64,000 bases of DNA. It comes from Desulfovibrio sp. 86. GTDB lineage: Bacteria; Desulfobacterota; Desulfovibrionia; Desulfovibrionales; Desulfovibrionaceae. The stretch covers positions 3,178,001-3,242,000 of the forward strand of contig NZ_LR738849.1 in the NCBI RefSeq assembly GCF_902702915.1, read 5' to 3'. Each line of letters starts with the position of its first letter. Positions within the stretch are counted from its first letter, which is position 1. Under the pieces are notes generated by a model, which was not told the origin of the DNA, made no database searches, and worked only from the letters and a program-made list of their open reading frames with translations. Below, in pieces: positions 1 through 64,000 of the stretch. Made by a program: the position numbers and the translations under genes.

Positions 1-1050
1 GGTGCGTTCTTGAATTTGCTTCCACTTGAAGGGGAAAACGCCGGGGATAAAGAGCAAGACAAGACCGATCATGGCTACAATATGGCTGGAAATATGGTGC
101 CAGCTTTGTGTCATCCATAATGATGCCGTAAACCCAAAAATAAGCAGAATGAGAATCTCGCTTTGCGAAATTTGGGGCAGGCGTTTGAACTGCTCTGTTA
201 ACACTTGGGCTCCGCCTTCAATTTCCATATTTTTTGTCTTGAAGTGCCAGCGCAGCCAGATATTTGTTAAAAAAAACATGCCAAGATACGGCCATTGCAG
301 AATAAACCAGTCAAAATAGGATATGTCAATATGAAGCTCTTTGCTGAACAGGCCCACGAGCACGAGGTTGGGCAAATGCGAAGTAAGGATGCACATGCCA
401 GAAATCATGGAGCCATAAACAAGCACCTGAATCATTATATGCTTTTTTACAGCGCGCTCGGCTGGCGTATCACCGAAAAGATTTGTGATGCCGTTGACAA
501 TGGGCAGCAGCAGCGCTCCGCGGGGATTCGCCCCAGGGACGATAATGGAGAGAATAAAGTTGACGCCGAAGAGGCCCATTATAGTGCTGTTGGCGCTTCG
601 GATACGTAGTTTGTGCAGCAGGGTAATGGCGATGCGCTTGTCTATGCCAGCTAGCTGTATAATGGCGGCCATGATAAATGCTGCCATACAAATAAAGTAG
701 GCATTGGAGGTAAAGCCCGACACGGCGTTGGGAAATTTGTCGACAGCCCCGCTCAGAACGAGAAGCATGGGAATGGCCACTCCAGTTATACCCACGGGAA
801 TGGCTTCGGAAACCCAGATTATGCTGGCCCACACAACCACCGCCAAGGTAGCCTTGCCTTGTAGCGTGAGTCCATCCGGTTGCGGCATGAACAGCATAAT
901 GCCAAAGAAAACAACCCACGCAAAAATAAAACCGAGAAATGATTTTTGCGGGGATACCCCCGCCATGTCAGCGTTATTGTGCAGATTAGTCAGAAAGCGG
1001 GATAGTCCGAAACGAGGGCGAGGTTGGGTAGCTGGCGCATCATGTAACAT
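1..1050 (-). CDS. DASS-family divalent anion:Na+ symporter (3' end beyond window)
   Basis: I translated this leftward frame from the ATG at 1050; 350 residues are visible and the C-terminus lies beyond base 1. A cytoplasmic N-terminal stretch is followed by repeated hydrophobic segments: FIFAWVVFFGIMLF at about residue 41, then WASIIWVSEAIPVGITGVAI, then the FNAVSGF-like region and MGLFGVNFILSIIVPGAN. These match the SLC13/DASS transporters that import dicarboxylates, sulfate or small organic sulfonates with sodium; the substrate cannot be read from sequence. The start is supported by an AGGGAGGT Shine-Dalgarno six to seven bases upstream. It follows the sulfotransferase and TauE genes on the same strand after a 137-base leader containing two hairpins, so it may be the last gene of that unit. 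A sulfonate or organosulfate substrate is inference from these neighbours. Confidence 0.8.
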   Translation of the reverse strand, partial: MLHDAPATQPRPRFGLSRFLTNLHNNADMAGVSPQKSFLGFIFAWVVFFGIMLFMPQPDGLTLQGKATLAVVVWASIIWVSEAIPVGITGVAIPMLLVLSGAVDKFPNAVSGFTSNAYFICMAAFIMAAIIQLAGIDKRIAITLLHKLRIRSANSTIMGLFGVNFILSIIVPGANPRGALLLPIVNGITNLFGDTPAERAVKKHIMIQVLVYGSMISGMCILTSHLPNLVLVGLFSKELHIDISYFDWFILQWPYLGMFFLTNIWLRWHFKTKNMEIEGGAQVLTEQFKRLPQISQSEILILLIFGFTASLWMTQSWHHISSHIVAMIGLVLLFIPGVFPFKWKQIQERT

Positions 1051-1066
1051 ACTTACCTCCCTAGAA

Positions 1067-1147
1067 AAAATTCTAGTTTTAAGACATCCTGCACTGGTGA
1101 TTGAAGGCGGTCTTTATCCCCTGCAAGACCGGAATGTCCTGCAGGGG
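1067..1147 (-). promoter_or_regulatory. Two hairpins in the leader of the anion transporter
   Basis: The arms CCCCTGCA (1118-1125) and TGCAGGGG (1140-1147) form a perfect 8-bp stem with a 14-base loop. Closer to the gene, CTAGAA and TTCTAG around four T residues form a second small stem just upstream of the ribosome binding site. No U-run follows the larger stem, so a classic terminator is unlikely; an attenuator or processing site between the sulfotransferase and transporter genes is possible. Confidence 0.4.
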
Positions 1148-1187
1148 TAATCCGCGATCACCTATGACGGAAAGAAAGGTGCATCCA

Positions 1188-2342
1188 TTACAGGACGACG
1201 TCGCCCACATATTGCCGTTTGATGGAGAAATGTTTTTTCCATGCGGCCCAGGCTCGCAAGCCCATAATCATTTCCTCATCTGGATCTCCCTGCGGAAAGG
1301 TGTGCGGGTTGTCGGCTTCGGTCCAGATACCTTTTTTTCGACGTTCTTCACGCTGGCTAACAAGCCAATCATTGTAGCTTTCAAATACAATGTGCCCTTC
1401 GAAGCCGTCCAGGGTTGCAGCACGAACGCGGCCGTCAAATTCCACGTATTTGTTGATCATTTTTTCGGAAGGCATTTCTGGAGCTACATCATTCTTGTAA
1501 CCGGCTTCTTCCAGTGCCTTTCCGGCTACTGCTGCAAAGATGCGCTGGTCACGTTGGCTAAGCAGATCCTTATATATCCCTACATACTTATCGCTAATGG
1601 CGTGCCCCAGAGGTGCGTGATCGCGTGAAGCACCGCGTGCCTTGGCCATGTCTGTCTTGTAAAAATCAAGCATTCCCGTTTCAAAATCTTCACCCAGGAA
1701 TTCGCATACGCCGCGCATGACCTGCTCGGGTTGATGTACGAGTTTTTCATAGCAGACATCCAGCCACAAACCCTTATCCATCAGTGGTTTGCGCCAGTCT
1801 TTAACAGCATTCCAGCAGCGTTTCCATGAGTGGGCTGCGCAATAGATATTGGTAGGTCCGAAAGAGGATTCCATGTAGTCCACACAGGCATCTCGCCCAT
1901 CGCGGGTGATGTAAATAAACTGAGCATTGGGAAAGTCATGATGCATCGCATCGATAAAATAGAGATTGTGCGGTGTTTTTTCGCCCCAGCGCGGTTTGTT
2001 GCTGTATTGGGCGAACCGCTGATGCATTGCGGCGTAAAGTCCCGCAAAGCTACGTTCTGGAGCCAGTTCGATGACCTCGTCGAGGATCGCCCGCGGGTTG
2101 ACCTGCATGCCCCACAGGGGAGTCTTGAGGCCAAAAACCATTTCGCTGGCCAAGGTGCGGAAATTTTCATCTTTAGAAAGATCGCCATAGGTATGCAGAT
2201 AGGGATAAAAGCGGGGATAGTACCACACGACTTCCGGCACGGCGATACGTGAGTGGCAACCGAGAAGCGCCATAACCAGTGTTGTTCCAGAACGTTCCGC
2301 ACCAATCATGAATATGGGGCGTTCGTTAAGTGTAATGGACAT
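1188..2342 (-). CDS. PAPS-dependent sulfotransferase-family protein
   Basis: The protein has the two nucleotide-binding signatures of the sulfotransferase fold. The 5'-phosphosulfate loop FMIGAERSGTTLVMALL lies near the N-terminus, and a 3'-phosphate region FIYITRDGRDACVDYMES with Arg and Ser lies near residue 150. Members of this Sulfotransfer_3-type family transfer sulfuryl groups from PAPS to hydroxyls of small molecules or glycans; the acceptor here is unknown. I place the start at the ATG at 2342 because an AAGGAG motif lies just upstream; a TTG at 2360 is in frame but overlaps that motif. The gene sits 18 bases after the TauE/SafE stop, so the two are very probably co-transcribed. A sulfotransferase beside an anion importer and a sulfite-type exporter suggests handling of an organosulfate, but no direct evidence fixes the pathway. 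Confidence 0.75.
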   Translation of the reverse strand: MSITLNERPIFMIGAERSGTTLVMALLGCHSRIAVPEVVWYYPRFYPYLHTYGDLSKDENFRTLASEMVFGLKTPLWGMQVNPRAILDEVIELAPERSFAGLYAAMHQRFAQYSNKPRWGEKTPHNLYFIDAMHHDFPNAQFIYITRDGRDACVDYMESSFGPTNIYCAAHSWKRCWNAVKDWRKPLMDKGLWLDVCYEKLVHQPEQVMRGVCEFLGEDFETGMLDFYKTDMAKARGASRDHAPLGHAISDKYVGIYKDLLSQRDQRIFAAVAGKALEEAGYKNDVAPEMPSEKMINKYVEFDGRVRAATLDGFEGHIVFESYNDWLVSQREERRKKGIWTEADNPHTFPQGDPDEEMIMGLRAWAAWKKHFSIKRQYVGDVVL

Positions 2343-2360
2343 GCAATACTCCTTGTTCAA

Positions 2361-3104
2361 TTAAGATTGTATTAATGCCCTCATCAGGATGAAACCACCG
2401 ACGAGTATGCACACCACGGAAACCGTCTTTTTTAAGGTTGCAGTAGACACGGTATGTGCCATGCCGACACCTAGAATGACGCCCACAAGTTCCAGCACCG
2501 TCACCCATGCCGCGACTGAAAAATTGATGGCTTCGTTGGAAACATTGCCCAGTGTGCCGGAAAGCGCCGCCGTGATCTGAATGACCTGACTTGTGGCGAT
2601 AGCCGTCAATGGGGCGAACCCCAGTATGACCATAAGTGGTACTGAAAGAACGGGGCCGCCCACGCCAGTGAGCCCTGAACCGAAGCCCACCAATGCGCCT
2701 ATACCCAGCAACAGGGGGAGCCGCCGCCGAGGATGTTGTTCTGCGGATTTTTTGCGGGCAGGTAACAGCGCGTAGACACCGGCAAAGATGATGACGCTGC
2801 CCAGCAGGATCTCCAGTAGGTGCGGCGCGGCGTAGCCATTGCACAGAGCCCCAACATAGCCTGACGGGAGCGCCCCGAGGCAGACGGGGACCGTAATGCC
2901 CCAGTTGATGCTCCCGTGGCGCTGGTATAGCCATGTGCCCAGCACTCCGGTGAAAATGAAGCTGAACAAGGCCGTTCCCATGGCCACCTGAATGGGAAGG
3001 TTGGCGAATTCGTTTAGGGCGGGAATGAGCAGAATACCACCTACACCGACCGTGCCAATAAGCGCGCCCACGAGAATGGCGACCAAGGTTAGGAGAATAA
3101 ACAT
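2361..3104 (-). CDS. TauE/SafE-family sulfite/anion exporter
   Basis: This 247-residue protein is almost entirely hydrophobic, with about eight membrane segments. It shows the duplicated glycine-rich motif of the TauE/SafE family: GALIGTVGVGGILLIPAL at the N-terminus and GALVGFGSGLTGVGGPVLSV at the start of the second half. Family members export sulfite, sulfoacetate or related anions or serve as general anion permeases. A GGAG Shine-Dalgarno stands about seven bases before the ATG at 3104. It is the first gene of the leftward sulfur set, and the long region upstream (3105-3734) presumably holds its promoter. The length and the two-half repeat are normal for the family. Confidence 0.85.
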   Translation of the reverse strand: MFILLTLVAILVGALIGTVGVGGILLIPALNEFANLPIQVAMGTALFSFIFTGVLGTWLYQRHGSINWGITVPVCLGALPSGYVGALCNGYAAPHLLEILLGSVIIFAGVYALLPARKKSAEQHPRRRLPLLLGIGALVGFGSGLTGVGGPVLSVPLMVILGFAPLTAIATSQVIQITAALSGTLGNVSNEAINFSVAAWVTVLELVGVILGVGMAHTVSTATLKKTVSVVCILVGGFILMRALIQS

Positions 3105-3235
3105 ACATATGCTCCAAATACATAAGGTTGCCGCATCATCAGCAACTACCGTGCCAGATTTTTTTTAGATTAATAAACTGATATTAAAGAATAAAATTTA
3201 GGCATGCCAGAGTAGGCATAGTTTAAAATTGCAAA

Positions 3236-3275
3236 GAGGTGATGATATCTCTTTCTTTCGAAATATCATCACCTC
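3236..3275. repeat. Perfect 13-bp inverted repeat upstream of tauE
   Basis: GAGGTGATGATAT (3236-3248) is followed after 14 bases by its exact reverse complement (3263-3275). It lies about 130 bases upstream of the divergent tauE start. No strong T-run follows on the plus strand (CCATTTTGC), so it may be a regulator binding site or an RNA hairpin rather than a terminator. Confidence 0.55.
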
Positions 3276-3631
3276 CCATTTTGCTTGGCAGATATGCATC
3301 GTATGGTTGTGCGCAGATAGATCCCCGGCTTCCTCAACTTCAATATGTGTCGGCCTAATGGCTTCCATGCGCCCCCTCTTTTCCGGCGCGGTTTCCTGTA
3401 CCTTGTGGGGATTTATGGATTGGCATATAAGGCCCTGCCAATCGTCACACCCTCTTTCCTGCCCCTTTTTCGACTTTACCCCAAAAGGATTTCTTTACTG
3501 ACAAAAAAGAAGAGAAGCAGGGGAGAGGCAAAGGCAGTTGTGGTTCGCCGCAATTGCGGGCGAACATCCGATAAACTCATCCCAACTGGAACGGAGTACA
3601 AGAACATGCTTCAGACTCCGTTTTTGAAACG

Positions 3632-3663
3632 AAAAAAGGCTGCATTTTCATGCAGCCTTTTTT
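3632..3663. terminator. Bidirectional intrinsic terminator
   Basis: The stem GGCTGCAT / ATGCAGCC (3638-3645 and 3650-3657) is flanked by six A residues on the left and six T residues on the right, so it can terminate transcription in either direction. It stands about 70 bases outside the left boundary repeat of the integrated island and separates it from the chromosomal sulfur genes. Confidence 0.85.
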
Positions 3664-3734
3664 CAAAACTAACCCCCGGGGCTAACCCCTTGTGGGTATC
3701 TGGTGAGGTTTTTATTATAACCTCTTGAAATCAG

Positions 3735-3758
3735 TTGGCGTCCCCAAGGGGTTTTGAA
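3735..3758. repeat. Left attachment repeat (3' end of tRNA-Glu)
   Basis: These 24 bases recur in direct orientation at 19693-19716 with a single mismatch. Read on the minus strand they end in GGGGACGCCA, the acceptor 3' strand, discriminator and CCA of a bacterial tRNA-Glu. With the integrase gene beside the other copy, this marks the far boundary of the 16-kb island. Confidence 0.7.
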
Positions 3759-3922
3759 TATTCTATATAAGTCTACAATATTATTGATTGTTTTTAGAAA
3801 TTTTTATTTTCTACGCGAAAGCTAATACACATCGGCATAACGGCGGCAATCCCTCATTGGGGGAATTGAACCGCTCCCTCATATGCTCCCTAAACAGGTC
3901 GGATACAAGTGCAGCCCTATTT

Positions 3923-4183
3923 TTAGGATTTCGTGACGTTAAAGCCCAACTCATCTTCCAGGGCGGCTATCAATTCGGACGGACGAACATTCAACGCTTT
4001 CGCAATGATGAAAAGCATGTCGAGATGGGGCCATTTCCTGCCGACTTCCAGTGTGCAAAGGTAGCCAAGACTTATGCCCATTTTTTCGGATAACTGTTCT
4101 TGTGTCAGCCCTGCCGCTAGCCGATACCGGCGTAAAACATGCTGAAAATTTAGTCGTGCTGCTGAATTAAGAGGATTTTTCAT
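3923..4183 (-). CDS. Xre-family helix-turn-helix regulator
   Basis: An 86-residue protein made almost wholly of one HTH_3 domain: RLAAGLTQEQLSEKMGIS forms helices 2-3, followed by GYLCTLEVGRKWPHLDMLFI. Such small Xre proteins act as dimeric repressors controlling element maintenance or excision. It diverges from the CI-like gene at 4287, and the 13-bp inverted repeat at 4221-4251 between them is a natural shared operator. On its coding strand TATTAT lies only six bases before the ATG with no Shine-Dalgarno, so the message may be leaderless. It is the first gene inside the left boundary of the island. Confidence 0.75.
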   Translation of the reverse strand: MKNPLNSAARLNFQHVLRRYRLAAGLTQEQLSEKMGISLGYLCTLEVGRKWPHLDMLFIIAKALNVRPSELIAALEDELGFNVTKS

Positions 4184-4220
4184 TCTCTTATAATAGGCGT
4201 TTGCATGTTTTTTGTTTCTA

Positions 4221-4251
4221 GCCTACAGACTAGAAAAACTAGTCTATAGGC
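4221..4251. promoter_or_regulatory. Operator-like inverted repeat between divergent regulators
   Basis: GCCTACAGACTAG (4221-4233) and CTAGTCTATAGGC (4239-4251) are inverted copies with one mismatch around five A residues. The site lies between the divergent starts of the Xre gene (4183) and the CI-like gene (4287), where a dimeric HTH repressor would control both. Confidence 0.6.
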
Positions 4252-4286
4252 AAGAAGGTCAGGATTGCCGTTGTGGAGGTGAAATT

Positions 4287-4601
4287 ATGAATTTTTGGGA
4301 GCCGGAAGGGTATCACCAGTTAGGCCGGGATTTGTGCAAAGATATTGAGTGGGATGATGTGTACGCCCGTTTCAAAATTGCAACGGGAACCACAAATAAA
4401 ACAGACTTGGCTAACTACCTTGGGGCGCGGGTTTCGTGGCTCAACTTCTGTCGAAAGTATCAGATTGTGCCTGTGAAATGGTTGCGACGGTTAGTGTTTC
4501 TGAAAAGCGAATATACGCCGCAATGGGTCTTGCATGGCAGAGGCAAGCCAAAGTGGGAGGGGTGGGAGCTTGATAGTCCGCAAAGCCAAAGGATCCAATA
4601 A
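4287..4601 (+). CDS. CI-repressor-type HTH protein (DNA-binding domain only)
   Basis: The 104-residue protein fits the N-terminal DNA-binding domain of phage CI-like repressors. A helix-turn-helix in TTNKTDLANYLGARVSWLNF is followed by the family ending VKWLRRLVFLKSEYTPQWVL and HGRGKPKW. There is no C-terminal self-cleavage (S24) domain, so it would not respond to SOS by autoproteolysis. The start is fixed by a GGAGGTGAAATT-ATG ribosome site at 4287; an upstream in-frame ATG at 4212 would run through the operator. A second protein of the same type lies at 52480-52851 in the conjugation module. It probably regulates island genes together with the divergent Xre protein. Confidence 0.6.
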   Translation: MNFWEPEGYHQLGRDLCKDIEWDDVYARFKIATGTTNKTDLANYLGARVSWLNFCRKYQIVPVKWLRRLVFLKSEYTPQWVLHGRGKPKWEGWELDSPQSQRIQ

Positions 4602-4728
4602 ACCGCTTTTATTTTTGCTGACGGTAAGTAAGGGCTTTCTGGGTTGATTACGAACCAGTAGCCCCTTGGGAATGGCGGCGGATATGAAAGGCTGTTACAA
4701 TTTTTGAGTTGGCAGAGTATGAACTTAC
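4602..4728 (+). other. Short gap before the arsR promoter
   Basis: These bases hold no supported gene. The sequence directly after (4729 onward) contains the likely promoter of the ArsR-family gene. Confidence 0.4.
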
Positions 4729-4763
4729 TTGACACATATCAAATAATGTTGAACTATCAATCT
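4729..4763 (+). promoter_or_regulatory. arsR promoter with overlapping operator, probably leaderless
   Basis: TTGACA (4729-4734) is a perfect -35 element. A -10 at about 4752-4757 (AACTAT, weak) would start transcription at or next to the ATG at 4764, for which no Shine-Dalgarno is visible. The spacer holds TCAA-N6-TTGA (4739-4752), the same arrangement as the palindrome at 5152-5167 in front of the permease. This suggests that the ArsR protein represses both its own promoter and the permease. Confidence 0.5.
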
Positions 4764-5117
4764 ATGCAAACGAAACAAGCAACCAAAATCTTTGAGGCGC
4801 TTTCTTCCGACGTGCGCCTGGACTTATTCAGGCTACTGGTCAAACACGCGCCTGACGGCCTTGTGCAAGGCGATATTGCCAAAGAGCTTGATATTCCTTC
4901 GACCAATCTTTCCTTTCACCTCAAGGCCATTGTGCATAGCGGACTGGTGGACGTGGAACGGGAAGGTCGGTTTATGCGTTACAAGGCCAATATCCCGCTG
5001 ATGCTGGATATTGTGGGCTATCTGACGGAAGAATGCTGTTCCGGCAACCCGGAGGCTTGCCAAAGGTTCAGGGATGCAAGCCCGGTGAGTGGCATCCTGC
5101 CCAAGCGTGTTGATTGA
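4764..5117 (+). CDS. ArsR/SmtB-family metalloregulator
   Basis: A winged-helix protein of about 117 residues. KIFEALSSDVRLDLFRLLV is the ArsR helix 2 signature, LDIPSTNLSFHLKAIVHSGL is the recognition helix region and VDVEREGRFMRYKANI is the wing. The C-terminus carries ECC-x4-EAC, vicinal cysteines suited to binding As(III) or Sb(III). I choose the ATG at 4764 because it gives the normal distance to the first domain helix; the in-frame ATGs at 4704 and 4719 lie upstream of a good -35 element. The gene is followed by a permease and a small thioredoxin-like protein, and TCAA-N6-TTGA sites precede both arsR and the permease. Derepression on metalloid binding is the known family behaviour; the ligand is inferred. 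Confidence 0.8.
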   Translation: MQTKQATKIFEALSSDVRLDLFRLLVKHAPDGLVQGDIAKELDIPSTNLSFHLKAIVHSGLVDVEREGRFMRYKANIPLMLDIVGYLTEECCSGNPEACQRFRDASPVSGILPKRVD

Positions 5118-5151
5118 TAGGAGCAATTTTTTTTCACCTAAATATCAACTG

Positions 5152-5167
5152 GTCAACATATGTTGAC
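5152..5167 (+). promoter_or_regulatory. Palindromic ArsR operator upstream of the permease
   Basis: GTCAACATATGTTGAC is a perfect 16-bp palindrome 16 bases before the permease start. Its core TCAA-N6-TTGA recurs inside the arsR promoter at 4739-4752. The repetition in front of both transcription starts makes it the best candidate binding site for the ArsR protein. Confidence 0.65.
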
Positions 5168-5183
5168 ATGAGAACGGGAAACC

Positions 5184-6305
5184 ATGATGGATACTGAAAA
5201 GATGGGTTGTTGCTGTTCCGGGCAGACCCCGACCCCTGTGGCAAGCTCAGAAGGCTGGAATCGGAAATATTTGGCAATGATAGCGTCGCTGGCCGTGCTC
5301 TGGTGGCTGGCTTACAGCTATATTCTCCCGGCTTCACACTGGCTGGTTTTCGGGCTGTTCGGTATGAATCCTGAATCGCATCTCGGCGCTTCCTTGGAAT
5401 TTTTCATCTACGATACGGTGAAAATTCTTCTGCTACTGGTGGCGCTGATTTACGGCATTGCCTGGATACGCGCCTCGCTGAATGTGGAACGTGTGCGCGA
5501 TTATCTTGCCGGAAAACGGCGCGGCCTTGGGTATTTCCTCGGTGCTCTGTTCGGGTCGGTCACACCGTTTTGCTCCTGTTCCAGTATTCCGCTCTTTCTC
5601 GGTTTCACTACGGCACGAATCCCTATTGGCATCACCATGTCATTCCTGATTACTTCGCCGCTTATCAACGAAATCGCCGTTGTGTTGCTGTGGGGGCTGC
5701 TCGGCTGGAAATTCACGGTAATTTATGTGCTTGTAGGCATGGCGGCGGGAATCATCGGCGGCTTTTTTATGAACAACATCAGGGCGGAACGCTGGCTGCA
5801 ACCGTTCATAATTGAAGCCATGAACAACGCCCCCGCGCATCAGTATGTCAGCGAGAGCGGCGAAGTGCAAAAACTGACTGTCAGGCAGCGGCATGTATTC
5901 GCTTATGGAGAAATGACTTCTATCTTCAAGCGCGTCTGGAAGTGGGTCATTATCGGTGTGGGCATCGGTGCGGCGCTGCACGGTTTTGTGCCGGAAAACT
6001 GGTTTGCGGAAAATCTTGGAGCCGGTGAATGGTGGTCGGTTCCCGTGGCCGTATTGGTGGCGATTCCTCTTTATTCAAATGTGACGGGAATTGTGCCGGT
6101 TATGGAAAGTCTGCTGGTCAAGGGCTTGCCTATTGGTACGACAATGGCTTTCTGCATGAGTGCCGTAGCAGCCAGCATCCCGGAAGTGATGATGCTGCGA
6201 CAGATTATGACCATCAAACTGCAAGCGGCTTTCATCGGCTATTTATGGGTGATTTTTACACTGGTGGGTTGGCTGTTCAACATTCTTGGCCCGTACATAG
6301 TTTAA
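5184..6305 (+). CDS. ArsP/YraQ-type permease (UPF0718/DUF318)
   Basis: The 373-residue membrane protein has about eight to ten segments and the family hallmark GSVTPFCSCSSIPLFLGF near residue 130. In ArsP these cysteines bind trivalent organoarsenicals for efflux. A second conserved block, AIPLYSNVTGIVPVMESL, lies in the C-terminal half. Unusually, the N-terminus carries three consecutive cysteines (MGCCCSGQ), echoing the cysteine clusters in the neighbouring ArsR and thioredoxin proteins. The gene follows arsR by 66 bases and carries its own palindromic operator. Export of methylated or inorganic arsenite-like metalloids is the likeliest role; other UPF0718 members have no assigned substrate. 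Confidence 0.75.
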   Translation: MMDTEKMGCCCSGQTPTPVASSEGWNRKYLAMIASLAVLWWLAYSYILPASHWLVFGLFGMNPESHLGASLEFFIYDTVKILLLLVALIYGIAWIRASLNVERVRDYLAGKRRGLGYFLGALFGSVTPFCSCSSIPLFLGFTTARIPIGITMSFLITSPLINEIAVVLLWGLLGWKFTVIYVLVGMAAGIIGGFFMNNIRAERWLQPFIIEAMNNAPAHQYVSESGEVQKLTVRQRHVFAYGEMTSIFKRVWKWVIIGVGIGAALHGFVPENWFAENLGAGEWWSVPVAVLVAIPLYSNVTGIVPVMESLLVKGLPIGTTMAFCMSAVAASIPEVMMLRQIMTIKLQAAFIGYLWVIFTLVGWLFNILGPYIV

Positions 6306-6322
6306 TCAACAGGAGAGAGACA

Positions 6323-6613
6323 ATGGAAATAAAAGTATTCGGCCCCGGCTGCGCCCGCTGCACGGAAACGGAAAATCTGGTGAAAGAAGTGGCTGCGGCC
6401 AAGGGCGGCAATATCACAGTGCAAAAAGTGTCCGACCTGAAAGAAATGATGGCGGCGGGCGTGATGTCTACCCCGGCTGTGACTGTTGATGGCGTGGTGA
6501 AATCAACGGGAAAAATTCCAAGCAAAGAAGAAATCGCGGCTTGGATTGACGGCGCTGGCGGTTCGGCTGCTCCCGGTGCATCCGGTGGTTGCTGCTGCGG
6601 TGGTAAGTGCTGA
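6323..6613 (+). CDS. Small thioredoxin-fold protein with Cys-rich tail
   Basis: A 96-residue protein of the thioredoxin_3 (redox-active disulfide) family. It starts MEIKVFGPGCARCTETENLV, with CxxC at positions 10-13 and the cis-proline MSTPAVTVDGVV near residue 50. The tail contains GGCCCGGKC, a probable metal-binding addition. The start is set by AGGAGAGAGACA-ATG at 6323. The gene lies 17 bases after the permease and is clearly the third gene of the arsR operon. Similar proteins accompany UPF0718 permeases and may hand thiol-bound metalloid to the transporter; that role is inferred. Confidence 0.8.
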   Translation: MEIKVFGPGCARCTETENLVKEVAAAKGGNITVQKVSDLKEMMAAGVMSTPAVTVDGVVKSTGKIPSKEEIAAWIDGAGGSAAPGASGGCCCGGKC

Positions 6614-6648
6614 AAAGGAAGCGGCGGGGAATTTAGCAAGCCGTTTTT

Positions 6649-7893
6649 TTATAGGCCCAATGCACTGGCAATGCGCCTGAGTTCTGCTTTTTCTTCTTCC
6701 AGAAACAGCTTTGCCTCGCCATATTGGAGCGCTATTCGGGAATATTTTATTGCTGACTCCCTATAATCTTTCCCGAGGCTGCCAAGATGGACAAGGGTTT
6801 TCTGGAGCCGTACCTGAACCTCGTAAGAAGCGGCTGCATCCCGAATCACCGGATTGAAAGCGTCTTGAAAAAGATCGTCAATGCAAAGTTCGGGTACCCA
6901 AAGGCGCTTGAATTCAGCTGCTTCATCTTTCCTTTCAACTGTGTACACTTCAAGTACACGACCTGCTCTGACAACAATGTCAATAGCCGTGCCCTGGTCA
7001 TTGACTGCCGGAGACATGGCCCGTGAGGCTACTTCCGCCAGGACGCATAGGCCGAAGCGCGGGTCTTGTTCAAAGGTGCGCTGGTCTGCAATGGTGAAAC
7101 ATTTGCAGAATTCGCGATATGATTCAGATGTAAGTTTCTTGGTGAACAGAGCGAGCAGCGTGCCTTTTGTAACATATTTGCCCGGCGTGCTAGCAACGTA
7201 CACATCGACCTCATGTTCCTCCGCGAGTTGAGAAATTTTTTTGGCGTCGAAATATTGTAAATAGCCACTGGATTCCGCTTGTAAGTCAGTCCATTCCGGT
7301 AAAACATCAGGGAAAGTTTCAAACCGATTGCATCCATAGGTTGGTTTATGCGCGCGCCGCTTGATTGCATCGGTAGCGGCTTTTTCAATAAGACCGTTGG
7401 TTTCATTCACCCTGCCCAGAGTGGTCAGCCTGTCTACCCAGCGGATGAACGTCACCACGATGAAGATGACTGTAACGATGGTAAAGACGAACAGGATAAA
7501 CCTTCCGCCGCCCTCATACAAACCCATGTTCAAGGCGATAATCCCGACCAGACTGAACAGGAAGGTTCCTAGAAAGGTGCTAAGGGCATTCTGGGTTGTT
7601 TTGTCTTCTGTGATAAGCCTTGTGGCGCGGGGTGTTACATTTGATGTTGCCGCGCCATAGGCAGAAACCATCGTGGATAAGGAAAACGTAGTCACTGCCA
7701 GCATGCTTGAGGCCAGTATAGTCAAAATATTCCCGGCAGTTTCAGAGCCGACAATTTTACTGAGCTCTTCGGGAATATAGCTTTTAAAAATCACCGCTAC
7801 CAAGGCGCTCAGAACACCAAGCAGGGCGTAGGCGGAAACCTTGGGCCATATTTTTTTTGCCAAGGCCAGAATGGTAAATTTTACGTTCGTCAT
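6649..7893 (-). CDS. DUF2254 integral membrane protein
   Basis: The 414-residue protein matches the DUF2254 family. Four N-terminal membrane segments (AYALLGVLSALVAVIF, GNILTILASSMLAVTTFSL, FLGTFLFSLVGIIAL, FILFVFTIVTVIFIVV) are followed by a large soluble part holding the conserved SRAMSPAVNDQGTAIDIV near residue 300. Its function is not established. The ATG at 7893 has no Shine-Dalgarno today: an IS481-family element begins 12 bases upstream, and removing it would place CAGGA about ten bases before the start. The insertion therefore cuts the gene off from its native ribosome site and promoter. Expression now would need read-through from the transposase gene, which faces the same way. The gene is convergent with the ars cassette. 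Confidence 0.8.
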   Translation of the reverse strand: MTNVKFTILALAKKIWPKVSAYALLGVLSALVAVIFKSYIPEELSKIVGSETAGNILTILASSMLAVTTFSLSTMVSAYGAATSNVTPRATRLITEDKTTQNALSTFLGTFLFSLVGIIALNMGLYEGGGRFILFVFTIVTVIFIVVTFIRWVDRLTTLGRVNETNGLIEKAATDAIKRRAHKPTYGCNRFETFPDVLPEWTDLQAESSGYLQYFDAKKISQLAEEHEVDVYVASTPGKYVTKGTLLALFTKKLTSESYREFCKCFTIADQRTFEQDPRFGLCVLAEVASRAMSPAVNDQGTAIDIVVRAGRVLEVYTVERKDEAAEFKRLWVPELCIDDLFQDAFNPVIRDAAASYEVQVRLQKTLVHLGSLGKDYRESAIKYSRIALQYGEAKLFLEEEKAELRRIASALGL

Positions 7894-7897
7894 ACGG

Positions 7898-9124
7898 CAT
7901 TATTTGTAGTAGTTCAGACTTGATCTGACAGTCGGTTCCGTTTTGATGGTTCCGATTGTCAGGTTAGTTGAGTTGTCCGACCTTTTCCTTCCAGATCTGT
8001 TTTCCGTCAAGGAGTGTTTGCAATGGCGTTCTGCCGCAACACTTTTTCCCTTGATGTGTCCTTTCGATGTTGTAATGTTCCATCCAGACATCCAGATCGG
8101 CCTGCAGTTCCTCCAGAGAGTTATACAGTTTCCGCCGGAAGGCAACCTGGTAAAACTCGTGCAGGATGGTCTTGTGGAAACGTTCGCAGATGCCGTTTGT
8201 CTGCGGATGCCGCGCCTTGGCCTTGGTGTGTTCTATGTTGTTTATGCCCAGATAAAGCTGGTAGTCATGCGTTTCCAGTCTGCCGCAGTACTCTGTGCCC
8301 CTGTCCGTCAGCATGCGGATAATGCCCATTTCCATTGAAGTGAAGAATGGCAAAACCCGGTCATTGAGCAGGTCGGCTCCGGTGATGGGTGTTTTGGTAG
8401 TGTAGAGCTTGGCAGCCGCCCACTTAGAGTAGGTATCCACAAAGGTTTGCTGATAAATACGGCCGACGCCCTTGATGGTGCCGACGTAAAATGTGTCCTG
8501 ACTGCCGAGATATCCGGGATGATGGCTTTCTATTTCGCCGCAAGCCTCATCGTCGTGTTTTTTACGCTCCAGAGCTTGTACCTGGGCTTCGGTGAGCACA
8601 ATGCCCTCTTCAGCGGACTTCTTCTCCAGGGCGTTCAGGCGCTGCTTCATTGAGGCCAGGTCATGGCGCAACCAGATGGAACGCACCCCTGACGGCGACA
8701 CAAATACGCCGGTTTTGCGCAGTTCGTTGCTGGCCCGCACTTGCCCATGAGCAGGGAAGGCTATCGCAAAATCCAACACCGCCAGTTCCGTGGCCTCTTC
8801 CACGCGATTTTTCAGGTTGGGCTTTTTGCGGCTGACCTCAAACAGCGCTTCAACGCCTCCGGCGTCTCGTGCTGTTTGATACCGGTAGAAGGTATCTCTG
8901 GAAAAGCCCATGATGCGGCAGGCTCTGGAGACATTGCCGAGTTCGGCAGCAAGGTTGAGAAGTCCGGTCTTGTGTTTGATGACGTTTTGATTGAAACTTT
9001 CCATGGGGAAACTCCGTGGGCGCTGTGCCCGGTTGATGGTACGTTTACACTTCCATCAAAACGGAGTTCCCCTCGCTTTTCAAGGGACAACTGTCAGATC
9101 AAATCGCGACTACTTCACATTATT
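7898..9124 (-). mobile_element. IS481-family insertion sequence, copy 1, with 7-bp target duplication
   Basis: The element spans 7905-9117 (1213 bp) and is flanked by CATTATT at 7898-7904 and 9118-9124. Its ends are imperfect inverted repeats of about 27 bp (7905-7931 and 9091-9117) that share TTGATCTGACAG internally and start TGTAGTAGT and TGAAGTAGT. One transposase gene fills it. A second copy of the same length, in the same orientation and with an identical predicted transposase, lies at 59990-61202. The perfect target duplication indicates a recent, simple insertion. Confidence 0.95.
7964..9004 (-). CDS. IS481-family transposase (copy 1)
   Basis: The 346-residue protein begins with a helix-turn-helix (ELGNVSRACRIMGFSRDTFY, residues about 18-37). 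A second winged helix domain follows, then an rve-type DDE catalytic domain: Asp in FVDTYSKWAAAKLY, Asp in MLTDRGTEYCG and Glu in HPQTNGICERFHKTI. Full length and the intact triad imply an active enzyme. It reads toward the DUF2254 gene, so outward transcription could reach that gene. Confidence 0.95.
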   Translation of the reverse strand: MESFNQNVIKHKTGLLNLAAELGNVSRACRIMGFSRDTFYRYQTARDAGGVEALFEVSRKKPNLKNRVEEATELAVLDFAIAFPAHGQVRASNELRKTGVFVSPSGVRSIWLRHDLASMKQRLNALEKKSAEEGIVLTEAQVQALERKKHDDEACGEIESHHPGYLGSQDTFYVGTIKGVGRIYQQTFVDTYSKWAAAKLYTTKTPITGADLLNDRVLPFFTSMEMGIIRMLTDRGTEYCGRLETHDYQLYLGINNIEHTKAKARHPQTNGICERFHKTILHEFYQVAFRRKLYNSLEELQADLDVWMEHYNIERTHQGKKCCGRTPLQTLLDGKQIWKEKVGQLN

Positions 9125-9371
9125 CCTGTCGCCAATTCGGATTGTGGAGAACGTATATTCGGAGGAACTGCATAGTCAATTTTTGCTATTAAATAACTGG
9201 TTGTCTATTAGTTCTTATATCCGCTCGTTCGGTTTTCTGTCCAGTTTTGTGCGCGATACCCCAAAGAAGTGCCGCGTTGCAAAAATCCGTGCTGCCCTGG
9301 TGAGTCAGCTCTCTTGCCCGGTTATTCGCCATGCCCGGAAGTTGGCACGTTGGAGAAATTTTTTGAGGTAG
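9125..9371. other. Non-coding remnant right of the IS
   Basis: I see no gene. The first part is the former upstream region of the DUF2254 gene, including CAGGA that would have served as its ribosome site. The second part is the dispersed 53-bp repeat at 9258-9310, followed by sequence that joins the truncated mobilization gene. Confidence 0.5.
9258..9310 (+). repeat. Dispersed 53-bp repeat, copy 1
   Basis: This stretch matches 17892-17944 in the same orientation with three mismatches, and weaker similarity extends about 13 bases to the left. The two copies bracket the KtrAB-mob-primase part of the island. No function is evident; it could be a remnant of a duplicated gene end or a recombination scar. 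Confidence 0.75.
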
Positions 9372-9695
9372 TTCGCGAAGAGCGCCGCCTTTGGTTGGAA
9401 ATGCCTGCAAGCCCTGGTCATAACCCTGTGCATCGTGACGGGCGCGATATTCAACGGCTGGGGCCTGTTGACCCTGGCCGAGAAGAAAATCACGACTTTG
9501 CACCGGGAAATAACCGCGCTGTCAGAACGGAAAGATTCCATGGAAGCCCAGAGCGCCCCGCTATGGGCCACTTTCAAGGGGCTGGAGCCGTATCAGTCGG
9601 AGGGCAAGGACTATCTGCTGACACCGGAGGGCTGGACAATCACCCACGGAGGAACGCTCGGCAAACAGAAAGCCTGGAGAATAGTGAGGAAATAG
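9372..9695 (+). pseudogene. 5'-truncated mobilization protein (MobB/MbeB-like)
   Basis: An open frame of 107 codons follows an in-frame TAG at 9369 and has no good start or ribosome site. It encodes a membrane segment (CLQALVITLCIVTGAIFNGW), then a short coiled coil (TLAEKKITTLHREITALSER) and a compact C-terminus ending QKAWRIVRK. One membrane segment plus a coiled coil is typical of auxiliary mobilization proteins of small plasmids. The next frame, four bases on, is also a decayed mobilization-type gene. Assignment to MobB is by architecture and context only. Confidence 0.45.
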
Positions 9696-9698
9696 ACC

Positions 9699-10023
9699 AT
9701 GACCGAACTGGAGCGCACTCTCAAAAACACCTTGCTCACCTTGGAACAGGAATTGAATGCCACCCAGAAAATGCACGGCACATCCCTGGTCAACCACCAG
9801 CGCAGCTTGGAGAGCCACGCCCAAACCATTCGTCAGCTACAGGAGAACGTGGCCAGTTCCGAGTCGAACAACAGGAATCAGTGCGGCACTTGCAACGCGT
9901 TAGCGATATACATGCGAACTTGAAACCGCTCTTGTCGCGTTTGAGCGCCTTGTTGAACGCCAAATAGAACGATTGCGGGCACAGGGGAGCCAACGCAGCC
10001 GTGGGCCGGGGTTGGGGAGGTAA
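9699..10023 (+). pseudogene. Frameshifted coiled-coil mobilization gene (MobD/MbeD-like)
   Basis: The gene starts well (GAGGA seven to ten bases before ATG 9699) and encodes a coiled coil, LTLEQELNATQKMHGTSLVN and RSLESHAQTIRQLQENV. The frame then breaks at about 9855-9930. A continuation in another frame (ALVAFERLVERQIERLRAQG, ending GPGLGR at 10023) completes a normal coiled-coil tail. At least one frameshift therefore inactivates it. It follows the truncated membrane-coiled-coil gene directly, as in small mobilizable plasmids. Confidence 0.55.
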
Positions 10024-10051
10024 GCCATTTCGGCACAAGTTTGGTTTGGGG

Positions 10052-10708
10052 TTATGGGACAATGCCCGATAACGCCTTTTGGTACCCAATGAGCAGCAGC
10101 TTATCGCCTCGCGCGAGCGGTTGATGCGGGTCTGGCACAAAAACGTACTCAGCTGCGTTTGCTGGACAGATTGCAGCCACCAAAAGACCGTTTGTGTCTC
10201 TCAATTTAAGCTCCGCCAAAGACTTCCCTGTCCATTTGTCTACAATAAGTTCCTGGATGAGCACTCCGGTACCAATTGGAAGCAGGTCCAGCATCCCAGG
10301 GGTGTTCAGGCGATATGCCACTTGGGTGGCTACGTCTATTTCCGGCTCAAGCACCCGTCCTACGCCTAGTTTGCTAAGAACTTTACGGTGAGCCGCGCTT
10401 ACCGCTTTTACCAAAATATCTTTTGCTCCTATCTCTTGAAGGTTCAAGGTGATCAAAATGGAAGAATCCATTGTGCTCCCTACAGATACCGCAACAGTGT
10501 CACAGGATTGAAGCTTCAACTGGTCCAGAGCTGTTTTGTCGGTAGCATCCGCCACATAAGTCTGTGGAAAAATATCCTGGACGGCATGCACACGTTGAGG
10601 ATCAATATCTACTCCTAGTACATTATGACCCAACTCTGTAAGCACGATGCCCAGTTGCCTGCCAAATTTTCCCAGGCCGATAATCCCGACTTCCAATGTC
10701 TTTTTCAT
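10052..10708 (-). CDS. ktrA: KtrA/TrkA-type potassium channel regulatory subunit
   Basis: The 218-residue protein carries one RCK unit. The Rossmann motif IGLGKFGRQLGIVL starts at about residue 9, followed by VLGVDIDPQRV, the acidic end that selects NAD(H) or nucleotide, and then an RCK_C domain from about residue 140. A single RCK domain is the size of KtrA rather than the duplicated TrkA. KtrA forms an octameric cytoplasmic ring that gates the KtrB channel in response to nucleotides. It starts four bases after the ktrB stop, so the two are one operon. Cargo of this kind on an island may help in osmotic or metal stress. Confidence 0.88.
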   Translation of the reverse strand: MKKTLEVGIIGLGKFGRQLGIVLTELGHNVLGVDIDPQRVHAVQDIFPQTYVADATDKTALDQLKLQSCDTVAVSVGSTMDSSILITLNLQEIGAKDILVKAVSAAHRKVLSKLGVGRVLEPEIDVATQVAYRLNTPGMLDLLPIGTGVLIQELIVDKWTGKSLAELKLRDTNGLLVAAICPANAAEYVFVPDPHQPLARGDKLLLIGYQKALSGIVP

Positions 10709-10712
10709 GTAA

Positions 10713-12104
10713 TTACCCTATTGGGATTGATTCTTCAGGATAGGCATAAGCGATTTCTGTATGGAATTGCTGAATGGTCGTTATCAGCCACACCGGGCCG
10801 AGCTTGCCTATGAACATAACAAGACAAAGAACAATTTTTCCCCAGTCAGTCAACAAGGGGGTAATATTGAGCGATAATCCTGTTGTACTGAACGCCGAAA
10901 CTACTTCAAAAAATAAACTGAAAAGAGGAATACGTGCGGCGCCATGATGCGTCAGCCCGTTTTCCGTAATAGCCAGGAGAAATGTTCCCATGAGAATTGT
11001 TAATATTGCATAGTAAAACAGCAACATCGCATTATTGCGTATCTGGCTGTTCATAGCCCTGTTTTGGATAACGGCTTGCTTTCTTCCTTTGAGCTGTGCA
11101 GCCAAGCTCGCCAAAAGGACACGAAACGTCGTGGTTTTAATTCCGCCAGCTGCCGAACTCGGTGATCCGCCAATGAACATTAAAAATACAGTCATAAGCA
11201 GCGTTATATCTGTAAACCCTACCAGATCCGTAGTTGCAAACCCGGCCGTTCGGCTGGTTACTGTTTGAAAGCATGCAGTAAGAAAGCGTTCTCCAAGTGA
11301 GGCATCGCTCCATATTGTATTGCCAAGCTCGGACAGAAATATAAATATGCTGCCGGAAGCGAGCATTCCTATGGTCGTTGTTATAACTACCTTGCTATAG
11401 AAGCTCAACTTTTTGCTTTCTGCTGTGGAAAAAAGATTATAGTATCCGCTTTTTTTGCAGCTATGCTGCACTTTTTCCACTATCTCATTTATGACAAAGA
11501 AACCAAGCCCGCCTATGACAATAAGAAGCATTATGACGATCTGAAAACTCCAACAGTGGCGTAATGGTATCAAACTATCGGGCCATGGGGCAAATCCCGC
11601 ATTGCAAAAAGCTGAAACCGCCAAAAAAAGCGCGTCAAACGCCGTCACTCCTTTGGGAGAAAGCAATAAGAGAAAAATAAAGCCGATACATTCAAAAGCA
11701 AAAACAAAAAATACGATTCTTTTTATGAACTTTCGTAAGCTGAATACGTTGCTGCAGACGATGGATTGCTGCACAGCAAGCCTGTCTCTCAACGATATAT
11801 TCTTACCGATAATATAAAAAATGAGCGTGGTGTAAGTTATTATGCCAAGGCATCCAAGCTGCATTAGAGCAATAATTATCCATTGCCCGGCAATAGTAAA
11901 TTCTGAAAAAACGTCAATTGGCGATAATCCCGTGACACATACGGCAGAGGTCGCGACAAAAAAAGCGTCAACAATGCTGACAGGCTTGTTTGCTGAAAAA
12001 GCCTCCAGGCTCAGCAAGGTACCCCCTATCAGAATGGCCAATAAAAAAGCGATTATTGGCAAAACAAATGGAGTGAGATAATGACGTTTAAAGTACTGTT
12101 GCAT
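10713..12104 (-). CDS. ktrB: KtrB/TrkH-type potassium uptake channel
   Basis: The 463-residue membrane protein shows the four selectivity-filter repeats of the TrkH/KtrB family: TSAVCVTGLS, VSAFCNAGF, VTSRTAGF and VSAFSTTGLS, each with the filter glycine and each preceded by a membrane helix. It forms the potassium- or sodium-coupled pore with KtrA below it. No strong Shine-Dalgarno precedes the ATG at 12104, and the upstream TATTATAC may be part of a promoter, so a short or leaderless message is possible. The segment is AT-richer than the surrounding mobilization genes, which suggests a separate origin. Confidence 0.88.
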   Translation of the reverse strand: MQQYFKRHYLTPFVLPIIAFLLAILIGGTLLSLEAFSANKPVSIVDAFFVATSAVCVTGLSPIDVFSEFTIAGQWIIIALMQLGCLGIITYTTLIFYIIGKNISLRDRLAVQQSIVCSNVFSLRKFIKRIVFFVFAFECIGFIFLLLLSPKGVTAFDALFLAVSAFCNAGFAPWPDSLIPLRHCWSFQIVIMLLIVIGGLGFFVINEIVEKVQHSCKKSGYYNLFSTAESKKLSFYSKVVITTTIGMLASGSIFIFLSELGNTIWSDASLGERFLTACFQTVTSRTAGFATTDLVGFTDITLLMTVFLMFIGGSPSSAAGGIKTTTFRVLLASLAAQLKGRKQAVIQNRAMNSQIRNNAMLLFYYAILTILMGTFLLAITENGLTHHGAARIPLFSLFFEVVSAFSTTGLSLNITPLLTDWGKIVLCLVMFIGKLGPVWLITTIQQFHTEIAYAYPEESIPIG

Positions 12105-12139
12105 ATCTTTGTAATTGTATAATAAAATTAGTGTCTTAT

Positions 12140-12487
12140 TTATTCTGTTGCATGTGGCTTGTTGGGCCGTGGGGCCGGTAGTCTATGGGGTTCAAGCAGA
12201 GGCGTCGGCTTGACCAGCAAAATGTTGTTCTTCCCTTCGTACCAAAGCTGGGTGACAGCCAGCAGCGCCTCGTAGGTTTTGCCGAGCGAACCTTCGTCAC
12301 AAAGAATGACGCCTTTCAGGTAGGAAGAGCGCAGAGCGAATTGCGCGGCGGGTAATTCCGGATGTCCGAAGACGCGAAGGTACCAGCCTGTCGCGGCCAT
12401 AGGCGTAGGCCGACAGCTTGCGGGCCTTGTAGATGGCGTGAAAAGGCGTAAGTAACGCCGTTTTTCGTGTTGGACATTGGTGCTCAT
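12140..12487 (-). pseudogene. Frameshifted N-terminal remnant of an SNF2-type helicase
   Basis: The frame encodes AAQFALRSSYLKGVILCDEG and SLGKTYEALLAVTQLWYEG, the Walker A region of SNF2/DEAD-like helicases, then stops soon after. Just upstream, the sensible continuation (FTPFHAIYKARKLSAYAYGR) lies in a different frame, so at least one frameshift is present. The rest of the protein is absent, replaced by the ktrB gene 36 bases away. Loss of the C-terminus probably accompanied arrival of the KtrAB cargo. Confidence 0.6.
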
Positions 12488-12588
12488 GTCCGAAAGGTAT
12501 AACGCGGTGACCGGATATTTTCTATAGTCTGTGAGGGCAAAATTTGGCGGGGTTCAATCTGTGATTCAACCAATTGTCGTGACAGTGT

Positions 12589-12635
12589 AACGACAGACAC
12601 GGCCCCTGGAATGTCCAAGGGCCGTGTCTGTCGTT
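12589..12635. terminator. Strong 17-bp hairpin after the mobilization operon
   Basis: AACGACAGACACGGCCC (12589-12605) and its perfect reverse complement (12619-12635) enclose a 13-base loop. It stands 24 bases beyond the stop of the small gene ending at 12659, where the leftward mobilization operon should end. No U-run is present, so it may block or stabilise RNA rather than act as a classic terminator. Confidence 0.55.
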
Positions 12636-12658
12636 GTCGGAAAAAGAGCGGAATGCCG

Positions 12659-13045
12659 CTACAATTCATCCAGCGGCATGTCCGGTGTAACGGTGAATTG
12701 TCCGCTACTCACCCTGGCGGACTTCTCCGGTTGCGACATGGGCGCGGCCTTTTCCGTCTGCACGGGCGGCGGGGGTGTGTCTTTTTTCTTGTCCTTACCG
12801 CGTCTGAACTCGTTCAGGTATTTTGCCAGTGTGGGCGGCTTTATCTCAATGCCTTTCTCATGGAGTTTTTCGGCAATCTCTTGGGTATCGAAGCCGCGTT
12901 TTTTCATCCGTTCCAGTGTCGGGGCCAGGGCGAAGATTGTTTCTTTCACGGTCAGGCTGCGGTTGCCGTCCAGAGTGACTTTGGCGGGCTTCATCCTGGC
13001 AAGCTCCAATCCGATTTCCTTGACCTGGGCTGCGGTGATATTCAT
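12659..13045 (-). CDS. Small mobilization-accessory/DNA-binding protein
   Basis: The 128-residue protein starts at the ATG at 13045, preceded by AAAGGAGAG. Its core (RMKKRGFDTQEIAEKLHEKG and PPTLAKYLNEFRRGKDKKK) looks like an HTH of the kind that chooses targets by helix insertion, followed by a proline-rich linker. A related small protein occurs next to the other relaxase at 57798-58151 (SAKDLSELLKENGLGLSASL). Its position directly downstream of the MobV relaxase and this similarity suggest a role in DNA transfer or its control. I recognise no named family. Confidence 0.5.
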   Translation of the reverse strand: MNITAAQVKEIGLELARMKPAKVTLDGNRSLTVKETIFALAPTLERMKKRGFDTQEIAEKLHEKGIEIKPPTLAKYLNEFRRGKDKKKDTPPPPVQTEKAAPMSQPEKSARVSSGQFTVTPDMPLDEL

Positions 13046-13182
13046 GCTTTTTCTCTCCTTTATTGTGGCGGGGCCATACCCCGGATTTTGCTTTTGGCGG
13101 TCGAGCGGCACGTTCGCCCACACTTCGCGGAGTGAAGTATAGTGGGCTATACTTCTGCTCCCCGCAAAGATTCAGCGCGGAC

Positions 13183-14481
13183 TCAACGGCCCATGCCCAT
13201 ACCGCGCGGCCTCCGTTCCAATGACTGCGCTCTCTGCTGTTCGCGTTCTGCCCGCTGCCGCTCAAGCTCTGCGGCTTTTTGCTGCTCAAGCTCTTTAGCT
13301 TGGCGCTCTTTATCCGCTTGCTGCTGGCGCTCCTGCTGTTTGATTTCTTCGAGCAGCCGTTTTTGCTCTGCCGCTTTCCGTTGCGCTTCCTGCCGCTGCT
13401 CCCGCTCGTATTCATCGCGCATCATACTGGCGTCTGTATTCCAGCGGAAAAACTTCTCGGTTTCTTCCAGGCGGGCGAGAAGGTTCTGATTGGTGTTGTT
13501 CAAACTTCGGATGCTCGCGTTGATTTTCTGGCGTTCTTCGGCATGCTGCAGTTCAATGCCAAGAACTTTGTCGTGTAGCTCCTTGGCTTGGGCTTGCAAT
13601 TTCTCGTTATCGGCTTTCAGCTTTTCATTCTGCGCGTCCACGATGCCCTTTGCCGCCAATGCCTTTTTCTGGTGTTCGATTATCCCTTGGGCAGCTTCCA
13701 GCACGGATTTGAAATTGAGCATTGACGCCTTGGGAATGTCCGTTTGCTCGGAGAGCATTTTTTCCGCTTCCTGGGCTTGCCGTTCAATGGACTGCAAACG
13801 CTCCTGCAATGCGGACTCCTCCCGCTGGCGCTGTACCAGTTCAGCGTTCACGGCCTGGGTTTCTTTTTCCAGACTATGAAGCGCCTCCTGCTGCTGTTTG
13901 AATTCACGAGTGTTCAGATGTTTTTTCTTCGCTCCCGGCTCCTGCTCGACGCCGCGCTGCAAATCAAACCCACTGCTTTGCAGATGCCGGGGCAACTCGG
14001 TTTGCAGCTTTTTCAGACTTTCCCGTGTGTAGATTTCCTTAGCGTTCAGTCGGCCGTCCGGCGTCACCGGAACATGCAGGAAGTGCATGTGCGGCGTTTT
14101 TTCATCCATGTGGACCATTGCGGAAATGACGTTTTCCGCGCCGACAAACTCCGTAAGGAAGGCTTTGCTTTCCTCAAAGAAACGCCTGGTTTCTTCCGGG
14201 GGGAGCTTTTCAAAAAACGCGCTGTCAGAGGACACGATGAGGCCGCACATATGCACGGCGTCTTTCCGCACGGCCTTCACCAATAAGAGGTCGTCAATGC
14301 GATTCTGGATGGCCTCGGCGTAGTTTCCAGAGGCGGATTCGTGCAGATCGTAGTTGTGGCCGCTGCGCTCATAATCAATATCCGGGTTGGAATGACTTTC
14401 TCGCTCCCGGTTGTTGTGGCTCTGGATGCCGCGCACAGCTTCTTTTTTGAATTTATCCATGTGTAAAACGAGATAGGACAT
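13183..14481 (-). CDS. MobV-family relaxase (Mob_Pre)
   Basis: The 432-residue protein begins MSYLVLHMDKFKK and carries the MobV metal-binding motif HMDEKTPHMHFLHVPV at about residue 117, with DERT-like DGRLNAKEI after it. The N-terminal NPDIDYERSGHNYDL region is the conserved block holding the substrate contacts. From about residue 190 onward it is a long Gln/Glu/Arg-rich coiled coil. MobV enzymes nick at oriT and lead the strand through a helper conjugation system. I use the ATG at 14481, preceded by AAGGAAG. The gap upstream (14503-14684) holds an oriT-like inverted repeat. The large conjugation module to the right could supply the missing transfer machinery. Confidence 0.85.
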   Translation of the reverse strand: MSYLVLHMDKFKKEAVRGIQSHNNRERESHSNPDIDYERSGHNYDLHESASGNYAEAIQNRIDDLLLVKAVRKDAVHMCGLIVSSDSAFFEKLPPEETRRFFEESKAFLTEFVGAENVISAMVHMDEKTPHMHFLHVPVTPDGRLNAKEIYTRESLKKLQTELPRHLQSSGFDLQRGVEQEPGAKKKHLNTREFKQQQEALHSLEKETQAVNAELVQRQREESALQERLQSIERQAQEAEKMLSEQTDIPKASMLNFKSVLEAAQGIIEHQKKALAAKGIVDAQNEKLKADNEKLQAQAKELHDKVLGIELQHAEERQKINASIRSLNNTNQNLLARLEETEKFFRWNTDASMMRDEYEREQRQEAQRKAAEQKRLLEEIKQQERQQQADKERQAKELEQQKAAELERQRAEREQQRAQSLERRPRGMGMGR

Positions 14482-14502
14482 AGTTGGACTTCCTTGTATC
14501 AC

Positions 14503-14684
14503 TCGCTCTCTCGCTCTTTATGCGGCGGGAAAGCGGTACATTTTTTCATTTTTTGTGGTACAGCAGTTGCAAACTTCGCTGGACATAGTTGCACTTCATT
14601 GGATTACTAATACGAGGAATATTGCCGATGTACCGCTGTACCGCCCCTTAGGGGGTGATACAGCGATACACCTGAAAACGGCGG
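14503..14684. other. Candidate origin of transfer for the MobV relaxase
   Basis: MobV relaxases usually act at an oriT just upstream of their gene. This gap holds an imperfect inverted repeat of about 18 bp: GTACCGCTGTACCGCCCC (14630-14647) against GGGGGTGATACAGCGATAC (14651-14669), separated by three bases. It also has a duplicated GGACATAGTTG-like element (14580s, echoing the relaxase start region). The exact nick site cannot be assigned by eye. Confidence 0.4.
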
Positions 14685-14685
14685 G

Positions 14686-16485
14686 TCAATTTCCTCCGTC
14701 CAGTTTCTTTTTCAACCGCTGGATTGCGCCCTTGGACTTGCCCATTTCCTCGGCGCAGTCGCGGATGCTGTAACCCTCGCTCAAAAGACGCTTGAGTGTT
14801 TCCAGTTCCACGTCTTCCAGCACTTTTATCTGCCAGTGCAGGGCATTGCCCTCCGTCACCAGATTGGCCTCAAAGGGCTTGGCATCATCGCCCAATACGC
14901 TCCGCGCTTTTGTCAGATGGACTTCAAATCGTGCGCCCTCGGCCATGCTGTATTCTCTGGGCCTCCGTAGACTGATTACCGTGTCCATAATATCCTCCCT
15001 GGCGCTGGTGCCGCGCTGGTCGCCGGATTTTCCGGCATGGTGAATAAGGAGCACGGTTATCCCTCTGCGGCGCAAGTCCAGCAGCCACGACTGCATGACT
15101 TGCCAGGATTGCGCCTCATTTTCTTTCCCTGTGCGGCACAGGGTTGCGATATTATCCAGCACAACCATGTCCACGCCTTTCAGATACGGTTCCAACGCTA
15201 GTTGTCCGCTCATGGTGGATAAATCCGGCATGGGGCAGGGCTGTAAATCCGGCGTGATGAGCGTCAGATTTTTTAAGGCATGGGGCGGAACCGCCATGCC
15301 GCTGATAAGAGCGGCAAGACGGCTCTGCATCGCTGTAGCGGGCATTTCTCCATCCACATACAGCGTCCGTTTGGGGGTGGGAGCACGCCAGTCGAAAACA
15401 GCCCCGCCGGATGCCACGGCCACGGCAACGCTCAAGGCCACAAAGGTTTTGCCGATGCCACGCGGGGCATACAAAATGCCTATGCCTTGTACCGGGAGAA
15501 CGGGCGACAGAAGTAACCCCCGTTCAGGAATGGACATGGAAAGAAACTCCCCCATATCCAGAGACACCAGGGCGGGGGCGCTGCCGACTGCGGCGGGATG
15601 GTTTTCAGACGCTTCCAACTGACGGCGGACTTCCTGTAGGCCATCGCTTTCGTGCAAATCGTTGAAGTCCGTTCCGATTCCCAAGGCAAAGAATGGAAGA
15701 ACGAGCCGGGCCAGCGCCGCTTGAGCGGCCTCTTGCCCTTTGTTGCTGCCCGCTTCATCATTGTCACCGCAGATGAGTATGGATTTGTCTGGAAACGCAT
15801 TACGCACAGCGCCAGCCACGATTGGGAGATTGTTTGCAGAAAACGCCACATACACGGTGTAACCACAAGCAAGGTGAATGCTGGCTCCGGTGGCGTAACC
15901 TTCGCAAACGGCAACAGCCTTTTCCGGCTTGCCCTGAATGACAAAATGCCCGCCGTGAACTTTGCCGCCAGTAAGGAAACGCTTTTCCCCATCCGGCGCT
16001 ATGCGTTGCAGCGTTTGCACGTTGCCGGAAGCGTCTTGTACGGGAATAAGCAAAGTGCCATTTGGGGCTTGTCGCACAGCCCCAAGTGGCGGGATGCCTT
16101 TACGCTGCAAGTATGGATGCTCCGGGGAGCAGGGAATGGAAGCGTTTAGCTCGCTCTGCGCTTTTTGCGCCGCCGCTGCCTGTCGCCGTGCAAATTCATC
16201 CTCACGTTGCTGTTTTACGATAGCTTGCCGCTGCCGTAATGCCTCCTTTTCCGCTTGGGAAAATGTTCTTTCCTCGGTATCGGTGAACGTTCCTTGCTCT
16301 ACGCTCTCCCAGTTGCACCACCAGAGTGTCGCAGGGGTGTCCAGATGGGCGATATACGCGCCGTTCTGCTTGTTGGGCTTGGCTTGGGTGGGGCAACGGT
16401 GCAGTTTGCCGTCCGCAATGATTTCAGCCGGTATCAGCCCTTTGCCGTTCAGAACATCACGGAAAGTTTGCAGGGCGTTACTCAT
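14686..16485 (-). CDS. Toprim primase fused to RepA-like AAA helicase
   Basis: The 599-residue protein has a two-part design. The N-terminal part resembles phage/plasmid DNA primases: a DTPATLWWCNWE region, then a Toprim core with AVCEGYATGASIHLACGY and ILICGDNDEAGSNKG at about residues 195-250. The C-terminal part is a RecA-fold hexameric helicase of the RepA/AAA_25 type, with Walker A in LYAPRGIGKTFVALSVAVA and Walker B in MVVLDNIATL, then VLLIHHAGKSGDQRGTS. A short HTH-like tail ends the protein (SIRDCAEEMGKSKGAIQRLK). The start at 16485 overlaps the alpA stop by eight bases, which points to coupled translation. It would replicate the excised or transferred island. Confidence 0.8.
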   Translation of the reverse strand: MSNALQTFRDVLNGKGLIPAEIIADGKLHRCPTQAKPNKQNGAYIAHLDTPATLWWCNWESVEQGTFTDTEERTFSQAEKEALRQRQAIVKQQREDEFARRQAAAAQKAQSELNASIPCSPEHPYLQRKGIPPLGAVRQAPNGTLLIPVQDASGNVQTLQRIAPDGEKRFLTGGKVHGGHFVIQGKPEKAVAVCEGYATGASIHLACGYTVYVAFSANNLPIVAGAVRNAFPDKSILICGDNDEAGSNKGQEAAQAALARLVLPFFALGIGTDFNDLHESDGLQEVRRQLEASENHPAAVGSAPALVSLDMGEFLSMSIPERGLLLSPVLPVQGIGILYAPRGIGKTFVALSVAVAVASGGAVFDWRAPTPKRTLYVDGEMPATAMQSRLAALISGMAVPPHALKNLTLITPDLQPCPMPDLSTMSGQLALEPYLKGVDMVVLDNIATLCRTGKENEAQSWQVMQSWLLDLRRRGITVLLIHHAGKSGDQRGTSAREDIMDTVISLRRPREYSMAEGARFEVHLTKARSVLGDDAKPFEANLVTEGNALHWQIKVLEDVELETLKRLLSEGYSIRDCAEEMGKSKGAIQRLKKKLDGGN

Positions 16486-16696
16486 TGTCTGCCCCCTGCT
16501 TGCCAAGGTTCTCTATAAACGCGTCGATGTCCTCGGCTTTCCAGACAGTAGTGCGGGGGCCGATCTTGATGGGTTGGGGAAAGCGTCCGGTGCGGCACCC
16601 CTCCAAAAATGAGCTTCTGCTGATGGAAAGGCGAGCCAGAACCTCTTTAATACGGAGTAGCCGCTTAATGGATGATTCAACTTGTTTCTGTGACAT
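16478..16696 (-). CDS. AlpA-family excision/regulatory protein
   Basis: The 72-residue protein carries an AlpA/excisionase HTH: LRIKEVLARLSISRSSFL, then GRFPQPIKIGPRTTVWKAED. AlpA-like proteins activate integrase genes or serve as recombination directionality factors in P4-like islands. The AGGAGGC ribosome site lies eight to nine bases upstream of ATG 16696 but is wholly contained in a 12-bp hairpin followed by five T residues (16702-16732). The gene overlaps the primase-helicase gene. It is the natural switch for excision by the integrase at 18177. Confidence 0.8.
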   Translation of the reverse strand: MSQKQVESSIKRLLRIKEVLARLSISRSSFLEGCRTGRFPQPIKIGPRTTVWKAEDIDAFIENLGKQGADNE

Positions 16697-16732
16697 AAAA
16701 AGCCTCCTAAGTTTTTATTGAACTTAGGAGGC
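16697..16732 (-). promoter_or_regulatory. Terminator-like hairpin that sequesters the alpA ribosome site
   Basis: On the coding strand, GCCTCCTAAGTT (plus-strand arm 16702-16713) pairs perfectly with AACTTAGGAGGC (16721-16732) over a seven-base loop. TTTTT and the ATG follow immediately. The Shine-Dalgarno AGGAGGC is inside the stem, and stem plus U-run also fits an intrinsic terminator. Either way alpA expression would need the hairpin to be melted or bypassed. Confidence 0.65.
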
Positions 16733-16757
16733 ACTAAAGCACTAAAAACACTGAAAA

Positions 16758-16810
16758 ACCGGGAGTGTAGGCTGGGAAATATCGGGAAAATCCGGGAAAA
16801 ACCGGGAATG
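16758..16810. repeat. Short tandem CCGGGAAAA-type repeats
   Basis: Five imperfect units with the core C(C)GGGAA recur about every 10-12 bases upstream of alpA: around 16758, 16772, 16782, 16792 and 16802. The helical spacing suggests a binding array for a regulator or replication initiator. No element of the same kind was seen elsewhere in the window. Confidence 0.5.
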
Positions 16811-16819
16811 TTGGCAAAA

Positions 16820-17821
16820 TTATTCTGTGTAGTAGCGTCCTTCTGCCAGTTCCAAATGCTTCCGGGCGTGTTTAGCTCTGGCGCTGTCTGTAATGCCTTC
16901 TCCGCGCAAAATAGTTCCGATTTCTGTTATGCTTTTGATGCCCACCCAATAGTGGAGAGCATAGGCGATTGGAGCATCTTCCTTATACCCGGCAATCCGC
17001 ATATCGTTACAGACTTGTTGCCCTGTCTTTCCTTCCCATAAAGAGCGGGGAATGAGAATCATACCCTCTTTTTGTCCATGCTCCGCAACTTCGGGCAGGG
17101 TATTCGGGGGCGCTTCCTCCCCAACGGACGACGGAATATGCGTTTCGGTAATTATATCTGATTGTTCGGGTTCGGGAACTGGCGGCATTTTTTGTGCAGC
17201 CCTTTTGATAACAAACTCGACCATCTTTTCCGTGATGCCTTTTACTTCCTTGACGAAAGGGAAGCCCCGAATAACAGACCAGTAGTGAATGGCCGATAGA
17301 TTATTCACGGCAACCGTATCGGGGAATATATTTAACAGAACATGGGGAGCAGAAAGTTTCAGGTCAATGTTTTTCACCCCTTCTACCCTGGTGATGCTGG
17401 CAATATTTTTCTCCACCAACTCAAGATGATAAAAGAGAAATGTTCTGTCAGAATCATTTACAGCGGATTTACTGTCATACGTTGTCTCGACTATGTAATC
17501 GAAACCACTTTCTAAATCCTTGAAAGATATGCGCCGTGCCATTTCATAGAAAAAATCGACTATCCATTTTGCATATGTTTCTGTTGGGAAGTATTTTTCC
17601 GGTATCTGGTGGGTTTCAGGGAAAGGCGGATTCTCTACCTTGTAAAGCCGGGAGCATTCAGCGGCGGGATATTTCCAATAAGAGGAATACGCCTTTTGCC
17701 ACAGTTCATAGGGAAAGACGCCATCAGGGGATAGGTAGTCCAGGAGTTCTTGAGGTTCATATTCGCCCAGGCCGTATGCCTGTTTGACTCTGAACAAAGG
17801 TATTTTTTGCGGCTCAAACAT
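16820..17821 (-). CDS. Hypothetical island protein
   Basis: I do not recognise this 333-residue protein. It starts MFEPQKIPLFRVKQAYGL and has an N-terminal half rich in aromatic and acidic residues, a proline-rich linker at about residues 230-265 and a compact C-terminal part (PRSLWEGKTGQQVCNDMRIA, then GYKEDAPIAYALHYW). That last segment could be a small helical DNA-binding domain. I prefer the ATG at 17821; extending to 17893 would run through the dispersed repeat. No convincing ribosome site is visible. It lies between alpA and the integrase, where P4-like islands often keep accessory regulators. Confidence 0.5.
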   Translation of the reverse strand: MFEPQKIPLFRVKQAYGLGEYEPQELLDYLSPDGVFPYELWQKAYSSYWKYPAAECSRLYKVENPPFPETHQIPEKYFPTETYAKWIVDFFYEMARRISFKDLESGFDYIVETTYDSKSAVNDSDRTFLFYHLELVEKNIASITRVEGVKNIDLKLSAPHVLLNIFPDTVAVNNLSAIHYWSVIRGFPFVKEVKGITEKMVEFVIKRAAQKMPPVPEPEQSDIITETHIPSSVGEEAPPNTLPEVAEHGQKEGMILIPRSLWEGKTGQQVCNDMRIAGYKEDAPIAYALHYWVGIKSITEIGTILRGEGITDSARAKHARKHLELAEGRYYTE

Positions 17822-17891
17822 GGATTTATCAGTACAACAAAGGCCACAGATGGGCAATAAGCAGAAGGGCGGCGCGGTTTTTGTGAGCGGC

Positions 17892-17944
17892 ACCCCAAAG
17901 AAGTGCCGCGCTGCAAAAATCCGTGCCGCCCTGGTGGGTCAGCT
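17892..17944 (+). repeat. Dispersed 53-bp repeat, copy 2
   Basis: This copy matches 9258-9310 in the same orientation with three differences. In it the sequence GCGGCAC and GTGCCGC, separated by nine bases, forms a clean hairpin that is weaker in copy 1. Confidence 0.75.
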
Positions 17945-17957
17945 TGTGTTTGCTCGA

Positions 17958-18149
17958 TTAGCTATACCACGCCCTGACCATATCAAGGCCATCGTAGCCG
18001 AATTGTTTCATATGCTCTTTTTCTTCTTCGCTCCAGCCGGTATCTTTGACGGTGATTTGAGCATTTTCCGGTATTTCCCCAATGGAAACGGTGAGTTCGT
18101 TTGTTTCGGCAGAATCATATTCTATTGTATCAAGTTGGTATTCAAACAT
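17958..18149 (-). CDS. Small acidic hypothetical protein
   Basis: A 63-residue acidic protein with no recognised family. It is preceded by AGGAGGAAAT directly before ATG 18149, one of the best ribosome sites in the region, so I regard it as real. The protein is rich in Glu and Asp and contains TGWSEEEKEHMKQFGYDGLD. It sits between the integrase (stop at 18177) and the repeat at 17892 on the same strand, so it is probably co-transcribed with the integrase. Confidence 0.6.
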   Translation of the reverse strand: MFEYQLDTIEYDSAETNELTVSIGEIPENAQITVKDTGWSEEEKEHMKQFGYDGLDMVRAWYS

Positions 18150-18176
18150 ATTTCCTCCTGTATCACTGTTCTGCCG

Positions 18177-19511
18177 TCAAACGGCTATGCAATCCACTTG
18201 TTCAGTGCTGTCATGCTCACTGGATACTTGCTTTTTTCTTTTCCGGGCCTTGTTTGCCTGAACATGCAGCCAGTCTGCGTATTTTTGTACCACTTGCCTT
18301 CTCATTCTAAGATACTTGGCGTGGTTATAGGCTTGTGACACTTCATTGCCGATATTATGGGAAAGCTGCTTTTCAACGGCCTCAAAATTGTAACCAAGCT
18401 CGTTGCCGGTCGTTGAGAACATGCCTCTAAGCCCGTGTGTGGTCAGTTCGCCCACGGAGTAGCCCAAACCTTCAAGAATCAGCTTGCGTAGCGTTTCAGG
18501 AACTATATGGAGGTTGCCCGCTCCGCCGGGAAACATATATTCAAAGTCGCCGGTGATTTTGTGAAGCTCGGTCAAAACCTTCAACGCCTGTTCACTCAAT
18601 GGACATTCATCGTTTTCAAGGCCGGTTTTGGTGTTTTCCGCATCTTTTCGCCAAAGTTTCTGCTCAAAGTCAATCTCGGTCCATTTGCCCTCGCAGACTT
18701 CGTGAGGCCGCTTCATAGTGTATAAAACCAGCCATAAGCCGTGGATGGTGTACGGAAGGGCTTTCGTTCCCTTGTACTTGGGCTTGTAATCTTCCAGGCG
18801 CACAACAAAATCACCGATGGCCGCTGGTTCCACAAGGGTGGCGTGGTGCTTGGCCTTTACCCGCTTCTTGCGGTATCTGCCCAAATTTTGCGCGACATTC
18901 GGGAGGCTTTTGTCGTGCAGCTCCGCGTATTCGTAGAGCTGCTTCCAGACACCCGCAACTTTTTTCGCCTGGGCATGTTTTTCCGATTCGGTGAGCAAGC
19001 GTATGCAGTCTTCGATCACGGCATGGGTTATATCCCTAAGTTTCATGTGGCCGTAAGGTTTGACAATATATTTCTGCGCCCTGTCGCTCTTGGTCTTGAT
19101 GGTATTTTTTGACCAGTTGGGGTCGCTTTTGAGCCACTTTTCGACATACTGCTTTACTGTCCAGTGTTGCGGCGAATCGGGTGGCGCGGGGGTATCGGGG
19201 TTTCTTTTTTGAGCTTTGGCTTTTCGCGCCATTTGAGGCGGAACAAAGAGGGCGGGGTGAAGCCCCTGGTCGAGATGGGCGCGGAAGGCGGCGTTTAATT
19301 GCCTTGCTTCCGCCAGAGAGGTATCGGGAAAAGCGCCGAGCGTTTTATTGTTGGCCTTGCCTTCCCAACGGAAGCGGGCAATCCATTTTTTCGTGCAACC
19401 CTTCCTTACGGACGGTTCGACGTGAAGCTCCAGGGCTTCGCCGTCGCCGTAGGCTGCTTTTTTGTCGGTAGCCTTTACTCCCTCAACGAATTTGACAGTG
19501 AGTTTTCCCAT
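18177..19511 (-). CDS. int: P4-type tyrosine integrase
   Basis: The 444-residue protein has the P4-integrase layout: an N-terminal DUF4102 arm-binding domain (ALELHVEPSVRKGCTKKWIA), a core-binding domain around residues 130-220 and the catalytic domain. The active-site set is visible as Arg in TMKRPHEVCEGKW, His-x-x-Arg in THGLRGMFSTTG, His in KQLSHNIGNEV and Tyr in AYNHAKYLRMRRQVV. I start it at ATG 19511, which has GGAGC upstream; an upstream in-frame start would run through the leader hairpin. Its 5' end lies 180 bases from the tRNA-Glu-like attachment repeat at 19693. It should catalyse integration and excision of the 3735-19733 island, with the AlpA-like protein as a likely partner. Confidence 0.92.
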   Translation of the reverse strand: MGKLTVKFVEGVKATDKKAAYGDGEALELHVEPSVRKGCTKKWIARFRWEGKANNKTLGAFPDTSLAEARQLNAAFRAHLDQGLHPALFVPPQMARKAKAQKRNPDTPAPPDSPQHWTVKQYVEKWLKSDPNWSKNTIKTKSDRAQKYIVKPYGHMKLRDITHAVIEDCIRLLTESEKHAQAKKVAGVWKQLYEYAELHDKSLPNVAQNLGRYRKKRVKAKHHATLVEPAAIGDFVVRLEDYKPKYKGTKALPYTIHGLWLVLYTMKRPHEVCEGKWTEIDFEQKLWRKDAENTKTGLENDECPLSEQALKVLTELHKITGDFEYMFPGGAGNLHIVPETLRKLILEGLGYSVGELTTHGLRGMFSTTGNELGYNFEAVEKQLSHNIGNEVSQAYNHAKYLRMRRQVVQKYADWLHVQANKARKRKKQVSSEHDSTEQVDCIAV

Positions 19512-19530
19512 GTGAAGCTCCAAAAAAAAC

Positions 19531-19622
19531 GTGAGTAGGTATTTGCTTTGTAGCAAATTCCTACTCACATTTCAACTCACATCGGCGCTGGACTGAAGCG
19601 GATAAATGCGGACCTACTCACA
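19531..19622. promoter_or_regulatory. Integrase leader hairpin and repeated CCTACTCACA sites
   Basis: GTGAGTAGGTATTTGC (19531-19546) and GCAAATTCCTACTCAC (19553-19568) form an inverted repeat with one mismatch over a six-base loop. The element CCTACTCACA occurs at 19560-19569 and again at 19613-19622, with an inverted copy at 19531-19539. The position between the integrase start and the attachment core fits integrase or AlpA arm-type binding sites. Confidence 0.55.
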
Positions 19623-19692
19623 CATTTTTGGCTTCAAAGTATTGCTATTACAGCGACTTAAAAAACTTCCTCGAACCTCTGTGATAAAAGTT

Positions 19693-19733
19693 TTGGCGTC
19701 CCCAAGGGGATTTGAACCCCTGTCGACGGCGTG
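19693..19733 (-). repeat. Right attachment site: 3' fragment of tRNA-Glu
   Basis: Read on the minus strand this is the anticodon loop CTTTCAC, then the T-arm AGGGGTTCAAATCCCCT, the acceptor strand TGGGGAC, discriminator G and CCA: the 3' half of a tRNA-Glu. The expected 5' acceptor strand and D-arm are absent to the right, so this is not a working tRNA gene. The first 24 bases (19693-19716) are repeated at 3735-3758 with one mismatch. Confidence 0.7.
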
Positions 19734-19933
19734 AAAGCCGCTCGACAAGCGCTTGCCAGCCTTAAATATCAACGACTTACATGCACTGCATGGCGTGTAA
19801 ATGCACCCAAATGCAGATGCGTTTGTAACCCGTTTTTGTAACCCCTTTGCGATAGCCCATACTCGCAGAGAGGCCCGTTTGTGCTCCGTCTTCGGCCTTA
19901 CGAAGAGCAGCACATCTTTTTGTCGTCATCACG
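19734..19933. other. Junction sequence between the two elements
   Basis: No gene is supported here. A short direct repeat GTAACCC(G/C)(T)TTT at 19825-19850 and a small TGCATG-containing palindrome near 19780 are visible. This is where the end of the conjugation module meets the attachment fragment. Confidence 0.4.
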
Positions 19934-19967
19934 AAGCACCCCCCGTTTTGGGAATGGGTGCTTTTTT
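19934..19967 (+). terminator. Intrinsic terminator 1 of a tandem pair
   Basis: AAGCACCC (19934-19941) pairs with GGGTGCTT (19956-19963) and runs into six T residues. Together with the next terminator it insulates the conjugation module from transcription entering from the left. Confidence 0.8.
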
Positions 19968-19992
19968 GTTTTCGCTGACTGCCTCATGCCGA

Positions 19993-20035
19993 GACCCACC
20001 CCTGTACCTGCCGGTACCGGGGTGGGTCTTTTTTT
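19993..20035 (+). terminator. Intrinsic terminator 2 of a tandem pair
   Basis: GACCCACCCC (19993-20002) pairs perfectly with GGGGTGGGTC (20019-20028), and a run of seven T residues follows. An inner GTACC / GGTAC pairing extends the structure. Confidence 0.85.
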
Positions 20036-20339
20036 GTGCCCGCCCCTTTGGCGAAACACCCTCCGGGGTGTCGTCGTGGGGTGGTTCCCACGGCCTGACG
20101 AGCCAGCCGCTCGGTCAATCACCTCAAGCAAAGGAAATAGATTGAGGAAAGCCAGGGCCTAGATAGGCGAAAAGCCAATACGTTGGCGCGTATCGGCTTA
20201 ACAGCAGAGTGCAAAAATCCTTGTTCTGCGATGGAACGAGGAAACACTAACCCAAAGGGTTCCTCTTTGTCAAGCACATGGGGTCTGCCTGTTTTCGCTT
20301 TTTTTCGGCCCGCCCCGTGTTGGGGAGGAGCGCGTGACC
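20036..20339. other. Leader region of the replication-type gene
   Basis: No gene is supported. The stretch contains two further small hairpins (ACACCC / GGGTGT near 20058-20072; GCCAATACG / CGTATCGGC near 20174-20197) ahead of the start at 20340. It is a candidate for replication control or a vegetative origin, by position only. Confidence 0.4.
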
Positions 20340-21542
20340 ATGCAGACATTTGCACCCAGAGGAAAGATTCACGGGCCGATTTTACCACAGTTTGTGTTGG
20401 AAACCTCACTAAGTTTTGGAGCCAAGATCATGTACGCCCTGCTGTGCAACTACGCTTCGGAAAACGATCATTGCTGGCCGTCACAGGCTACGTTGGCCGT
20501 TCGGCTCTCGTGTAGCGTGAGCAGTGTGAAAAAGTATCTGGCCGAGTTGGCCGGAGCACAGCTCATCAGTGTGCGCCGTGAGCAATATCGCTCATCTGTC
20601 TACTATATGTTGCAACCGACAACGCTGAAGACGGTTCGTCATGAAGCAGCAAAGTCTGACCCCCAGGGGACAAATCCTGTCTGTCGCCAGTCAGATGCTG
20701 CCTGCGCACAGCCAAATTCTGGCTACATAAATACTCTTAACAAGCAAAGAGAAATACAAAATCCCCCCTTACCCCCCGTGCCGCAAATGCCTCCAAAGGT
20801 CGTGCCCACACCCACACGCCCTGCTGCGGGGGGTGGGGGGTCTTTTCTTCATGATTTTGAAAAAGCCTGGGAACTCTACCCCAAAAAAGAGGCCAAGGGC
20901 TTGGCCCGTGTCGCCTGGCAGCATCTCAAGCGTATGGGACAGCTTCCGGCCCTGACGGAACTTGAAGCCAGCATCCGCCACTTCATGTCCACGGAAAACT
21001 GGCAGCGAGAACAAGGGCGCTTTGTGCCCCAGATGGGCAACTGGCTCAAAGGGCAACGCTGGCTGGATACGTCTGCCCCTGTAGCCGCTGTCACCACACA
21101 GGAAGCGGCCAAGACGCAACAGGCGGTCAGTGCTGCGCAGGCCATGCAGGTGCAGCACGAAGCCGACAAGGCCCGGCGCAAAGACGAGTTGGAAACCCTG
21201 CGGCCAACCTTTGCTGCTTTTGCCGCAAAATTCCACGAGAAGGAAAGCCCCTGGCATATGCCGATGGCCTTTGGCCTGTGGGCATATTTGCACGGCAAAC
21301 ACATGGCCCCCACGCCTGCCGATGTGCCGGACGACAACAGCCTGGGCATCGTCGCCTTTCTGCAAGCCTTCAAGCGGCGTTGCGAAGAGGCTGCCTGGCA
21401 GCAGGCCCATGCTCATAATCCCGCCCTGAACTCCTTTGCGGGCCAGTACGCCGCCAAGGCCGCGCCGCACAACGATACTTCGCTGCACCATCCGCTGTTT
21501 TCCCGAAGGCCTCCGCAAGAAGCCTTCGGCAGGGCTGTTTGA
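20340..21542 (+). CDS. HTH replication-type protein at the head of the tra operon
   Basis: The 400-residue protein opens with a winged helix of the HTH_36 class found in plasmid and phage replication initiators: FGAKIMYALLCNYASENDHC and SQATLAVRLSCSVSSVKKYL, residues about 27-70. A proline-rich linker follows, then a helical region (FEKAWELYPKKEAKGLARVA) that resembles the DnaD/DnaT-like primosome loader part of many plasmid Rep proteins. The ATG at 20340 has GGGGAGGAG nine bases upstream; GTG 20334 is too close to it. The gene ends 25 bases before dotH. It could start replication of the element or regulate the operon; by sequence alone I cannot choose. Confidence 0.6.
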   Translation: MQTFAPRGKIHGPILPQFVLETSLSFGAKIMYALLCNYASENDHCWPSQATLAVRLSCSVSSVKKYLAELAGAQLISVRREQYRSSVYYMLQPTTLKTVRHEAAKSDPQGTNPVCRQSDAACAQPNSGYINTLNKQREIQNPPLPPVPQMPPKVVPTPTRPAAGGGGSFLHDFEKAWELYPKKEAKGLARVAWQHLKRMGQLPALTELEASIRHFMSTENWQREQGRFVPQMGNWLKGQRWLDTSAPVAAVTTQEAAKTQQAVSAAQAMQVQHEADKARRKDELETLRPTFAAFAAKFHEKESPWHMPMAFGLWAYLHGKHMAPTPADVPDDNSLGIVAFLQAFKRRCEEAAWQQAHAHNPALNSFAGQYAAKAAPHNDTSLHHPLFSRRPPQEAFGRAV

Positions 21543-21567
21543 CGACTTTAACACGAGGGGATTTTTC

Positions 21568-22638
21568 GTGAAACAAACACATTTTTATTGCCTGCTCCCG
21601 GCACTGACCATGCTGCTGTGGGGCTTTCCGGCAGGGGCTGCGGAACAAGCTCCCGCACCTCCGGCACCCGTAATCGGCCAACAAGGGATTGTCCTTGGGC
21701 AACCGGAAATGCAGCGGCCTGCCGCTGCGCCCCTTCCTCCGGCTGCGGCGCTTCCTGCAACGCCTGCCGCTCCGGCAGCGCCGCCCGCGCAGGCGGCAAC
21801 ACCTGCTGTACAGGCTGAAGCCAAAAAACAGCCGGATGTCCAGACGCTGTTTCAGGAAAGCCTGCGGCAGATGATGCCGCTCGATGACAGCCAGATTCAG
21901 GAATACCGCAAGCATTCGGATCAGCGCGAACGGGCCTTGCTGCCGGTGTCGCCCGCCTTGGCGTCACGCACGGTTCGGGTGTCGCTGGAGCCGGGCACAG
22001 CCCCGATCAAGGTATTCACCACGGCCAATATCGCCACGTCACTGCTCATCCACGATTCCACGGGGCAGCCCTGGCCCATCACTTCCGTGACCAACGGCGG
22101 GCCGCATTTTTTCCAAGTGCTGCGCCCTGAACTGCCGGACGGGAATCTGCTCAACATCATGCCCACCCAGAGTTACGGCACCACAACCATCGTGGTCACG
22201 CTGGACAAGCAGGACATTCCACTGGTCATCCGGCTGGAATCCGACTCCGTGCGCGGGCCGGAGCGCCGGGCTGACGCGCTGGTGCTCTTTCAGATTGCCC
22301 AGCACGGCCCCAGGGCCAAGCCGCCTGTCATTCAGGACATCAAAGAGACCGTGAACTCGGCCATGCTGGCCTTTCTGGATCATGTGCCGCCAACAGGGGC
22401 TGTGCGGGTGCGCATGGAGCCGCGCCTGGACAAGGTACAAGTGTGGAAGCTGGGTGAGGCGCATTACATCCGCACCAATCACAGCATGATGTGGCCCGCC
22501 TGGTCGGCGGTGGTGCATGGCGCGGGCAGCATGAAGTGCTACGAGGTGCCTGTCACGTCACGGGTCATGCTCTCCATTGACGGAAAAATCCAGACTCTGG
22601 TGTTGAAGGATGCCGCAAGCGGTGAGGTAAAGCCATGA
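21568..22638 (+). CDS. dotH: DotH/IcmK (TraN)-type outer-membrane T4BSS core protein
   Basis: The 356-residue protein starts at GTG 21568, preceded by GAGGGG. It has a signal peptide (FYCLLPALTMLLWGFPAGAA), an Ala/Pro-rich spacer to about residue 90 and then the DotH domain. The domain carries PLDDSQIQEYRKHSDQRERA, the conserved RTVRVSLEPGTAPIKVFTT and LLIHDSTGQPWPITSV. DotH with DotC and DotD builds the outer-membrane ring of type IVB secretion systems. It overlaps dotG by four bases, as expected in a tightly packed operon. The N-terminal repeat-rich spacer is longer than in Legionella but such linkers vary. Confidence 0.88.
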   Translation: MKQTHFYCLLPALTMLLWGFPAGAAEQAPAPPAPVIGQQGIVLGQPEMQRPAAAPLPPAAALPATPAAPAAPPAQAATPAVQAEAKKQPDVQTLFQESLRQMMPLDDSQIQEYRKHSDQRERALLPVSPALASRTVRVSLEPGTAPIKVFTTANIATSLLIHDSTGQPWPITSVTNGGPHFFQVLRPELPDGNLLNIMPTQSYGTTTIVVTLDKQDIPLVIRLESDSVRGPERRADALVLFQIAQHGPRAKPPVIQDIKETVNSAMLAFLDHVPPTGAVRVRMEPRLDKVQVWKLGEAHYIRTNHSMMWPAWSAVVHGAGSMKCYEVPVTSRVMLSIDGKIQTLVLKDAASGEVKP

Positions 22639-23750
22639 GCGTCACCAGCACCGAAAAAAAGCGTCGCTTCTTCATGTTCGCCCTGTTGGGCGTGGCCGTG
22701 GCCGCTGTAATTGTGATTGGCTCCATGATGCTGTTTGCGCCGAAAAAGCCCCCGGCTTCGGCCAATCTGGGCACGGCCCGCACGGATGCCGTCAAAGGCC
22801 AGGCGGGCGGCGAAGGCTCGGAGGAGTACAACAAAAAGCTGGAAACTCACGATCAGCAAAAGGCCAACAGCGCCCTTGCCGCTGGCGAGAGCTTTATTCC
22901 CACGCCTGTGGGCACAAAGTCGCCGGTGGTGACGCGCAAGCCAGACACACCCCCGCCGCCCCCGCCAGTGACGCCGCCGCGTGTTGCGCCCGCACAGGCT
23001 CCGCGCACAGACAACACCCTGCAAAAACGGATGATGGAGGATTTGGCAGCACTGGACGCCAAACTTTCCGGTGTGGCTCTGGAGCAAGGAAAGATCGTTT
23101 TTGTGAGCGACTTTTCCAAGGACAAGACAGTGGCGGCTCCTGCGGCCATCGCAGGCGGCGCGGAACAGCCAACCGGCACCGCGGCGCTGGCTCTGAAGCC
23201 CGGCGACATGCTCTACGCCGTCATTGATACCGGCGTGAACTCTGACGTGCCGTCCGCTGTCATGGCGACCGTGGCCTCTGGCAAATACAAAAACGCCCGT
23301 CTGCTCGGCAAGTTTCAGCGTTTTGAGGAACGTCTGGTGCTGGCCTTCACCAGGGTCATTCTGCCGGACGGCTCGGACGCGCAGATTGAAGGCTATGCCG
23401 TTGACCCGGCCACGTCCGAAGCCTCTGTGGCCTCTTCGGTGGACACGCATTTTTTCAGCCGCTGGGGCGGGCTGGTGGCATCGGCCTTTCTGGAAGGCCT
23501 GTCCAACGCCAAAAAGTACAGCGGCTCGCAAAGCACCATCTATGGGGGCATGAACGGCCAGACCACGGATCAGATGGTCTGGAACACCTACAGCCCTGCG
23601 GATCAAGCGTGGATTGCCGCTGGCAAGGTGGGGGAAAAGGCCGGGAAAATCTTTGAAAAAGGCTTTGACCGTCCCCCTACAGTCTACCTCGAAAGCGGCA
23701 CGGCGGTGGGCATTCTCGTGCTCAACGTGAAGGCCCAATCAGGGAGGTGA
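22635..23750 (+). CDS. dotG: DotG/IcmE (TraO)-type core channel protein
   Basis: The 371-residue protein has a cytoplasmic N-terminus, one membrane helix (FFMFALLGVAVAAVIVIGSM, residues about 12-31), a proline-rich periplasmic linker and a C-terminal TrbI/VirB10-like domain. The domain is recognisable from LKPGDMLYAVIDTGVNSDVP, ARLLGKFQRFEERLVLAFTR and the ending ESGTAVGILVLNVK. It would span inner and outer membranes. It is much shorter than Legionella DotG because the pentapeptide repeats of the middle part are missing, as in the IncI plasmid homologue. It overlaps dotH by four bases. Confidence 0.9.
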   Translation: MSVTSTEKKRRFFMFALLGVAVAAVIVIGSMMLFAPKKPPASANLGTARTDAVKGQAGGEGSEEYNKKLETHDQQKANSALAAGESFIPTPVGTKSPVVTRKPDTPPPPPPVTPPRVAPAQAPRTDNTLQKRMMEDLAALDAKLSGVALEQGKIVFVSDFSKDKTVAAPAAIAGGAEQPTGTAALALKPGDMLYAVIDTGVNSDVPSAVMATVASGKYKNARLLGKFQRFEERLVLAFTRVILPDGSDAQIEGYAVDPATSEASVASSVDTHFFSRWGGLVASAFLEGLSNAKKYSGSQSTIYGGMNGQTTDQMVWNTYSPADQAWIAAGKVGEKAGKIFEKGFDRPPTVYLESGTAVGILVLNVKAQSGR

Positions 23751-23753
23751 TGT

Positions 23754-24260
23754 ATGGAAAATTACGTCGCCAACGTCATTCCGCACCTGCAACAATGGTG
23801 GCCCGTGATCATTGTGCTGGCCTACCTTGTGGGCATCGGCTTTGCGATGGTCTCGCTGGCACAAAGCGTCAGCCACAAGCACCGCTTCAGCCGTTCCACA
23901 GCCGTGTGGACGCTGTGGGCTGCCGTGCTTTTGCTGAACATCCCCGCGCTCATGGATTCTCTCGCCATGACCGTCTTCAACCAGACCTCGGAACAGACCC
24001 TGAGCTATTCGCCTCCGGCTTCGCCCGGCGCGGTCTACATCCAGTTCGCTGTTTACGGCATCGCCACGGTGGGAGTCATCGGCATCATCCGAGGCCTGTG
24101 CCTGCTGCGGGACACGCCCAATCAATCCATGAACCTGAGCCGCTGCATCGTGCATCTGTTCGGCGGCATCATCGCTGTGAACCTCGTCACCTTCCTGCGC
24201 GGCATCGGGGCCACACTGGGCGGTGATGTGCAGACAACCATTGCCAAAATCATCGGGTAA
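23754..24260 (+). CDS. Inner-membrane T4BSS protein, IcmC/TraQ-like
   Basis: The 168-residue protein has four membrane segments: VIIVLAYLVGIGFAMVSLA, TAVWTLWAAVLLLNIPALM, YGIATVGVIGIIRGLCLL and IVHLFGGIIAVNLVTFL. Size, topology and position between dotG and the IcmD-like gene match the IcmC/DotE-type proteins and IncI TraQ. Their role is unsettled; they sit in the inner-membrane part of the machine. The ribosome site GGGAGGTGATGT precedes ATG 23754. Confidence 0.65.
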   Translation: MENYVANVIPHLQQWWPVIIVLAYLVGIGFAMVSLAQSVSHKHRFSRSTAVWTLWAAVLLLNIPALMDSLAMTVFNQTSEQTLSYSPPASPGAVYIQFAVYGIATVGVIGIIRGLCLLRDTPNQSMNLSRCIVHLFGGIIAVNLVTFLRGIGATLGGDVQTTIAKIIG

Positions 24261-24274
24261 TGAAGGAGGATTCT

Positions 24275-24673
24275 ATGAACACCCGTTTTTCTCTCACTTC
24301 GGTGTCCCCTGTCCGTCTGACCGCTGCGGCCCTGGCTGCCGCCGCTGTGTGGCTCTTTGCGCCGGAACTGGCACAGGCTGCCGTGACCTTTGGCGACATC
24401 GGCCAGAACGTGGCCGACAGCGCCAAGGGGGTAGCCAAGGGCGTCACAATGGTGGGCTTTGCCTCTGGTGCGGGCATGGGCGTGTGGGGTTGCATTGATA
24501 TGTACAAGGCCAGCAAAAGCCAGTCCGGCCAGTCGGGCAACTACGCGCCGGGCATCGCTAAGGTCGTGATCGGCGCTCTGGCGCTCGGCATTGGGGAGTT
24601 TCTCGGCTCCGGTTCCGCCACGCTCTTCGGCACTGACCAGACCACGGGCCTTGATGAACTTGGGCTGCGGTAA
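24275..24673 (+). CDS. Inner-membrane T4BSS protein, IcmD/DotP (TraR)-like
   Basis: The 132-residue protein starts at ATG 24275 after GAAGGAGGATTCT. It has a signal-like N-terminal segment (LTAAALAAAAVWLFAPELAQ AA) and a second hydrophobic stretch (IAKVVIGALALGIGEFLG). Between them lies the IcmD-type sequence TFGDIGQNVADSAKGVAKGV. Length and order agree with IcmD/DotP. Function within the secretion complex is not known in detail. Confidence 0.65.
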   Translation: MNTRFSLTSVSPVRLTAAALAAAAVWLFAPELAQAAVTFGDIGQNVADSAKGVAKGVTMVGFASGAGMGVWGCIDMYKASKSQSGQSGNYAPGIAKVVIGALALGIGEFLGSGSATLFGTDQTTGLDELGLR

Positions 24674-24685
24674 GCAGGAGGGCGT

Positions 24686-25423
24686 ATGAACTGGTTCAAA
24701 AAGAAGAAGCCCTTGCCGGAGCTTGCGACGGTGGATGCGGAAGGAACGACAGCACCGACTGATGTTGTGGAAAATCCTTCCCCGGATGCGCCTCCGGCCT
24801 ACAACGCCGAAACCATCATCGGCGGGCTTGGCTGGTATCGCTCGCAGTATCAGCGGGCCATGAAGCTGGCGGTGGGGCTGGTGCTTCTGCTGCTTGTCTG
24901 CATTGCGGTCGTTGTGCTGCTCATCCTGAAACAGCCCACGCCGCGCTATTTCGCGGCCACGCCCGATTTGCGCCTGGCTCCGCTCATCCCTCTGGACAAG
25001 CCCGTGCTCACGCAACAGGGCCTCCTGAATTGGGTGACGGAGACCATCAGCAACGCCGTGTCGCTGGACTTTCTCGAATGGCGCGAGAAGCTCTCCAACG
25101 TGCGGGAGAACTTTGACGATACGGCCTTCAAGTCCTTTCTGGCCTCGCTGGGCAGCTCCGGCATTCTGGACATGATCAAGGAGAAACGCCTTTCCGTGTC
25201 TGCCGTGGTCACACGAGCGCCGGTCATCACCGCATCGGGCCTTGTGGGTGGCAAAATGACCTGGAAGGTCGAGTTCCCGCTCATCGTGTCCTACGAATCC
25301 AGCCAGGGAGTAGAAAGCACCCAGCGCCTCATGGCGACCGTGCTGGTGGCGCGGGCCTCTACCGTGCTCACGCCTCGCGGGGTGGTCATTCAGCAAGTTG
25401 TGCTGAAAAGGGGGGACGGCTGA
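24686..25423 (+). CDS. dotI: DotI/IcmL (TraM)-type inner-membrane protein
   Basis: The 245-residue protein has a short cytoplasmic tail, one membrane helix (AMKLAVGLVLLLLVCIAVVV, about residues 58-77) and a periplasmic DotI domain. The domain is recognisable by LNWVTETISNAVSLDFLEWR, then FKSFLASLGSSGILDMIKEK. DotI forms octameric rings with DotJ in Legionella and resembles VirB8. The stop overlaps the dotO start (A of the ATG at 25423). Confidence 0.88.
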   Translation: MNWFKKKKPLPELATVDAEGTTAPTDVVENPSPDAPPAYNAETIIGGLGWYRSQYQRAMKLAVGLVLLLLVCIAVVVLLILKQPTPRYFAATPDLRLAPLIPLDKPVLTQQGLLNWVTETISNAVSLDFLEWREKLSNVRENFDDTAFKSFLASLGSSGILDMIKEKRLSVSAVVTRAPVITASGLVGGKMTWKVEFPLIVSYESSQGVESTQRLMATVLVARASTVLTPRGVVIQQVVLKRGDG

Positions 25424-28401
25424 TGCTGGATACCCTCGTACACGGCGTTGATCGTGGTCTTCGTGCTCTGTCCGAGACCTTTTACGGGCCTGCGGGGTCG
25501 TATTGCAAGCTGGAAACCGTGGACAGAGGTGCCCTGGTGGCCGACGACGGCAGCCTCATCACCGTCTTGCGGCTGGAAGGGGCGCTCAAGCAGGTGGGCC
25601 TTGCCGAGCACAAAACCATCATGCTTGGCCTAACGGAAAAGCTGCAATCCACGCTCTCGCGTCCCGGCCACTGCATTCAGGTGGTGTTTGAATATGACCC
25701 GGAGGCCAGCGAGGGGCGCATCCGTGAAATGCTGTTGCCCTCGCGCCGTACCGCGCAAAACCTTGGTCTGGACATTGGCCCCTTACTGGAAAACTGGGGT
25801 CAAGCGTTGCAACGCTATTGCTCGATGGAGACCTGCTGGCTGGTTTTGTGGACGCGGCCTGGTGTGCTGGCAGAAAGTCTCCGCAAAACAGCCCTCAAAG
25901 AGCGCATGGTTTCCATGCGTAAAGCCCCCATGCAACCGGGTTGCCAGCAGATTGCTGCGGGCATTGCCGCCCTGCACGACGCGCACAACGGCTTTGTGAC
26001 CGGCGTGTTGGATGCTTTCAAGCAGGTGGAGCTGTTAACCTATCCGCTGACGCCTCATGAAGCTTTGCGGGATATTCGCGTGTGCATTGACCCGGACTTC
26101 ACCAGTCTGGATTGGCAGGCGCGTATTCCCGGCGACCCGTTGCCCCTGCGCCTGCCCGATGCGGACGCTCCGGCATCAGCCATGCTGCACAACGTCATTT
26201 ACCCGGATTTCAAGACACAGCTCTGGCCGCGTGAGGGACACATGCTTTCGCGCAGTGCTCTTCAGGTAGGAGATCGGTTGTATGGGCCGCTCGTCATGAC
26301 ACTCATGCCCCAAACCCCCAAGCCATTTCAGGAATTTTTCAGAGTGTTGGCTAGGCGGGACGAACGCATGCCGTATCGCGTGGCTTTTCTGCTGGAGCCG
26401 GGTGGGCTTTTTTTGGGCCTCAAGCCGCTGCTGTCTGCTGTGCTGGCGTTTGCCAGCACGGACAACAAGCGCTTCAACAAAGCTCTGGAAGGCTTGCGGG
26501 CCTTGGACTTGGAGGGAATGTGCTGCATTCGCTTTCGCATCATGTTCTGTACCTGGGCTTCCTGTATAAACCTGCCGGTGCCGCAGGCGCACGGTTTGCT
26601 GCGTCGGCGCATGGCGGAGCTGACCAAGGCAGTTCAGGGCTGGGGCACCACGGATGTGACAGAATCCATAGGCGATCCTCTGCTGGGGCTGACGGCCACG
26701 GTGCCCGGCATGATGCCTTCAAGTCCGGCTCCGGTTACGGCAGCGCCGCTTGATGACGCCATTGGCATGTTGCCGCAACGTGCGGCCTCTCCCTGGAAAG
26801 AAGGGAGTCTTCTGCTGCGTACTTTGGACGGCAAGCTCATTCCCTTTGCCCCAAATTCGTCAGAACAGGCTGCGTGGATTGATCTTGGTGTGGCTCCGAT
26901 GGGCGGCGGCAAGTCGGTCTTTCTTAACGCCATGAACTTCGCTTTTGTGACCCAGGCCGGGCTTTCGCGCCTGCCGTGGGTGTCCATCGTGGACGTTGGC
27001 CCATCCAGTTCCGGCCTCATTACGCTGCTCAAAGAAAATCTGCCCGAAGGTAAAAAACACCTGGCCGCTTATCACCGGCTCAGGATGACGGAAGAGTATT
27101 GCATCAATCCTTTTGACACGCCGCTGGGCTGTCGGTGTCCTTTGCCCGCACACAAGGCGTTTTTGTCCAACCTGCTGTCGTTGATGGCAACGCCTGTAAA
27201 AGAGACCGCCCCTCCCGAAAGTGTGCCCAATATCATGATGCGGGCCATTGACAGCGCCTATCTGGAACTTTCTGAAGGCAACAAGCCCAAATTGTACCAG
27301 TCCAATATACTGCCTGATTTACATGAGCTTTTGTTGCGAGAAAAAGTGCCCCTGGACGCTATCACCACATGGTGGGAGGTGGTGGATGCACTGTTTGTGC
27401 GGGGGTACGTCCATGAAGCTATTCAGGCGCAACGTTATGCTGTGCCCGTACTTGCCGACGTTGCAGCGCAGATCGCCCAGAACCAGGGCATCATCTACAG
27501 CTATGATCAGGGTGTCCGTGACAAGACAAGAACCGCGTTGGTGGACGCCTCTGACTCGTATGTGGTGCTGAAAAACCCGACGCGCTTTGACCTGGGGGAC
27601 GCCCAGATCGTCAGCCTTGATCTCGATGAGGTGGCACCGCGCGGGGGGGATTTGCAGGACAGGCAATCGGCCATCATGTATATGCTGGCACGGCATGTGC
27701 TGGGCAGTCGCTTTTTTCTCATGCCTGCGGATGTGGAACTGATGCCGGAGCAGTATCAGGCCTACCACGCCGAACGCATTGAAGCCATTCGGGAAGACCC
27801 CAAAAGGCTTTGCTACGATGAAGCGCACCGCGTGACAAAGAACACCTCCGTATCAGGTCAGCTAGAAGCGGATATGACCACGATGGCGCGGGAATCACGC
27901 AAATGGAACCTTTCCATCGGCTTGTACACGCAATCCATTGACGACATCCCCGACATCATCATCGAGCTTGCCACCACCATTCTCATCCTGGGAGCCGGAA
28001 CGGACAAGGGCATTGAAGATTTGGCAAAGCGTTTTGCGTTGAACGGAGCCTGTCGCTATGCCCTGGGGCATCTGGGCAAGCCCGGCCCGGCAGGTTCCAA
28101 CCTTGTGGGGCTGTTCCGAACCGGCGCGGGCCTCTCACAACTGGTGCTCAGTCTGACCATCGGCGGGCAGCCGCTGTGGGCCTTTTCCACCACCACCGAA
28201 GACGTGGCCATTCGTAACCATCTCTACAAACGCATGGAACCTTCCGAAGCATTGCGGCGTCTGGCAGCGCGTTTTCCGGGCGGCTCCGCCAAGTCGGAAG
28301 TGGAGCGTCGCCGTCGCCGGGTCACTGATCAGAGCAGCGCGGATGATGTGCTGGTCAACGTGATTCAGGAAATCGTCAACGAGATTGCGAGGAATGTATG
28401 A
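25423..28401 (+). CDS. dotO: DotO/IcmB (TraU)-type secretion ATPase
   Basis: The 992-residue protein is the VirB4-like ATPase of type IVB systems. An N-terminal domain of about 430 residues precedes the RecA core. Walker A is GVAPMGGGKSVFLNAMNFAF near residue 490 and Walker B is KRLCYDEAHRV near residue 800. Between them lie the conserved CINPFDTPLGCRCPLPAHKA and VSLDLDEVAPRG. It supplies energy for substrate translocation with DotB at the cytoplasmic base. Full length; overlaps dotI and the next gene by one to four bases. Confidence 0.93.
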   Translation: MLDTLVHGVDRGLRALSETFYGPAGSYCKLETVDRGALVADDGSLITVLRLEGALKQVGLAEHKTIMLGLTEKLQSTLSRPGHCIQVVFEYDPEASEGRIREMLLPSRRTAQNLGLDIGPLLENWGQALQRYCSMETCWLVLWTRPGVLAESLRKTALKERMVSMRKAPMQPGCQQIAAGIAALHDAHNGFVTGVLDAFKQVELLTYPLTPHEALRDIRVCIDPDFTSLDWQARIPGDPLPLRLPDADAPASAMLHNVIYPDFKTQLWPREGHMLSRSALQVGDRLYGPLVMTLMPQTPKPFQEFFRVLARRDERMPYRVAFLLEPGGLFLGLKPLLSAVLAFASTDNKRFNKALEGLRALDLEGMCCIRFRIMFCTWASCINLPVPQAHGLLRRRMAELTKAVQGWGTTDVTESIGDPLLGLTATVPGMMPSSPAPVTAAPLDDAIGMLPQRAASPWKEGSLLLRTLDGKLIPFAPNSSEQAAWIDLGVAPMGGGKSVFLNAMNFAFVTQAGLSRLPWVSIVDVGPSSSGLITLLKENLPEGKKHLAAYHRLRMTEEYCINPFDTPLGCRCPLPAHKAFLSNLLSLMATPVKETAPPESVPNIMMRAIDSAYLELSEGNKPKLYQSNILPDLHELLLREKVPLDAITTWWEVVDALFVRGYVHEAIQAQRYAVPVLADVAAQIAQNQGIIYSYDQGVRDKTRTALVDASDSYVVLKNPTRFDLGDAQIVSLDLDEVAPRGGDLQDRQSAIMYMLARHVLGSRFFLMPADVELMPEQYQAYHAERIEAIREDPKRLCYDEAHRVTKNTSVSGQLEADMTTMARESRKWNLSIGLYTQSIDDIPDIIIELATTILILGAGTDKGIEDLAKRFALNGACRYALGHLGKPGPAGSNLVGLFRTGAGLSQLVLSLTIGGQPLWAFSTTTEDVAIRNHLYKRMEPSEALRRLAARFPGGSAKSEVERRRRRVTDQSSADDVLVNVIQEIVNEIARNV

Positions 28402-29498
28402 AAAAGCTCTTTCTGGCGACACTGCTGGCTTTACTGCCCGTGCAGGCCCTGGCGGCAGGGTGCGACTGTGGCTCCATCAACGCCATGATCACAATGGCGA
28501 AAATGGGAACCATCCAATCCGTGAACATCAACACATCGGCGGAAGCCGTTTCCATCCGCTCGGAGATTCTGCTGGCGGCGCAGAACATCATCGGCACCAT
28601 CAAGACCGAAAGCGCCACCATCGTGCGGGCCATCATCAGCCTGAAAGAAAGCAATGCCGCCATGATCAAGGGGCAGGCCACGGCTGGCCAGGCCACGCGC
28701 ACGGAAGATGTGTACGGCAAGGCCGCGCAACCCTCCGGGCTATGCGGGGCCAGTGCGCTGGGGGCCGGGGTGCAGCTTGGGGCGCAGGCGTCACGCCAGG
28801 TGCATCAGACCATGCGCGGCAAGCAGTTGGAGTATTCCAACAGGCCGGACACAAAACCGGTGGAGTTTCTGGGGCGGGTGCTGGCTGACGATCACCCCAC
28901 GGAGCAGGAAATGGTGGATTCACTCTTTCCGCTACAGGCAACGCTCACTGAGGATCAGGTGGGCCAGGCGCACGAGACCATCAAGACCCTTGCCAATCCC
29001 CGGCCTCTGCCCGTGGTCACAGACGCGCAAAAAGACACGCCCTCCGGCCAGACCTATGCCGTGGGCAGGAAAATTCATGAAGGACGCCTTGCCGCGGCAA
29101 TGGAAAGCCTCAACAGCCATGTGGCCTATCACGCGCCCACGCTGCCGGATGACGTGGCGAATTGGGCGCAAAGCCAGTGGCAGGAGGCGGGCGGCAGCGG
29201 CACCCCTCCGGGGCTTGTCAACGGCAAGATGTCTGAGGCCGGGCTGTACAAGCTGCTCAGTCAGATGCGGCTCGGCAATCCCAACTGGTTCACGCAGGTC
29301 ACAGCAGCCACGGAGGCGGGGCTTTTGCGGGAACTGGTGATGATGCAGGCCATTCAGATCGAACTGACCCGCAAGAACAACGAGTTTCTTGACCGCCTGA
29401 GTTTCACCACGGCGCTGGATTACCTGACGCGCATGGACGGCACCACCGGCAGGGAAATGACCGACCTGTACACCCGCATGATCGGGGCGCAGCAATAG
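28398..29498 (+). CDS. Secreted conjugation protein (TraW-position, function unknown)
   Basis: The 366-residue protein begins with a clear signal peptide (MKKLFLATLLALLPVQALAA) followed by GCDCG. The mature part is mostly helical, with a coiled region at about residues 40-100 (SIRSEILLAAQNIIGTIKTE). A C-terminal ending follows: ALDYLTRMDGTTGREMTDLY. Layout and size recall VirB5/TraC-like minor pilus or periplasmic proteins, and its place after dotO corresponds to TraW in IncI plasmids. I do not claim homology. It overlaps dotO by four bases, and a toxin-antitoxin pair on the opposite strand follows it. Confidence 0.6.
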   Translation: MKKLFLATLLALLPVQALAAGCDCGSINAMITMAKMGTIQSVNINTSAEAVSIRSEILLAAQNIIGTIKTESATIVRAIISLKESNAAMIKGQATAGQATRTEDVYGKAAQPSGLCGASALGAGVQLGAQASRQVHQTMRGKQLEYSNRPDTKPVEFLGRVLADDHPTEQEMVDSLFPLQATLTEDQVGQAHETIKTLANPRPLPVVTDAQKDTPSGQTYAVGRKIHEGRLAAAMESLNSHVAYHAPTLPDDVANWAQSQWQEAGGSGTPPGLVNGKMSEAGLYKLLSQMRLGNPNWFTQVTAATEAGLLRELVMMQAIQIELTRKNNEFLDRLSFTTALDYLTRMDGTTGREMTDLYTRMIGAQQ

Positions 29499-29528
29499 GT
29501 GTTTGGTAATGACGACAATGCACACGGG

Positions 29529-29852
29529 CTACATGAGGCCCAGCACAATCTTCATGGATTCGGTCAACGTGGCCAGGTCGGCGGCGGAAAGATCGCAGAG
29601 CTTTTTGCCAAAGCGTTTTTTGTCTGCCGCGCAAAGCTGGTCGCACACAGCCACAGAGCCAGCCCCTGCGGAGTCAAGAGGCACCACGATGGGCGGGCGG
29701 GGCTTGGCCGAAGTGGAAAGCGGCACCACCACGACCGTACCCCTGGCTTTGTTGAGCGCGTTGACCGTGAGGATCACGGCAGGGCGGCATTTTTGTATCT
29801 CCATCCCCTGGGACGGGTCGAAGTTTACCCACCAGACTTCACCGCGCTGCAT
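29529..29852 (-). CDS. mazF: MazF/PemK-family endoribonuclease toxin
   Basis: The 107-residue protein is a canonical MazF fold: it starts MQRGEVWWVNFDPSQGMEIQ, then KCRPAVILTVNALN, then GTVVVVPLSTSAKPRPPIVV. Arg and Thr of the RPAVILT segment and the Ser/Thr of VVPLST are the conserved active-site region. Its start overlaps the upstream antitoxin by 14 bases, the usual translationally coupled arrangement. It probably stabilises the conjugative element by post-segregational killing. It is inserted antisense between the TraW-like gene and dotA. Confidence 0.9.
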   Translation of the reverse strand: MQRGEVWWVNFDPSQGMEIQKCRPAVILTVNALNKARGTVVVVPLSTSAKPRPPIVVPLDSAGAGSVAVCDQLCAADKKRFGKKLCDLSAADLATLTESMKIVLGLM

Positions 29853-30093
29853 GTGCGCCTCCGACTTCTTCGCCGCGAATGCCGTCAGTCATCAGGGCGT
29901 CGCGCCACTCCTGCATTTCGGCGTTGAGCACGGCGTCCTGCTCAACCTCAAGCGCAATGAGGTACAGCGGGTCGTTTTCCACGGGCAAAGCCTTTTCGAG
30001 CAAATCCGCCACATAGGCGCTTCGCTGGCGGGCAGGCACGGTCTGCTTGAAGCGTTCCGCAATGGGGTCGGGGATATGAAGCAGCAGTTGCAT
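29839..30093 (-). CDS. Antitoxin of the MazF-type toxin
   Basis: The 84-residue protein starts after AGGAGGACGACC at 30093. It begins MQLLLHIPDPIAERFKQTVP, a ribbon-helix-helix-like beta strand and helix, and continues with SAYVADLLEKALPVENDPLY, a typical helix 2 and linker. The acidic C-terminus (LNAEMQEWRDALM) would neutralise the toxin. A palindromic operator lies just upstream at 30109-30130. The pairing with MazF is by context and overlap. Confidence 0.75.
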   Translation of the reverse strand: MQLLLHIPDPIAERFKQTVPARQRSAYVADLLEKALPVENDPLYLIALEVEQDAVLNAEMQEWRDALMTDGIRGEEVGGAHAAR

Positions 30094-30108
30094 GGTCGTC
30101 CTCCTCTG

Positions 30109-30130
30109 TTGATAGCAATATTAATATCAA
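30109..30130. promoter_or_regulatory. Antitoxin operator, AT-rich inverted repeat with ATAGCA motifs
   Basis: TTGATA (30109-30114) and TATCAA (30125-30130) frame an AT-rich spacer, and ATAGCAAT occurs here at about 30112 and again at 30131. The site precedes the antitoxin start (30093) and also lies between the antitoxin and dotA. The ATAGCA motif recurs at other gaps of the module. Confidence 0.55.
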
Positions 30131-30181
30131 TAGCAATTAATCTTGTCAATACCCTTCCACGCAGCAACGGAGGAACACAGC

Positions 30182-32230
30182 ATGGCCTCATCTGATATTC
30201 CCGCAACCTCTGAGGTGCTGCTCAAAAGTGACGCCAGCAAGCAGTTTTTGGACACCCTGCTGGGACAAGGCTGGGACGCCTGGGGCCAGGGGCTTGGCGG
30301 CTCGCAAGCTGCGGAACTCATGCTGCAACTGTTCAGCGCATTCAACATCGTGGCGCTGGCGACCATTTCGGCGCTCTTTCTCTGGGTGCTGGCAATGGCC
30401 GTGGCGGGCACGGCGCATGAGGGTACGCCATTTGGCAAACGCTACAGCTCCTTATGGATGCCGCTGCGCTTTGTGGGGGCAATGGGGGCGCTGGCACCCA
30501 TATTCAAGGGGCTGAGTTTCTTTCAGGTGGCGATTCTGGCCTGCATCGGCTTTTCCATCAACCTGGGCAATTTCGTCTGGGAGCTGGGCACCAACTACTT
30601 TGTGGAGCACGGCGGGCAGATCACCGTGCAGGCTCCCGACCAGAACGTGACCCACTATGCCGCCATTGCCAACGGTTCGCTGGAATCGCTGACCATGCAG
30701 TATTACCTGAACGAGCGCCGGGGCATGAATGTCTCGCCGGGCGGTCAATGGAAGTACAGCGGCAACTGGATTCGCTCTGGCGGCGAGTACCGCTTCACCT
30801 TCAACGGCAACACCGGCTCCATCATGGTGGAGTGCGTGGACGAAGGTGATGCGCTGTGCCGGGGCAAGGTCAATGCCGTAGGCACGGCGGTGTCGTCGCT
30901 CTCCAGTGTGGCAAGCCAGCTTGCCAACCCGGATACGCCCGCCGACGCCATTGACCCGTTGGCTTTGCACTCTGCGGCCAACAGCATCAACGCCACCATT
31001 CTGTCCTCCTTGCAAAGCTACGCCAAACAGGGGCAGCTCAAGAACAAATTGCAGGACTTTCAGGACATATCCAAGCAGTACGGCTGGTTTATCGCCGGTT
31101 CGTCCTACTGGTCAATCGCCTGGATCAATCAGGAAGTGCGCGAAGCCATGTATTCGGGCATTTCGTATGCCCCCAGAGAATACACGGAGTCCGAACTGCT
31201 CGCCATGAACTACGGCTTGCAGGATTACGAGGCCGTCAAAGAGCGCGTGGCCAACTACATCAAGACGGCCTACACCACGCGGCGCGGCATCTCGGACACC
31301 ACGGCGCATCCTGCGGTGACGGATGAAAACCGGACACTGAGCGAAGTCGGCAACTGGCTGCGGGCTACGCTGAACAATCTTGTGAGCGCCAATATCCTGC
31401 CCATTGCGGTGGAAAAGCTCTCCACCAACGACCCCATCATGGCCGTGTCCAACGTGGGGGATTACCTCATCGGCACGGCCTGGGGGCTGGCCGCAGCTCT
31501 GGGCGGCCTTGATGTGGCGCATTCTATGAGCAAGGCTATTCCCTTTATCGGCAAGGCTGTGCCCAATCTGGACAAGTATATTTCTTTCGTTCTGTTCTCC
31601 GTCTTCTTGCCGCTGCTGCTCTACGGCCTGGCGCTGGCCTATTACCTTCCGGCCATTCCCTTTATCCGCTGGATTGCCGCCCTGGCGGGCTGGGTGATTC
31701 TCATTGTGGAATCGCTCGTGGCCGCGCCGCTGTGGCTGTGCGCCCATGCCCTGCCCGAAGGAGAAGGGGCAGCCGGGCAGCACGGCAAGCGCGGGTATCT
31801 CTTGCTGCTCGGCATCATCATTCGCCCGCCGCTCATGGTGGCCGGGTTTTTCTGCGCCGTGATCCTGCTCAACGTGCTGGGGCGGCTCATCGGGGCCAGT
31901 TTCGAGATGTTCATTGCGGGCACTTCACAAGCCAAGGTCATCGGCCTCACGGGCACCATTTCCATGCTGGTGATCCTCGGCATCGTGGTGATCATGACGG
32001 CCAACAAATTCTTCAGCCTTATCCACTACCTGCCGGAGCATGTGACCAACTGGATCGGCCAGCAATTCCATTCCCTGGGTGAAAAAGAAGACCAGAGCGG
32101 GGTCAAGGGCGTGTTTGTGGGTTCCACCAACGCGGTCTCGTCCGGCGCGGACGGGGCGCGGGGCCTGCGCAATACCGTGCTTGGCAGCAAGCCGAAACCT
32201 GACCTCTCTGAACACAATTTCAGGAGTTAG
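30182..32230 (+). CDS. dotA: DotA (TraY)-type polytopic membrane protein
   Basis: The 682-residue protein starts at ATG 30182 after GGAGGAACACAGC. It has membrane segments near the N-terminus (FNIVALATISALFLWVLAMA and MGALAPIFKGLSFFQVAILA), a large periplasmic loop of about 350 residues and a C-terminal cluster of five or so segments. DotA in Legionella has the same layout of one big periplasmic domain flanked by helices. It is a central membrane component of type IVB systems and can itself be secreted. An overlapping upstream ATG (30143) would run through the antitoxin operator and is less likely. Confidence 0.85.
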   Translation: MASSDIPATSEVLLKSDASKQFLDTLLGQGWDAWGQGLGGSQAAELMLQLFSAFNIVALATISALFLWVLAMAVAGTAHEGTPFGKRYSSLWMPLRFVGAMGALAPIFKGLSFFQVAILACIGFSINLGNFVWELGTNYFVEHGGQITVQAPDQNVTHYAAIANGSLESLTMQYYLNERRGMNVSPGGQWKYSGNWIRSGGEYRFTFNGNTGSIMVECVDEGDALCRGKVNAVGTAVSSLSSVASQLANPDTPADAIDPLALHSAANSINATILSSLQSYAKQGQLKNKLQDFQDISKQYGWFIAGSSYWSIAWINQEVREAMYSGISYAPREYTESELLAMNYGLQDYEAVKERVANYIKTAYTTRRGISDTTAHPAVTDENRTLSEVGNWLRATLNNLVSANILPIAVEKLSTNDPIMAVSNVGDYLIGTAWGLAAALGGLDVAHSMSKAIPFIGKAVPNLDKYISFVLFSVFLPLLLYGLALAYYLPAIPFIRWIAALAGWVILIVESLVAAPLWLCAHALPEGEGAAGQHGKRGYLLLLGIIIRPPLMVAGFFCAVILLNVLGRLIGASFEMFIAGTSQAKVIGLTGTISMLVILGIVVIMTANKFFSLIHYLPEHVTNWIGQQFHSLGEKEDQSGVKGVFVGSTNAVSSGADGARGLRNTVLGSKPKPDLSEHNFRS

Positions 32231-32232
32231 CC

Positions 32233-32673
32233 ATGTTTGAGAACGCCAAAGAAGCCCTTCGGGCGCGAATTGCGCCCACCAGTACACACCTTTCGGCCTT
32301 GCGCGGGGATTTACAGAGCCGCCTGCGTCATTTCAGGGCAGAGCGCACCCCGGAAGAGCAAAAGGCTCTGGAAGAGGACTTCGCACAGATGCTCACAGCC
32401 TGGGGGATTGCGGATGTGGCGCAACTTCCCGCTGTACTGCGAGAACTACGGTTGCGCCTGGTGGTGTTCATTCTGCCGGTGCTGGTCTGTCTGGGCGCGG
32501 CGCTGCTCACGCAGCGGCCTGCCGTATGGCTGGCCGTGGCCCTGGTCGCGCCGCCGTGCTTTTTCGGCATCCTCACCACCTGCTGGCGCGTGGCCGTGCT
32601 GAAAAATCGTTGCTTTCAGCCCTTCACAAGCTGGCTGTGCTCACTCGTCGGTTTTACCCAGGAACGCCCGTAG
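32233..32673 (+). CDS. IcmV/TraX-like small membrane protein
   Basis: The 146-residue protein follows dotA by two bases. It has a basic amphipathic N-terminus and two adjacent membrane helices (LVVFILPVLVCLGAALLTQ and AVWLAVALVAPPCFFGILTT). IcmV/TraX proteins sit next to DotA, share this double-helix layout and are needed for DotA function. The last 33 bases overlap the converging RHH gene on the other strand, which may place the two transcription units in conflict. Confidence 0.65.
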   Translation: MFENAKEALRARIAPTSTHLSALRGDLQSRLRHFRAERTPEEQKALEEDFAQMLTAWGIADVAQLPAVLRELRLRLVVFILPVLVCLGAALLTQRPAVWLAVALVAPPCFFGILTTCWRVAVLKNRCFQPFTSWLCSLVGFTQERP

Positions 32674-32943
32674 GGAGGCTTCGATGACGGCGATTTCCTT
32701 CATGTCGTTCTGCACAGCAAAGAGCTTCAGGGCTTTGGCAAGGTCGCGGTCAATGAGAAAGTATTTGCCCACGCGGTTTTCCTTGCCTTTGGGAGCTTCT
32801 TTGCCTTTGCCCGCCGCTGCTGCGGGGGGCGGGGGTGTGTCTGTCTCCGGCTTTTGCTTTGACGCTCCGAATACGCTGTCCAGCAAATCTTCCTGCGGTT
32901 CTACGGTTGTGGCCTGTCCCAGACCACCTTTCTTACGCGCCAT
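32641..32943 (-). CDS. Partition partner of ParA, ribbon-helix-helix type
   Basis: The 100-residue protein has a disordered, Pro/Lys-rich N-terminal half and a C-terminal ribbon-helix-helix: GKYFLIDRDLAKALKLFAVQ, then NDMKEIAVIEASLRAFLG. Small RHH proteins with flexible arms (ParG-like) bind the centromere and stimulate the ParA ATPase. It overlaps the parA stop by 11 bases and is co-transcribed with it. The AT-rich gap at 33716-33848 is a candidate binding site. Confidence 0.7.
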   Translation of the reverse strand: MARKKGGLGQATTVEPQEDLLDSVFGASKQKPETDTPPPPAAAAGKGKEAPKGKENRVGKYFLIDRDLAKALKLFAVQNDMKEIAVIEASLRAFLGKTDE

Positions 32944-33715
32944 AACGGGCCTCCAATCGGGTTATCACTTCACTGCCAAGGGCGGCGTAATCCTGCGCCC
33001 CGTAGGATTTGGGGTCATAGACAAAGACACTCTGGCCGTGGCTGGGCGCTTCGGCCAGCGTCACGTTGTCACGGATGACGGCCTGCATGAGATCGGTGCT
33101 GTGCTTTTCGGCCAGCACGTCCAGAACGTCACGGCACAGCCGCTTTCTGCGGTCAACAAAGGTCGGGACAATGCCAAGCACCGCCAGATTGGGGTTCAAG
33201 CGGCGGCGCACCCGTTCCAGATCGTCCTGCATGAGCGCGAGACCTTCCAGCGAATGGAACTCCGTCTGCACTGGGATGAGCACGGCGTCCGCCGCCGCAT
33301 AGGTGTTGATGGCCAGCAAGTCCAGCGAGGGCGGGCTGTCGATGAGCGCCACGTCAAACATGCCCTGCACCCGTTCCAGAGCTTCTTTCAGCAGCAATTC
33401 CTTGCCAATTTCCTGCGCAAAGACTTCCGGCATGGCCGCAAGCTGCCGATTGGCTGGAGCCAGCAGAACGCAGCCGCCCGCCGCGCCTTTTTCCACCGGC
33501 AACGCAATGTCCTGCCAACTCGCCTTGCCACGCAGCACATCCAGAATGCTTTTGCCCTCATTTCCCTTGCCCCAGGCGCGGGTCAGGTTGGCCTGCGCGT
33601 CCATGTCCACGGCCAGCACTTTCTTGCCGTGGGCGGCCAGGGCTGCGGTCAAGTTCTGGGTGGTGGTCGTTTTGCCCACGCCCCCCTTTTTGTTGGCGAT
33701 GACGATGCAGCGCAT
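32933..33715 (-). CDS. parA: ParA-family partition ATPase
   Basis: The 260-residue protein has the deviant Walker A NKKGGVGKTTTTQNLTAALA at residues 8-27. Walker A' is VLAVDMDAQANLTRAWGKG and Walker B is FDVALIDSPPSLDLLAINTY. It lacks an N-terminal HTH, so it belongs to the short ParA group that relies on the small partner for regulation. It would position or segregate the element, implying a plasmid-like life or a replicative stage of an ICE. It diverges from dotD across an AT-rich 133-base gap. Confidence 0.92.
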   Translation of the reverse strand: MRCIVIANKKGGVGKTTTTQNLTAALAAHGKKVLAVDMDAQANLTRAWGKGNEGKSILDVLRGKASWQDIALPVEKGAAGGCVLLAPANRQLAAMPEVFAQEIGKELLLKEALERVQGMFDVALIDSPPSLDLLAINTYAAADAVLIPVQTEFHSLEGLALMQDDLERVRRRLNPNLAVLGIVPTFVDRRKRLCRDVLDVLAEKHSTDLMQAVIRDNVTLAEAPSHGQSVFVYDPKSYGAQDYAALGSEVITRLEARYGA

Positions 33716-33848
33716 GAAGAACCTCCTGATGCGTCAGTGTGGATGTGGCGCAAAAGATATAGCATTATATAAATATATGTTCAATAGCAAAAATATAAAT
33801 ATATAAAAATATATTTATATGAACCATAACGGAAAGGAGCGAATTTCT
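33716..33848. promoter_or_regulatory. AT-rich divergent promoter region and candidate centromere
   Basis: The central part is almost pure A/T with repeats of ATATAAATATAT. ATAGCA occurs at about 33763 and again at about 33785. It separates parA (leftward) from dotD (rightward), so it must hold two promoters, and it is a natural binding place for the RHH partition protein. Similar AT-rich blocks occur at 36697-36740, 40800-40845 and 30109-30140. Confidence 0.5.
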
Positions 33849-34319
33849 ATGAAACGATGTGCCTTCTTCCTCTGCATCCTTGCCCTTGCGGGATGCGCAA
33901 AAAAGGCTGCTGTGCCGGACGCGGCAAATCCCGGTGACTTTGTGGCTGTCACGCTGGGCGATGCGGCGCAGACCGCCCACGGCGAACTTGCCATGCTGGC
34001 AAAACTGCGCGGTCAGGGCCTGCAACCTCTGTTGCCACCCGCCGACCCCTCTCTCAGTCAGTCGGTGTCCATCTCGTGGACTGGCCCTGCCGAAGGCGCT
34101 CTCAAAGAACTCTGCCTGCAACTCGGCTACCGCTATCAGGAGACGGGCACCCCTTCGACACAGACCCTCACGGTTGTGGTGCGCGGGCTGAACCGCCCGG
34201 CCCATGTGCTGCTGGAAGACATCGCCTGGCAGGTGCAGCCGCAGGCGGTGGTGCGTGTTGATCCCATTGGCCGGGTCATCACCCTGGCCCGCACCAAGAA
34301 AGCAGGGGGTCAGTCATGA
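33849..34319 (+). CDS. dotD: DotD (TraH)-type outer-membrane lipoprotein
   Basis: The 156-residue protein starts at ATG 33849 with AAGGAGCG upstream. Its lipobox CILALAGCAKKA gives an N-terminal lipid-modified cysteine. The C-terminal domain (GLNRPAHVLLEDIAWQVQPQ, then VVRVDPIGRVITLARTK) has the secretin-N0-like fold of DotD. With DotC it targets DotH to the outer membrane. Its stop overlaps dotC by four bases. Confidence 0.85.
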   Translation: MKRCAFFLCILALAGCAKKAAVPDAANPGDFVAVTLGDAAQTAHGELAMLAKLRGQGLQPLLPPADPSLSQSVSISWTGPAEGALKELCLQLGYRYQETGTPSTQTLTVVVRGLNRPAHVLLEDIAWQVQPQAVVRVDPIGRVITLARTKKAGGQS

Positions 34320-35272
34320 GCCGCCGTATCTGCCTGCTCCTGGTTATGCTCCTGAGTCTGTGGGGCTGCGCTGCAAAGAAAGAAGCTCAAGAACCCACGC
34401 CCCTCGTGCCCATGCCGCCCCTGGAAAATGTCGCGGCAACACCTCCGAAACCCGTTTCTGTGGCTCCGGCGCAGGAAGAGGGCCAGACGCTCACGGTCTA
34501 TCGGCCTGCGGACACGGCCTCCGGCCCGCGCCGGGGAGAACCGGAAGAGTTGGCCGCTCTGCTTGAAATGAAGGGCGAGCCGGTTAACGTCACCGCCGTG
34601 AACCTCATGCGCCCTAACGCTATCCGCGAAGCCGCGCAGACCGTCACGTTTCAGGCGGCAATGGCGTATCGCTACAAGCAGCTTGTGGCAGCTACAGAAC
34701 GGCACAGCGCCGCTCTGGACGCGGCCTTCAACTTCTCGCCGCTCCTCATGACGCAGGGGGATGCGCTTATTCTGCCGCCCGTGCTCACGCGGGCCGAGGC
34801 CTCCATGCGCATTGAATCCGAGGATGCGGCCACAACTGCGAACACCTCCTACGAATTGCTTGCCCCTGCCCGGTATGTACCCACCGTGCCCACCTGGCGC
34901 GAGTTCCTGATGACGGACGGCTTCCCTGAGCCGGAAAAACCCAACCCTGCGGTCATGCCCAAGAACGACAAGGAACGCGCTATCTGGCGAGCTGCCGTGC
35001 GCGAAGCCTGGGCGCAGGGCCTGACGGAAGCGGATCAGCTTTATGCCGACAACGTGTCCCGCATGGCGCGGCAGTATCGCGGGGTCATGCTCTACCACCT
35101 GCTCACCGCGCAGCACCTGCTGAGTCAGGTCAACACGGCTTCCGCCGACCTTGGCATGAAGACCACGGACAACGGCAGCAAGCTCCATATCGGGCAGAAG
35201 GTTTACCGCATTACCGCGCCATCAGCCTTCACACCCGACAATGCCGCGCAGACAACCCCACGCAGGAAGTGA
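34316..35272 (+). CDS. dotC: DotC (TraI)-type outer-membrane lipoprotein
   Basis: The 318-residue protein has a lipoprotein signal (LLLVMLLSLWGCAAKK), a proline-rich linker and the DotC domain from about residue 80. That domain includes LMRPNAIREAAQTVTFQAAM, FNFSPLLMTQGDALILPPVL and YELLAPARYVPTVPTWREFL, a strongly conserved family block. It is part of the outer-membrane core. It sits in the order dotD-dotC-dotB seen in Legionella and IncI plasmids. Confidence 0.9.
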   Translation: MSRRICLLLVMLLSLWGCAAKKEAQEPTPLVPMPPLENVAATPPKPVSVAPAQEEGQTLTVYRPADTASGPRRGEPEELAALLEMKGEPVNVTAVNLMRPNAIREAAQTVTFQAAMAYRYKQLVAATERHSAALDAAFNFSPLLMTQGDALILPPVLTRAEASMRIESEDAATTANTSYELLAPARYVPTVPTWREFLMTDGFPEPEKPNPAVMPKNDKERAIWRAAVREAWAQGLTEADQLYADNVSRMARQYRGVMLYHLLTAQHLLSQVNTASADLGMKTTDNGSKLHIGQKVYRITAPSAFTPDNAAQTTPRRK

Positions 35273-35275
35273 ACT

Positions 35276-36427
35276 ATGAGTAACGCGCCTGCTGGCCTTT
35301 TCCCCAGTGAACCGCCTTTGCGTTGGGAGCACGCGGACATCAACGCCTTGCTCATCTGGGCTACCCGTGAGGGTATGTCGGATTTGCTTTTGTGCTCCGG
35401 CAGTCCTGCTTGGATGCGTCTGCACGGTGCATGGCGCATCGTGTCCAGTCGGCCCATTACCGCTGACGAACTCCTGCTGGCTCTGGAACGCCTGACCAAG
35501 AACAACTCTGTAGCGGCCATGATCAAATCCGGTCAACGCGACTATGATTTTGCCTATCAGGTGGAAGAGCGACGCGGCCTGCGTCGCCGGTATCGCGGCA
35601 ACGCCACACCGGTAGCTGACGGCTACTCCACAGGGGTAAAAGTCGTGTTTCGAGCACTGCCCCTCATGCCGCCCACACTGGATGAATTGCATGTAGAGTC
35701 TGCCATTCTGGAACACGCCATACCGGATAACGGCCTGGTGCTGGTGACGGGCGTCATGGGGTCGGGCAAAAGCACATTTCTGGCCGCCATTCTGCGGCAC
35801 ATCATCGAGCAGGGGGGCCGCAACGTCACCACCTATGAGGCTCCCATCGAGTTTGACTTTCTCAATCTGCCTCAGCAGGGGGGGCCTGTATCCCAAAGCA
35901 CCATCCCCGAACATTTGCAGTCGTTTCAAACCGCCACACGCAACTCCACCCGTTCGGCCCCTGATGTGGTGCTCATCGGGGAAAGCCGCGACCCGGAAAC
36001 GCTGCGGGGGATGATCGAAAGCGCAGAAATCGGCGTGGCCGCCTATTCTACCGTGCATACCCGTTCGGTGCCCGAAACTCTTTCGCGCATCATCAACGTC
36101 TTTCCCGTGGAAGAGCGGTTGCAAGTCTCGGCAACTCTCCTTTCTTGTTTGCGGCTGGTGGTGTCGCAACGCCTTTTGCCCTTGCCGGACGGCAAGGGGC
36201 GCACCGCACTACGCGAGTATCTGGCCTTTACGCCGGAGATTCGGGAGGAGCTGCTGGAAACGCCACCTGAACGGCTTATCCGCACTTGTGAAACCCTGAT
36301 CGCGCAGCATGGTCAGCGTATTCAAGACGCCGCAGAAATTGCCTACGCGGCGGGCAAGATTGCCAGAGACAAGTACTTGGCCATTCTTGCTGAAAGGAAA
36401 AACCCGGCAAAGGAGTCGCAATCATGA
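35276..36427 (+). CDS. dotB: DotB (TraJ)-type secretion ATPase
   Basis: The 383-residue protein is a PilT/VirB11-like hexameric ATPase. Walker A is TGVMGSGKSTFLAAI at about residue 158. The Asp box includes YEAPIEFDFLNLPQQGG. Walker B with the following glutamate is VVLIGESRDPETLRGMIESA, and the His box AYSTVHTRSVPETL completes the set. The N-terminal domain before residue 130 is typical. It drives the machine at the cytoplasmic face with DotO. It overlaps the next gene by four bases. Confidence 0.93.
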   Translation: MSNAPAGLFPSEPPLRWEHADINALLIWATREGMSDLLLCSGSPAWMRLHGAWRIVSSRPITADELLLALERLTKNNSVAAMIKSGQRDYDFAYQVEERRGLRRRYRGNATPVADGYSTGVKVVFRALPLMPPTLDELHVESAILEHAIPDNGLVLVTGVMGSGKSTFLAAILRHIIEQGGRNVTTYEAPIEFDFLNLPQQGGPVSQSTIPEHLQSFQTATRNSTRSAPDVVLIGESRDPETLRGMIESAEIGVAAYSTVHTRSVPETLSRIINVFPVEERLQVSATLLSCLRLVVSQRLLPLPDGKGRTALREYLAFTPEIREELLETPPERLIRTCETLIAQHGQRIQDAAEIAYAAGKIARDKYLAILAERKNPAKESQS

Positions 36428-36696
36428 ATCACGATGTGCTCTGGCGGGATACCGCCCTCAGTCCCAAAATCTTCATTCTGGACGCTCGCGCAGTCTTTCC
36501 CCTTGCCCTGTGGCTCTTTCACTGGGCGTACTGGACGGCCTGTGTTGCAGTGGCCGGAATCGTCATCCTCTATCTTGTGCAGCGCACGGGCATGACGCCG
36601 CTGGCCTGCGCCCGTACTTTGCGCGTGGCCTTCATGGGCAGGCGGCGGGAGACGCGACAGCACGAGGCGCACTGGCGGCAACGCTGTCGCTGGTAG
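36424..36696 (+). CDS. icmT: IcmT (TraK)-like small membrane protein
   Basis: The 90-residue protein carries the IcmT pattern: an N-terminal WRDTALSPKIFILDARAVFP block, two close membrane helices (PLALWLFHWAYWTACVAVAG and IVILYLVQRTGM) and a basic C-terminus rich in Arg. Length and position after dotB match IcmT/TraK. It ends the dotDCB-icmT unit, before an AT-rich gap. Confidence 0.8.
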   Translation: MNHDVLWRDTALSPKIFILDARAVFPLALWLFHWAYWTACVAVAGIVILYLVQRTGMTPLACARTLRVAFMGRRRETRQHEAHWRQRCRW

Positions 36697-36740
36697 CATA
36701 TAAACATATATTTCTATGTAAAATATAAAAATATTTTCTA
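36697..36740. promoter_or_regulatory. AT-rich regulatory block before the second tra unit
   Basis: The 44 bases are nearly all A/T with AACATATATTTCTATG and AAAAATATTTTCTATGG repeats, and an AGCATATA element at the left edge. It resembles the AT-rich blocks upstream of dotD and within the 40800 region and probably holds the promoter of the small gene at 36752 and the genes after it. Confidence 0.45.
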
Positions 36741-36751
36741 TGGAGGCCAGT

Positions 36752-36964
36752 ATGGATTCACAAAAGCCTAACATTTACAGCGTTTTTGATGCACCTGTGC
36801 GCCTGAAGGAAAAGGAGCGTGTCGTCCTTACCCCTGAAGACATTGAACGGCAGTTGGACGCCGGAGCCTTTGTCATGACTCGTGAGGATGCCATCGCAGC
36901 GGGTTTCCTTTCTCCCCATGAAGAACCGGATACGGTGATCGTTGATGTGCGGGAGGGCGTATGA
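36752..36964 (+). CDS. Small acidic hypothetical protein before ardC
   Basis: The 70-residue protein starts at ATG 36752 after GGAGGCCAGT. It is acidic, with PEDIERQLDAGAFVMTREDA in the centre. It overlaps ardC by four bases, so it is surely translated with it. I recognise no family; size and position suggest an accessory or regulator of the anti-restriction gene, but nothing shows this. Confidence 0.55.
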   Translation: MDSQKPNIYSVFDAPVRLKEKERVVLTPEDIERQLDAGAFVMTREDAIAAGFLSPHEEPDTVIVDVREGV

Positions 36965-38358
36965 GCCAGGAACACACTGCGGAAAAGAAAAACCGCTTCC
37001 AGATCAGCCGGGAAGTGCAGGAAGAGTTCGTCAACTCTGTTGCCGCAAACATGCTGGCCCTCGCAGAGACGGCGGGCAAATGGCAAAAGCCCTGGGTGGC
37101 GGACAAGCCCCTGGGGATGCCGTTCTGCGCCACCACGGGCCGGGAGTACGGCGGGGCCAACATGGTCAAGCTCATGCTGACCAGCATCGTCAACGGCTAC
37201 AACGATGACAGGTGGATGACGTTTAAGCAATTTCAACAAATTCAGGCTGATCATCCTGCGCGGGATATGAAGGTGAAGAAAGGCGTCAAGGGCACCAAGC
37301 TCCTGCGGCCCGAAGAGATCACTTTCATCGTCAAAGAGGATGGCAAGTGGGAATATCTTACGGATAAGCAGATCAAGGAGTTCGCCGCCCGAAAGGAACA
37401 AGGGCTGGACGTGCCCGATGTGCAGCGCATGACCTTGTTCTATCCGTTCACTGTATTCAACGCCGCACAGATCGATGGTTTTCCGCCCAAGGAACAGCAG
37501 GCGCAACCCATGACGCCCATTGAACGTAATGACTTTGTGGAGCGATTCATCGCCTGCACGGGCATTCCGGTGGAGCACCATACGGGGGATGCCTACTACG
37601 AGCCGAAAGCTGATACGGTAAAAATGCCTTTTCCCGAGCGCTTCATCAGCACGGAAGAATACTACGCATCCAAACTGCATGAGACATACCACGCCACGGG
37701 TCACGCTATGCGGGAAAACCGCAAGGAAAAAGAAACCCCCAACATCAAGAACTACGCTTTTGAAGAAATGCGGGCAGAAATGTTCTCCATGCTGGCCGGG
37801 GCACGGTTTGACCTGCCCATGCCGGAAAGCAATTCCTCCGCATACATCAATAAGTGGAATCAGACCTTCTCAGGAGGCGATGCCAAGGCCGTGTTCCAGG
37901 CAGCGGCAGAAGCGGCCAAGGTGCTGACCATCATGCACCAGTTTGAAATGGGCGAGCAGCCCAAGGCCCAGTGGTTCCCGCGCAGTGAAAACTGGCCGGG
38001 CCTCATTGCTGATCAGGTGCAGCGTGATGCCGCCTGCGGTGCGCACATGCCCGTGCCTGCGGAACAGGTTGCGGCCAGAAGCACGGACGATCCCATGCCC
38101 CGCCCAGCGCCGTTGTCGTTCGAAGCGTCGGCGGCTGCCTTTCAGGAAGCGGATAACCCCCTGATCAAGGCCCGCATCATTCTTCAAAATCCCGATTTTC
38201 TGGAAATGGCCCTCAAGCAGGATGCCGCAACGGCCCGGTCGCTGGCCTCGCTGTGTGATTCTTTTGCCCAGACGCTGAGCATGGAACTGGACGAAAAGAA
38301 CCGGGCCGCACTGGCTCCCACCGGAACAGAAGCGCCTGCAACGCGCATGAGGATGTGA
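36961..38358 (+). CDS. ardC: ArdC-type anti-restriction protein
   Basis: The 465-residue protein has the ArdC plan. The N-terminal ssDNA-binding domain (residues about 10-130) contains WQKPWVADKPLGMPFCATTG and MTFKQFQQIQADHP. It is followed by a metalloprotease-like domain with the zinc motif KLHETYHATGHAMRENRKEK (HExxH then H) at about residue 240, and then YAFEEMRAEMFSML. A further alpha-helical C-terminal extension of about 150 residues is present. ArdC enters with the transferred strand and protects it from restriction. It is packed between the small gene and the topoisomerase with four-base overlaps. Confidence 0.88.
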   Translation: MSQEHTAEKKNRFQISREVQEEFVNSVAANMLALAETAGKWQKPWVADKPLGMPFCATTGREYGGANMVKLMLTSIVNGYNDDRWMTFKQFQQIQADHPARDMKVKKGVKGTKLLRPEEITFIVKEDGKWEYLTDKQIKEFAARKEQGLDVPDVQRMTLFYPFTVFNAAQIDGFPPKEQQAQPMTPIERNDFVERFIACTGIPVEHHTGDAYYEPKADTVKMPFPERFISTEEYYASKLHETYHATGHAMRENRKEKETPNIKNYAFEEMRAEMFSMLAGARFDLPMPESNSSAYINKWNQTFSGGDAKAVFQAAAEAAKVLTIMHQFEMGEQPKAQWFPRSENWPGLIADQVQRDAACGAHMPVPAEQVAARSTDDPMPRPAPLSFEASAAAFQEADNPLIKARIILQNPDFLEMALKQDAATARSLASLCDSFAQTLSMELDEKNRAALAPTGTEAPATRMRM

Positions 38359-38360
38359 CC

Positions 38361-40385
38361 ATGAATCTGCTCATTTTGGAATCCCCCGGCAAGGTTAAGA
38401 AAGTGCAGTCCTTCCTGGGAAGTGATTGGAAGGTTGTTGCCTCGGTAGGCCATGTGCGCGATTTGCCGGAGCGGGAACTGGGCATTGGCCTGCCGGATTT
38501 TACCCCGGAATATCTGCCCACGGAACGCGGCAAGGAAGTGCTTAATCGCCTGAAGGGTCTGGCGGCTTCGGCTTCTGCCGTTTATCTGGCTACAGACCCC
38601 GACCGTGAAGGCGAGGCCATCGCCTGGCACATTGCCGATGCCCTGCGGTTGAAAACCCCCAAGCGCGTCACCTGTGGGGAGATCACGGCTGCTGCCATTC
38701 AGGCGGCTATCAAGAATCCCCGCTCGCTGGATATGGCGTTGGTGGCCGCACAGGAGGCCCGGCGCGTTCTCGACCGTTTCTGCGGCTATCTCGTCAGTGG
38801 GCCGCTTTCCCGTGCCGCCAATGAACGCCTTTCAGCGGGGCGGGTGCAAAGCCCGGCTGTGCGGTTGGTGGTGGAGCGCGAACGGGCCATCAGGGACTTT
38901 GTGGCCGTGACCCACTATGGCGCGGAGTTGGTGTTCGCAGACGGCTGGAGCGCAACGTGGCTCACCAAGCCCTGGCTGCAAGCCGGGGAAGAATACCTGC
39001 TGGACAACGCTCTGGCCGACCGGGCCGCTGCCGTGCGTGCCCTCACGGTGAAGGAATGCAAGGAGTCCGAAAGCCGCACGGCTCCGCCCGCGCCGTTCAC
39101 CACGTCCAGTCTGCAACAGGCTGCCTCCAATGCCCTCAAGCTCACGCCCAAGCAGACCATGCAGTTGGCGCAGAAACTCTATGAGGGCGGGCATATAACC
39201 TATATGCGCACGGATTCTCCCAATCTGTCAGCGGAAGCCGTGACGGAAATCCGGGCCTTCTGCGAAGCGCAGGGCTGGTCGCTGGTGGACAAGGCCCGCA
39301 CCTGGAAGTCCAAGGATGGCGCTCAGGAAGCTCATGAAGCCATACGCCCCACGCACATTGACGTGGAAGAGGCCGGGGACCCCCCGGACGAGCAGGCTTT
39401 GTACAGGCTCATCCGGCTGCGGACGCTGGCCTCTCAACTGGCCGATGCCGTCTATGACGTGCGCACCGTGCGACTGGGGGCAGATGTGGACGGTAAAGAG
39501 GCTGTTTTTGAGGCCAGAGGGCGCGTCCTGCGTGAGCAGGGCTGGAAGGTGCTGATAGCTACCGACGCGGCCACGCAGGATGAAGAAGGGGAAGCGGATG
39601 CTCCCGACAATCCTGTGCCCATGTTGCCGCAGGGGGAAAACGTCACCGCCGCCAGCGGCAAGCTCCTGACCAAAAAGACCAAGCCGCCCACGCGCTTTTC
39701 CGAAGCCAGCCTGGTTCGTGAACTGGAGAATCGGGGCATCGGTCGCCCGGCCACCTTCGCCGCCATTGTGGACACCATCATGAAGCGTGAATACGTCCGG
39801 GTCGAAAAGCGGCAGCTCGTACCCACGCTGTTGGGGGAAAAGGTTGTGGACTTGCTCGCCGGGGTCTTCACCTTTCTGGATTACGACTTCACCCGGATGA
39901 TGGAAGATTCCCTGGACGCCATTGCCGGAGGCAAAGCCTCATACCGTGAGGTGATGAACAAAGCCCATGCTCGGCTTGTGTCCGAGGTGACGGCTTTCAC
40001 CGCAAAATACCTTGGGCAAGAGCGCAACGCTCCGAAACTCACAAACTTCACCTGCGATGCCTGCGGCAAAGCCCTTGTGCATATGCAGGGGCAGCGCAAA
40101 GACGGCTCCGGCACCTATGATTTTTTTGCCTGCTCTGACCGCGCATGTAACACCAGCTACGCCAATGTGGACGGCAAACCCGGCGATGCCCGCAAACACA
40201 CTCCGCCCACAAAATTCAAATGTAAAGCCTGCGGCAAATCGCTGGTACGTCGTGAAAGCGCAAAAGGCGCGTTCTTCGGCTGTTCCGGCTATCCCGGCTG
40301 CAAGCAGCTCTATCAGGTGGCTGACGACGGCAAACCCGACTTCACTGACAAGAAAGGGATTTCCCAAAAAGGCGGCAAGAAATGA
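38361..40385 (+). CDS. Type IA DNA topoisomerase (element-encoded)
   Basis: The 674-residue protein has a Toprim domain (LLILESPGKVKKVQSFLG, then ATDPDREGEAIAWHI) and the catalytic tyrosine in GHITYMRTDSPNLSAEAV. The IA domain end REL-N-RGIGRPATFA follows. Two zinc-ribbon repeats (CDACGKALVHMQGQ and CKACGKSLVRRESAKG) are TopA-like rather than TopB-like. The ATG at 38361 has GAGGA seven bases upstream; GTG 38355 lies inside it. Element-encoded topoisomerases support decatenation and strand handling during conjugation, as in several IncP-like and IncI-like elements. It overlaps the next gene by four bases. Confidence 0.88.
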   Translation: MNLLILESPGKVKKVQSFLGSDWKVVASVGHVRDLPERELGIGLPDFTPEYLPTERGKEVLNRLKGLAASASAVYLATDPDREGEAIAWHIADALRLKTPKRVTCGEITAAAIQAAIKNPRSLDMALVAAQEARRVLDRFCGYLVSGPLSRAANERLSAGRVQSPAVRLVVERERAIRDFVAVTHYGAELVFADGWSATWLTKPWLQAGEEYLLDNALADRAAAVRALTVKECKESESRTAPPAPFTTSSLQQAASNALKLTPKQTMQLAQKLYEGGHITYMRTDSPNLSAEAVTEIRAFCEAQGWSLVDKARTWKSKDGAQEAHEAIRPTHIDVEEAGDPPDEQALYRLIRLRTLASQLADAVYDVRTVRLGADVDGKEAVFEARGRVLREQGWKVLIATDAATQDEEGEADAPDNPVPMLPQGENVTAASGKLLTKKTKPPTRFSEASLVRELENRGIGRPATFAAIVDTIMKREYVRVEKRQLVPTLLGEKVVDLLAGVFTFLDYDFTRMMEDSLDAIAGGKASYREVMNKAHARLVSEVTAFTAKYLGQERNAPKLTNFTCDACGKALVHMQGQRKDGSGTYDFFACSDRACNTSYANVDGKPGDARKHTPPTKFKCKACGKSLVRRESAKGAFFGCSGYPGCKQLYQVADDGKPDFTDKKGISQKGGKK

Positions 40386-40792
40386 AAGCTCTTCTCCTGA
40401 CCCTCATGCTTGTGCTGACCTCTGTGCCCTGTTTCGCGGCCTCGTGCAGCGATACCCAGAACGCGGCCACAGAAGCCATCAAAGAGCGCAACGCCCGCGT
40501 GAAAGACACCCACAACACCACCATGCCCGACCCGGAAGAAGATCGGGGGCCGCTCTCCAACTGTCTGGGCAGCATTGCCAGCATCGGGGATGCCTTTTCG
40601 CTCGGTGTGAGTATTCCCAGCATGGATTCCATCATCAACGGCATGTGCCGCCAGGTGGATTCGCTGATCCAAAGCAAGATGAACGAGGTCTTGAGCGAAG
40701 CCCGCTCCAGCGTAGGTGCCATCGGCCGCAATAACCCCTTTCAGGTGTCGGGCAGCAGTGATGTTTCCGGCCTGCTGCGGAAGATCAAATGA
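40382..40792 (+). CDS. Small secreted protein of the transfer module
   Basis: The 136-residue protein has a clear signal peptide (LLLTLMLVLTSVPCFAASC) and a short mature part with three cysteines (SCSDTQN, LSNCLGSI, GMCRQVDS). I do not recognise a family. It overlaps the topoisomerase and the following peptidoglycan hydrolase-like gene by four bases each, so it is part of the transfer operon. The cysteines fit a substrate of the disulfide isomerase-like protein at 44381. Confidence 0.55.
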   Translation: MKALLLTLMLVLTSVPCFAASCSDTQNAATEAIKERNARVKDTHNTTMPDPEEDRGPLSNCLGSIASIGDAFSLGVSIPSMDSIINGMCRQVDSLIQSKMNEVLSEARSSVGAIGRNNPFQVSGSSDVSGLLRKIK

Positions 40793-41328
40793 GCGCCTAT
40801 GAAAATATATGTCATAGCAACATAGTTATATATATTGCTATGGTCTTTTTACTCCTGCCGGAGCAGGGCTTCGCCGCAGGGCGGGCGCGTGTCGCTGTTG
40901 CCGTGGCGCGCCCGCTCACCTGGGAGTGTGTGGTGGACGCGGCCCACGCCTACAATCTGCCGCTGGCGGCACTGGTGGGCATTCTGGCGACCGAAGGCGG
41001 CAAAACCGGCGAAGCCCTCAGCAATACCAACGGCACCTGGGACATGGGGCCGTTTCAGGTGAACACCTGCCACGTTGAAGAATTACTCTTGGCGGGCTTC
41101 GCTCCTGACGTGTTGCTGCGCGACGGTTGCGCCAATGCCTACGCCGCTGCCTGGATTTTGCGCAAAGAGTACGACCGCACCCGCAATATATGGGGTGCCG
41201 TGGGCGCGTACCATTCCCGCACCCCTCATTTGCGTGAGGCCTATCTTGGCCGGGTCAGAAAGCATCTGGCCCGGCTGGAACGTGCGGGGCTGGCAGGCCT
41301 TCTGGCAAAGGCGGGAGGTGTGCGGTGA
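40789..41328 (+). CDS. Lytic transglycosylase-like protein
   Basis: The 179-residue protein resembles the SLT fold used to open peptidoglycan for conjugation machines. The region PLAALVGILATEGGKTGEAL carries a candidate catalytic glutamate, followed by TNGTWDMGPFQVNTCHV (the NxxxDxGxxQ motif) and WGAVGAYHSRTPHLREAY. The N-terminus forms a signal peptide (IVIYIAMVFLLLPEQGFAAG) that is encoded by an AT-rich block of about 45 bases. The start ATG at 40789 overlaps the preceding stop, implying coupling; the alternative ATG at 40840 has no ribosome site. Confidence 0.8.
   Translation: MSAYENICHSNIVIYIAMVFLLLPEQGFAAGRARVAVAVARPLTWECVVDAAHAYNLPLAALVGILATEGGKTGEALSNTNGTWDMGPFQVNTCHVEELLLAGFAPDVLLRDGCANAYAAAWILRKEYDRTRNIWGAVGAYHSRTPHLREAYLGRVRKHLARLERAGLAGLLAKAGGVR
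40800..40845. promoter_or_regulatory. AT-rich ATAGCA/TGCTAT block inside the transglycosylase signal sequence
   Basis: ATATATGTCATAGCAACATA and TATATATATTGCTATGG place ATAGCA and TGCTAT in inverted orientation around an AT-rich core, within the first 20 codons of the transglycosylase gene. It resembles the AT-rich blocks at 30109, 33716 and 36697. It may be a binding site or an internal promoter, or a chance result of the codons needed for the signal peptide. Confidence 0.3.
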
Positions 41329-42608
41329 AGAACCAGCATGAAGATTCCGGCAATACCTTCTTTCTCCTGGTCTGCCTCATGGTCGCCGTGCTGCTTGTGC
41401 TGCCCGCATGGTACGCGGCCAGGGCGGGCAGCATCAATAGCTCGCTGCTCGACCTTGCAAAGGCGCAGCTCAGCGCCTTCACGGTGTTTTCCGAGGAAGC
41501 GGTAGAGGCTCTGGAACGTATCACGCGGGCAGACCCCGCCTCCCTGACCTGGGATCAGGTGATGAATGTGCTGCGCTACAGCGGCAAATGGATTCGCTGG
41601 CCCTACGTCCTGGTGCTGACGGCTCTCGGCGCGATGACCATCTTCATGGGCAGAACGGCAGGCCTTGTCCGCCGCCTGAACATGGACAGCCTGCTCAAGC
41701 ACAATGCCGAATCCTTCGCATGTCTGCGGCCCATCGTGGGGCGCGGCAAACATCTGCTCTCGCCGGAATCGTATGATGTCGGCCCCTGGCGCATTGCCCG
41801 CAGCCCCGTGCAGTTTGCTCTGGAGCACGGCCTGCTGCTGGATACCGAAGGTACGATCTTCACCCCGGAACAGGCGTTGCGGCGTGGCCTTGCCCATGCC
41901 GACCTTCCGGCCTGGGGTCACGCCTACCTGGATGAAGAAAAGGCTGGGGCGGTACTGCTTACGCAGCTCGGCAACAGGCTGCGAGGCTTTGGCGCACTGA
42001 GCTGCGAACGTAAAGTTCTGGCCGCTTCCTTTCTGGCCTATGCCGTGGGCGACAAGAAAGGGTGCCTCAGCCTGCTGGATGCGGTGTCTGCCTCCTATAC
42101 AGAAAATCCGGCCCCGGCCTGCCTCGTGCTGGAACAGCCCGCCTTCACGCAAAACATGGTGCGGGTCTGGAACGCCAACAAAAGGCTGCTGGCCAATCCG
42201 CTTATCAAGCGTCATGCCGCCTTTGAACTGCCGTGGTTCATGGCCCTGCTCACGCTGGCCCGCCGCAAGGGGGTGCTGGCGTCTTCGCAATTCCTTTGGC
42301 TGCGGCCTTGTGACCGCCGGCTCTGGTACGCGCTGAGTCAGTGCGGTGGCCGGGTGGCCTGGGCAGAGGGTTTCGCCGCCTGGGCGCATTACGCGGCGGA
42401 AGAAAAGGCGGGCAGGACGCTACGGGAAATGCGCACGGCCCATGCCGTGAAGCGCCTGCGGGACACACTGGCCGCGCAGGGGTGGCTGGCAGACAGGGTG
42501 CTTCATTCTGCGCAGGTGGAGGGCGATGTGGTGACGGCGGCGGCTGAGGAGCCTGACCCCCCATATGATGCCAATATTGACCCCAATTTGTACCAGGAAC
42601 AATTTTGA
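41325..42608 (+). CDS. dotM: DotM/IcmP (TrbA)-type coupling complex protein
   Basis: The 427-residue protein has two N-terminal membrane helices (FLLVCLMVAVLLVLPAWYA and WPYVLVLTALGAMTIFMG) and a large cytoplasmic part of DotM type. Conserved features include NMDSLLKHNAESFACLRPIV, WRIARSPVQFALEHGLLLD and RHAAFELPWFMALLTLARRK. DotM joins DotL to form the type IV coupling complex that receives substrates. The gene overlaps the hydrolase-like gene by four bases and precedes dotL by ten, the usual order. Confidence 0.9.
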   Translation: MKNQHEDSGNTFFLLVCLMVAVLLVLPAWYAARAGSINSSLLDLAKAQLSAFTVFSEEAVEALERITRADPASLTWDQVMNVLRYSGKWIRWPYVLVLTALGAMTIFMGRTAGLVRRLNMDSLLKHNAESFACLRPIVGRGKHLLSPESYDVGPWRIARSPVQFALEHGLLLDTEGTIFTPEQALRRGLAHADLPAWGHAYLDEEKAGAVLLTQLGNRLRGFGALSCERKVLAASFLAYAVGDKKGCLSLLDAVSASYTENPAPACLVLEQPAFTQNMVRVWNANKRLLANPLIKRHAAFELPWFMALLTLARRKGVLASSQFLWLRPCDRRLWYALSQCGGRVAWAEGFAAWAHYAAEEKAGRTLREMRTAHAVKRLRDTLAAQGWLADRVLHSAQVEGDVVTAAAEEPDPPYDANIDPNLYQEQF

Positions 42609-42618
42609 GGACTTGTCT

Positions 42619-44397
42619 ATGAGCGAACGGAAAGTACGCGGTCTGGAAGACAGAGAGGCTCAGGAACGCAAAACCCTGCTGCGCGATGTGCGTTCGCCGG
42701 TGCAGCAACTGGCGGACGCCCTCAAAAACGGCACGGTGCAGACTTCCGGCGTGTTCGGGGCGGGAGTGTGTCTGTTTGCCTTCCCTGTGGCGGCAACGCC
42801 GCTGTTCGGGCTTGGCTTGTTCTTCTTTATCCTGCGCTGTCTGTGTGTGAGGAATGAACGACTGCCGTTCCGTATGCCGCTCGGTTTGTACGGCACGGAT
42901 AGGGGCGACCCCCTGCCCGGCAGACGGGGCTTTGCCAAGCCCGAAGGCATTTTCTTTCTGGGCAATCGCTTGCAGGACAGCAAAGAGCTGTGGCTGAAGG
43001 CCAAGGATATTCTGACCCATGCGCTGCTTTTCGGCACCACCGGCTCCGGCAAAACGGAGACTCTGGTCTCGCTTGCCTACAATGCCCTCGCCACGGGCAG
43101 CGGCCTTTTCTACATCGACCCCAAAGCCAGCCCCAAGCTGGCCGTGCAGATTTGGCAGATGGCGCGGTTTCTGGGGCGTGATGATGATTTCCGGGTGCTC
43201 AACTACGGCACAAGCGGCAAGGTCAAGGGTAAATCCCCGCGCCGTCTCTCCAACACCAACAATCCCTTCACTTTCGGCAGCGCCGAAGCCCTGACGCAAC
43301 TTCTGGTGTCGCTCATGCCCGTTTCGGATGGGGCCAACAGCATCTTTGCCGACAAGGCGCAGGCCCTCATTTCCGGCGTCATGTATGCCCTGGTGGACTT
43401 GCGGGACAAGGGATTGCTCAAGCTTTCCACCAGTGTGATCCGCGACGCCCTGGCTCTGGAAAAATGCGTGGAACTGGCTCTGCGTCCTGAGTTGGACGCG
43501 GAATCGAGCGCCTCCATCAAAGCGGCCCTGGGCACGTCCGGCTGGATTGCCGGGCGGGAATTGAAGGATCAGCCTCCTTCGTTTGCGGAGCAATTCGGCT
43601 ATGCCCAATCCTACTTCGGCAAGGCGCTGTCCAGCCTGACAGATACCTACAGCCATATCTACGGTGCGGAAGACGGCGAGGTCGATTTCGCGGACGCCAT
43701 CATGCAGCGGCGCATCCTCGTAGTTTTATTGCCTTCGCTGGAAAAAGCGCCTGCGGAACTGGCGAGCCTCGGCAAAATCAGCCTGTCGGCTATCCGTAAT
43801 GCCTGCGCCGTGGGGCTGGGGGCGCAGATTGAAGGTGACGCCGCTGATGTGCTGGAAGCCCTGCCTACGGACACCATCGGCATCGGGCCGTATCTGTGCA
43901 TCGTGGACGAATACGCGGCCATCGTGACGCCGGGCTTTGAAGTGGTGCTGACGCAGGGGCGTGGCCTTGGCATTGCGGCCATTGTGGCCAGTCAGGATTA
44001 CGCGGGCATTCTGGAGGCGGACAAGAAAGGCGCACAACAGATGGTGGCCAACACATCCATAAAAATATTCATGAAGCTGCAAGACGCTGAAAAGACCTGG
44101 GAGCTGATACGCGGCCAGGCCGGGCAAGGCACGGTGGTGCGCAGCTCCGGCTTCTCGGTCAACGACAAGTCCGGCTCCGTCTACGCCGACACCATGAATA
44201 CCACCATAGAAAAAGAAGACCGCGTGGATTTACGCGATCTTCAGGAACAGATCGAGGGTGAGGCGCATTTCATCTTCTCCGGGCAGGTGGTGCGCGGAGA
44301 CATGTTCTACGCCAACCCTTCACTCAAAATGGCGCAGCTCCGTGTGCCGCAACTTATCCAACTTGGACAGGAGGTTTCCTATGATGTGGCAGCATAA
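42619..44397 (+). CDS. dotL: DotL/IcmO (TrbC)-type coupling ATPase
   Basis: The 592-residue protein is a VirD4-like coupling ATPase. Two membrane helices (GVFGAGVCLFAFPVAATPLF and GLGLFFFILRCLCV) precede the nucleotide-binding domain. Walker A is LLFGTTGSGKTETLVSLAYN and Walker B is GPYLCIVDEYAAIVTPGFE; RGLGIAAIVASQDYAGI follows. I use the ATG at 42619, with GAGGA upstream, rather than the in-frame 42565. It brings the relaxosome to the channel. The 3' end overlaps the next gene by 17 bases. Confidence 0.92.
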   Translation: MSERKVRGLEDREAQERKTLLRDVRSPVQQLADALKNGTVQTSGVFGAGVCLFAFPVAATPLFGLGLFFFILRCLCVRNERLPFRMPLGLYGTDRGDPLPGRRGFAKPEGIFFLGNRLQDSKELWLKAKDILTHALLFGTTGSGKTETLVSLAYNALATGSGLFYIDPKASPKLAVQIWQMARFLGRDDDFRVLNYGTSGKVKGKSPRRLSNTNNPFTFGSAEALTQLLVSLMPVSDGANSIFADKAQALISGVMYALVDLRDKGLLKLSTSVIRDALALEKCVELALRPELDAESSASIKAALGTSGWIAGRELKDQPPSFAEQFGYAQSYFGKALSSLTDTYSHIYGAEDGEVDFADAIMQRRILVVLLPSLEKAPAELASLGKISLSAIRNACAVGLGAQIEGDAADVLEALPTDTIGIGPYLCIVDEYAAIVTPGFEVVLTQGRGLGIAAIVASQDYAGILEADKKGAQQMVANTSIKIFMKLQDAEKTWELIRGQAGQGTVVRSSGFSVNDKSGSVYADTMNTTIEKEDRVDLRDLQEQIEGEAHFIFSGQVVRGDMFYANPSLKMAQLRVPQLIQLGQEVSYDVAA

Positions 44398-45142
44398 CAT
44401 TTTTGCAATTGTCGTTAGCACGTTGTTGTTCTTGCCTGTGTATATGGCTCATGCCGGAACGCCCATGTCGGATCGCGTTGCCGTGGAAGCCAAAGTCCGG
44501 GCCGAAGTGGGCAAAGACTTGGCTCTTCCCTATAATCCCTTTGAAACCCTGGCTGACCGTCAATGCCTGGACGGGCGGTCTGCAAAAGACTTTCAGGGCG
44601 ATCTTGTGGAGTATTGGGTCAATCTTGAATGCTCCTATTGCGGCATCCGCGAACCGCTGCAAGCCCAACGAGCCGTGCCGGATATGTGTATTGTGGTGCG
44701 GCATATTCCGACTGACCAATACGGCGAATCCCTCAAAAAGGCTCTGAGCTACGAGGCTCTCAAAAAGTTCTCTGCCAACGCGGCCAACCTCTTCTGGGAC
44801 AAGGTGCTGCCGCAGACGGCCCTGGGCATTCCCGTGCCCTATGAAGCCTCGCTCCTGCTGGCCTTTCAGGAAGCGGCCATTCCCGCTGAAAGTTTTGGCG
44901 AAGCACTTGCCGACAGCGCCACTACGATCGTCAATGAAGACATTCTCGCGGGGTATGGACGCATCAGCATTACGCCCACCTATGTTCTGGCGGGCATCCG
45001 CTTTCCTTCCTGCGACTTCACGGCAGGCCAACTGCGCGAGGCTCTATCCATCGCCAGGAAGGCCCGTGAGGGCGACACGGCGGCGCGGGATAAAGTCATT
45101 ACCATTATCACCAACGCGCAGCTCAACGAAAAAATGCTCTAA
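44381..45142 (+). CDS. DsbC/TrbB-like thiol:disulfide protein
   Basis: The 253-residue protein starts at ATG 44381 after CAGGAGGTTTCCT. It has a signal peptide (IFAIVVSTLLFLPVYMAHAG) and a thioredoxin fold with the redox motif VNLECSYCGIREPL. A cis-Pro-like segment, SITPTYVLAGIRFPSCDF, lies near the end. IncI TrbB proteins of this type isomerise disulfides in pilus or core proteins. It is the last gene of the dotM-dotL unit. Confidence 0.75.
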   Translation: MMWQHNIFAIVVSTLLFLPVYMAHAGTPMSDRVAVEAKVRAEVGKDLALPYNPFETLADRQCLDGRSAKDFQGDLVEYWVNLECSYCGIREPLQAQRAVPDMCIVVRHIPTDQYGESLKKALSYEALKKFSANAANLFWDKVLPQTALGIPVPYEASLLLAFQEAAIPAESFGEALADSATTIVNEDILAGYGRISITPTYVLAGIRFPSCDFTAGQLREALSIARKAREGDTAARDKVITIITNAQLNEKML

Positions 45143-45181
45143 CCGGGGGAGGTGCCCTCGTTTTCGCTTGCTTTTTTCTTG

Positions 45182-45209
45182 GTAAGGAATACAAGGAAAG
45201 TAAGGAATA
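45182..45209 (+). promoter_or_regulatory. Direct repeat GTAAGGAATA upstream of the AbrB gene
   Basis: GTAAGGAATA occurs at 45182-45191 and again at 45200-45209, eighteen bases apart, just ahead of AAGGAG and the ATG at 45226. Such spacing suits autoregulation by the AbrB-family protein that follows. Confidence 0.45.
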
Positions 45210-45225
45210 AAACAAGGAGCACCTC

Positions 45226-45423
45226 ATGAACATGGAAGTGTCCACCATGACCTCCAAGGGGCAGATCACCATCCCCGTGGCGGTTCGCAAGAAACTGGAT
45301 TTGCAACAGGGTGACAAGGTTGTCTTTATTGAGGACGACTCCCCCAAGGGGGGCATCCGCATACTGAACGCGGCCACACTGTCCTTTGGCAAAAGCGGGG
45401 AGGTTGTGACCGTACCAAGGTAG
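45226..45423 (+). CDS. AbrB/MazE-family DNA-binding protein (no cognate toxin)
   Basis: The 65-residue protein is a swapped-hairpin AbrB domain: TMTSKGQITIPVAVRKKLDL, then QQGDKVVFIEDD. The ribosome site is AAGGAGCACCTC. Usually these are antitoxins, but the next gene is the giant methylase-helicase only five bases later, and no toxin gene is present. It may therefore be a free-standing repressor of that gene through the repeats at 45182-45209. Confidence 0.75.
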   Translation: MNMEVSTMTSKGQITIPVAVRKKLDLQQGDKVVFIEDDSPKGGIRILNAATLSFGKSGEVVTVPR

Positions 45424-45428
45424 GCATT

Positions 45429-48400
45429 ATGGCGCGGCCACGCAAGCAGACCTATGACCCACGGCAACTGAGTTTCAATTTTGACGTGGCAGCGGATCAA
45501 ATTGAACAACTTCGGCGCGAGAACGCACACGCCGACAAGAAGGAGGAACACCATGCTCGACCGACAGACCAACCCGCTGGACATCGCCCGCACAGTGCTG
45601 CGCCCAGAAACCCTGCGCGAAGTACGCCGGGGCGGGTTCCCCAACTCAGCCTATTTGATTCTGGATCGCTGGGCGCTGAACCAGCCGGACGATCTGCGCC
45701 GTCTGGAAGCGAGAGGGGAAGTTTCGTTTCTGGTGACGCTGGATCAGCAATGTACGAGGGAAGCGAACGTGCTGAACTCGGATTCGGCCTGGGAAGCCAG
45801 CCGCCAGGGGATGAGCGACTGGGAGATTTTGCAGAACGCCGGGGTGGATACGAGCCTGAGAATTACCATATAGGCCCGGACGACCGGCTTGGCCACGGCG
45901 GCGCAAAGACCAAGTTTGCCGACAACATCGCCGCCATCCGCCTGCTCAAGGATTTGCAGGAACGCAAGGTGGATGTGGCCGGGCCGGATGAAAAAAAGGT
46001 TCTGGTGCGCTATGTGGGCTGGGGGGGACTCCCCCAGGCCTTTGACGCCCGCAACGAAAAGTGGGCTGCGGAATATCAGGAGCTGCAAAGCCTGCTTGCG
46101 CCGGACGAGTACGCCAAGGCCCGTCGTTCCACCCAGGACGCGCATTTCACGTCCGAAACCGTCATTCAGGGTATTTACCAGGGCCTGAACACCCTTGGTT
46201 TGCGTGAAGGCGGGCCGCTGCGCGTTCTGGAGCCTTCTGCGGGCATCGGCAACTTCATGGGGTTGATGCCCCAGGGCTACAATGCCGACATTCTGGCCGT
46301 GGAACTTGACCCCACCACAGCGGCCATTTCGCGCTATCTCTACCCCAAGGCCCGGCACCTGAACAACGGCTTTCAGAATGTGGAGCTTCAGCGGGCCAAC
46401 TTTGATCTTGTCGTCGGCAACCCGCCCTTTGGCAAGCAGACCCTCTACGATCCCAACTTCCCTGAGCTGCGCGGCTTTTCCATCCACAATTACTTTCTGG
46501 CAAAATCCGTCAGTCTGCTGCGCCCTGGCGGCATCGGGGCCTTTGTGGTCAGCCGCTTCTTCATGGACGCGGCAGACCCCAGCGCACGGGCGCATATTGC
46601 GGAGTCCGCCGACCTTCTGGGGGCCGTGCGCCTGCCGGAGACAGCTTTTCGGCAGAACGCCCTCACGGACGTGACCACCGATATTCTCTTCTTCCGCAAA
46701 CATGACGGTCAGCCTTTACGCAGCAAGGATTGGGTGCAGACGGCCACGGTGGAAGCTGAAGACCTGAAAGAAGGCGGCACCCGTCCTGCCACCATCAACA
46801 AATACTTTGTCGAACTGCCCGGCCAGATCATCGGCAGCATGGTCTATTCGGGCGGCATGTTTCAGGACGCGCTCAACTGTGTGGCTCCATCAGACATTGA
46901 TTTGGGTGCGGAAATTGCCAAGCGGGTGCAGGTGCTGCCGCCCATGCAGTATGTGCCAAGGGAAGAAAGCCCGGCAGCGGCCGTCAGCGAAGCCCGCAAT
47001 GAAGCCTTCATCGCCTCCGACTACTTTCAGTCCCTGAAAATGGGCGCGTTCTGCGTGGAGCCGCAGAGCCGCAAAATCGTTTTCAAGGCTGCCGGTGGTT
47101 TTGGCGACAGCACCTACGAAGCGGTGCCCATCAAGAATGATACGGCCCGGCAACGCCTTGCGGCCATGATTCAGGTGCGCGACAGCCTGCGCGACCTTCT
47201 CAATCTGGAAAAAAATGACGCAGAAGAGAAAATGATTGAAGGCGCACGGCGTCAGCTCAACGTGCAGTATGACAATTTTGTGCGCCGCCACGGGCACCTC
47301 AATTCCCAGACCAACCGCAGCCTCATGCGCGAAGACCCGGAGCATTCGCTGCTGGAGTCGCTGGAACTGGAGTACGACAAGGGGCTTTCCAAAGACCTGG
47401 CCAGGCGTCAGGAGCGGTCTCCGCGTCCGGCATCGGCCCGCAAGGCCGCTATTTTCCGGCAGCGGGTGTTAAAACCCACACAGATAGTGGATCGGGCCGA
47501 CACGGCCAAGGACGCCCTGGTCATCAGCCTGCGCGAATCGGGCAAGGTGGATTTTGCCCGCATGAACCAGTTGCTGCACCGCCCGGCAGAAGCCATTCAG
47601 AAGGAATTGCAGGACGAAGGCCTGATTTTCCGCAACCCGGCCAGCGCGGAATGGGAAATCCGCGACAAATATCTCACCGGCAATGTGCGCGACAAGCTCC
47701 ACAGGGCGCGGGCTGTGGCAGTAGACAACCCGCAGTATCAGCCCAATGTGGAAGCCCTCACCGCCGCCATGCCGCCAGAGATCGAGGCCGTGGACATTGG
47801 CGTGAAGTTCGGTTCCACCTGGGTGCCCGGCGAGGTGCTCTCCGACTTCATCGAAGAGCGCATCCACGGAGGCCGGGGGCATCAGAGCGTCAAATACGTT
47901 CCCATTCTGGGGCGCTGGGAAGCCAAGGTGTCCATCTATGACCGGTCGGCCAATACGGAGGTATGGGGCATTCCCGAATACCCTGCGGAAAAAATTCTTG
48001 AATCTCTGCTCTCCAATCGCCCCATCAAGGTGGAAAAGGAGAGCGGTGCCTATGACGAGCAAGACCGCCCTATCATGGTGGTGGATCAGGAACTCACCGC
48101 CGCCGCCATGCAGAAGGCCGATGAGGTGAAGCAAGCCTTTCTGGATTGGGTATGGACGGATGACGAGCGGCGCACCATGCTGGCCACGCTGTATAATGAA
48201 CGCTTCAATACCCATGTGCCGCCGCGCTATGACGGCTCGCATGTGCAGCTTGTGGGCGCGTCTTCTGACGTGACCCTGCGACCGCATCAGAAGGATGTGG
48301 TCTGGCGCGGCATTCAGGAAGGCACGGCGCTGTTTGACCACGTTGTGGGCGCGGGTAAGACGATGGCCTGCATTGCTACCATCATGGAATCCAAGCGCAT

Positions 48401-51083
48401 GGGCTTTTGCGCCAAGCCGATGGTGGTGGTGCCCAACCACCTGCTGTACCAGTGGCGAGATGAGTTTTACCGATTGTATCCCGGTGCCAACATTCTGGTG
48501 GCCGACAAGACCGACTTCACAAAGCAGAACCGCGAACGCCTCTTCAGCCGGGTGGCCACCGGCGATTGGGACGCCGTGGTGGTGGCGCATTCCAGCTTCA
48601 AAAAAATCGACATGCCCCGCGATATGCAGGAAGAAATCCTGCAAGAACAGATTGATGCCGTCATTGAAGCCATTGCCGACGCCAAGGAAAACAACGGGGG
48701 TCGGGCCACCATCAAGCAGCTTGAAAAACAGCGGGAGAAGATGGAAACCCGCTATGAGGCGCTCATGGCCAAAACCGGCCCCAAGGACAGGGCCGTGGAT
48801 TTTGGCGACTTAGGGGTGGACGCGCTCTTTGTGGACGAGAGCCACGAGTTCAAGAACCTGAGCTATACAACCACGATGAACGTGTCGGGCCTTGGCAATA
48901 TCACAGGTTCTGCCAAGGCTTTGGACATGTTCATCAAGTGCCGGTATCTGCAAAAAAAGAATGATGGCCGGGGCGTGTATTTCATGACCGGCACCCCCAT
49001 CAGCAACACCATTGCCGAAGTGTATACGCTGCAACGCTATTTGCAGTCTGATGAGCTGAAAAGCAAGGGCATCGAGTATTTTGACGCCTGGGCATCCACC
49101 TTCGGGCAGATCACCAACGGCTGGGAACTTGACGCCACGGGGGTGAATTACAAGCTGAAATCGCGTTTTGCCAGCTTTCAGAACGTGCCGGAGTTGCTCT
49201 CCATGTACCGCTCCTTTGCGGACGTGGTGACGAAAAACGATCTGGACGAACAGGCCAAGCAGGCCGGTATGCGCCCCCTGACACCTCCGATCACGGGCGG
49301 CAAGCCGCATAATCATGTGGTGGAGCGTTCCGGCGACCAGGCTGTCTACATGGATCAGATCATCCACCGTATGGAGCATCTGCCCAAAGACCCTCGCATC
49401 GACAATCCGCTGAAAATTACCAATGACGCCCGCAAGGCCGGGCTGGATTATCGTCTCATTGACTCGGAAGCCGGAGACAATGACGCTTCCAAGGTCAACG
49501 CGGCGGTGGATCGCATCGTGCAGATTTGGCAGGACACGGCGGCGGACAAGGGGACGCAGCTCGTGTTCTGCGATTTGTCCACACCCAAGGGCGTGGGGTC
49601 GGCAGCGCCTGCCCCCGTCCCCGGGTTGGAGTTTGTGGAAGAGGACTTTGGAGCGGGCGCGTCTGAAGACGTGGGGGATTTTTCGGATCGGGATGACGCA
49701 GCGCCTGACACGGATTCGGTGGAACCCGGCGACGATGACGGTGTGGACACATCCGTGGCCGCAGACATGGACGCCTGCGTGGCCGCTGATGCGCGTTTTT
49801 CCGTTTATGAGGACATGCGGCAAAAGCTCATGGAGCGCGGCATTCCCGCCGACGAGATCGCCTTCATCCACGATGCCAATACCGACATCCGCAAGGCCAA
49901 GCTGTTCAGCGACATGCAGGCGGGCCGGGTGCGCATCCTGCTTGGCTCCACGGCCAAAATGGGCGCGGGCATGAACGTGCAGAAACGCCTTGTGGCCGCG
50001 CATCATCTGGACGCGCCGTGGAGGCCAAGTGATCTTGAGCAACGCAACGGGCGCATCATCCGCCAGGGCAATAGCCTGTATGAGCGCGACCCGGACAAGT
50101 TTTCCGTAGGTATCTATTATTACGCCACAAAACAGACATATGACGCCAGGATGTGGCAGGTCATAGAGCAAAAAGCCGCCGCCATCGAGCAATTCCGCAA
50201 GGGCGACCTGCTCCAGCGCGTCATTGACGATGTGCAGTCCGAAGCCGCCAATGCGGCAGACATGAAGGCAGCGGCCTCCGGCAACCCGCTCATCCTCATG
50301 CAGGTGAAGCTGGCCAGCGACTTGCGCAAGCTGGAAGCCCTGTATTCGCAGCACCAGCGGTCGCAGCACCGCCTGCGCGACCGCCTCAAATGGCTTGGCG
50401 CTGCCGAAGAGAGGCTTGCCAAGGCTCAGGAAGCCTACGCCGCCAACTGTTCACAGCGCGACAGCCACACCCGCACCTTCAGCGAAAAGGGCAAGGAGCG
50501 CATTCGGCTGGAGTGGTTCAAGGACGGCAAAGTGCTGGGGGAGAAAAACAGCGAGCAGATCCAAAACATCTTGCGTGACGGCGTAAAGGACATCACGCGG
50601 GAAGCGCGAGCAAAGCCCACCCTGGGCACCTACCGGGGCTTTGAGGTGTCCATGCTGCGCTCGTCACTTGGGGCGGGCGGGGACGGCTTTCGCCTGGCCC
50701 TCAAAGGCAAGGGTGAACAGGAGTTTCAGCCCGACAATTTGGTCTACGGCTTTGACGAAAAGTTCAGCCTCTCCGGCATGTTTCAGCGCCTGGATAACTT
50801 TCTGGATAAGGGCCTTGAACAGGCGCACCAGACCTATCAAACCAACGTGCGCCAGGAAATGGCGGAATTGGCTACGGTCAAGGCCGCTCTGGGGCAGGAG
50901 TTCCCGCAGCAAGGCGAACTGGCCCTGGTGCGCGAGAACCACGGTGCCGTCATGCGCGAATTGAAGCGTATGCAGGATGAACCGGGCTATGTACCAGAAT
51001 GGCGACTTAGAACGACATTGCCTGAAGCACAAGAAAGTCTGAAGAGGGCTACAGACTTTCCTTCAGTGCCTTGCCGGGGGTGA
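45429..51083 (+). CDS. DarB-like N6-methylase/SNF2-helicase fusion (anti-restriction candidate)
   Basis: The frame gives 1884 residues. After a low-complexity N-terminus a methyltransferase domain follows from about residue 165: RVLEPSAGIGNFMGLMPQ is motif I and DLVVGNPPFGKQTLYDP is the NPPF catalytic motif. The helicase part starts near residue 950 with FDHVVGAGKTMACIATIMES (Walker A), ALFVDESHEFKNLSYT (DESH) and STAKMGAGMNVQKRLVAAHH, then RQGNSLYERDPDKFSVGIYY. A C-terminal helical domain of about 350 residues ends the protein. Phage P1 DarB has the same order and helps foreign DNA escape type I restriction; ArdC is encoded nearby. In 45553-45873 this frame has poor codon usage and a good out-of-frame gene lies there, so the true start of the methylase-helicase may be later. 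The 3' end overlaps the HU gene by 35 bases. Confidence 0.8.
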   Translation: MARPRKQTYDPRQLSFNFDVAADQIEQLRRENAHADKKEEHHARPTDQPAGHRPHSAAPRNPARSTPGRVPQLSLFDSGSLGAEPAGRSAPSGSERGSFVSGDAGSAMYEGSERAELGFGLGSQPPGDERLGDFAERRGGYEPENYHIGPDDRLGHGGAKTKFADNIAAIRLLKDLQERKVDVAGPDEKKVLVRYVGWGGLPQAFDARNEKWAAEYQELQSLLAPDEYAKARRSTQDAHFTSETVIQGIYQGLNTLGLREGGPLRVLEPSAGIGNFMGLMPQGYNADILAVELDPTTAAISRYLYPKARHLNNGFQNVELQRANFDLVVGNPPFGKQTLYDPNFPELRGFSIHNYFLAKSVSLLRPGGIGAFVVSRFFMDAADPSARAHIAESADLLGAVRLPETAFRQNALTDVTTDILFFRKHDGQPLRSKDWVQTATVEAEDLKEGGTRPATINKYFVELPGQIIGSMVYSGGMFQDALNCVAPSDIDLGAEIAKRVQVLPPMQYVPREESPAAAVSEARNEAFIASDYFQSLKMGAFCVEPQSRKIVFKAAGGFGDSTYEAVPIKNDTARQRLAAMIQVRDSLRDLLNLEKNDAEEKMIEGARRQLNVQYDNFVRRHGHLNSQTNRSLMREDPEHSLLESLELEYDKGLSKDLARRQERSPRPASARKAAIFRQRVLKPTQIVDRADTAKDALVISLRESGKVDFARMNQLLHRPAEAIQKELQDEGLIFRNPASAEWEIRDKYLTGNVRDKLHRARAVAVDNPQYQPNVEALTAAMPPEIEAVDIGVKFGSTWVPGEVLSDFIEERIHGGRGHQSVKYVPILGRWEAKVSIYDRSANTEVWGIPEYPAEKILESLLSNRPIKVEKESGAYDEQDRPIMVVDQELTAAAMQKADEVKQAFLDWVWTDDERRTMLATLYNERFNTHVPPRYDGSHVQLVGASSDVTLRPHQKDVVWRGIQEGTALFDHVVGAGKTMACIATIMESKRMGFCAKPMVVVPNHLLYQWRDEFYRLYPGANILVADKTDFTKQNRERLFSRVATGDWDAVVVAHSSFKKIDMPRDMQEEILQEQIDAVIEAIADAKENNGGRATIKQLEKQREKMETRYEALMAKTGPKDRAVDFGDLGVDALFVDESHEFKNLSYTTTMNVSGLGNITGSAKALDMFIKCRYLQKKNDGRGVYFMTGTPISNTIAEVYTLQRYLQSDELKSKGIEYFDAWASTFGQITNGWELDATGVNYKLKSRFASFQNVPELLSMYRSFADVVTKNDLDEQAKQAGMRPLTPPITGGKPHNHVVERSGDQAVYMDQIIHRMEHLPKDPRIDNPLKITNDARKAGLDYRLIDSEAGDNDASKVNAAVDRIVQIWQDTAADKGTQLVFCDLSTPKGVGSAAPAPVPGLEFVEEDFGAGASEDVGDFSDRDDAAPDTDSVEPGDDDGVDTSVAADMDACVAADARFSVYEDMRQKLMERGIPADEIAFIHDANTDIRKAKLFSDMQAGRVRILLGSTAKMGAGMNVQKRLVAAHHLDAPWRPSDLEQRNGRIIRQGNSLYERDPDKFSVGIYYYATKQTYDARMWQVIEQKAAAIEQFRKGDLLQRVIDDVQSEAANAADMKAAASGNPLILMQVKLASDLRKLEALYSQHQRSQHRLRDRLKWLGAAEERLAKAQEAYAANCSQRDSHTRTFSEKGKERIRLEWFKDGKVLGEKNSEQIQNILRDGVKDITREARAKPTLGTYRGFEVSMLRSSLGAGGDGFRLALKGKGEQEFQPDNLVYGFDEKFSLSGMFQRLDNFLDKGLEQAHQTYQTNVRQEMAELATVKAALGQEFPQQGELALVRENHGAVMRELKRMQDEPGYVPEWRLRTTLPEAQESLKRATDFPSVPCRG
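45553..45873 (+). CDS. Out-of-frame nested gene in the 5' part of the darB-like gene
   Basis: A 106-residue protein has an AAGGAGGAACACC-ATG start and ordinary protein composition (ARTVLRPETLREVRRGGFPN, NSAYLILDRWALNQPDDLRR, LEARGEVSFLVTLDQQ). By eye its codons are those preferred in the conjugation genes (CTG, CGC, GAA, GCC). The overlapping long frame instead uses GGA, CGA and AGT and reads as Ser/Gly/Pro/Arg-rich low complexity. Either both frames are used, or this small protein is the true product here and the helicase gene begins near 45870. I do not recognise its family. Confidence 0.55.
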   Translation: MLDRQTNPLDIARTVLRPETLREVRRGGFPNSAYLILDRWALNQPDDLRRLEARGEVSFLVTLDQQCTREANVLNSDSAWEASRQGMSDWEILQNAGVDTSLRITI

Positions 51084-51321
51084 ACTTCACCACCGTTGAC
51101 GCAGGGATTTGAATTTCAGCGCCTGTCCGAGGGTTGCGGCCTTTGCGGGCAGCGCGCTTTGTGGTTTTGAAGCTGCCAAAGCCCGGAATGGTAACGGCAT
51201 TGCCACTCTTCAATGTCTCGGCAATGCTGGCAAATAACTTTTCATACGCTGCTTCGGCTTGGGCCAGTGTGGCAAGCCCGGCTTCTTCTTTCAGTTTTTT
51301 GATCAGGTCTGATTTGCTCAT
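51049..51321 (-). CDS. HU/IHF-family nucleoid protein
   Basis: The 90-residue protein shows the DNABII fold: MSKSDLIKKLKEEAGLA, then AVTIPGFGSFKTTKRAARKG, RNPRTGAEIQIPASTVVKFT and PGKALKESL. The proline at the tip (NPRTG) that intercalates in bent DNA is present. The start at 51321 has GGAGGG upstream. HU or IHF is used for oriT bending, integrase function or replication. The gene is antisense to, and overlaps the last 35 bases of, the darB-like gene. Confidence 0.92.
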   Translation of the reverse strand: MSKSDLIKKLKEEAGLATLAQAEAAYEKLFASIAETLKSGNAVTIPGFGSFKTTKRAARKGRNPRTGAEIQIPASTVVKFTPGKALKESL

Positions 51322-51395
51322 AAGCCCTCCATAAGTATTTCGGCAAGGTAGCTCATACTCGCTGCTCATGCAAGTCGGCCTTTATGAAACGCTCA

Positions 51396-51425
51396 AGCCC
51401 CTCTTGCTCTGAAACAAGAGGGGCT
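51396..51425. repeat. Perfect 11-bp inverted repeat in the HU leader
   Basis: AGCCCCTCTTG (51396-51406) and CAAGAGGGGCT (51415-51425) frame an eight-base loop. No T-run follows on either strand. It is 75 bases upstream of the HU start and may be regulatory. Confidence 0.6.
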
Positions 51426-51515
51426 GTGTACTGTACCGTGCGACCCCACATATCAGGCAAGTCTTACATTCAACTTTGGCAGTTTGGGCAGACCAATTGA
51501 CCTGCATGGATGTAT

Positions 51516-51535
51516 GCCCCTTTCAGGGGCTTTTT
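51516..51535 (+). terminator. Intrinsic terminator after the darB-like gene
   Basis: GCCCCT (51516-51521) pairs with AGGGGC (51525-51530) and five T residues follow on the plus strand. It is oriented to stop transcripts coming from the darB-like gene across the antisense HU gene. Confidence 0.7.
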
Positions 51536-51630
51536 GTCGCCGTGACTTGTACAGATAAAATACTGTCATTTTCTGCCATGCAGACAAAAAAATAGAGGGA
51601 AGGCCTGAAAGAGCCAATTTACCGCTTTTT

Positions 51631-52008
51631 CTAAGAAACATATTTTACGGTGGCCCCTGCTTCAAGCTTTTTACGATTCATTTCGAAGCGTACAGAAAAA
51701 TAGCCCATATCTCCTATCTGCATGATGCCCATCACGTTCATGCTGGGCGGCAGATCACCATGTTCCTCTCCCCATTGATCATTTAGGTAAGAAACAAATT
51801 TCTTATTAAATTCAACGCTAAAAGTTCTGGCAACGTCATCAACCGAGGTGTCAGGAACCGTTAAAATTTGCGTCCAGGCCGTATCTGCCTCTTCTCGTTT
51901 GTTCCAACCGGCACTATTCAGAAAAGTATAAAAACCGTCCCGATAGCTTTCAGCATCTTTCAAATCAAGCGTGAGCAGGGAATACAATAACGTTGTATCG
52001 CTAGCCAT
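51631..52008 (-). CDS. Hypothetical 125-residue protein
   Basis: I do not recognise this protein. The start at 52008 has GGAGGAAAT directly upstream, so it is real. It is a small, soluble alpha/beta-looking protein: LLYSLLTLDLKDAESYRDGF, then TWTQ-like AWTQILTVPDTSVDD and a beta-rich end (MGIMQIGDMGYFSVRFEMNR). The size and the presence of a paired-strand C-terminus would suit an immunity or anti-defence protein, but this is guesswork. It lies between the HU gene and the structured region at 52251, in a part that separates the darB-like gene from a decayed copy of its 3' end. Confidence 0.6.
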   Translation of the reverse strand: MASDTTLLYSLLTLDLKDAESYRDGFYTFLNSAGWNKREEADTAWTQILTVPDTSVDDVARTFSVEFNKKFVSYLNDQWGEEHGDLPPSMNVMGIMQIGDMGYFSVRFEMNRKKLEAGATVKYVS

Positions 52009-52250
52009 ATTTCCTCCATCTGAACTGGGCTTAGGTTTTCTCCTATATTAAATAAAACACACTACTACACCGTCAAGGGGAGAATCGGCTCCGGCCGCCT
52101 GCGCAATGTAATGTGCGGCAGCCGTGACAAAAGGAGCGTAGTAAGGCTTTGGCACGGAGGTGTGCGTGAGTGCCCAAGAAACTGGAGGGTTGGGTGGCTA
52201 TGTGAACATGATTAGAGGCCGTTGCTTTTCATCCGGCCTTCGGGCATAAA
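52009..52250. other. Promoter and leader region, no gene
   Basis: The first 60 bases are AT-rich and probably carry the promoter of the leftward gene at 51631-52008. The rest contains no supported gene; it leads into the hairpin series that starts at 52256. Confidence 0.45.
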
Positions 52251-52466
52251 AAAGCAGGTGCTTCTAACACCTTTATTCCTAGCGGGCCGTGGCTCATCCA
52301 CGGGGTCGCTTTCCCGCACTCGCTGGTTGGCGACATTCTTATGTCGTATGGTCTGCCGGGTGTGCGAGGAATACAATACCCTGCTTGCAGGGGAATAACT
52401 CCGCCGCCGCTAGGACGGTTAGAAGCTCCCGGCAATCGCTTTTCGGTGGTTGCCATTCTGGCAACA
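52251..52466 (+). ncRNA. Candidate structured RNA upstream of a CI-type gene
   Basis: Five short perfect stems stand in series. They are AGGTG/CACCT (52256-52260, 52268-52272), CCGTGG/CCACGG (52287-52292, 52298-52303), CGACAT/ATGTCG (52331-52336, 52341-52346), CCCTGC/GCAGGG (52379-52384, 52387-52392) and GTTGCC/GGCAAC (52449-52454, 52460-52465). The last one ends a few bases before the GGAGAG ribosome site of the gene at 52480. Plasmid and phage repressor genes often have a regulatory RNA in this position. The class is not one I recognise. Confidence 0.4.
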
Positions 52467-52479
52467 CCGGAGAGCTGTC

Positions 52480-52851
52480 ATGACCAATCACACGTCTTTT
52501 CCCCTGCCGGAACCAGACGCGGGTGCCTGTCTTGCCCGCGTGTATGAAGCCGTTCCCTGCCGCACACAGGTAGAGCTTGCCGAATTTCTGGGCATTCGCC
52601 AGTCCAGCATTTCGGATGCGAAAAAGCGCGGCGCTGTGCCTGCCGAATGGCTTCTCAAGCTGCTGTTGATGAAAGGGATCAATCCTGTGTGGGTGTTGAC
52701 CGGGCAAGGTTCGCGCTGGCTGCAACCAGCAGAGCAAGTACCTATTCTGCTTCCTCTGGCCACATCGGGTGGCGTATGTACACTGGAAGGGTTCAGTACT
52801 GAAGTCCTTCTGAAAGAGCTTTTGCGCCGCGCCTTGCACACAAATGCTTGA
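52480..52851 (+). CDS. CI-repressor-type HTH protein
   Basis: The 123-residue protein has the same domain as the one at 4287: an HTH in CRTQVELAEFLGIRQSSISD, then AEWLLKLLLMKGINPVWVLT and GQGSRWLQ. A short C-terminal extension (about 40 residues) has no peptidase motif. The start at 52480 follows GGAGAGCTGTC. It probably regulates the module's HU or transfer functions. It lies downstream of the structured leader. Confidence 0.65.
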   Translation: MTNHTSFPLPEPDAGACLARVYEAVPCRTQVELAEFLGIRQSSISDAKKRGAVPAEWLLKLLLMKGINPVWVLTGQGSRWLQPAEQVPILLPLATSGGVCTLEGFSTEVLLKELLRRALHTNA

Positions 52852-52929
52852 GGCGTTGACATTGTCGTCTTCGTCACGAGGCTATTCGTTGTATTGGTTG
52901 TCTCAATGATGCAAATTCATCCTGCGCTC

Positions 52930-53263
52930 GTTATCGGGTGTAGACGGTAACGGCTTTCGTCTGGCGCTCAGTGACAAGGACGAACAGAAGTGCCAGCCTG
53001 GTAATCTTGTCTACCGCTTTTACGAAAGACACAGCCTGCCCGACATGTTTCAGCACTTGATAGTTTTCTGAATAAAGGCCCTGATTCATCATTTAAGATA
53101 TGCAAAGCATCACCAGCCTAGAACTGGCAGAAACAAAAACCGTTAAGGCCGCTCATGGGCAACTGTTCCCACAAAAGGTCAAACTGGCCCTTGTGCGCCA
53201 AAACTACGGTGCCATCATGAGTTAACTGAAGCATATGCAGGGCGAACCGGGCTATGGAAGTGA
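52930..53263 (+). pseudogene. Decayed second copy of the darB-like 3' end
   Basis: In changing frames this stretch still reads GNGFRLALSDKDEQKCQPGN-like and then LAETKTVKAAHGQLFPQKVK and LALVRQNYGAIMS. These correspond to the GDGFRLALKGKGEQEFQPDN, ELATVKAALGQEFPQQGELA and LALVRENHGAVMRE segments of the intact gene at about 50687-50965. In-frame stops and frameshifts disrupt it. It is the remnant of a duplicated or replaced methylase-helicase gene. Confidence 0.75.
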
Positions 53264-53279
53264 TATTATAGGGGTATAG

Positions 53280-54011
53280 CTATTCAGTAATAATAGGATA
53301 TTTTGCAAGCTCCTGCCTTGCTATATTCCATATGCTATCTTGTTCGGGAGGCAAGCCGCTCAAATGTAGACGTATAGCGTCTGTCAAAACAGTTTGCGCT
53401 TCTTCTGAGAGAATCCACGGCAGAGGGCGAAGACTGGCAACAGATGGTTCTATTGGTTGAATATGGTCAAGGCGTAAAATGGCACTGTGTCCACGTTCAT
53501 GGGGCAAACTATCCCAAAAGAATTGAGTATACTGTAATGAGCGCACTCGCTGAACAAATTCAGGTTTGAATCCTTCTCTGATGCCGCCAGAGTCGACAGA
53601 ATAATAAGGGGCAACCAAATACACAGGAGCAAATTTTGCCCTCGATGCTTTCTGCCGTAGATGTTCTTCTACAGCCGTACCTGGCCCAGCTAAAATAAGG
53701 ACAGGGCGACGTTTGCCCCTGCCTACTGTAAGTATTTCACCGGGGAAACATGGAACAGCCGCAATGGGAAGATTGGTGATTTCAGGTACAGACTTCGCGT
53801 TATCAAATGCTGTCATTTTAAAATGTGCAACAGAATGATCTCCAGCATGAGACCCGCCACGTCCAACAGGCTCCAATACATAAGGGGTTTCACCAACATG
53901 CCGGACATGCGCTTCAGCCAAACACCACGCGGTTCTTTTAAGGTTATCCCGTTTTTCCCACCAGGAGGTGCAGAGTGGCTGGACACAATCTATCGGATAA
54001 TCAGGGGTCAT
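53280..54011 (-). CDS. Candidate toxin, diverged MazF/PemK-like, partner of a Panacea-domain protein
   Basis: The 243-residue protein starts at ATG 54011 inside the preceding gene (11-base overlap). Its centre reads VGRGKRRPVLILAGPGTAVE, resembling the RPVLIL strand of MazF/PemK toxins. Then come APVYLVAPYYSVDSGGIREG and the ending SAILRLDHIQPIEPSVASLR, which recalls the last strand of that fold. It is longer than normal MazF (about 110 residues). Overlap with a Panacea-type gene upstream supports a toxin role. The fold assignment is a hypothesis. The region is AT-richer than the tra genes. Confidence 0.5.
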   Translation of the reverse strand: MTPDYPIDCVQPLCTSWWEKRDNLKRTAWCLAEAHVRHVGETPYVLEPVGRGGSHAGDHSVAHFKMTAFDNAKSVPEITNLPIAAVPCFPGEILTVGRGKRRPVLILAGPGTAVEEHLRQKASRAKFAPVYLVAPYYSVDSGGIREGFKPEFVQRVRSLQYTQFFWDSLPHERGHSAILRLDHIQPIEPSVASLRPLPWILSEEAQTVLTDAIRLHLSGLPPEQDSIWNIARQELAKYPIITE

Positions 54012-54783
54012 AACGAGCCTTTGATTTCCAAACATCTTCTGCAATAGAAACGCTTATGTTTCCCTCAGCCAAAGGGGGACTTATGTCTGCATCAAGCGCA
54101 GCAATCCCTTCAAAATAGACAGAATCGTAAACCGCAATAGGCTGCATAGTATTTTTTTTTCTTTTCGCTATTTGCTCAGCTATTTTTGCTTGCAGTATTT
54201 TTGACGCACTTGACTGCCATTCTTTGATTTTTTTTTCTTGTTTTGCCGTTAATGTAATATTTTTACTTTTGGTGAACACTGTTGGCTCAAAAACCCAACC
54301 AGATGGTGTAAAATCAAGGAATTCTTGCGGTGCAGCACGCAACATTGGTGGTGTATTGTATACGAAATGCAAAATATCAGAAGTACTATTCGCAAATTTC
54401 CTTACAGCCCTTGATACAAAACCTTGAATATCAATGCTTAAGTTCTTCGCCGCATCTTGAAGACACTCAATAGAGTTAATATTCCAACGTGTGTACCCGG
54501 TGTCAGAGAAGTCAGAAGGAAAATTGGCGGCCTGCGCACCAGAGGCTGTTAGGCTGGGTTCAATTCTTTGCCACAGAGCCGTATCCCAAGGGCCAAAATG
54601 ATGGAACCTCCATTGAATGCCTGTAAAAGTTTCACCTTCATGGTTTTCGGCATAGGACAAATCTGCCAAATATATATATTTAATAAAATGAATAGGCCCT
54701 AGAGAGCGCTCTCCAAAATCATCAGATTTTTGAGCCTCTAGAAGAATATAGGCAAGAAGCGCGTCAACACGCTGGGTATTCAT
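54001..54783 (-). CDS. Panacea (DUF4065/SocA-like)-domain antitoxin candidate
   Basis: The 260-residue protein starts with the Panacea signature: ALLAYILLEAQKSDDFGERS, then LGPIHFIKYIYLADLSYAEN and GIQWRFHHFGPWDTALWQRI. The middle and C-terminal parts are helical, with a charged segment (KEWQSSASKILQAKIAEQIA). Panacea domains occur in antitoxins that neutralise many unrelated toxins. The following gene overlaps it by 11 bases. No strong ribosome site is seen at 54783. Confidence 0.7.
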   Translation of the reverse strand: MNTQRVDALLAYILLEAQKSDDFGERSLGPIHFIKYIYLADLSYAENHEGETFTGIQWRFHHFGPWDTALWQRIEPSLTASGAQAANFPSDFSDTGYTRWNINSIECLQDAAKNLSIDIQGFVSRAVRKFANSTSDILHFVYNTPPMLRAAPQEFLDFTPSGWVFEPTVFTKSKNITLTAKQEKKIKEWQSSASKILQAKIAEQIAKRKKNTMQPIAVYDSVYFEGIAALDADISPPLAEGNISVSIAEDVWKSKARYDP

Positions 54784-54936
54784 GGGGTATTCGCTTTAGC
54801 AAAAAGGCTGAATCGTAGAGCGACTGAAACGCACACGCTCGGTCTTCAACTAGCTATCATACTTGACCCCGTGTTGCCATAGGCAATTTTAGGTTCCCCA
54901 CGACCACATCCGCGCTCATGCACTAATCAGGCCAGT

Positions 54937-57243
54937 TCATCGCATCCGCACACGCGGGGCTTCTTGCCTATCTTCGCGCTCCACAACCCCCTCGATCCTG
55001 CGCCAGTGCTCAAAATACTTCTCATTCCGCGCCAGGGCCACGTCACCGGCCACGCCGAAGGCATAGGCCGTCGTGCGCTCGGCATAGCGGTGCCAGTCAC
55101 GACCTTCATTTTTGGCGCGGCCCTGTCTGATGGACGGGGCGCACTGGCGGATGGTTTCAGCCACGGCCTGCAGGCTGTGGCCGTTGGCCCGCAGGCGCAG
55201 CGCGATCATGGCGTCCAGGCGCGAGAAGTCTTCCACGGTCAGATGCCTGCGGATATTCTCAAAATGCGTGAAGTAGGCCGCTGTGGTGTCGGTGGGGCGC
55301 GGCGCGGGAGAGACAGGGCGGCGGGGCTGCACCTGCTGCCGTCTGGCTTCCAATTGGGCGCACTCCCGCTCAATGTGGCGTGACAGCTCCAGCGCTTTGG
55401 CGCATTGGCATTTTTCAGCCCGAAGCAGCTTGACCTTGGGGAAGGTGCCGTCCTCGCGCCGGTGCTTGGGCTTCAGGTTGCCGAAGCCCGGTGCCCGGTG
55501 CGGATGAATGCAGCCGGAGAGCTTTTTGTCCCCATATTCCCGATTCAACTGCTCGGTGAGCCGGTTGCCCACGTCGCGGTTGTGCGGGCTTTGCAGCTTG
55601 GGGATGGTGAGCACACATTGGTAGTTGTCCGGCGAGCTTTCGAGCACCACGGCGGGCCGGAAGCCGTCTTCATGGAGCTTTTCCAAGCTCTCCCGCGTCA
55701 TGTCGTCAATGAGGATATGGTGCCGCCCCTCGGAAAGCGGCGTGTAGTAGATGTTTTCGCCGCGTTGCTGCAATCGCAGCATTTCCGGCATGTGGGCCTG
55801 CACCTCTTCCAGCGTGAAGCCCTTGCTCATGCCATTCTGCTTCTCGAGGATGAAGACTTTTTTGCCGCCGTCAGCCTCCATGCGGATGCAGGTGACGCGG
55901 ACGCGATCCGCGTTCACCGCTGCCAGATACTGCTCAAAATACTGCTGCTCTGGACTGCTGACCGTGCTGAGGGGCGCGGGCTGCGGCACAAGCTGTTCTG
56001 CCGGAGGTGCTGACGGCATCGTCTCAAAACGCCTTCTGTGCCTCCAGCGGTCGGCCTGAACGTGCAAACCCCGCCTGCGCAGCCAGGTCTCAAAGGTCGG
56101 CCTGCCGCGCCGCCTTTGGGGCCGCAACTCCTGCCGAAGCTGGCGCACCTCTTCCTGCTGCTGCACCTTCAGGAAGTGCCGGGCGATGTTGAGCATGGAA
56201 AATCCGTGCTTGGCCACACGGGGCAGAATGCGTTGCCGCTGTTCCCTATGCCGCGCCCTGAGCGCCTCCCGCCGAGTGCTGTTTTCGTCGCTTTTGGGAG
56301 TCACTTTCGGGGTTGCATGGCGTTCTGCCTGATACTCGCGCCATTCCTCCAGATTAACCGTGCTCACGGGTTCTGGGGTCAGTTTTTGGGGCGGTTCTGT
56401 GTCCGTTGTGGCTTCCGGCGCGGGCACAAATTCGCCCAACCGCTTGCACAGCTTGCCCATGCCGAAGTCCCGATCCACGGACGAAGCCTTGACCGCAATG
56501 TCCCCCACAAAGACGATGGCTCCTGACCCCTTCTTTTCAAAACGCAGCCCTTTTTCAGCCAGTTTTTCGTGTAATTCTTGCCAGGATTGCGCGTTTTTGA
56601 TGATGTCGTGCCCGCGCTCCTGAGCAATTCTCTGCGCGGATTTCTCGCCGGTGTGGCGTTCCACGGCCAGGGCTTCCTGACGGGGCTGGGGCGGTTTCTG
56701 TACCCTGTTGCGGGCGATTTCTCCGTCTTCCAACATCACATAGCGCGTATAGTCTTCACTGGCCCAACCCTGTTTGCGTTCCACCTTGGCGACGATTTTG
56801 TGCCCCTCTTCAATGTCAAAACCTTTGAAGGGCATCGCTACTTTCAGCGTCCCTGGGTGCATGCGATTGACGGCGATGTGGACGTGATAATTTTTCGTAT
56901 TGTAGTGCAGGCCGTAGACGGTCTGATGCTCCGACAGGCCCATGTGCGCGAGAAATATGTCCACCAGTTCGTCCACCTGGGCAGGGGCAGGCTGCTCGTT
57001 CTCCTTCCATGAAAAAATCCAATGTGAGACAGGCATCTTGCTGTGGACGCTCTCCTCTGCAAGCAGAATCATCTCCAGTTTCTGGCCGACATGCGTACCG
57101 GACATGAAGTTGCGACTGCCCGCGTGGGCGATTTTTTCATGCGCGTTCGTATTGTGCGGATGGCGGATGTAATCCACCAGATCGCCGATTTGCCAGACCT
57201 TGGGCTTGTCCTGATCGGTGTATTTGACCTTCTTGACGATCAT
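54937..57243 (-). CDS. MOBP-family relaxase (TraI-like)
   Basis: The 768-residue protein begins with the relaxase domain. A candidate catalytic tyrosine is in GDLVDYIRHP, HWIFSWKENEQPAPAQVDEL is motif II-like and the His-hydrophobic-His metal motif is NYHVHIAVNRMHP, at about residues 115-130. A Toprim-free, Arg/Gln-rich middle and a second folded part follow. The latter includes GGKKVFILEKQNGMSKGFTL, AVVLESSPDNYQCVLTIPKL and GCIHPHRAPGFGNL, resembling a RepB/primase-like ligand domain of IncP-type relaxases. The start at 57243 has GGGGAGAG upstream. It overlaps the accessory gene by four bases. It nicks at oriT, probably the repeat at 57669-57708, and is handed to DotL/DotM. Confidence 0.85.
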   Translation of the reverse strand: MIVKKVKYTDQDKPKVWQIGDLVDYIRHPHNTNAHEKIAHAGSRNFMSGTHVGQKLEMILLAEESVHSKMPVSHWIFSWKENEQPAPAQVDELVDIFLAHMGLSEHQTVYGLHYNTKNYHVHIAVNRMHPGTLKVAMPFKGFDIEEGHKIVAKVERKQGWASEDYTRYVMLEDGEIARNRVQKPPQPRQEALAVERHTGEKSAQRIAQERGHDIIKNAQSWQELHEKLAEKGLRFEKKGSGAIVFVGDIAVKASSVDRDFGMGKLCKRLGEFVPAPEATTDTEPPQKLTPEPVSTVNLEEWREYQAERHATPKVTPKSDENSTRREALRARHREQRQRILPRVAKHGFSMLNIARHFLKVQQQEEVRQLRQELRPQRRRGRPTFETWLRRRGLHVQADRWRHRRRFETMPSAPPAEQLVPQPAPLSTVSSPEQQYFEQYLAAVNADRVRVTCIRMEADGGKKVFILEKQNGMSKGFTLEEVQAHMPEMLRLQQRGENIYYTPLSEGRHHILIDDMTRESLEKLHEDGFRPAVVLESSPDNYQCVLTIPKLQSPHNRDVGNRLTEQLNREYGDKKLSGCIHPHRAPGFGNLKPKHRREDGTFPKVKLLRAEKCQCAKALELSRHIERECAQLEARRQQVQPRRPVSPAPRPTDTTAAYFTHFENIRRHLTVEDFSRLDAMIALRLRANGHSLQAVAETIRQCAPSIRQGRAKNEGRDWHRYAERTTAYAFGVAGDVALARNEKYFEHWRRIEGVVEREDRQEAPRVRMR

Positions 57244-57581
57244 CGCTTTTCTCTCCCCAGACGTTCCACGGCGCGGCCCAAAATCCGCAGGGTTTCTTCC
57301 TGTTCTTCGAGGTGCTCGCGGCTGGCCCCGGCCTGGCGCAGCGTCTCGAAATGATGCTTGAGCAGCCCCCCGATGCGGCGCAGCTCGCGCAAGGTATTCA
57401 TGTCCGTGTGGGCGACAATCCGCGACCTCGTGCAAGGGGGTCTGCCCCCGAAGCCGCGTCGCCGGATGCATTCGGAGACCGAAAGCCCGGACATGCTGGC
57501 CTGTTCTTCAAGCTGCGCCGCTTCCCCTTCCGTCACCCAGAGGGTGTACCTCTTGTGGAATTTGCCTTTCTGCTTTGTCAT
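57240..57581 (-). CDS. Relaxosome accessory protein, RHH type (MobC/TraJ/NikA-like)
   Basis: The 113-residue protein starts at ATG 57581. It opens with a strand-helix-helix, HKRYTLWVTEGEAAQLEEQA, then SMSGLSVSECIRRRGFGG and LRELRRIGGLLKHHFETLRQ. This is the NikA/MobC-type RHH family that binds oriT and recruits the relaxase. Upstream lies a nested inverted repeat. It overlaps the relaxase start, giving the usual accessory-relaxase operon. Confidence 0.8.
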   Translation of the reverse strand: MTKQKGKFHKRYTLWVTEGEAAQLEEQASMSGLSVSECIRRRGFGGRPPCTRSRIVAHTDMNTLRELRRIGGLLKHHFETLRQAGASREHLEEQEETLRILGRAVERLGREKR

Positions 57582-57668
57582 GCCTTTGCCTTTTTTCTTC
57601 TGCCTCTGGCGTGTGAGAAGCCTGCGCCGAAAACGCCTGCCTTGGGGAGTCCAGAGGGCACAGCCCTT

Positions 57669-57708
57669 GGCAGGGTGCGTGTTGTCGTCAGACAACACCC
57701 AGCCTGCC
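57669..57708. other. Candidate oriT of the conjugation module (nested inverted repeat)
   Basis: GTGTTGTC (57679-57686) and GACAACAC (57691-57698) are perfect inverted copies around four bases. GGCAGG (57669-57674) and CCTGCC (57703-57708) form an outer pair. The site lies between the divergent accessory gene (57581) and the small gene at 57798, the normal place of an oriT for MOBP systems. The nick position was not identified. Confidence 0.6.
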
Positions 57709-57797
57709 ACGAAGAACCCACGACGGGGAGTGGCATAATTGTGTAATTTTTGCTGTTCGTGTAAGAATGGACGGAAAATCATTTCAGGAGGCAAGCA

Positions 57798-58151
57798 ATG
57801 TCAAAAGCAGTCAGATTTGGGCCAGAACAGGTTGCCGCTGCCCGCAAGCTCTTGCAGGAGCTGCCGGTCAAGGAAAAGGACAAGTCCAAGCAGGAGTTGG
57901 CGGCGCATCTTGGCAGAGACATCCAGGCCGCATTGAAAAAGGGCTACAGCGCCAAAGACCTCAGCGAGTTGCTGAAAGAAAATGGTCTGGGACTTTCGGC
58001 GTCGCTTATTAAGGCGCACGCTGACGTGCGCACAGCTCACAAACGGAGGCCTGTGGGTGGCGCAAAAGAGGAGAGCGGTTCGGTAGTGTCTGGTGAAAAA
58101 GGGATGCCGAGAAATGCATCTTTAACAGATGACGCGGATGCAAACCAGTGA
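57798..58151 (+). CDS. Small DNA-binding transfer protein (TraK/MobX-like?)
   Basis: The 117-residue protein starts after AGGAGGCAAGCA. An HTH-like core, SAKDLSELLKENGLGLSASL, lies at about residues 51-70, after a helical N-terminus. It ends in an unstructured tail. It is divergent from the relaxosome genes across the candidate oriT, and similar in its core to the small gene at 12659-13045 next to the MobV relaxase. It may bend or wrap oriT; the family is unassigned. Confidence 0.55.
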   Translation: MSKAVRFGPEQVAAARKLLQELPVKEKDKSKQELAAHLGRDIQAALKKGYSAKDLSELLKENGLGLSASLIKAHADVRTAHKRRPVGGAKEESGSVVSGEKGMPRNASLTDDADANQ

Positions 58152-58378
58152 CCATTTCAAGGAGACAACGAACGCCGTACCGGGCTGCCTTGAGGTAGCC
58201 CGCAAGACTACCTCGTGGCGTTGCCGATCTACTGATAGGCGAGCCAACTCATCGTTCATCTGAAGACTATACGGTTGACGAATTGATGGGTGAAGTACAG
58301 AGGTGGGGGCTGGAGAGATGAAAGGAAATTATATGTGGTAGAGCTAAGGAAATAGACGGATGCAATTCTGGGATCAAT
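58152..58378. other. Gap with one structured block, no gene
   Basis: The first 70 bases hold the compact foldable element at 58171-58222; the rest is an AT-richer stretch with no supported gene, running up to the gajB stop at 58379. Confidence 0.5.
58171..58222 (+). ncRNA. Compact structured element with competing stems
   Basis: The outer pair AACGCC / GGCGTT (58171-58176, 58217-58222) encloses two mutually exclusive stems: CGGGCT / AGCCCG (58181-58186, 58197-58202) and GAGGTAG / CTACCTC (58192-58198, 58208-58214). They share AG, so the structure can switch or form a compact pseudoknot-like fold. No U-run follows. It lies just after the small gene at 57798. Confidence 0.4.
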
Positions 58379-59989
58379 TTATACTGACAGGGTGTCCACC
58401 TTGGGGGGCACCTGTGAGCTCAAAGCAACAACAAAATTCCGAAGCAAGAGGCATGGGTCAATTTTTGGTGTTAATATTGTAGTCTTATTCTTACTTCTTG
58501 TAACGCTCACACGTAAGTTTTGTCGAGCCTGTGCCGTGACATTGTCTTCTGTGTTAGACCAAACAATTCTGTCTGGGTTGTGGGAAAGTTCGCGCTTGAT
58601 AATAACGGGGGCACCTTCAAAGATGATCACTTCCTCAAACTGCTTCCCTTTGGCTTTGTGCATATTCATAATGATGACACCAGAATCTGGCTTTGATGTC
58701 GTTGCAAAATGTACTTGAACAAATGCTTGGCGTATGATTTTTAGGGCATTATGGTATCCGCCATTAGCAAGCCAGTCTTGTGAAAGAGCCTGGCGCAGTT
58801 GCGTCCCTCTTTCCAATATCTTTAAAACGCCTACATGTTTTGCAAGCTCTTTTAGGCGCACGCATTCGCCGTGCGCAAGAATATCCAAAATAGCCATCCA
58901 ATCTTCGGCCGGATTACCCGTCAGCATAAGTGAACGCACTTGTTCGTGTACCGCTAGCGTGTTAAGAAGGTTAGCCTGCGATTTCTTTGTCTTAGTAGCG
59001 TTTTGTGCACTCACTAATTCTTCATAAGCCTTACTGATGGCGATGGCTTCATGCAAATCTTTCTTTGTAGGATTGCCGCCTTTTCTGCCCTTATAATAGG
59101 AACACAAGATGTCAATAAAACAGGCCTCGCAGTGTGCAGTTTTGGTTTGCATTAAATAAGCAACAACTTCAGCCCCAAGTATAGAGGCCTCCATTTCGGT
59201 GACTGCGGAATGCTTGATTGGGGGCATCTTTGCCGGAGGATTGTGCAAAACGTCGGAAACTAAGTGAACCATGTTTTTTGTAGGTACAAGCACAGCTAAT
59301 GACCAATTTTTTCCATATTTAGAGACAAGCTGACTTCTGGCAGTATATATAGTTTTCACCAATGTTGTCATAGCGACGTTCGGAACGTGATCACACTGGA
59401 TTAACTCGATGCCATGATAGCTTTGCTTGCCAAAGTCCCCCGTGAGGATGTCGTCTCCAAACTGAGAAATATCAGTTCCTGGGCTACGGTGGTTGTCTGT
59501 ACCCAGGTCGAACTCTAGCGGTACGCACAGCCCCCGGAAATGATCCAGCCTTGCGGGGTCTGCGCCAAGCCAATCGTAGATACGTTGGTCTGGGTCTGCT
59601 AGCGCTATTAACCGGCAAAACTCACCTAATGCCTGAACAACTTGCCACTGGGCAGTATTTGTATCCTGAAATTCATCCAGAATTATCACAGGATGCATGT
59701 CGGCAACGAGCTTGCGGATGCGAGAACTCCTGTGGAGAAGGTCGCCGACTAAGGGGGCATACAAGTCGAAACAAACTTGCCCTTCTTCATATGCCAAGCG
59801 TTTTCGCTCTGTCTCCTCGGCGAGCAATTTTGCCTGCTCTTGTTCGGGGGTAATCTTTCTCGACGGAAAATTTGTACGGATGTGAGATAATGCTATGGCC
59901 TCACCCGGGGGAGTGAGAATGGTTAAACGCCGTGGAAGTCCAATGAGGTAGCCATGAGTCTTTAAAATGCGCCAAAAAAAGGAGTGATA
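58379..59989 (-). pseudogene. gajB: gajB, 3' part (Gabija UvrD-like helicase, split by IS481)
   Basis: This is the larger part of an interrupted UvrD/PcrA-like helicase. Motif II is MHPVIILDEFQDTNTAQWQV and motif III is CRLIALADPDQRIYDWLGAD. A further block reads HKAKGKQFEEVIIFEGAP, and motif VI is NLRVSVTRSKNKTTIL near the end. The 5' part with Walker A lies across the IS at 61203-61476. Reading across after removal of the IS and one target repeat gives [20 protein letters not shown] in one frame, for a protein of about 625 residues. GajB helps Gabija sense nucleotide depletion and assists the nuclease. Confidence 0.8.
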
Positions 59990-61209
59990 TGTAGTAGTTC
60001 AGACTTGATCTGACAGTCGGTTCCGTTTTGATGGTTCCGATTGTCAGGTTAGTTGAGTTGTCCGACCTTTTCCTTCCAGATCTGTTTTCCGTCAAGGAGT
60101 GTTTGCAATGGCGTTCTGCCGCAACACTTTTTCCCTTGATGTGTCCTTTCGATGTTGTAATGTTCCATCCAGACATCCAGATCGGCCTGCAGTTCCTCCA
60201 GAGAGTTATACAGTTTCCGCCGGAAGGCAACCTGGTAAAACTCGTGCAGGATGGTCTTGTGGAAACGTTCGCAGATGCCGTTTGTCTGCGGATGCCGCGC
60301 CTTGGCCTTGGTGTGTTCTATGTTGTTTATGCCCAGATAAAGCTGGTAGTCATGCGTTTCCAGTCTGCCGCAGTACTCTGTGCCCCTGTCCGTCAGCATG
60401 CGGATAATGCCCATTTCCATTGAAGTGAAGAATGGCAAAACCCGGTCATTGAGCAGGTCGGCTCCGGTGATGGGTGTTTTGGTAGTGTAGAGCTTGGCAG
60501 CCGCCCACTTAGAGTAGGTATCCACAAAGGTTTGCTGATAAATACGGCCGACGCCCTTGATGGTGCCGACGTAAAATGTGTCCTGACTGCCGAGATATCC
60601 GGGATGATGGCTTTCTATTTCGCCGCAAGCCTCATCGTCGTGTTTTTTACGCTCCAGAGCTTGTACCTGGGCTTCGGTGAGCACAATGCCCTCTTCAGCG
60701 GACTTCTTCTCCAGGGCGTTCAGGCGCTGCTTCATTGAGGCCAGGTCATGGCGCAACCAGATGGAACGCACCCCTGACGGCGACACAAATACGCCGGTTT
60801 TGCGCAGTTCGTTGCTGGCCCGCACTTGCCCATGAGCAGGGAAGGCTATCGCAAAATCCAACACCGCCAGTTCCGTGGCCTCTTCCACGCGATTTTTCAG
60901 GTTGGGCTTTTTGCGGCTGACCTCAAACAGCGCTTCAACGCCTCCGGCGTCTCGTGCTGTTTGATACCGGTAGAAGGTATCTCTGGAAAAGCCCATGATG
61001 CGGCAGGCTCTGGAGACATTGCCGAGTTCGGCAGCAAGGTTGAGAAGTCCGGTCTTGTGTTTGATGACGTTTTGATTGAAACTTTCCATGGGGAAACTCC
61101 GTGGGCGCTGTGCCCGGTTGATGGTACGTTTACACTTCCATCAAAACGGAGTTCCCCTCGCTTTTCAAGGGACAACTGTCAGATCAAATCGCGACTACTT
61201 CAAGTGATA
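59983..61209 (-). mobile_element. IS481-family insertion sequence, copy 2, inside gajB
   Basis: The element occupies 59990-61202 (1213 bp) with AGTGATA duplicated at 59983-59989 and 61203-61209. As in copy 1, the inverted ends share TTGATCTGACAG. The same length and identical predicted protein as 7905-9117 imply recent transposition. It lies in the same orientation as copy 1. Confidence 0.96.
60049..61089 (-). CDS. IS481-family transposase (copy 2)
   Basis: The 346-residue protein is identical by eye to that at 7964-9004: N-terminal HTH and DDE catalytic residues in FVDTYSKWAAAKLY, MLTDRGTEYCG and HPQTNGICERFHKTI. Complete and probably active. Confidence 0.95.
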   Translation of the reverse strand: MESFNQNVIKHKTGLLNLAAELGNVSRACRIMGFSRDTFYRYQTARDAGGVEALFEVSRKKPNLKNRVEEATELAVLDFAIAFPAHGQVRASNELRKTGVFVSPSGVRSIWLRHDLASMKQRLNALEKKSAEEGIVLTEAQVQALERKKHDDEACGEIESHHPGYLGSQDTFYVGTIKGVGRIYQQTFVDTYSKWAAAKLYTTKTPITGADLLNDRVLPFFTSMEMGIIRMLTDRGTEYCGRLETHDYQLYLGINNIEHTKAKARHPQTNGICERFHKTILHEFYQVAFRRKLYNSLEELQADLDVWMEHYNIERTHQGKKCCGRTPLQTLLDGKQIWKEKVGQLN

Positions 61210-61476
61210 CGTCTCAACATGGATGCATGCCTTTTGCGACGTTGGAATTTTATGCTCATGTTCAATCGCTTCAATAACCCGCGCGACTGTGGCACGAGCA
61301 AAACTGAGGAATAATACTCTTTGACCCAGGCTGAGGTGCTGGTCAACGATACGCCCTGCTTTGAGGATTGAAATGGTAGTTTTTCCTGACCCTGGGCCAC
61401 CGGTAACGAGCAGATTCCCATCTGCATCTATTATCTCTTGTTGAATTTTAGTGAGTAGCATCGGTTCCAGCTTCAT
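61203..61476 (-). pseudogene. gajB: gajB, 5' part (Walker A segment)
   Basis: This fragment encodes the start of the helicase: MKLEPMLLTKIQQEIIDADG, then LLVTGGPGSGKTTISILKAG (Walker A) and RVLFLSFARATVARVIEAIE (motif Ia). It breaks at the IS target in VETYH. The start at 61476 lies inside the end of gajA (29-base overlap), the usual coupling in Gabija operons. Confidence 0.8.
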
Positions 61477-62228
61477 GCATAACACACATGTTCATGGCGG
61501 CTTCGGGCATGGGCTCACATGCTGCTTTCAGTTGTAACGCTGCGTCACGCAGCCACGTTGGAATCTCAGTTTCACAGCACTGTGCTATAAAGTCAGCGAT
61601 GCCCCAGTTGGCTTTGGCCCACATGAAGTATTCTTTTAACGCCTCAAGTGCCTTTACCTCTGGGTCAGGGTACTTTTGTGCAAGATGGTGAGGCCAATCA
61701 ATGCGTGCGACAAAGCGTTTTAATGCAACCTCTGTCGTGCCGCTTAACACCATATTTTCAAAGCCCTTTTCCTCATGCATCAGCAATAATTCAACCTGTT
61801 CCTTAATGAGCGCTTTGTTGTTTTCTTCTTGCTTATCACATATGGCGAAAGTCCTTTTCCCAAGCTCGCGGTAAAGCTTGGCCATTCCAGGAATATTGCT
61901 CTCGCCATCTGCATCCACTATGCACACGCCAAGCGCTTCAAGCGAAGAGTACTTTTCAGGGTTTAACTCTGCCAGGAGGCGACAGGCAACAGGGAAAGCC
62001 GACGCCTCAGTTGCTCCTTCTGCAATAAGAATTCGCCGGGCAAGGAGCCCTTCACAGAATCTGATACGGAATTCTTGTCTGTAGCGCTTCATCTTTACAT
62101 TATCTGGCAGCGATATTGGGCGATTTGAAAGGATGCAATCTTCCCCGCGTGAAAGCACAACAGTTTGTTCAGGGGTAAATTCTTCCAATACATAGGGGGA
62201 ATGTGATGTAAAAAGAGTTGGTTCTTCC
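61448..62228 (-). pseudogene. gajA: gajA, C-terminal part (Gabija OLD-family nuclease, truncated by ISL3)
   Basis: About 260 residues remain. They open with LFTSHSPYVLEEFTPEQTVV, the last ATPase motif of OLD-family proteins, followed by the Toprim nuclease with ILIAEGATEASAFPVA and CIVDADGESNIPGMAKLYRE. A helical end follows. In Gabija GajA is a site-specific nicking nuclease with an N-terminal ATPase domain. That domain is cut off at 62228, where an ISL3-family element begins, so no functional product is expected unless the front part lies beyond the element. Confidence 0.8.
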
Positions 62229-62251
62229 GGGTTTTCCGTGGGTAGCCCCTG

Positions 62252-63463
62252 TCAGGAACTGGCCGGGTAGAGGTCCAGACCACCACAGAAGAAGTAGATG
62301 GCTGTCTTGAAATGCTCCCGGTTCCTATAACCGCAAGCCTTCCTCTTGATGGCCATGATCTTGCTGTTGAGGCCCTCGGCCACGCCGTTGGTGATCCTGT
62401 GGCGGCAGAAGGTCAGGATGTTCTCAAGATGTCTCTGAATCAGTCCGCCCACTTTGCGCATTGAGGCAAGATCTGACCTGTTCACCCAGACCAGCCATCG
62501 CTTCACAAAACGTCTGGCCCATCCCGTGCTCAGGTACTTCCAGACGTCGTTCAGGCTTTCCTTCATGGCCCAGGCCTTGGCCACCTTGAGGTTCGCTGTC
62601 TTCAAGGCCTCCAGGGCTGGCCGGTGTTTGTCCGGCAGATTCTCCTCCCGGTATAGCCAGAGGAATTTCGTGCCCTTGAGTCGATGGTCATCCTGACTTG
62701 TGAGTTCGCGGTGCTCTTGCTTGCGTACCCGGTCCACAGCCTCGCCTACGTGTTTCATGACGTGGAACCGATCGTGAACGATTTTCCCCGCCGCGTCCGG
62801 CACATGTTTGAGCGTAGCTTTAAAATAGGGCTCCCACATGTCCATGGCCACGGCCTTGATCCGCTCCAACTGAGCCTTGGTGAACTGAAGGTAGTACCCC
62901 TCAAGGCTTTCGGCCTTACGCTCGTCGGCCACATACTCCACCGTGCTGCCGATCAGATCACAAACCACGGTCACATAGTCGTGCCCCTTGCGGAATGCCT
63001 TCTCGTCAACGCCAAGATACCGCGAGGGATTCGATTGCTTGCGCTCCCGGCCCCGGCGCACCGCCCTTTCCATGACACCCCATGCTTCGTCCCAGGTGAT
63101 GCGCAGGATGCGCCGCGCTCCTGTTACGGTGGCGCACTCGGTCAGCACGTCGATGATCAATCGCTCCATCAATATGGTGAAACGTGCCTTGGACTCGGCC
63201 CAAGGCACGTTGACCTGAAGGACGCCATGCTCGGGGCAGTCCACTCGGGGAATCCGAGCATGCAGGAACGTCTTGAACTGGCACGTGTCCAGATGGCGCC
63301 AGACACGAGGCTCGACATGGTCGCGGCAAGCCAGCTCTCGACCACAAGTAGGGCAAAACCAGCGAACACCAGGACCATGCTCCACGCGGATGTCTACCCG
63401 ACCTTCCGCCGTGTCCAGTTGGGGACGTCTCAGAAAACGGAAAATAAAGCACGTTAAGCCCAT
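62252..63463 (-). CDS. ISL3-family transposase
   Basis: The 403-residue protein has the N-terminal zinc-ribbon of the family (VRWFCPTCGRELACRDHVEP, then CPEHGVLQVNVPWAESKARF) and an HTH-like region. The DDE domain carries RYLGVDEKAFRKGHDYVTVV, AVAMDMWEPYFKATLKHV and GVAEGLNSKIMAIKRKACGY. I start it at ATG 63463; a longer frame upstream would run through the promoter of the divergent TetR gene. It is intact. It has higher GC and a codon style different from the gajA fragment it interrupts, so it comes from another source. Confidence 0.92.
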   Translation of the reverse strand: MGLTCFIFRFLRRPQLDTAEGRVDIRVEHGPGVRWFCPTCGRELACRDHVEPRVWRHLDTCQFKTFLHARIPRVDCPEHGVLQVNVPWAESKARFTILMERLIIDVLTECATVTGARRILRITWDEAWGVMERAVRRGRERKQSNPSRYLGVDEKAFRKGHDYVTVVCDLIGSTVEYVADERKAESLEGYYLQFTKAQLERIKAVAMDMWEPYFKATLKHVPDAAGKIVHDRFHVMKHVGEAVDRVRKQEHRELTSQDDHRLKGTKFLWLYREENLPDKHRPALEALKTANLKVAKAWAMKESLNDVWKYLSTGWARRFVKRWLVWVNRSDLASMRKVGGLIQRHLENILTFCRHRITNGVAEGLNSKIMAIKRKACGYRNREHFKTAIYFFCGGLDLYPASS

Positions 63464-63528
63464 TGCAGACGCTAGATATTGACGAGTACGTCGGGTTTTC
63501 TCTTGTTTGAGTTGCCTTCTTGTGGTAG

Positions 63529-63548
63529 GATAGTAATTAATTACTATC
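63529..63548. promoter_or_regulatory. Perfect 20-bp palindromic operator of the TetR-type gene
   Basis: GATAGTAATTAATTACTATC is fully palindromic and lies 15 bases before the GTG start of the regulator, between it and the divergent transposase gene. It is the obvious autoregulatory site. Confidence 0.75.
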
Positions 63549-63563
63549 TTACAAGGAGTGCTC

Positions 63564-64000
63564 GTGGACACCCATCCAAAGCATCTGCCGGCCGATGAAC
63601 GTCGTGCCGTAACTGTCGAGTCCGTCGTGGCGCTTGCCGGTTCACAAAACCCAAGCGAGATAACCACTGCGGCTATCGCTAAACACATGAACTTGACCCA
63701 GGGTGCGCTGTTTCGGCACTTCCCGAACAAGGAAGCCATTTGGCAGGCGGTCATGGAGTGGGTAGCAGAGCGCCTATTAGCCAGAATCGATCGATCCGCA
63801 CAAGGAATCGAGTCGCCCTTGGCAGCCATGGAGGCGATGTTCATGAGTCATATCGAATTTGTAGCTGAGCACCCAGGCGTGCCAAGAATGATGTTTGGTG
63901 AGCTTCAGCGTGCCGAATCGACACCGGCCAAGCGCATGGTGCAAACCTTGATTCAGCGCTACGGCGAACGTTTGCATCGTCTCATCGAGAAAGGCAAGGC
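63564..64000 (+). CDS. TetR-family regulator (C-terminus beyond window)
   Basis: About 145 residues are visible from the GTG at 63564, preceded by ACAAGGAGTGCTC. The HTH is ITTAAIAKHMNLTQGALFRH, followed by FPNKEAIWQAVMEWVAERLL, the classic TetR start. The ligand-binding part begins after residue 70. It is probably the repressor of an efflux system to the right, carried with the ISL3 element. The palindrome at 63529-63548 is its likely operator. Confidence 0.85.
   Translation, partial: MDTHPKHLPADERRAVTVESVVALAGSQNPSEITTAAIAKHMNLTQGALFRHFPNKEAIWQAVMEWVAERLLARIDRSAQGIESPLAAMEAMFMSHIEFVAEHPGVPRMMFGELQRAESTPAKRMVQTLIQRYGERLHRLIEKGK

Follow-up and report, generated by a model that had tools for sequence, protein, structure and literature searches.

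A small gene nested in the +1 frame of a DarB-like methylase-helicase gene of Desulfovibrio sp. 86, with homologues in phages, plasmids and chromosomal elements

Well-supported overprinted genes are few in bacteria and are usually young and narrow in their distribution. Classical nested genes are comS within srfA and Rz1 within Rz of phage lambda. The locus described here resembles both pairs in that a small protein is encoded in a different frame of a larger gene, but other families are involved, and the nested gene is better conserved and also occurs alone. The nearest precedent is the ShiLan domain, a hidden out-of-frame HNH endonuclease in phage methylases (PMC11855218). It is presented there as a homing insertion with a disjunct distribution, situated in the third frame. 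As in ShiLan, a second gene lies in another frame inside a methylase gene and the host frame is kept open; in contrast to it, the gene studied here occupies the +1 frame at a constant site, shows no HNH match and is also present in plasmids and chromosomal elements. An overlapping gene linked with antirestriction, ardD, was reported antisense within tniA of Tn5053 (PMC3533173) and later doubted, its anti-restriction effect being attributed to DNA sites (PMC11109961). The gene nested here shares with ardD the link with antirestriction, but ardD is antisense and unrelated.

The available part of the description of LPD36-methylase-SNF2 polyvalent proteins includes DarB of phage P1 in this class, assigns a GXGU motif to LPD36 and mentions no nested gene (PMC5512222); the mechanism of DarB is given as still undefined (PMC11109961). 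A DarB-like gene is located in the window, i.e. the whole stretch of 64,000 nucleotides from Desulfovibrio sp. 86 that was analysed. It extends from 45429 to 51083 (+ strand) and encodes 1884 amino acids with N6-adenine methylase and SNF2/SF2 helicase domains. Eco57I and N6_Mtase and, towards the C-terminus, SNF2-rel_dom, ResIII and Helicase_C all scored above the Pfam cut-off. The start of the methylase core (45864-46628, +), which served as query, holds GHGG at 45891-45902. The core also contains NPPF; N186, P188 and F189 are invariant and P187 is nearly so in 11 aligned cores, in which GxGG is invariant as well. An LPD36 profile match was not obtained in the Pfam scan, and a search for LPD23 in the window's own genome gave no match. 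Like P1 DarB and its class, the long protein combines NPPF and an SNF2-type helicase on a mobile element, and its GHGG would fit GXGU. It is a DarB-like protein of the methylase-SNF2 antirestriction class, with a putative role in restriction protection. Unlike the window gene, P1 darB starts almost at the core, and a nested gene was looked for there and not found.

An AbrB/MazE-like small gene (45226-45423, +) stops 5 bases 5′ of the long ATG, and its end at 45423 is compatible with the upstream start of the long gene at 45429. A TraG/TrbC-like coupling protein, a DotM-like protein, an ArdC/zincin antirestriction protein and a topoisomerase are encoded near the long gene, and because of these genes we infer a conjugative element with an IncI/Dot-like system as the setting. 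The protein with ArdC N-terminal and zincin metallopeptidase domains (36961-38358, +) is a second antirestriction candidate of the element. A further ORF (44258-45142, +) has a possible signal peptide and an ECSYCG motif, and has no match in Pfam or NCBIfam. Its product is perhaps a periplasmic thiol protein belonging to the transfer system; the GTG start given for the ORF is probably too early and overlaps the coupling-protein gene.

An ORF of 106 codons from ATG to TAG (45553-45873, +) lies in the +1 phase of the long frame. An earlier note on this DNA had ascribed to it a ribosome site, natural composition and host-like codon use; the ribosome site and the codon use were recovered. AAGGAGG is found at 45540-45546 (+), within the long frame and six bases 5′ of the small ATG. 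The codon index was 0.66 for the small frame, 0.37 for the long frame over the same bases, 0.47 for the third frame and 0.72 for the helicase body elsewhere, relative to six stretches of the window taken as confident genes, the helicase body being one of them. GC content of the small gene by codon position (0.63/0.45/0.74) is close to that of the helicase body (0.64/0.40/0.73). The long frame in the overlap (45552-45872, +) has poor codon use and, as the earlier note had stated, is rich in Ser, Gly, Pro and Arg (G 16%, S 12%, P 11%, A 11%, R 10%). Its composition suggests that it is probably a disordered linker.

Comparison of the window with its nearest relative (L009) revealed 13, 6 and 28 substitutions at the first, second and third codon positions of the small frame. 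Since the third position of the small frame is the first position of the long frame, this pattern is the opposite of selection on the long frame alone. The small frame is 87%, the long frame 68% and the core 89% identical between the two copies. For wider comparison the homologues were grouped into type A (window, plasmids and chromosomal elements), type B (viral) and a third group, type C; substitutions were highest at position 3 of the small frame in 12 of 12 identity bins across the three types. Small-frame identity exceeded long-frame identity in all 428 type A pairs tabulated, in 237 of 238 type B pairs and in 688 of 695 type C pairs, with pairs binned by small-frame identity from 0.30 to 0.95, which favours the small frame and leaves outside 7 of 435, 168 of 406 and 410 of 1105 pairs, respectively. 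When pairs were binned by core identity instead, the small frame was still above the long frame in all six bins (core identity at least 0.50). The 49 distinct type C rows kept in the pair table were required to show a W-x-E/K/Q pattern in the first 45 residues, counted from an automatically chosen start. The earlier note had named conservation of the long frame alone as the case against the small gene; no such homologue occurred among the nested plasmid and chromosomal ones (428 pairs). The small frame evolves as a protein-coding gene, and its conservation exceeds that of the containing frame, which is unusual. At the level of sequence, the 106-codon ORF is confirmed as a genuine gene.

Comparison by hhalign shows types A and B to be homologous (probability 97.8%, E 6.9e-13). 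At a threshold of 1e-3, type B profiles recognised 28 of 55 type C members and type A profiles 7 of 55, and type C profiles recognised 1 of 30 type A and 5 of 28 type B members; profiles of the long and third frames recognised at most three members of another type. One over-long type B row (at least 130 residues) and the partial or broken type A rows L019 and L049 were left out of the profiles. Direct profile comparison of type C with A or B reached only 45-49%, and type C is probably, not certainly, a distant branch of the same family. For the small protein of the window AlphaFold2 predicted an all-alpha fold of seven helices (pLDDT 89.4, pTM 0.79); the pLDDT rose from 64 in the first model, based on 3 sequences, to 89 once the viral type B rows were added. 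The window protein had no match in Pfam, NCBIfam or PHROGs, falling below every listed cut-off of the former two. Among 27 members of the small family that were scanned, the best E-values were 0.0065 (Pfam) and 0.0039 (NCBIfam), for which cut-offs were not shown. Sequence searches of solved structures returned no match and then a single one at E 0.86. Fold searches gave no E-value below 5; one of 9 aligned chains reached Z 4.0, which is uninformative for a helical protein.

In the phylum, 4 of 395 genomes contain a relative of the small protein (31-87% identical). A profile search of the order gave hits in 22 of 348 genomes, and both counts include the own genome. Among 72,556 plasmid records 65 contained a relative, 62 of them covering at least 80% of the query, with 34-48% identity in the 60 of 65 records listed. 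Most of the nested homologues printed have a purine-rich site in front of the small ATG. Two relatives stem from Mailhella, a genus of the Desulfovibrionaceae, and one of them is identical in DNA to a window-family copy (L006, L068). On several plasmids RefSeq calls the small gene and places the helicase start after the overlap; plasmid annotations frequently show the small gene as a hypothetical protein beside a shortened helicase, or the reverse. The first three phage records inspected carry no annotated feature for the nested ORF, which in phage PBC5 falls under 'orf33: unknown'. No description of the nested gene was found among the papers listed by full-text searches of open-licence PMC papers.

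With the core of the long protein as query, 122 of 50,697 phage records matched; several of the listed ones bear the name 'DarB-like antirestriction'. A tblastn search of the same records with the small protein of the window gave no match, probably because the phage versions are too diverged, and viral scans with this protein or its first alignment confirmed no relatives. Weak best matches (E 0.019, 0.0033 and 0.42) at the same site and in the same phase were present in three phage DarB-like genes (L084-L086). The nested proteins of these three have roughly half of their residues in common, and 21 phage records, its own included, match one of them. A viral set was then assembled from 80 loci fetched by the core alone (best 80 of 246 confirmed) and 20 fetched by the phage small protein. 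The 103 viral loci include near-copies, with 83 distinct small sequences, and all of them contain the core. An iterated phage profile, built on the same loci that it scored, matched 69 of the 103 (E ≤ 1e-3), all in the +1 phase and free of long-phase stops; the remaining 34, all core-fetched, had their best match to a sister type.

The type B set was chosen by position and afterwards tested without close relatives. In a six-frame search with profiles lacking any member at least 70% identical to the tested locus, a related nested ORF was found just 5′ of the core in the +1 phase in 79 of the 80 core-fetched loci (best 80 of 246; E ≤ 1e-3). In the 80th (L098) a related ORF lies 2.8 kb upstream, also in the +1 phase. 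A second sample of more distant loci (best 80 of 350 confirmed), overlapping the first in at least the contigs of L258/L114 and L266/L110, yielded 46 loci with a hit at the site, 10 with a hit elsewhere and 24 without a hit at E ≤ 1e-3; the 56 hits contained no long-phase stop. The 10 hits elsewhere are all in the +1 phase to the core ORF used: five (L204, L211, L213, L237 and L270) lie just 5′ of the fetched match, the core position having been mis-set, and the other five lie 1.5-2 kb upstream. L189, L190, L023 and L033 had no significant nested-ORF match near the core, and L020 reached only E 0.0075. ATG with a strict ribosome site was present at 45 of 57 distinct type C starts compared with 29 of 705 control ATGs, where up to 16 codon positions were tried per start and single ATGs were counted in the control; the figure for type B was 26 of 29, but the start was partly chosen by that criterion. 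Some arrangements deviate. In a gut phage scaffold (L191:20-385) the type C small gene is separate, 2.1 kb 5′ of the methylase core. In phage PBC5 (L180) the small-frame domain does not stand alone but is in frame with a 4.3-kb upstream ORF, and PHROG 938 (named endolysin, 2185 positions) also ends in the small-protein domain.

Free-standing small genes with no adjoining core are found on plasmids of Pseudomonas, Xanthomonas and Burkholderia (L047, L049, L051). They adjoin DotA/TraY; a TraI relaxase is listed in two of these plasmids and a MobA mobilisation protein in the third. In each case the small gene overlaps the end of an 84-aa gene, of which the L051 one has no Pfam match; the Xanthomonas copy has an internal stop. 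Four tandem copies, each with an AAGGAG-type site, lie 3′ of relaxase and NikA/MobC-like genes in genome G487 (contig 3, L082:2506-3828), and the methylase core was not found in the loci flanking this array (L079 and L081). Since the free copies lack an adjoining core, the small gene need not act with one. In a tree of the small genes, the tandem array groups with the nested copy L078 with full support, and L047 and L051 form a pair inside an unresolved fan of nested copies; the tree does not decide the order of origin.

The earlier note had left the choice between overprinting and a wrongly extended helicase start. Our data support overprinting, with coding evidence in both frames that is stronger for the small one. 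Long-phase stops were absent from all 40 distinct nested copies of plasmids and chromosomes (31 and 9 further), 'nested' meaning that a methylase core follows downstream, irrespective of stops. The first set for this count comprised 34 distinct small-gene sequences, 31 nested and 3 free. In contrast, all seven free-standing copies carry such stops: 5, 2 and 3 in L047, L049 and L051, and 4, 3, 4 and 4 in the tandem array (L079/L082). Synonymous resampling predicts about 2-8 stops per copy and, rows summed, about 150 in the 31 nested copies; the stricter permutation of each copy's own codons predicts about 67, these pooled counts not being independent because the sequences are related. The free copies fit the resampling (5 vs. 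5.0, 2 vs. 3.1 and 3 vs. 4.4 expected), with a nearly flat codon table built from only 13-18 codons, and L051 with its three stops is above its own-codon expectation of 0.66. For the window copy alone the stop test is weak (P 0.02 by resampling, 0.14 by permutation).

Compared with a null of the same core divergence, the long frame showed the higher identity in 115 of 121 pairs (mean 0.398 vs. 0.346), but with P ≤ 0.05 in only 44; for the window and L009 the values were 0.676 vs. 0.530. The amino acid sequence of the long frame is poorly conserved in the overlap, and the constraint there is mainly that of staying open. The N-terminus 5′ of the small gene (45429-45551, +) is basic, has a codon index of 0.62, contains QLSFNFD at 45465-45485 and is kept in homologues, where a K/R-rich start is followed by QLSLFD, QLSFxF or QxxFDF. 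Enterobacterial plasmids are an exception, their long start lying only 28-40 bases before the small start. Most of the window-family homologues printed have an extra conserved stretch 5′ of the small gene, in frame with the methylase. This stretch (LGLNGxGxSVYE...DGxxxTPExLF...YLTxxEV; most window-family homologues of L002-L037 and L060-L077) occurs twice in L064 and is absent from the window copy and L009. A query with the long-frame N-terminus matched 13 of 199 genomes of the family, and in 99 of 103 viral loci the long frame is open for at least 1000 nt 5′ of the small gene. The containing frame is kept as coding across the overlap; by computation, a coding signal is present in both frames, and site, phase and partner are conserved.

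Two further observations concern the long gene. QLxLF is given as the beta-clamp-binding consensus (PMC4549789). Inside the overprinted stretch the long frame of the window contains QLSLFD (45642-45659, +), an exact QLSLF match at a position that is not conserved; many window-family tails carry QLSLFD near the N-terminus and others QLSFxF, QLGFDF, QMTFDF or similar, and a QLxLF-type motif is absent from the enterobacterial tails. Beta-clamp binding by the long tail may be followed up as a lead only. Moreover, at least three nested pairs exist in broken or split helicase genes, namely in L002 (G317, contig 10), L019/L078 (G457) and L038 (a Burkholderia plasmid), where the overlap stays open though the downstream helicase frame is broken or split.

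We consider it likely that this is a true and old overprinted pair, in which the linker was probably laid over the small gene and the small protein may serve as an accessory of the DarB-like protein. One mRNA would carry the DarB-like gene and, in its 5′ part and in the +1 frame, the small gene, preceded by a ribosome site of its own. Translation from 45429 would read the overlap as a flexible linker that joins the conserved basic N-terminal tail to the methylase-SNF2 core, and internal initiation at 45553 would produce the separate 106-aa all-alpha protein, so that both products would be made; they may interact directly. Because the small frame shows the higher conservation and is also found by itself, the small gene probably came first, and the linker frame was superimposed on it or fused through it. 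The small protein would be co-made with the DarB-type protein when transferred DNA needs protection in a new host. Such an accessory antirestriction role is the most likely one by association, because of the company of the gene: the methylase-helicase in viruses, and transfer, relaxase or mobilisation genes beside the free copies. The absence of a hit in P1 darB and in 24 of 80 distant viral loci indicates that the nested gene is not essential to every DarB. In a broader and more tentative form, to which we give somewhat less than even confidence, the nested gene would encode a hidden third component of DarB-type protection, present in the majority of this branch's methylase-helicase genes, whether of phages, plasmids or conjugative elements. 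This old, separately folded all-alpha protein would have kept its gene while upstream domains were fused to the core by read-through in the other frame, an arrangement that would keep the genes together and couple their synthesis.

The small gene could also be accompanied by a shorter helicase only, the long frame from 45429 to 45873 being an untranslated accident. RefSeq has chosen the later helicase start on several plasmids, and the poor codon use and low identity of the long frame in the overlap point the same way. The conserved in-frame N-terminus upstream, the complete lack of stops in 40 nested copies as opposed to stops in seven of seven free ones, and the long upstream open frames of the viral loci make a start after the overlap improbable, and we reject it. 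Conversely, only the long frame might be real and the small ORF a GC-driven open frame that is conserved because the DNA is; long overlapping ORFs are indeed common in the window, where 135 of at least 120 aa are listed. A chance ORF of this kind is rejected as extremely improbable in view of the substitutions peaking at the small third and thus long first position, the strong cross-type homology of the small frame, of which the long and third frames show almost nothing, and the free-standing copies.

A selfish insertion similar to the out-of-frame HNH elements of phage methylases (PMC11855218) would look much the same on the surface, since there too a methylase gene conceals a second gene in a stretch that stays open in frame. 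No endonuclease or HNH family is among the Pfam matches listed, however, occupancy in the first viral sample is near-universal and not patchy (79 of 80, best 80 of 246), and the site is upstream of the core and not within it; homing was rejected on these grounds and appears very improbable. A real possibility, which we rate a little below even, is that both genes are genuine and share only a transcript, the small protein acting apart from the methylase-helicase in conjugation, DNA processing or regulation. The free copies beside DotA/TraY, TraI relaxase and MobA on three plasmids and the four-copy array 3′ of relaxase and NikA/MobC-like genes favour such an independent role, and the near-constant position beside the methylase core in viral loci argues against it.

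For the DarB-like genes, the preferred reading of an overprinted pair means that a single family keeps one nesting site and one phase across phages, plasmids and chromosomal elements, with the nested gene as the conserved partner. The same double-coded arrangement recurs in many related genes and has mostly gone unnoticed, and in a large class of antirestriction genes the annotation of one of the two frames is often wrong. Studies of such genes may have carried or disrupted a second gene without knowing it. The locus family also provides a large natural data set on the mutual constraint of overlapping genes, in which the free-standing copies are controls. In elements that carry the nested gene, the mechanism of DarB may have a missing partner.
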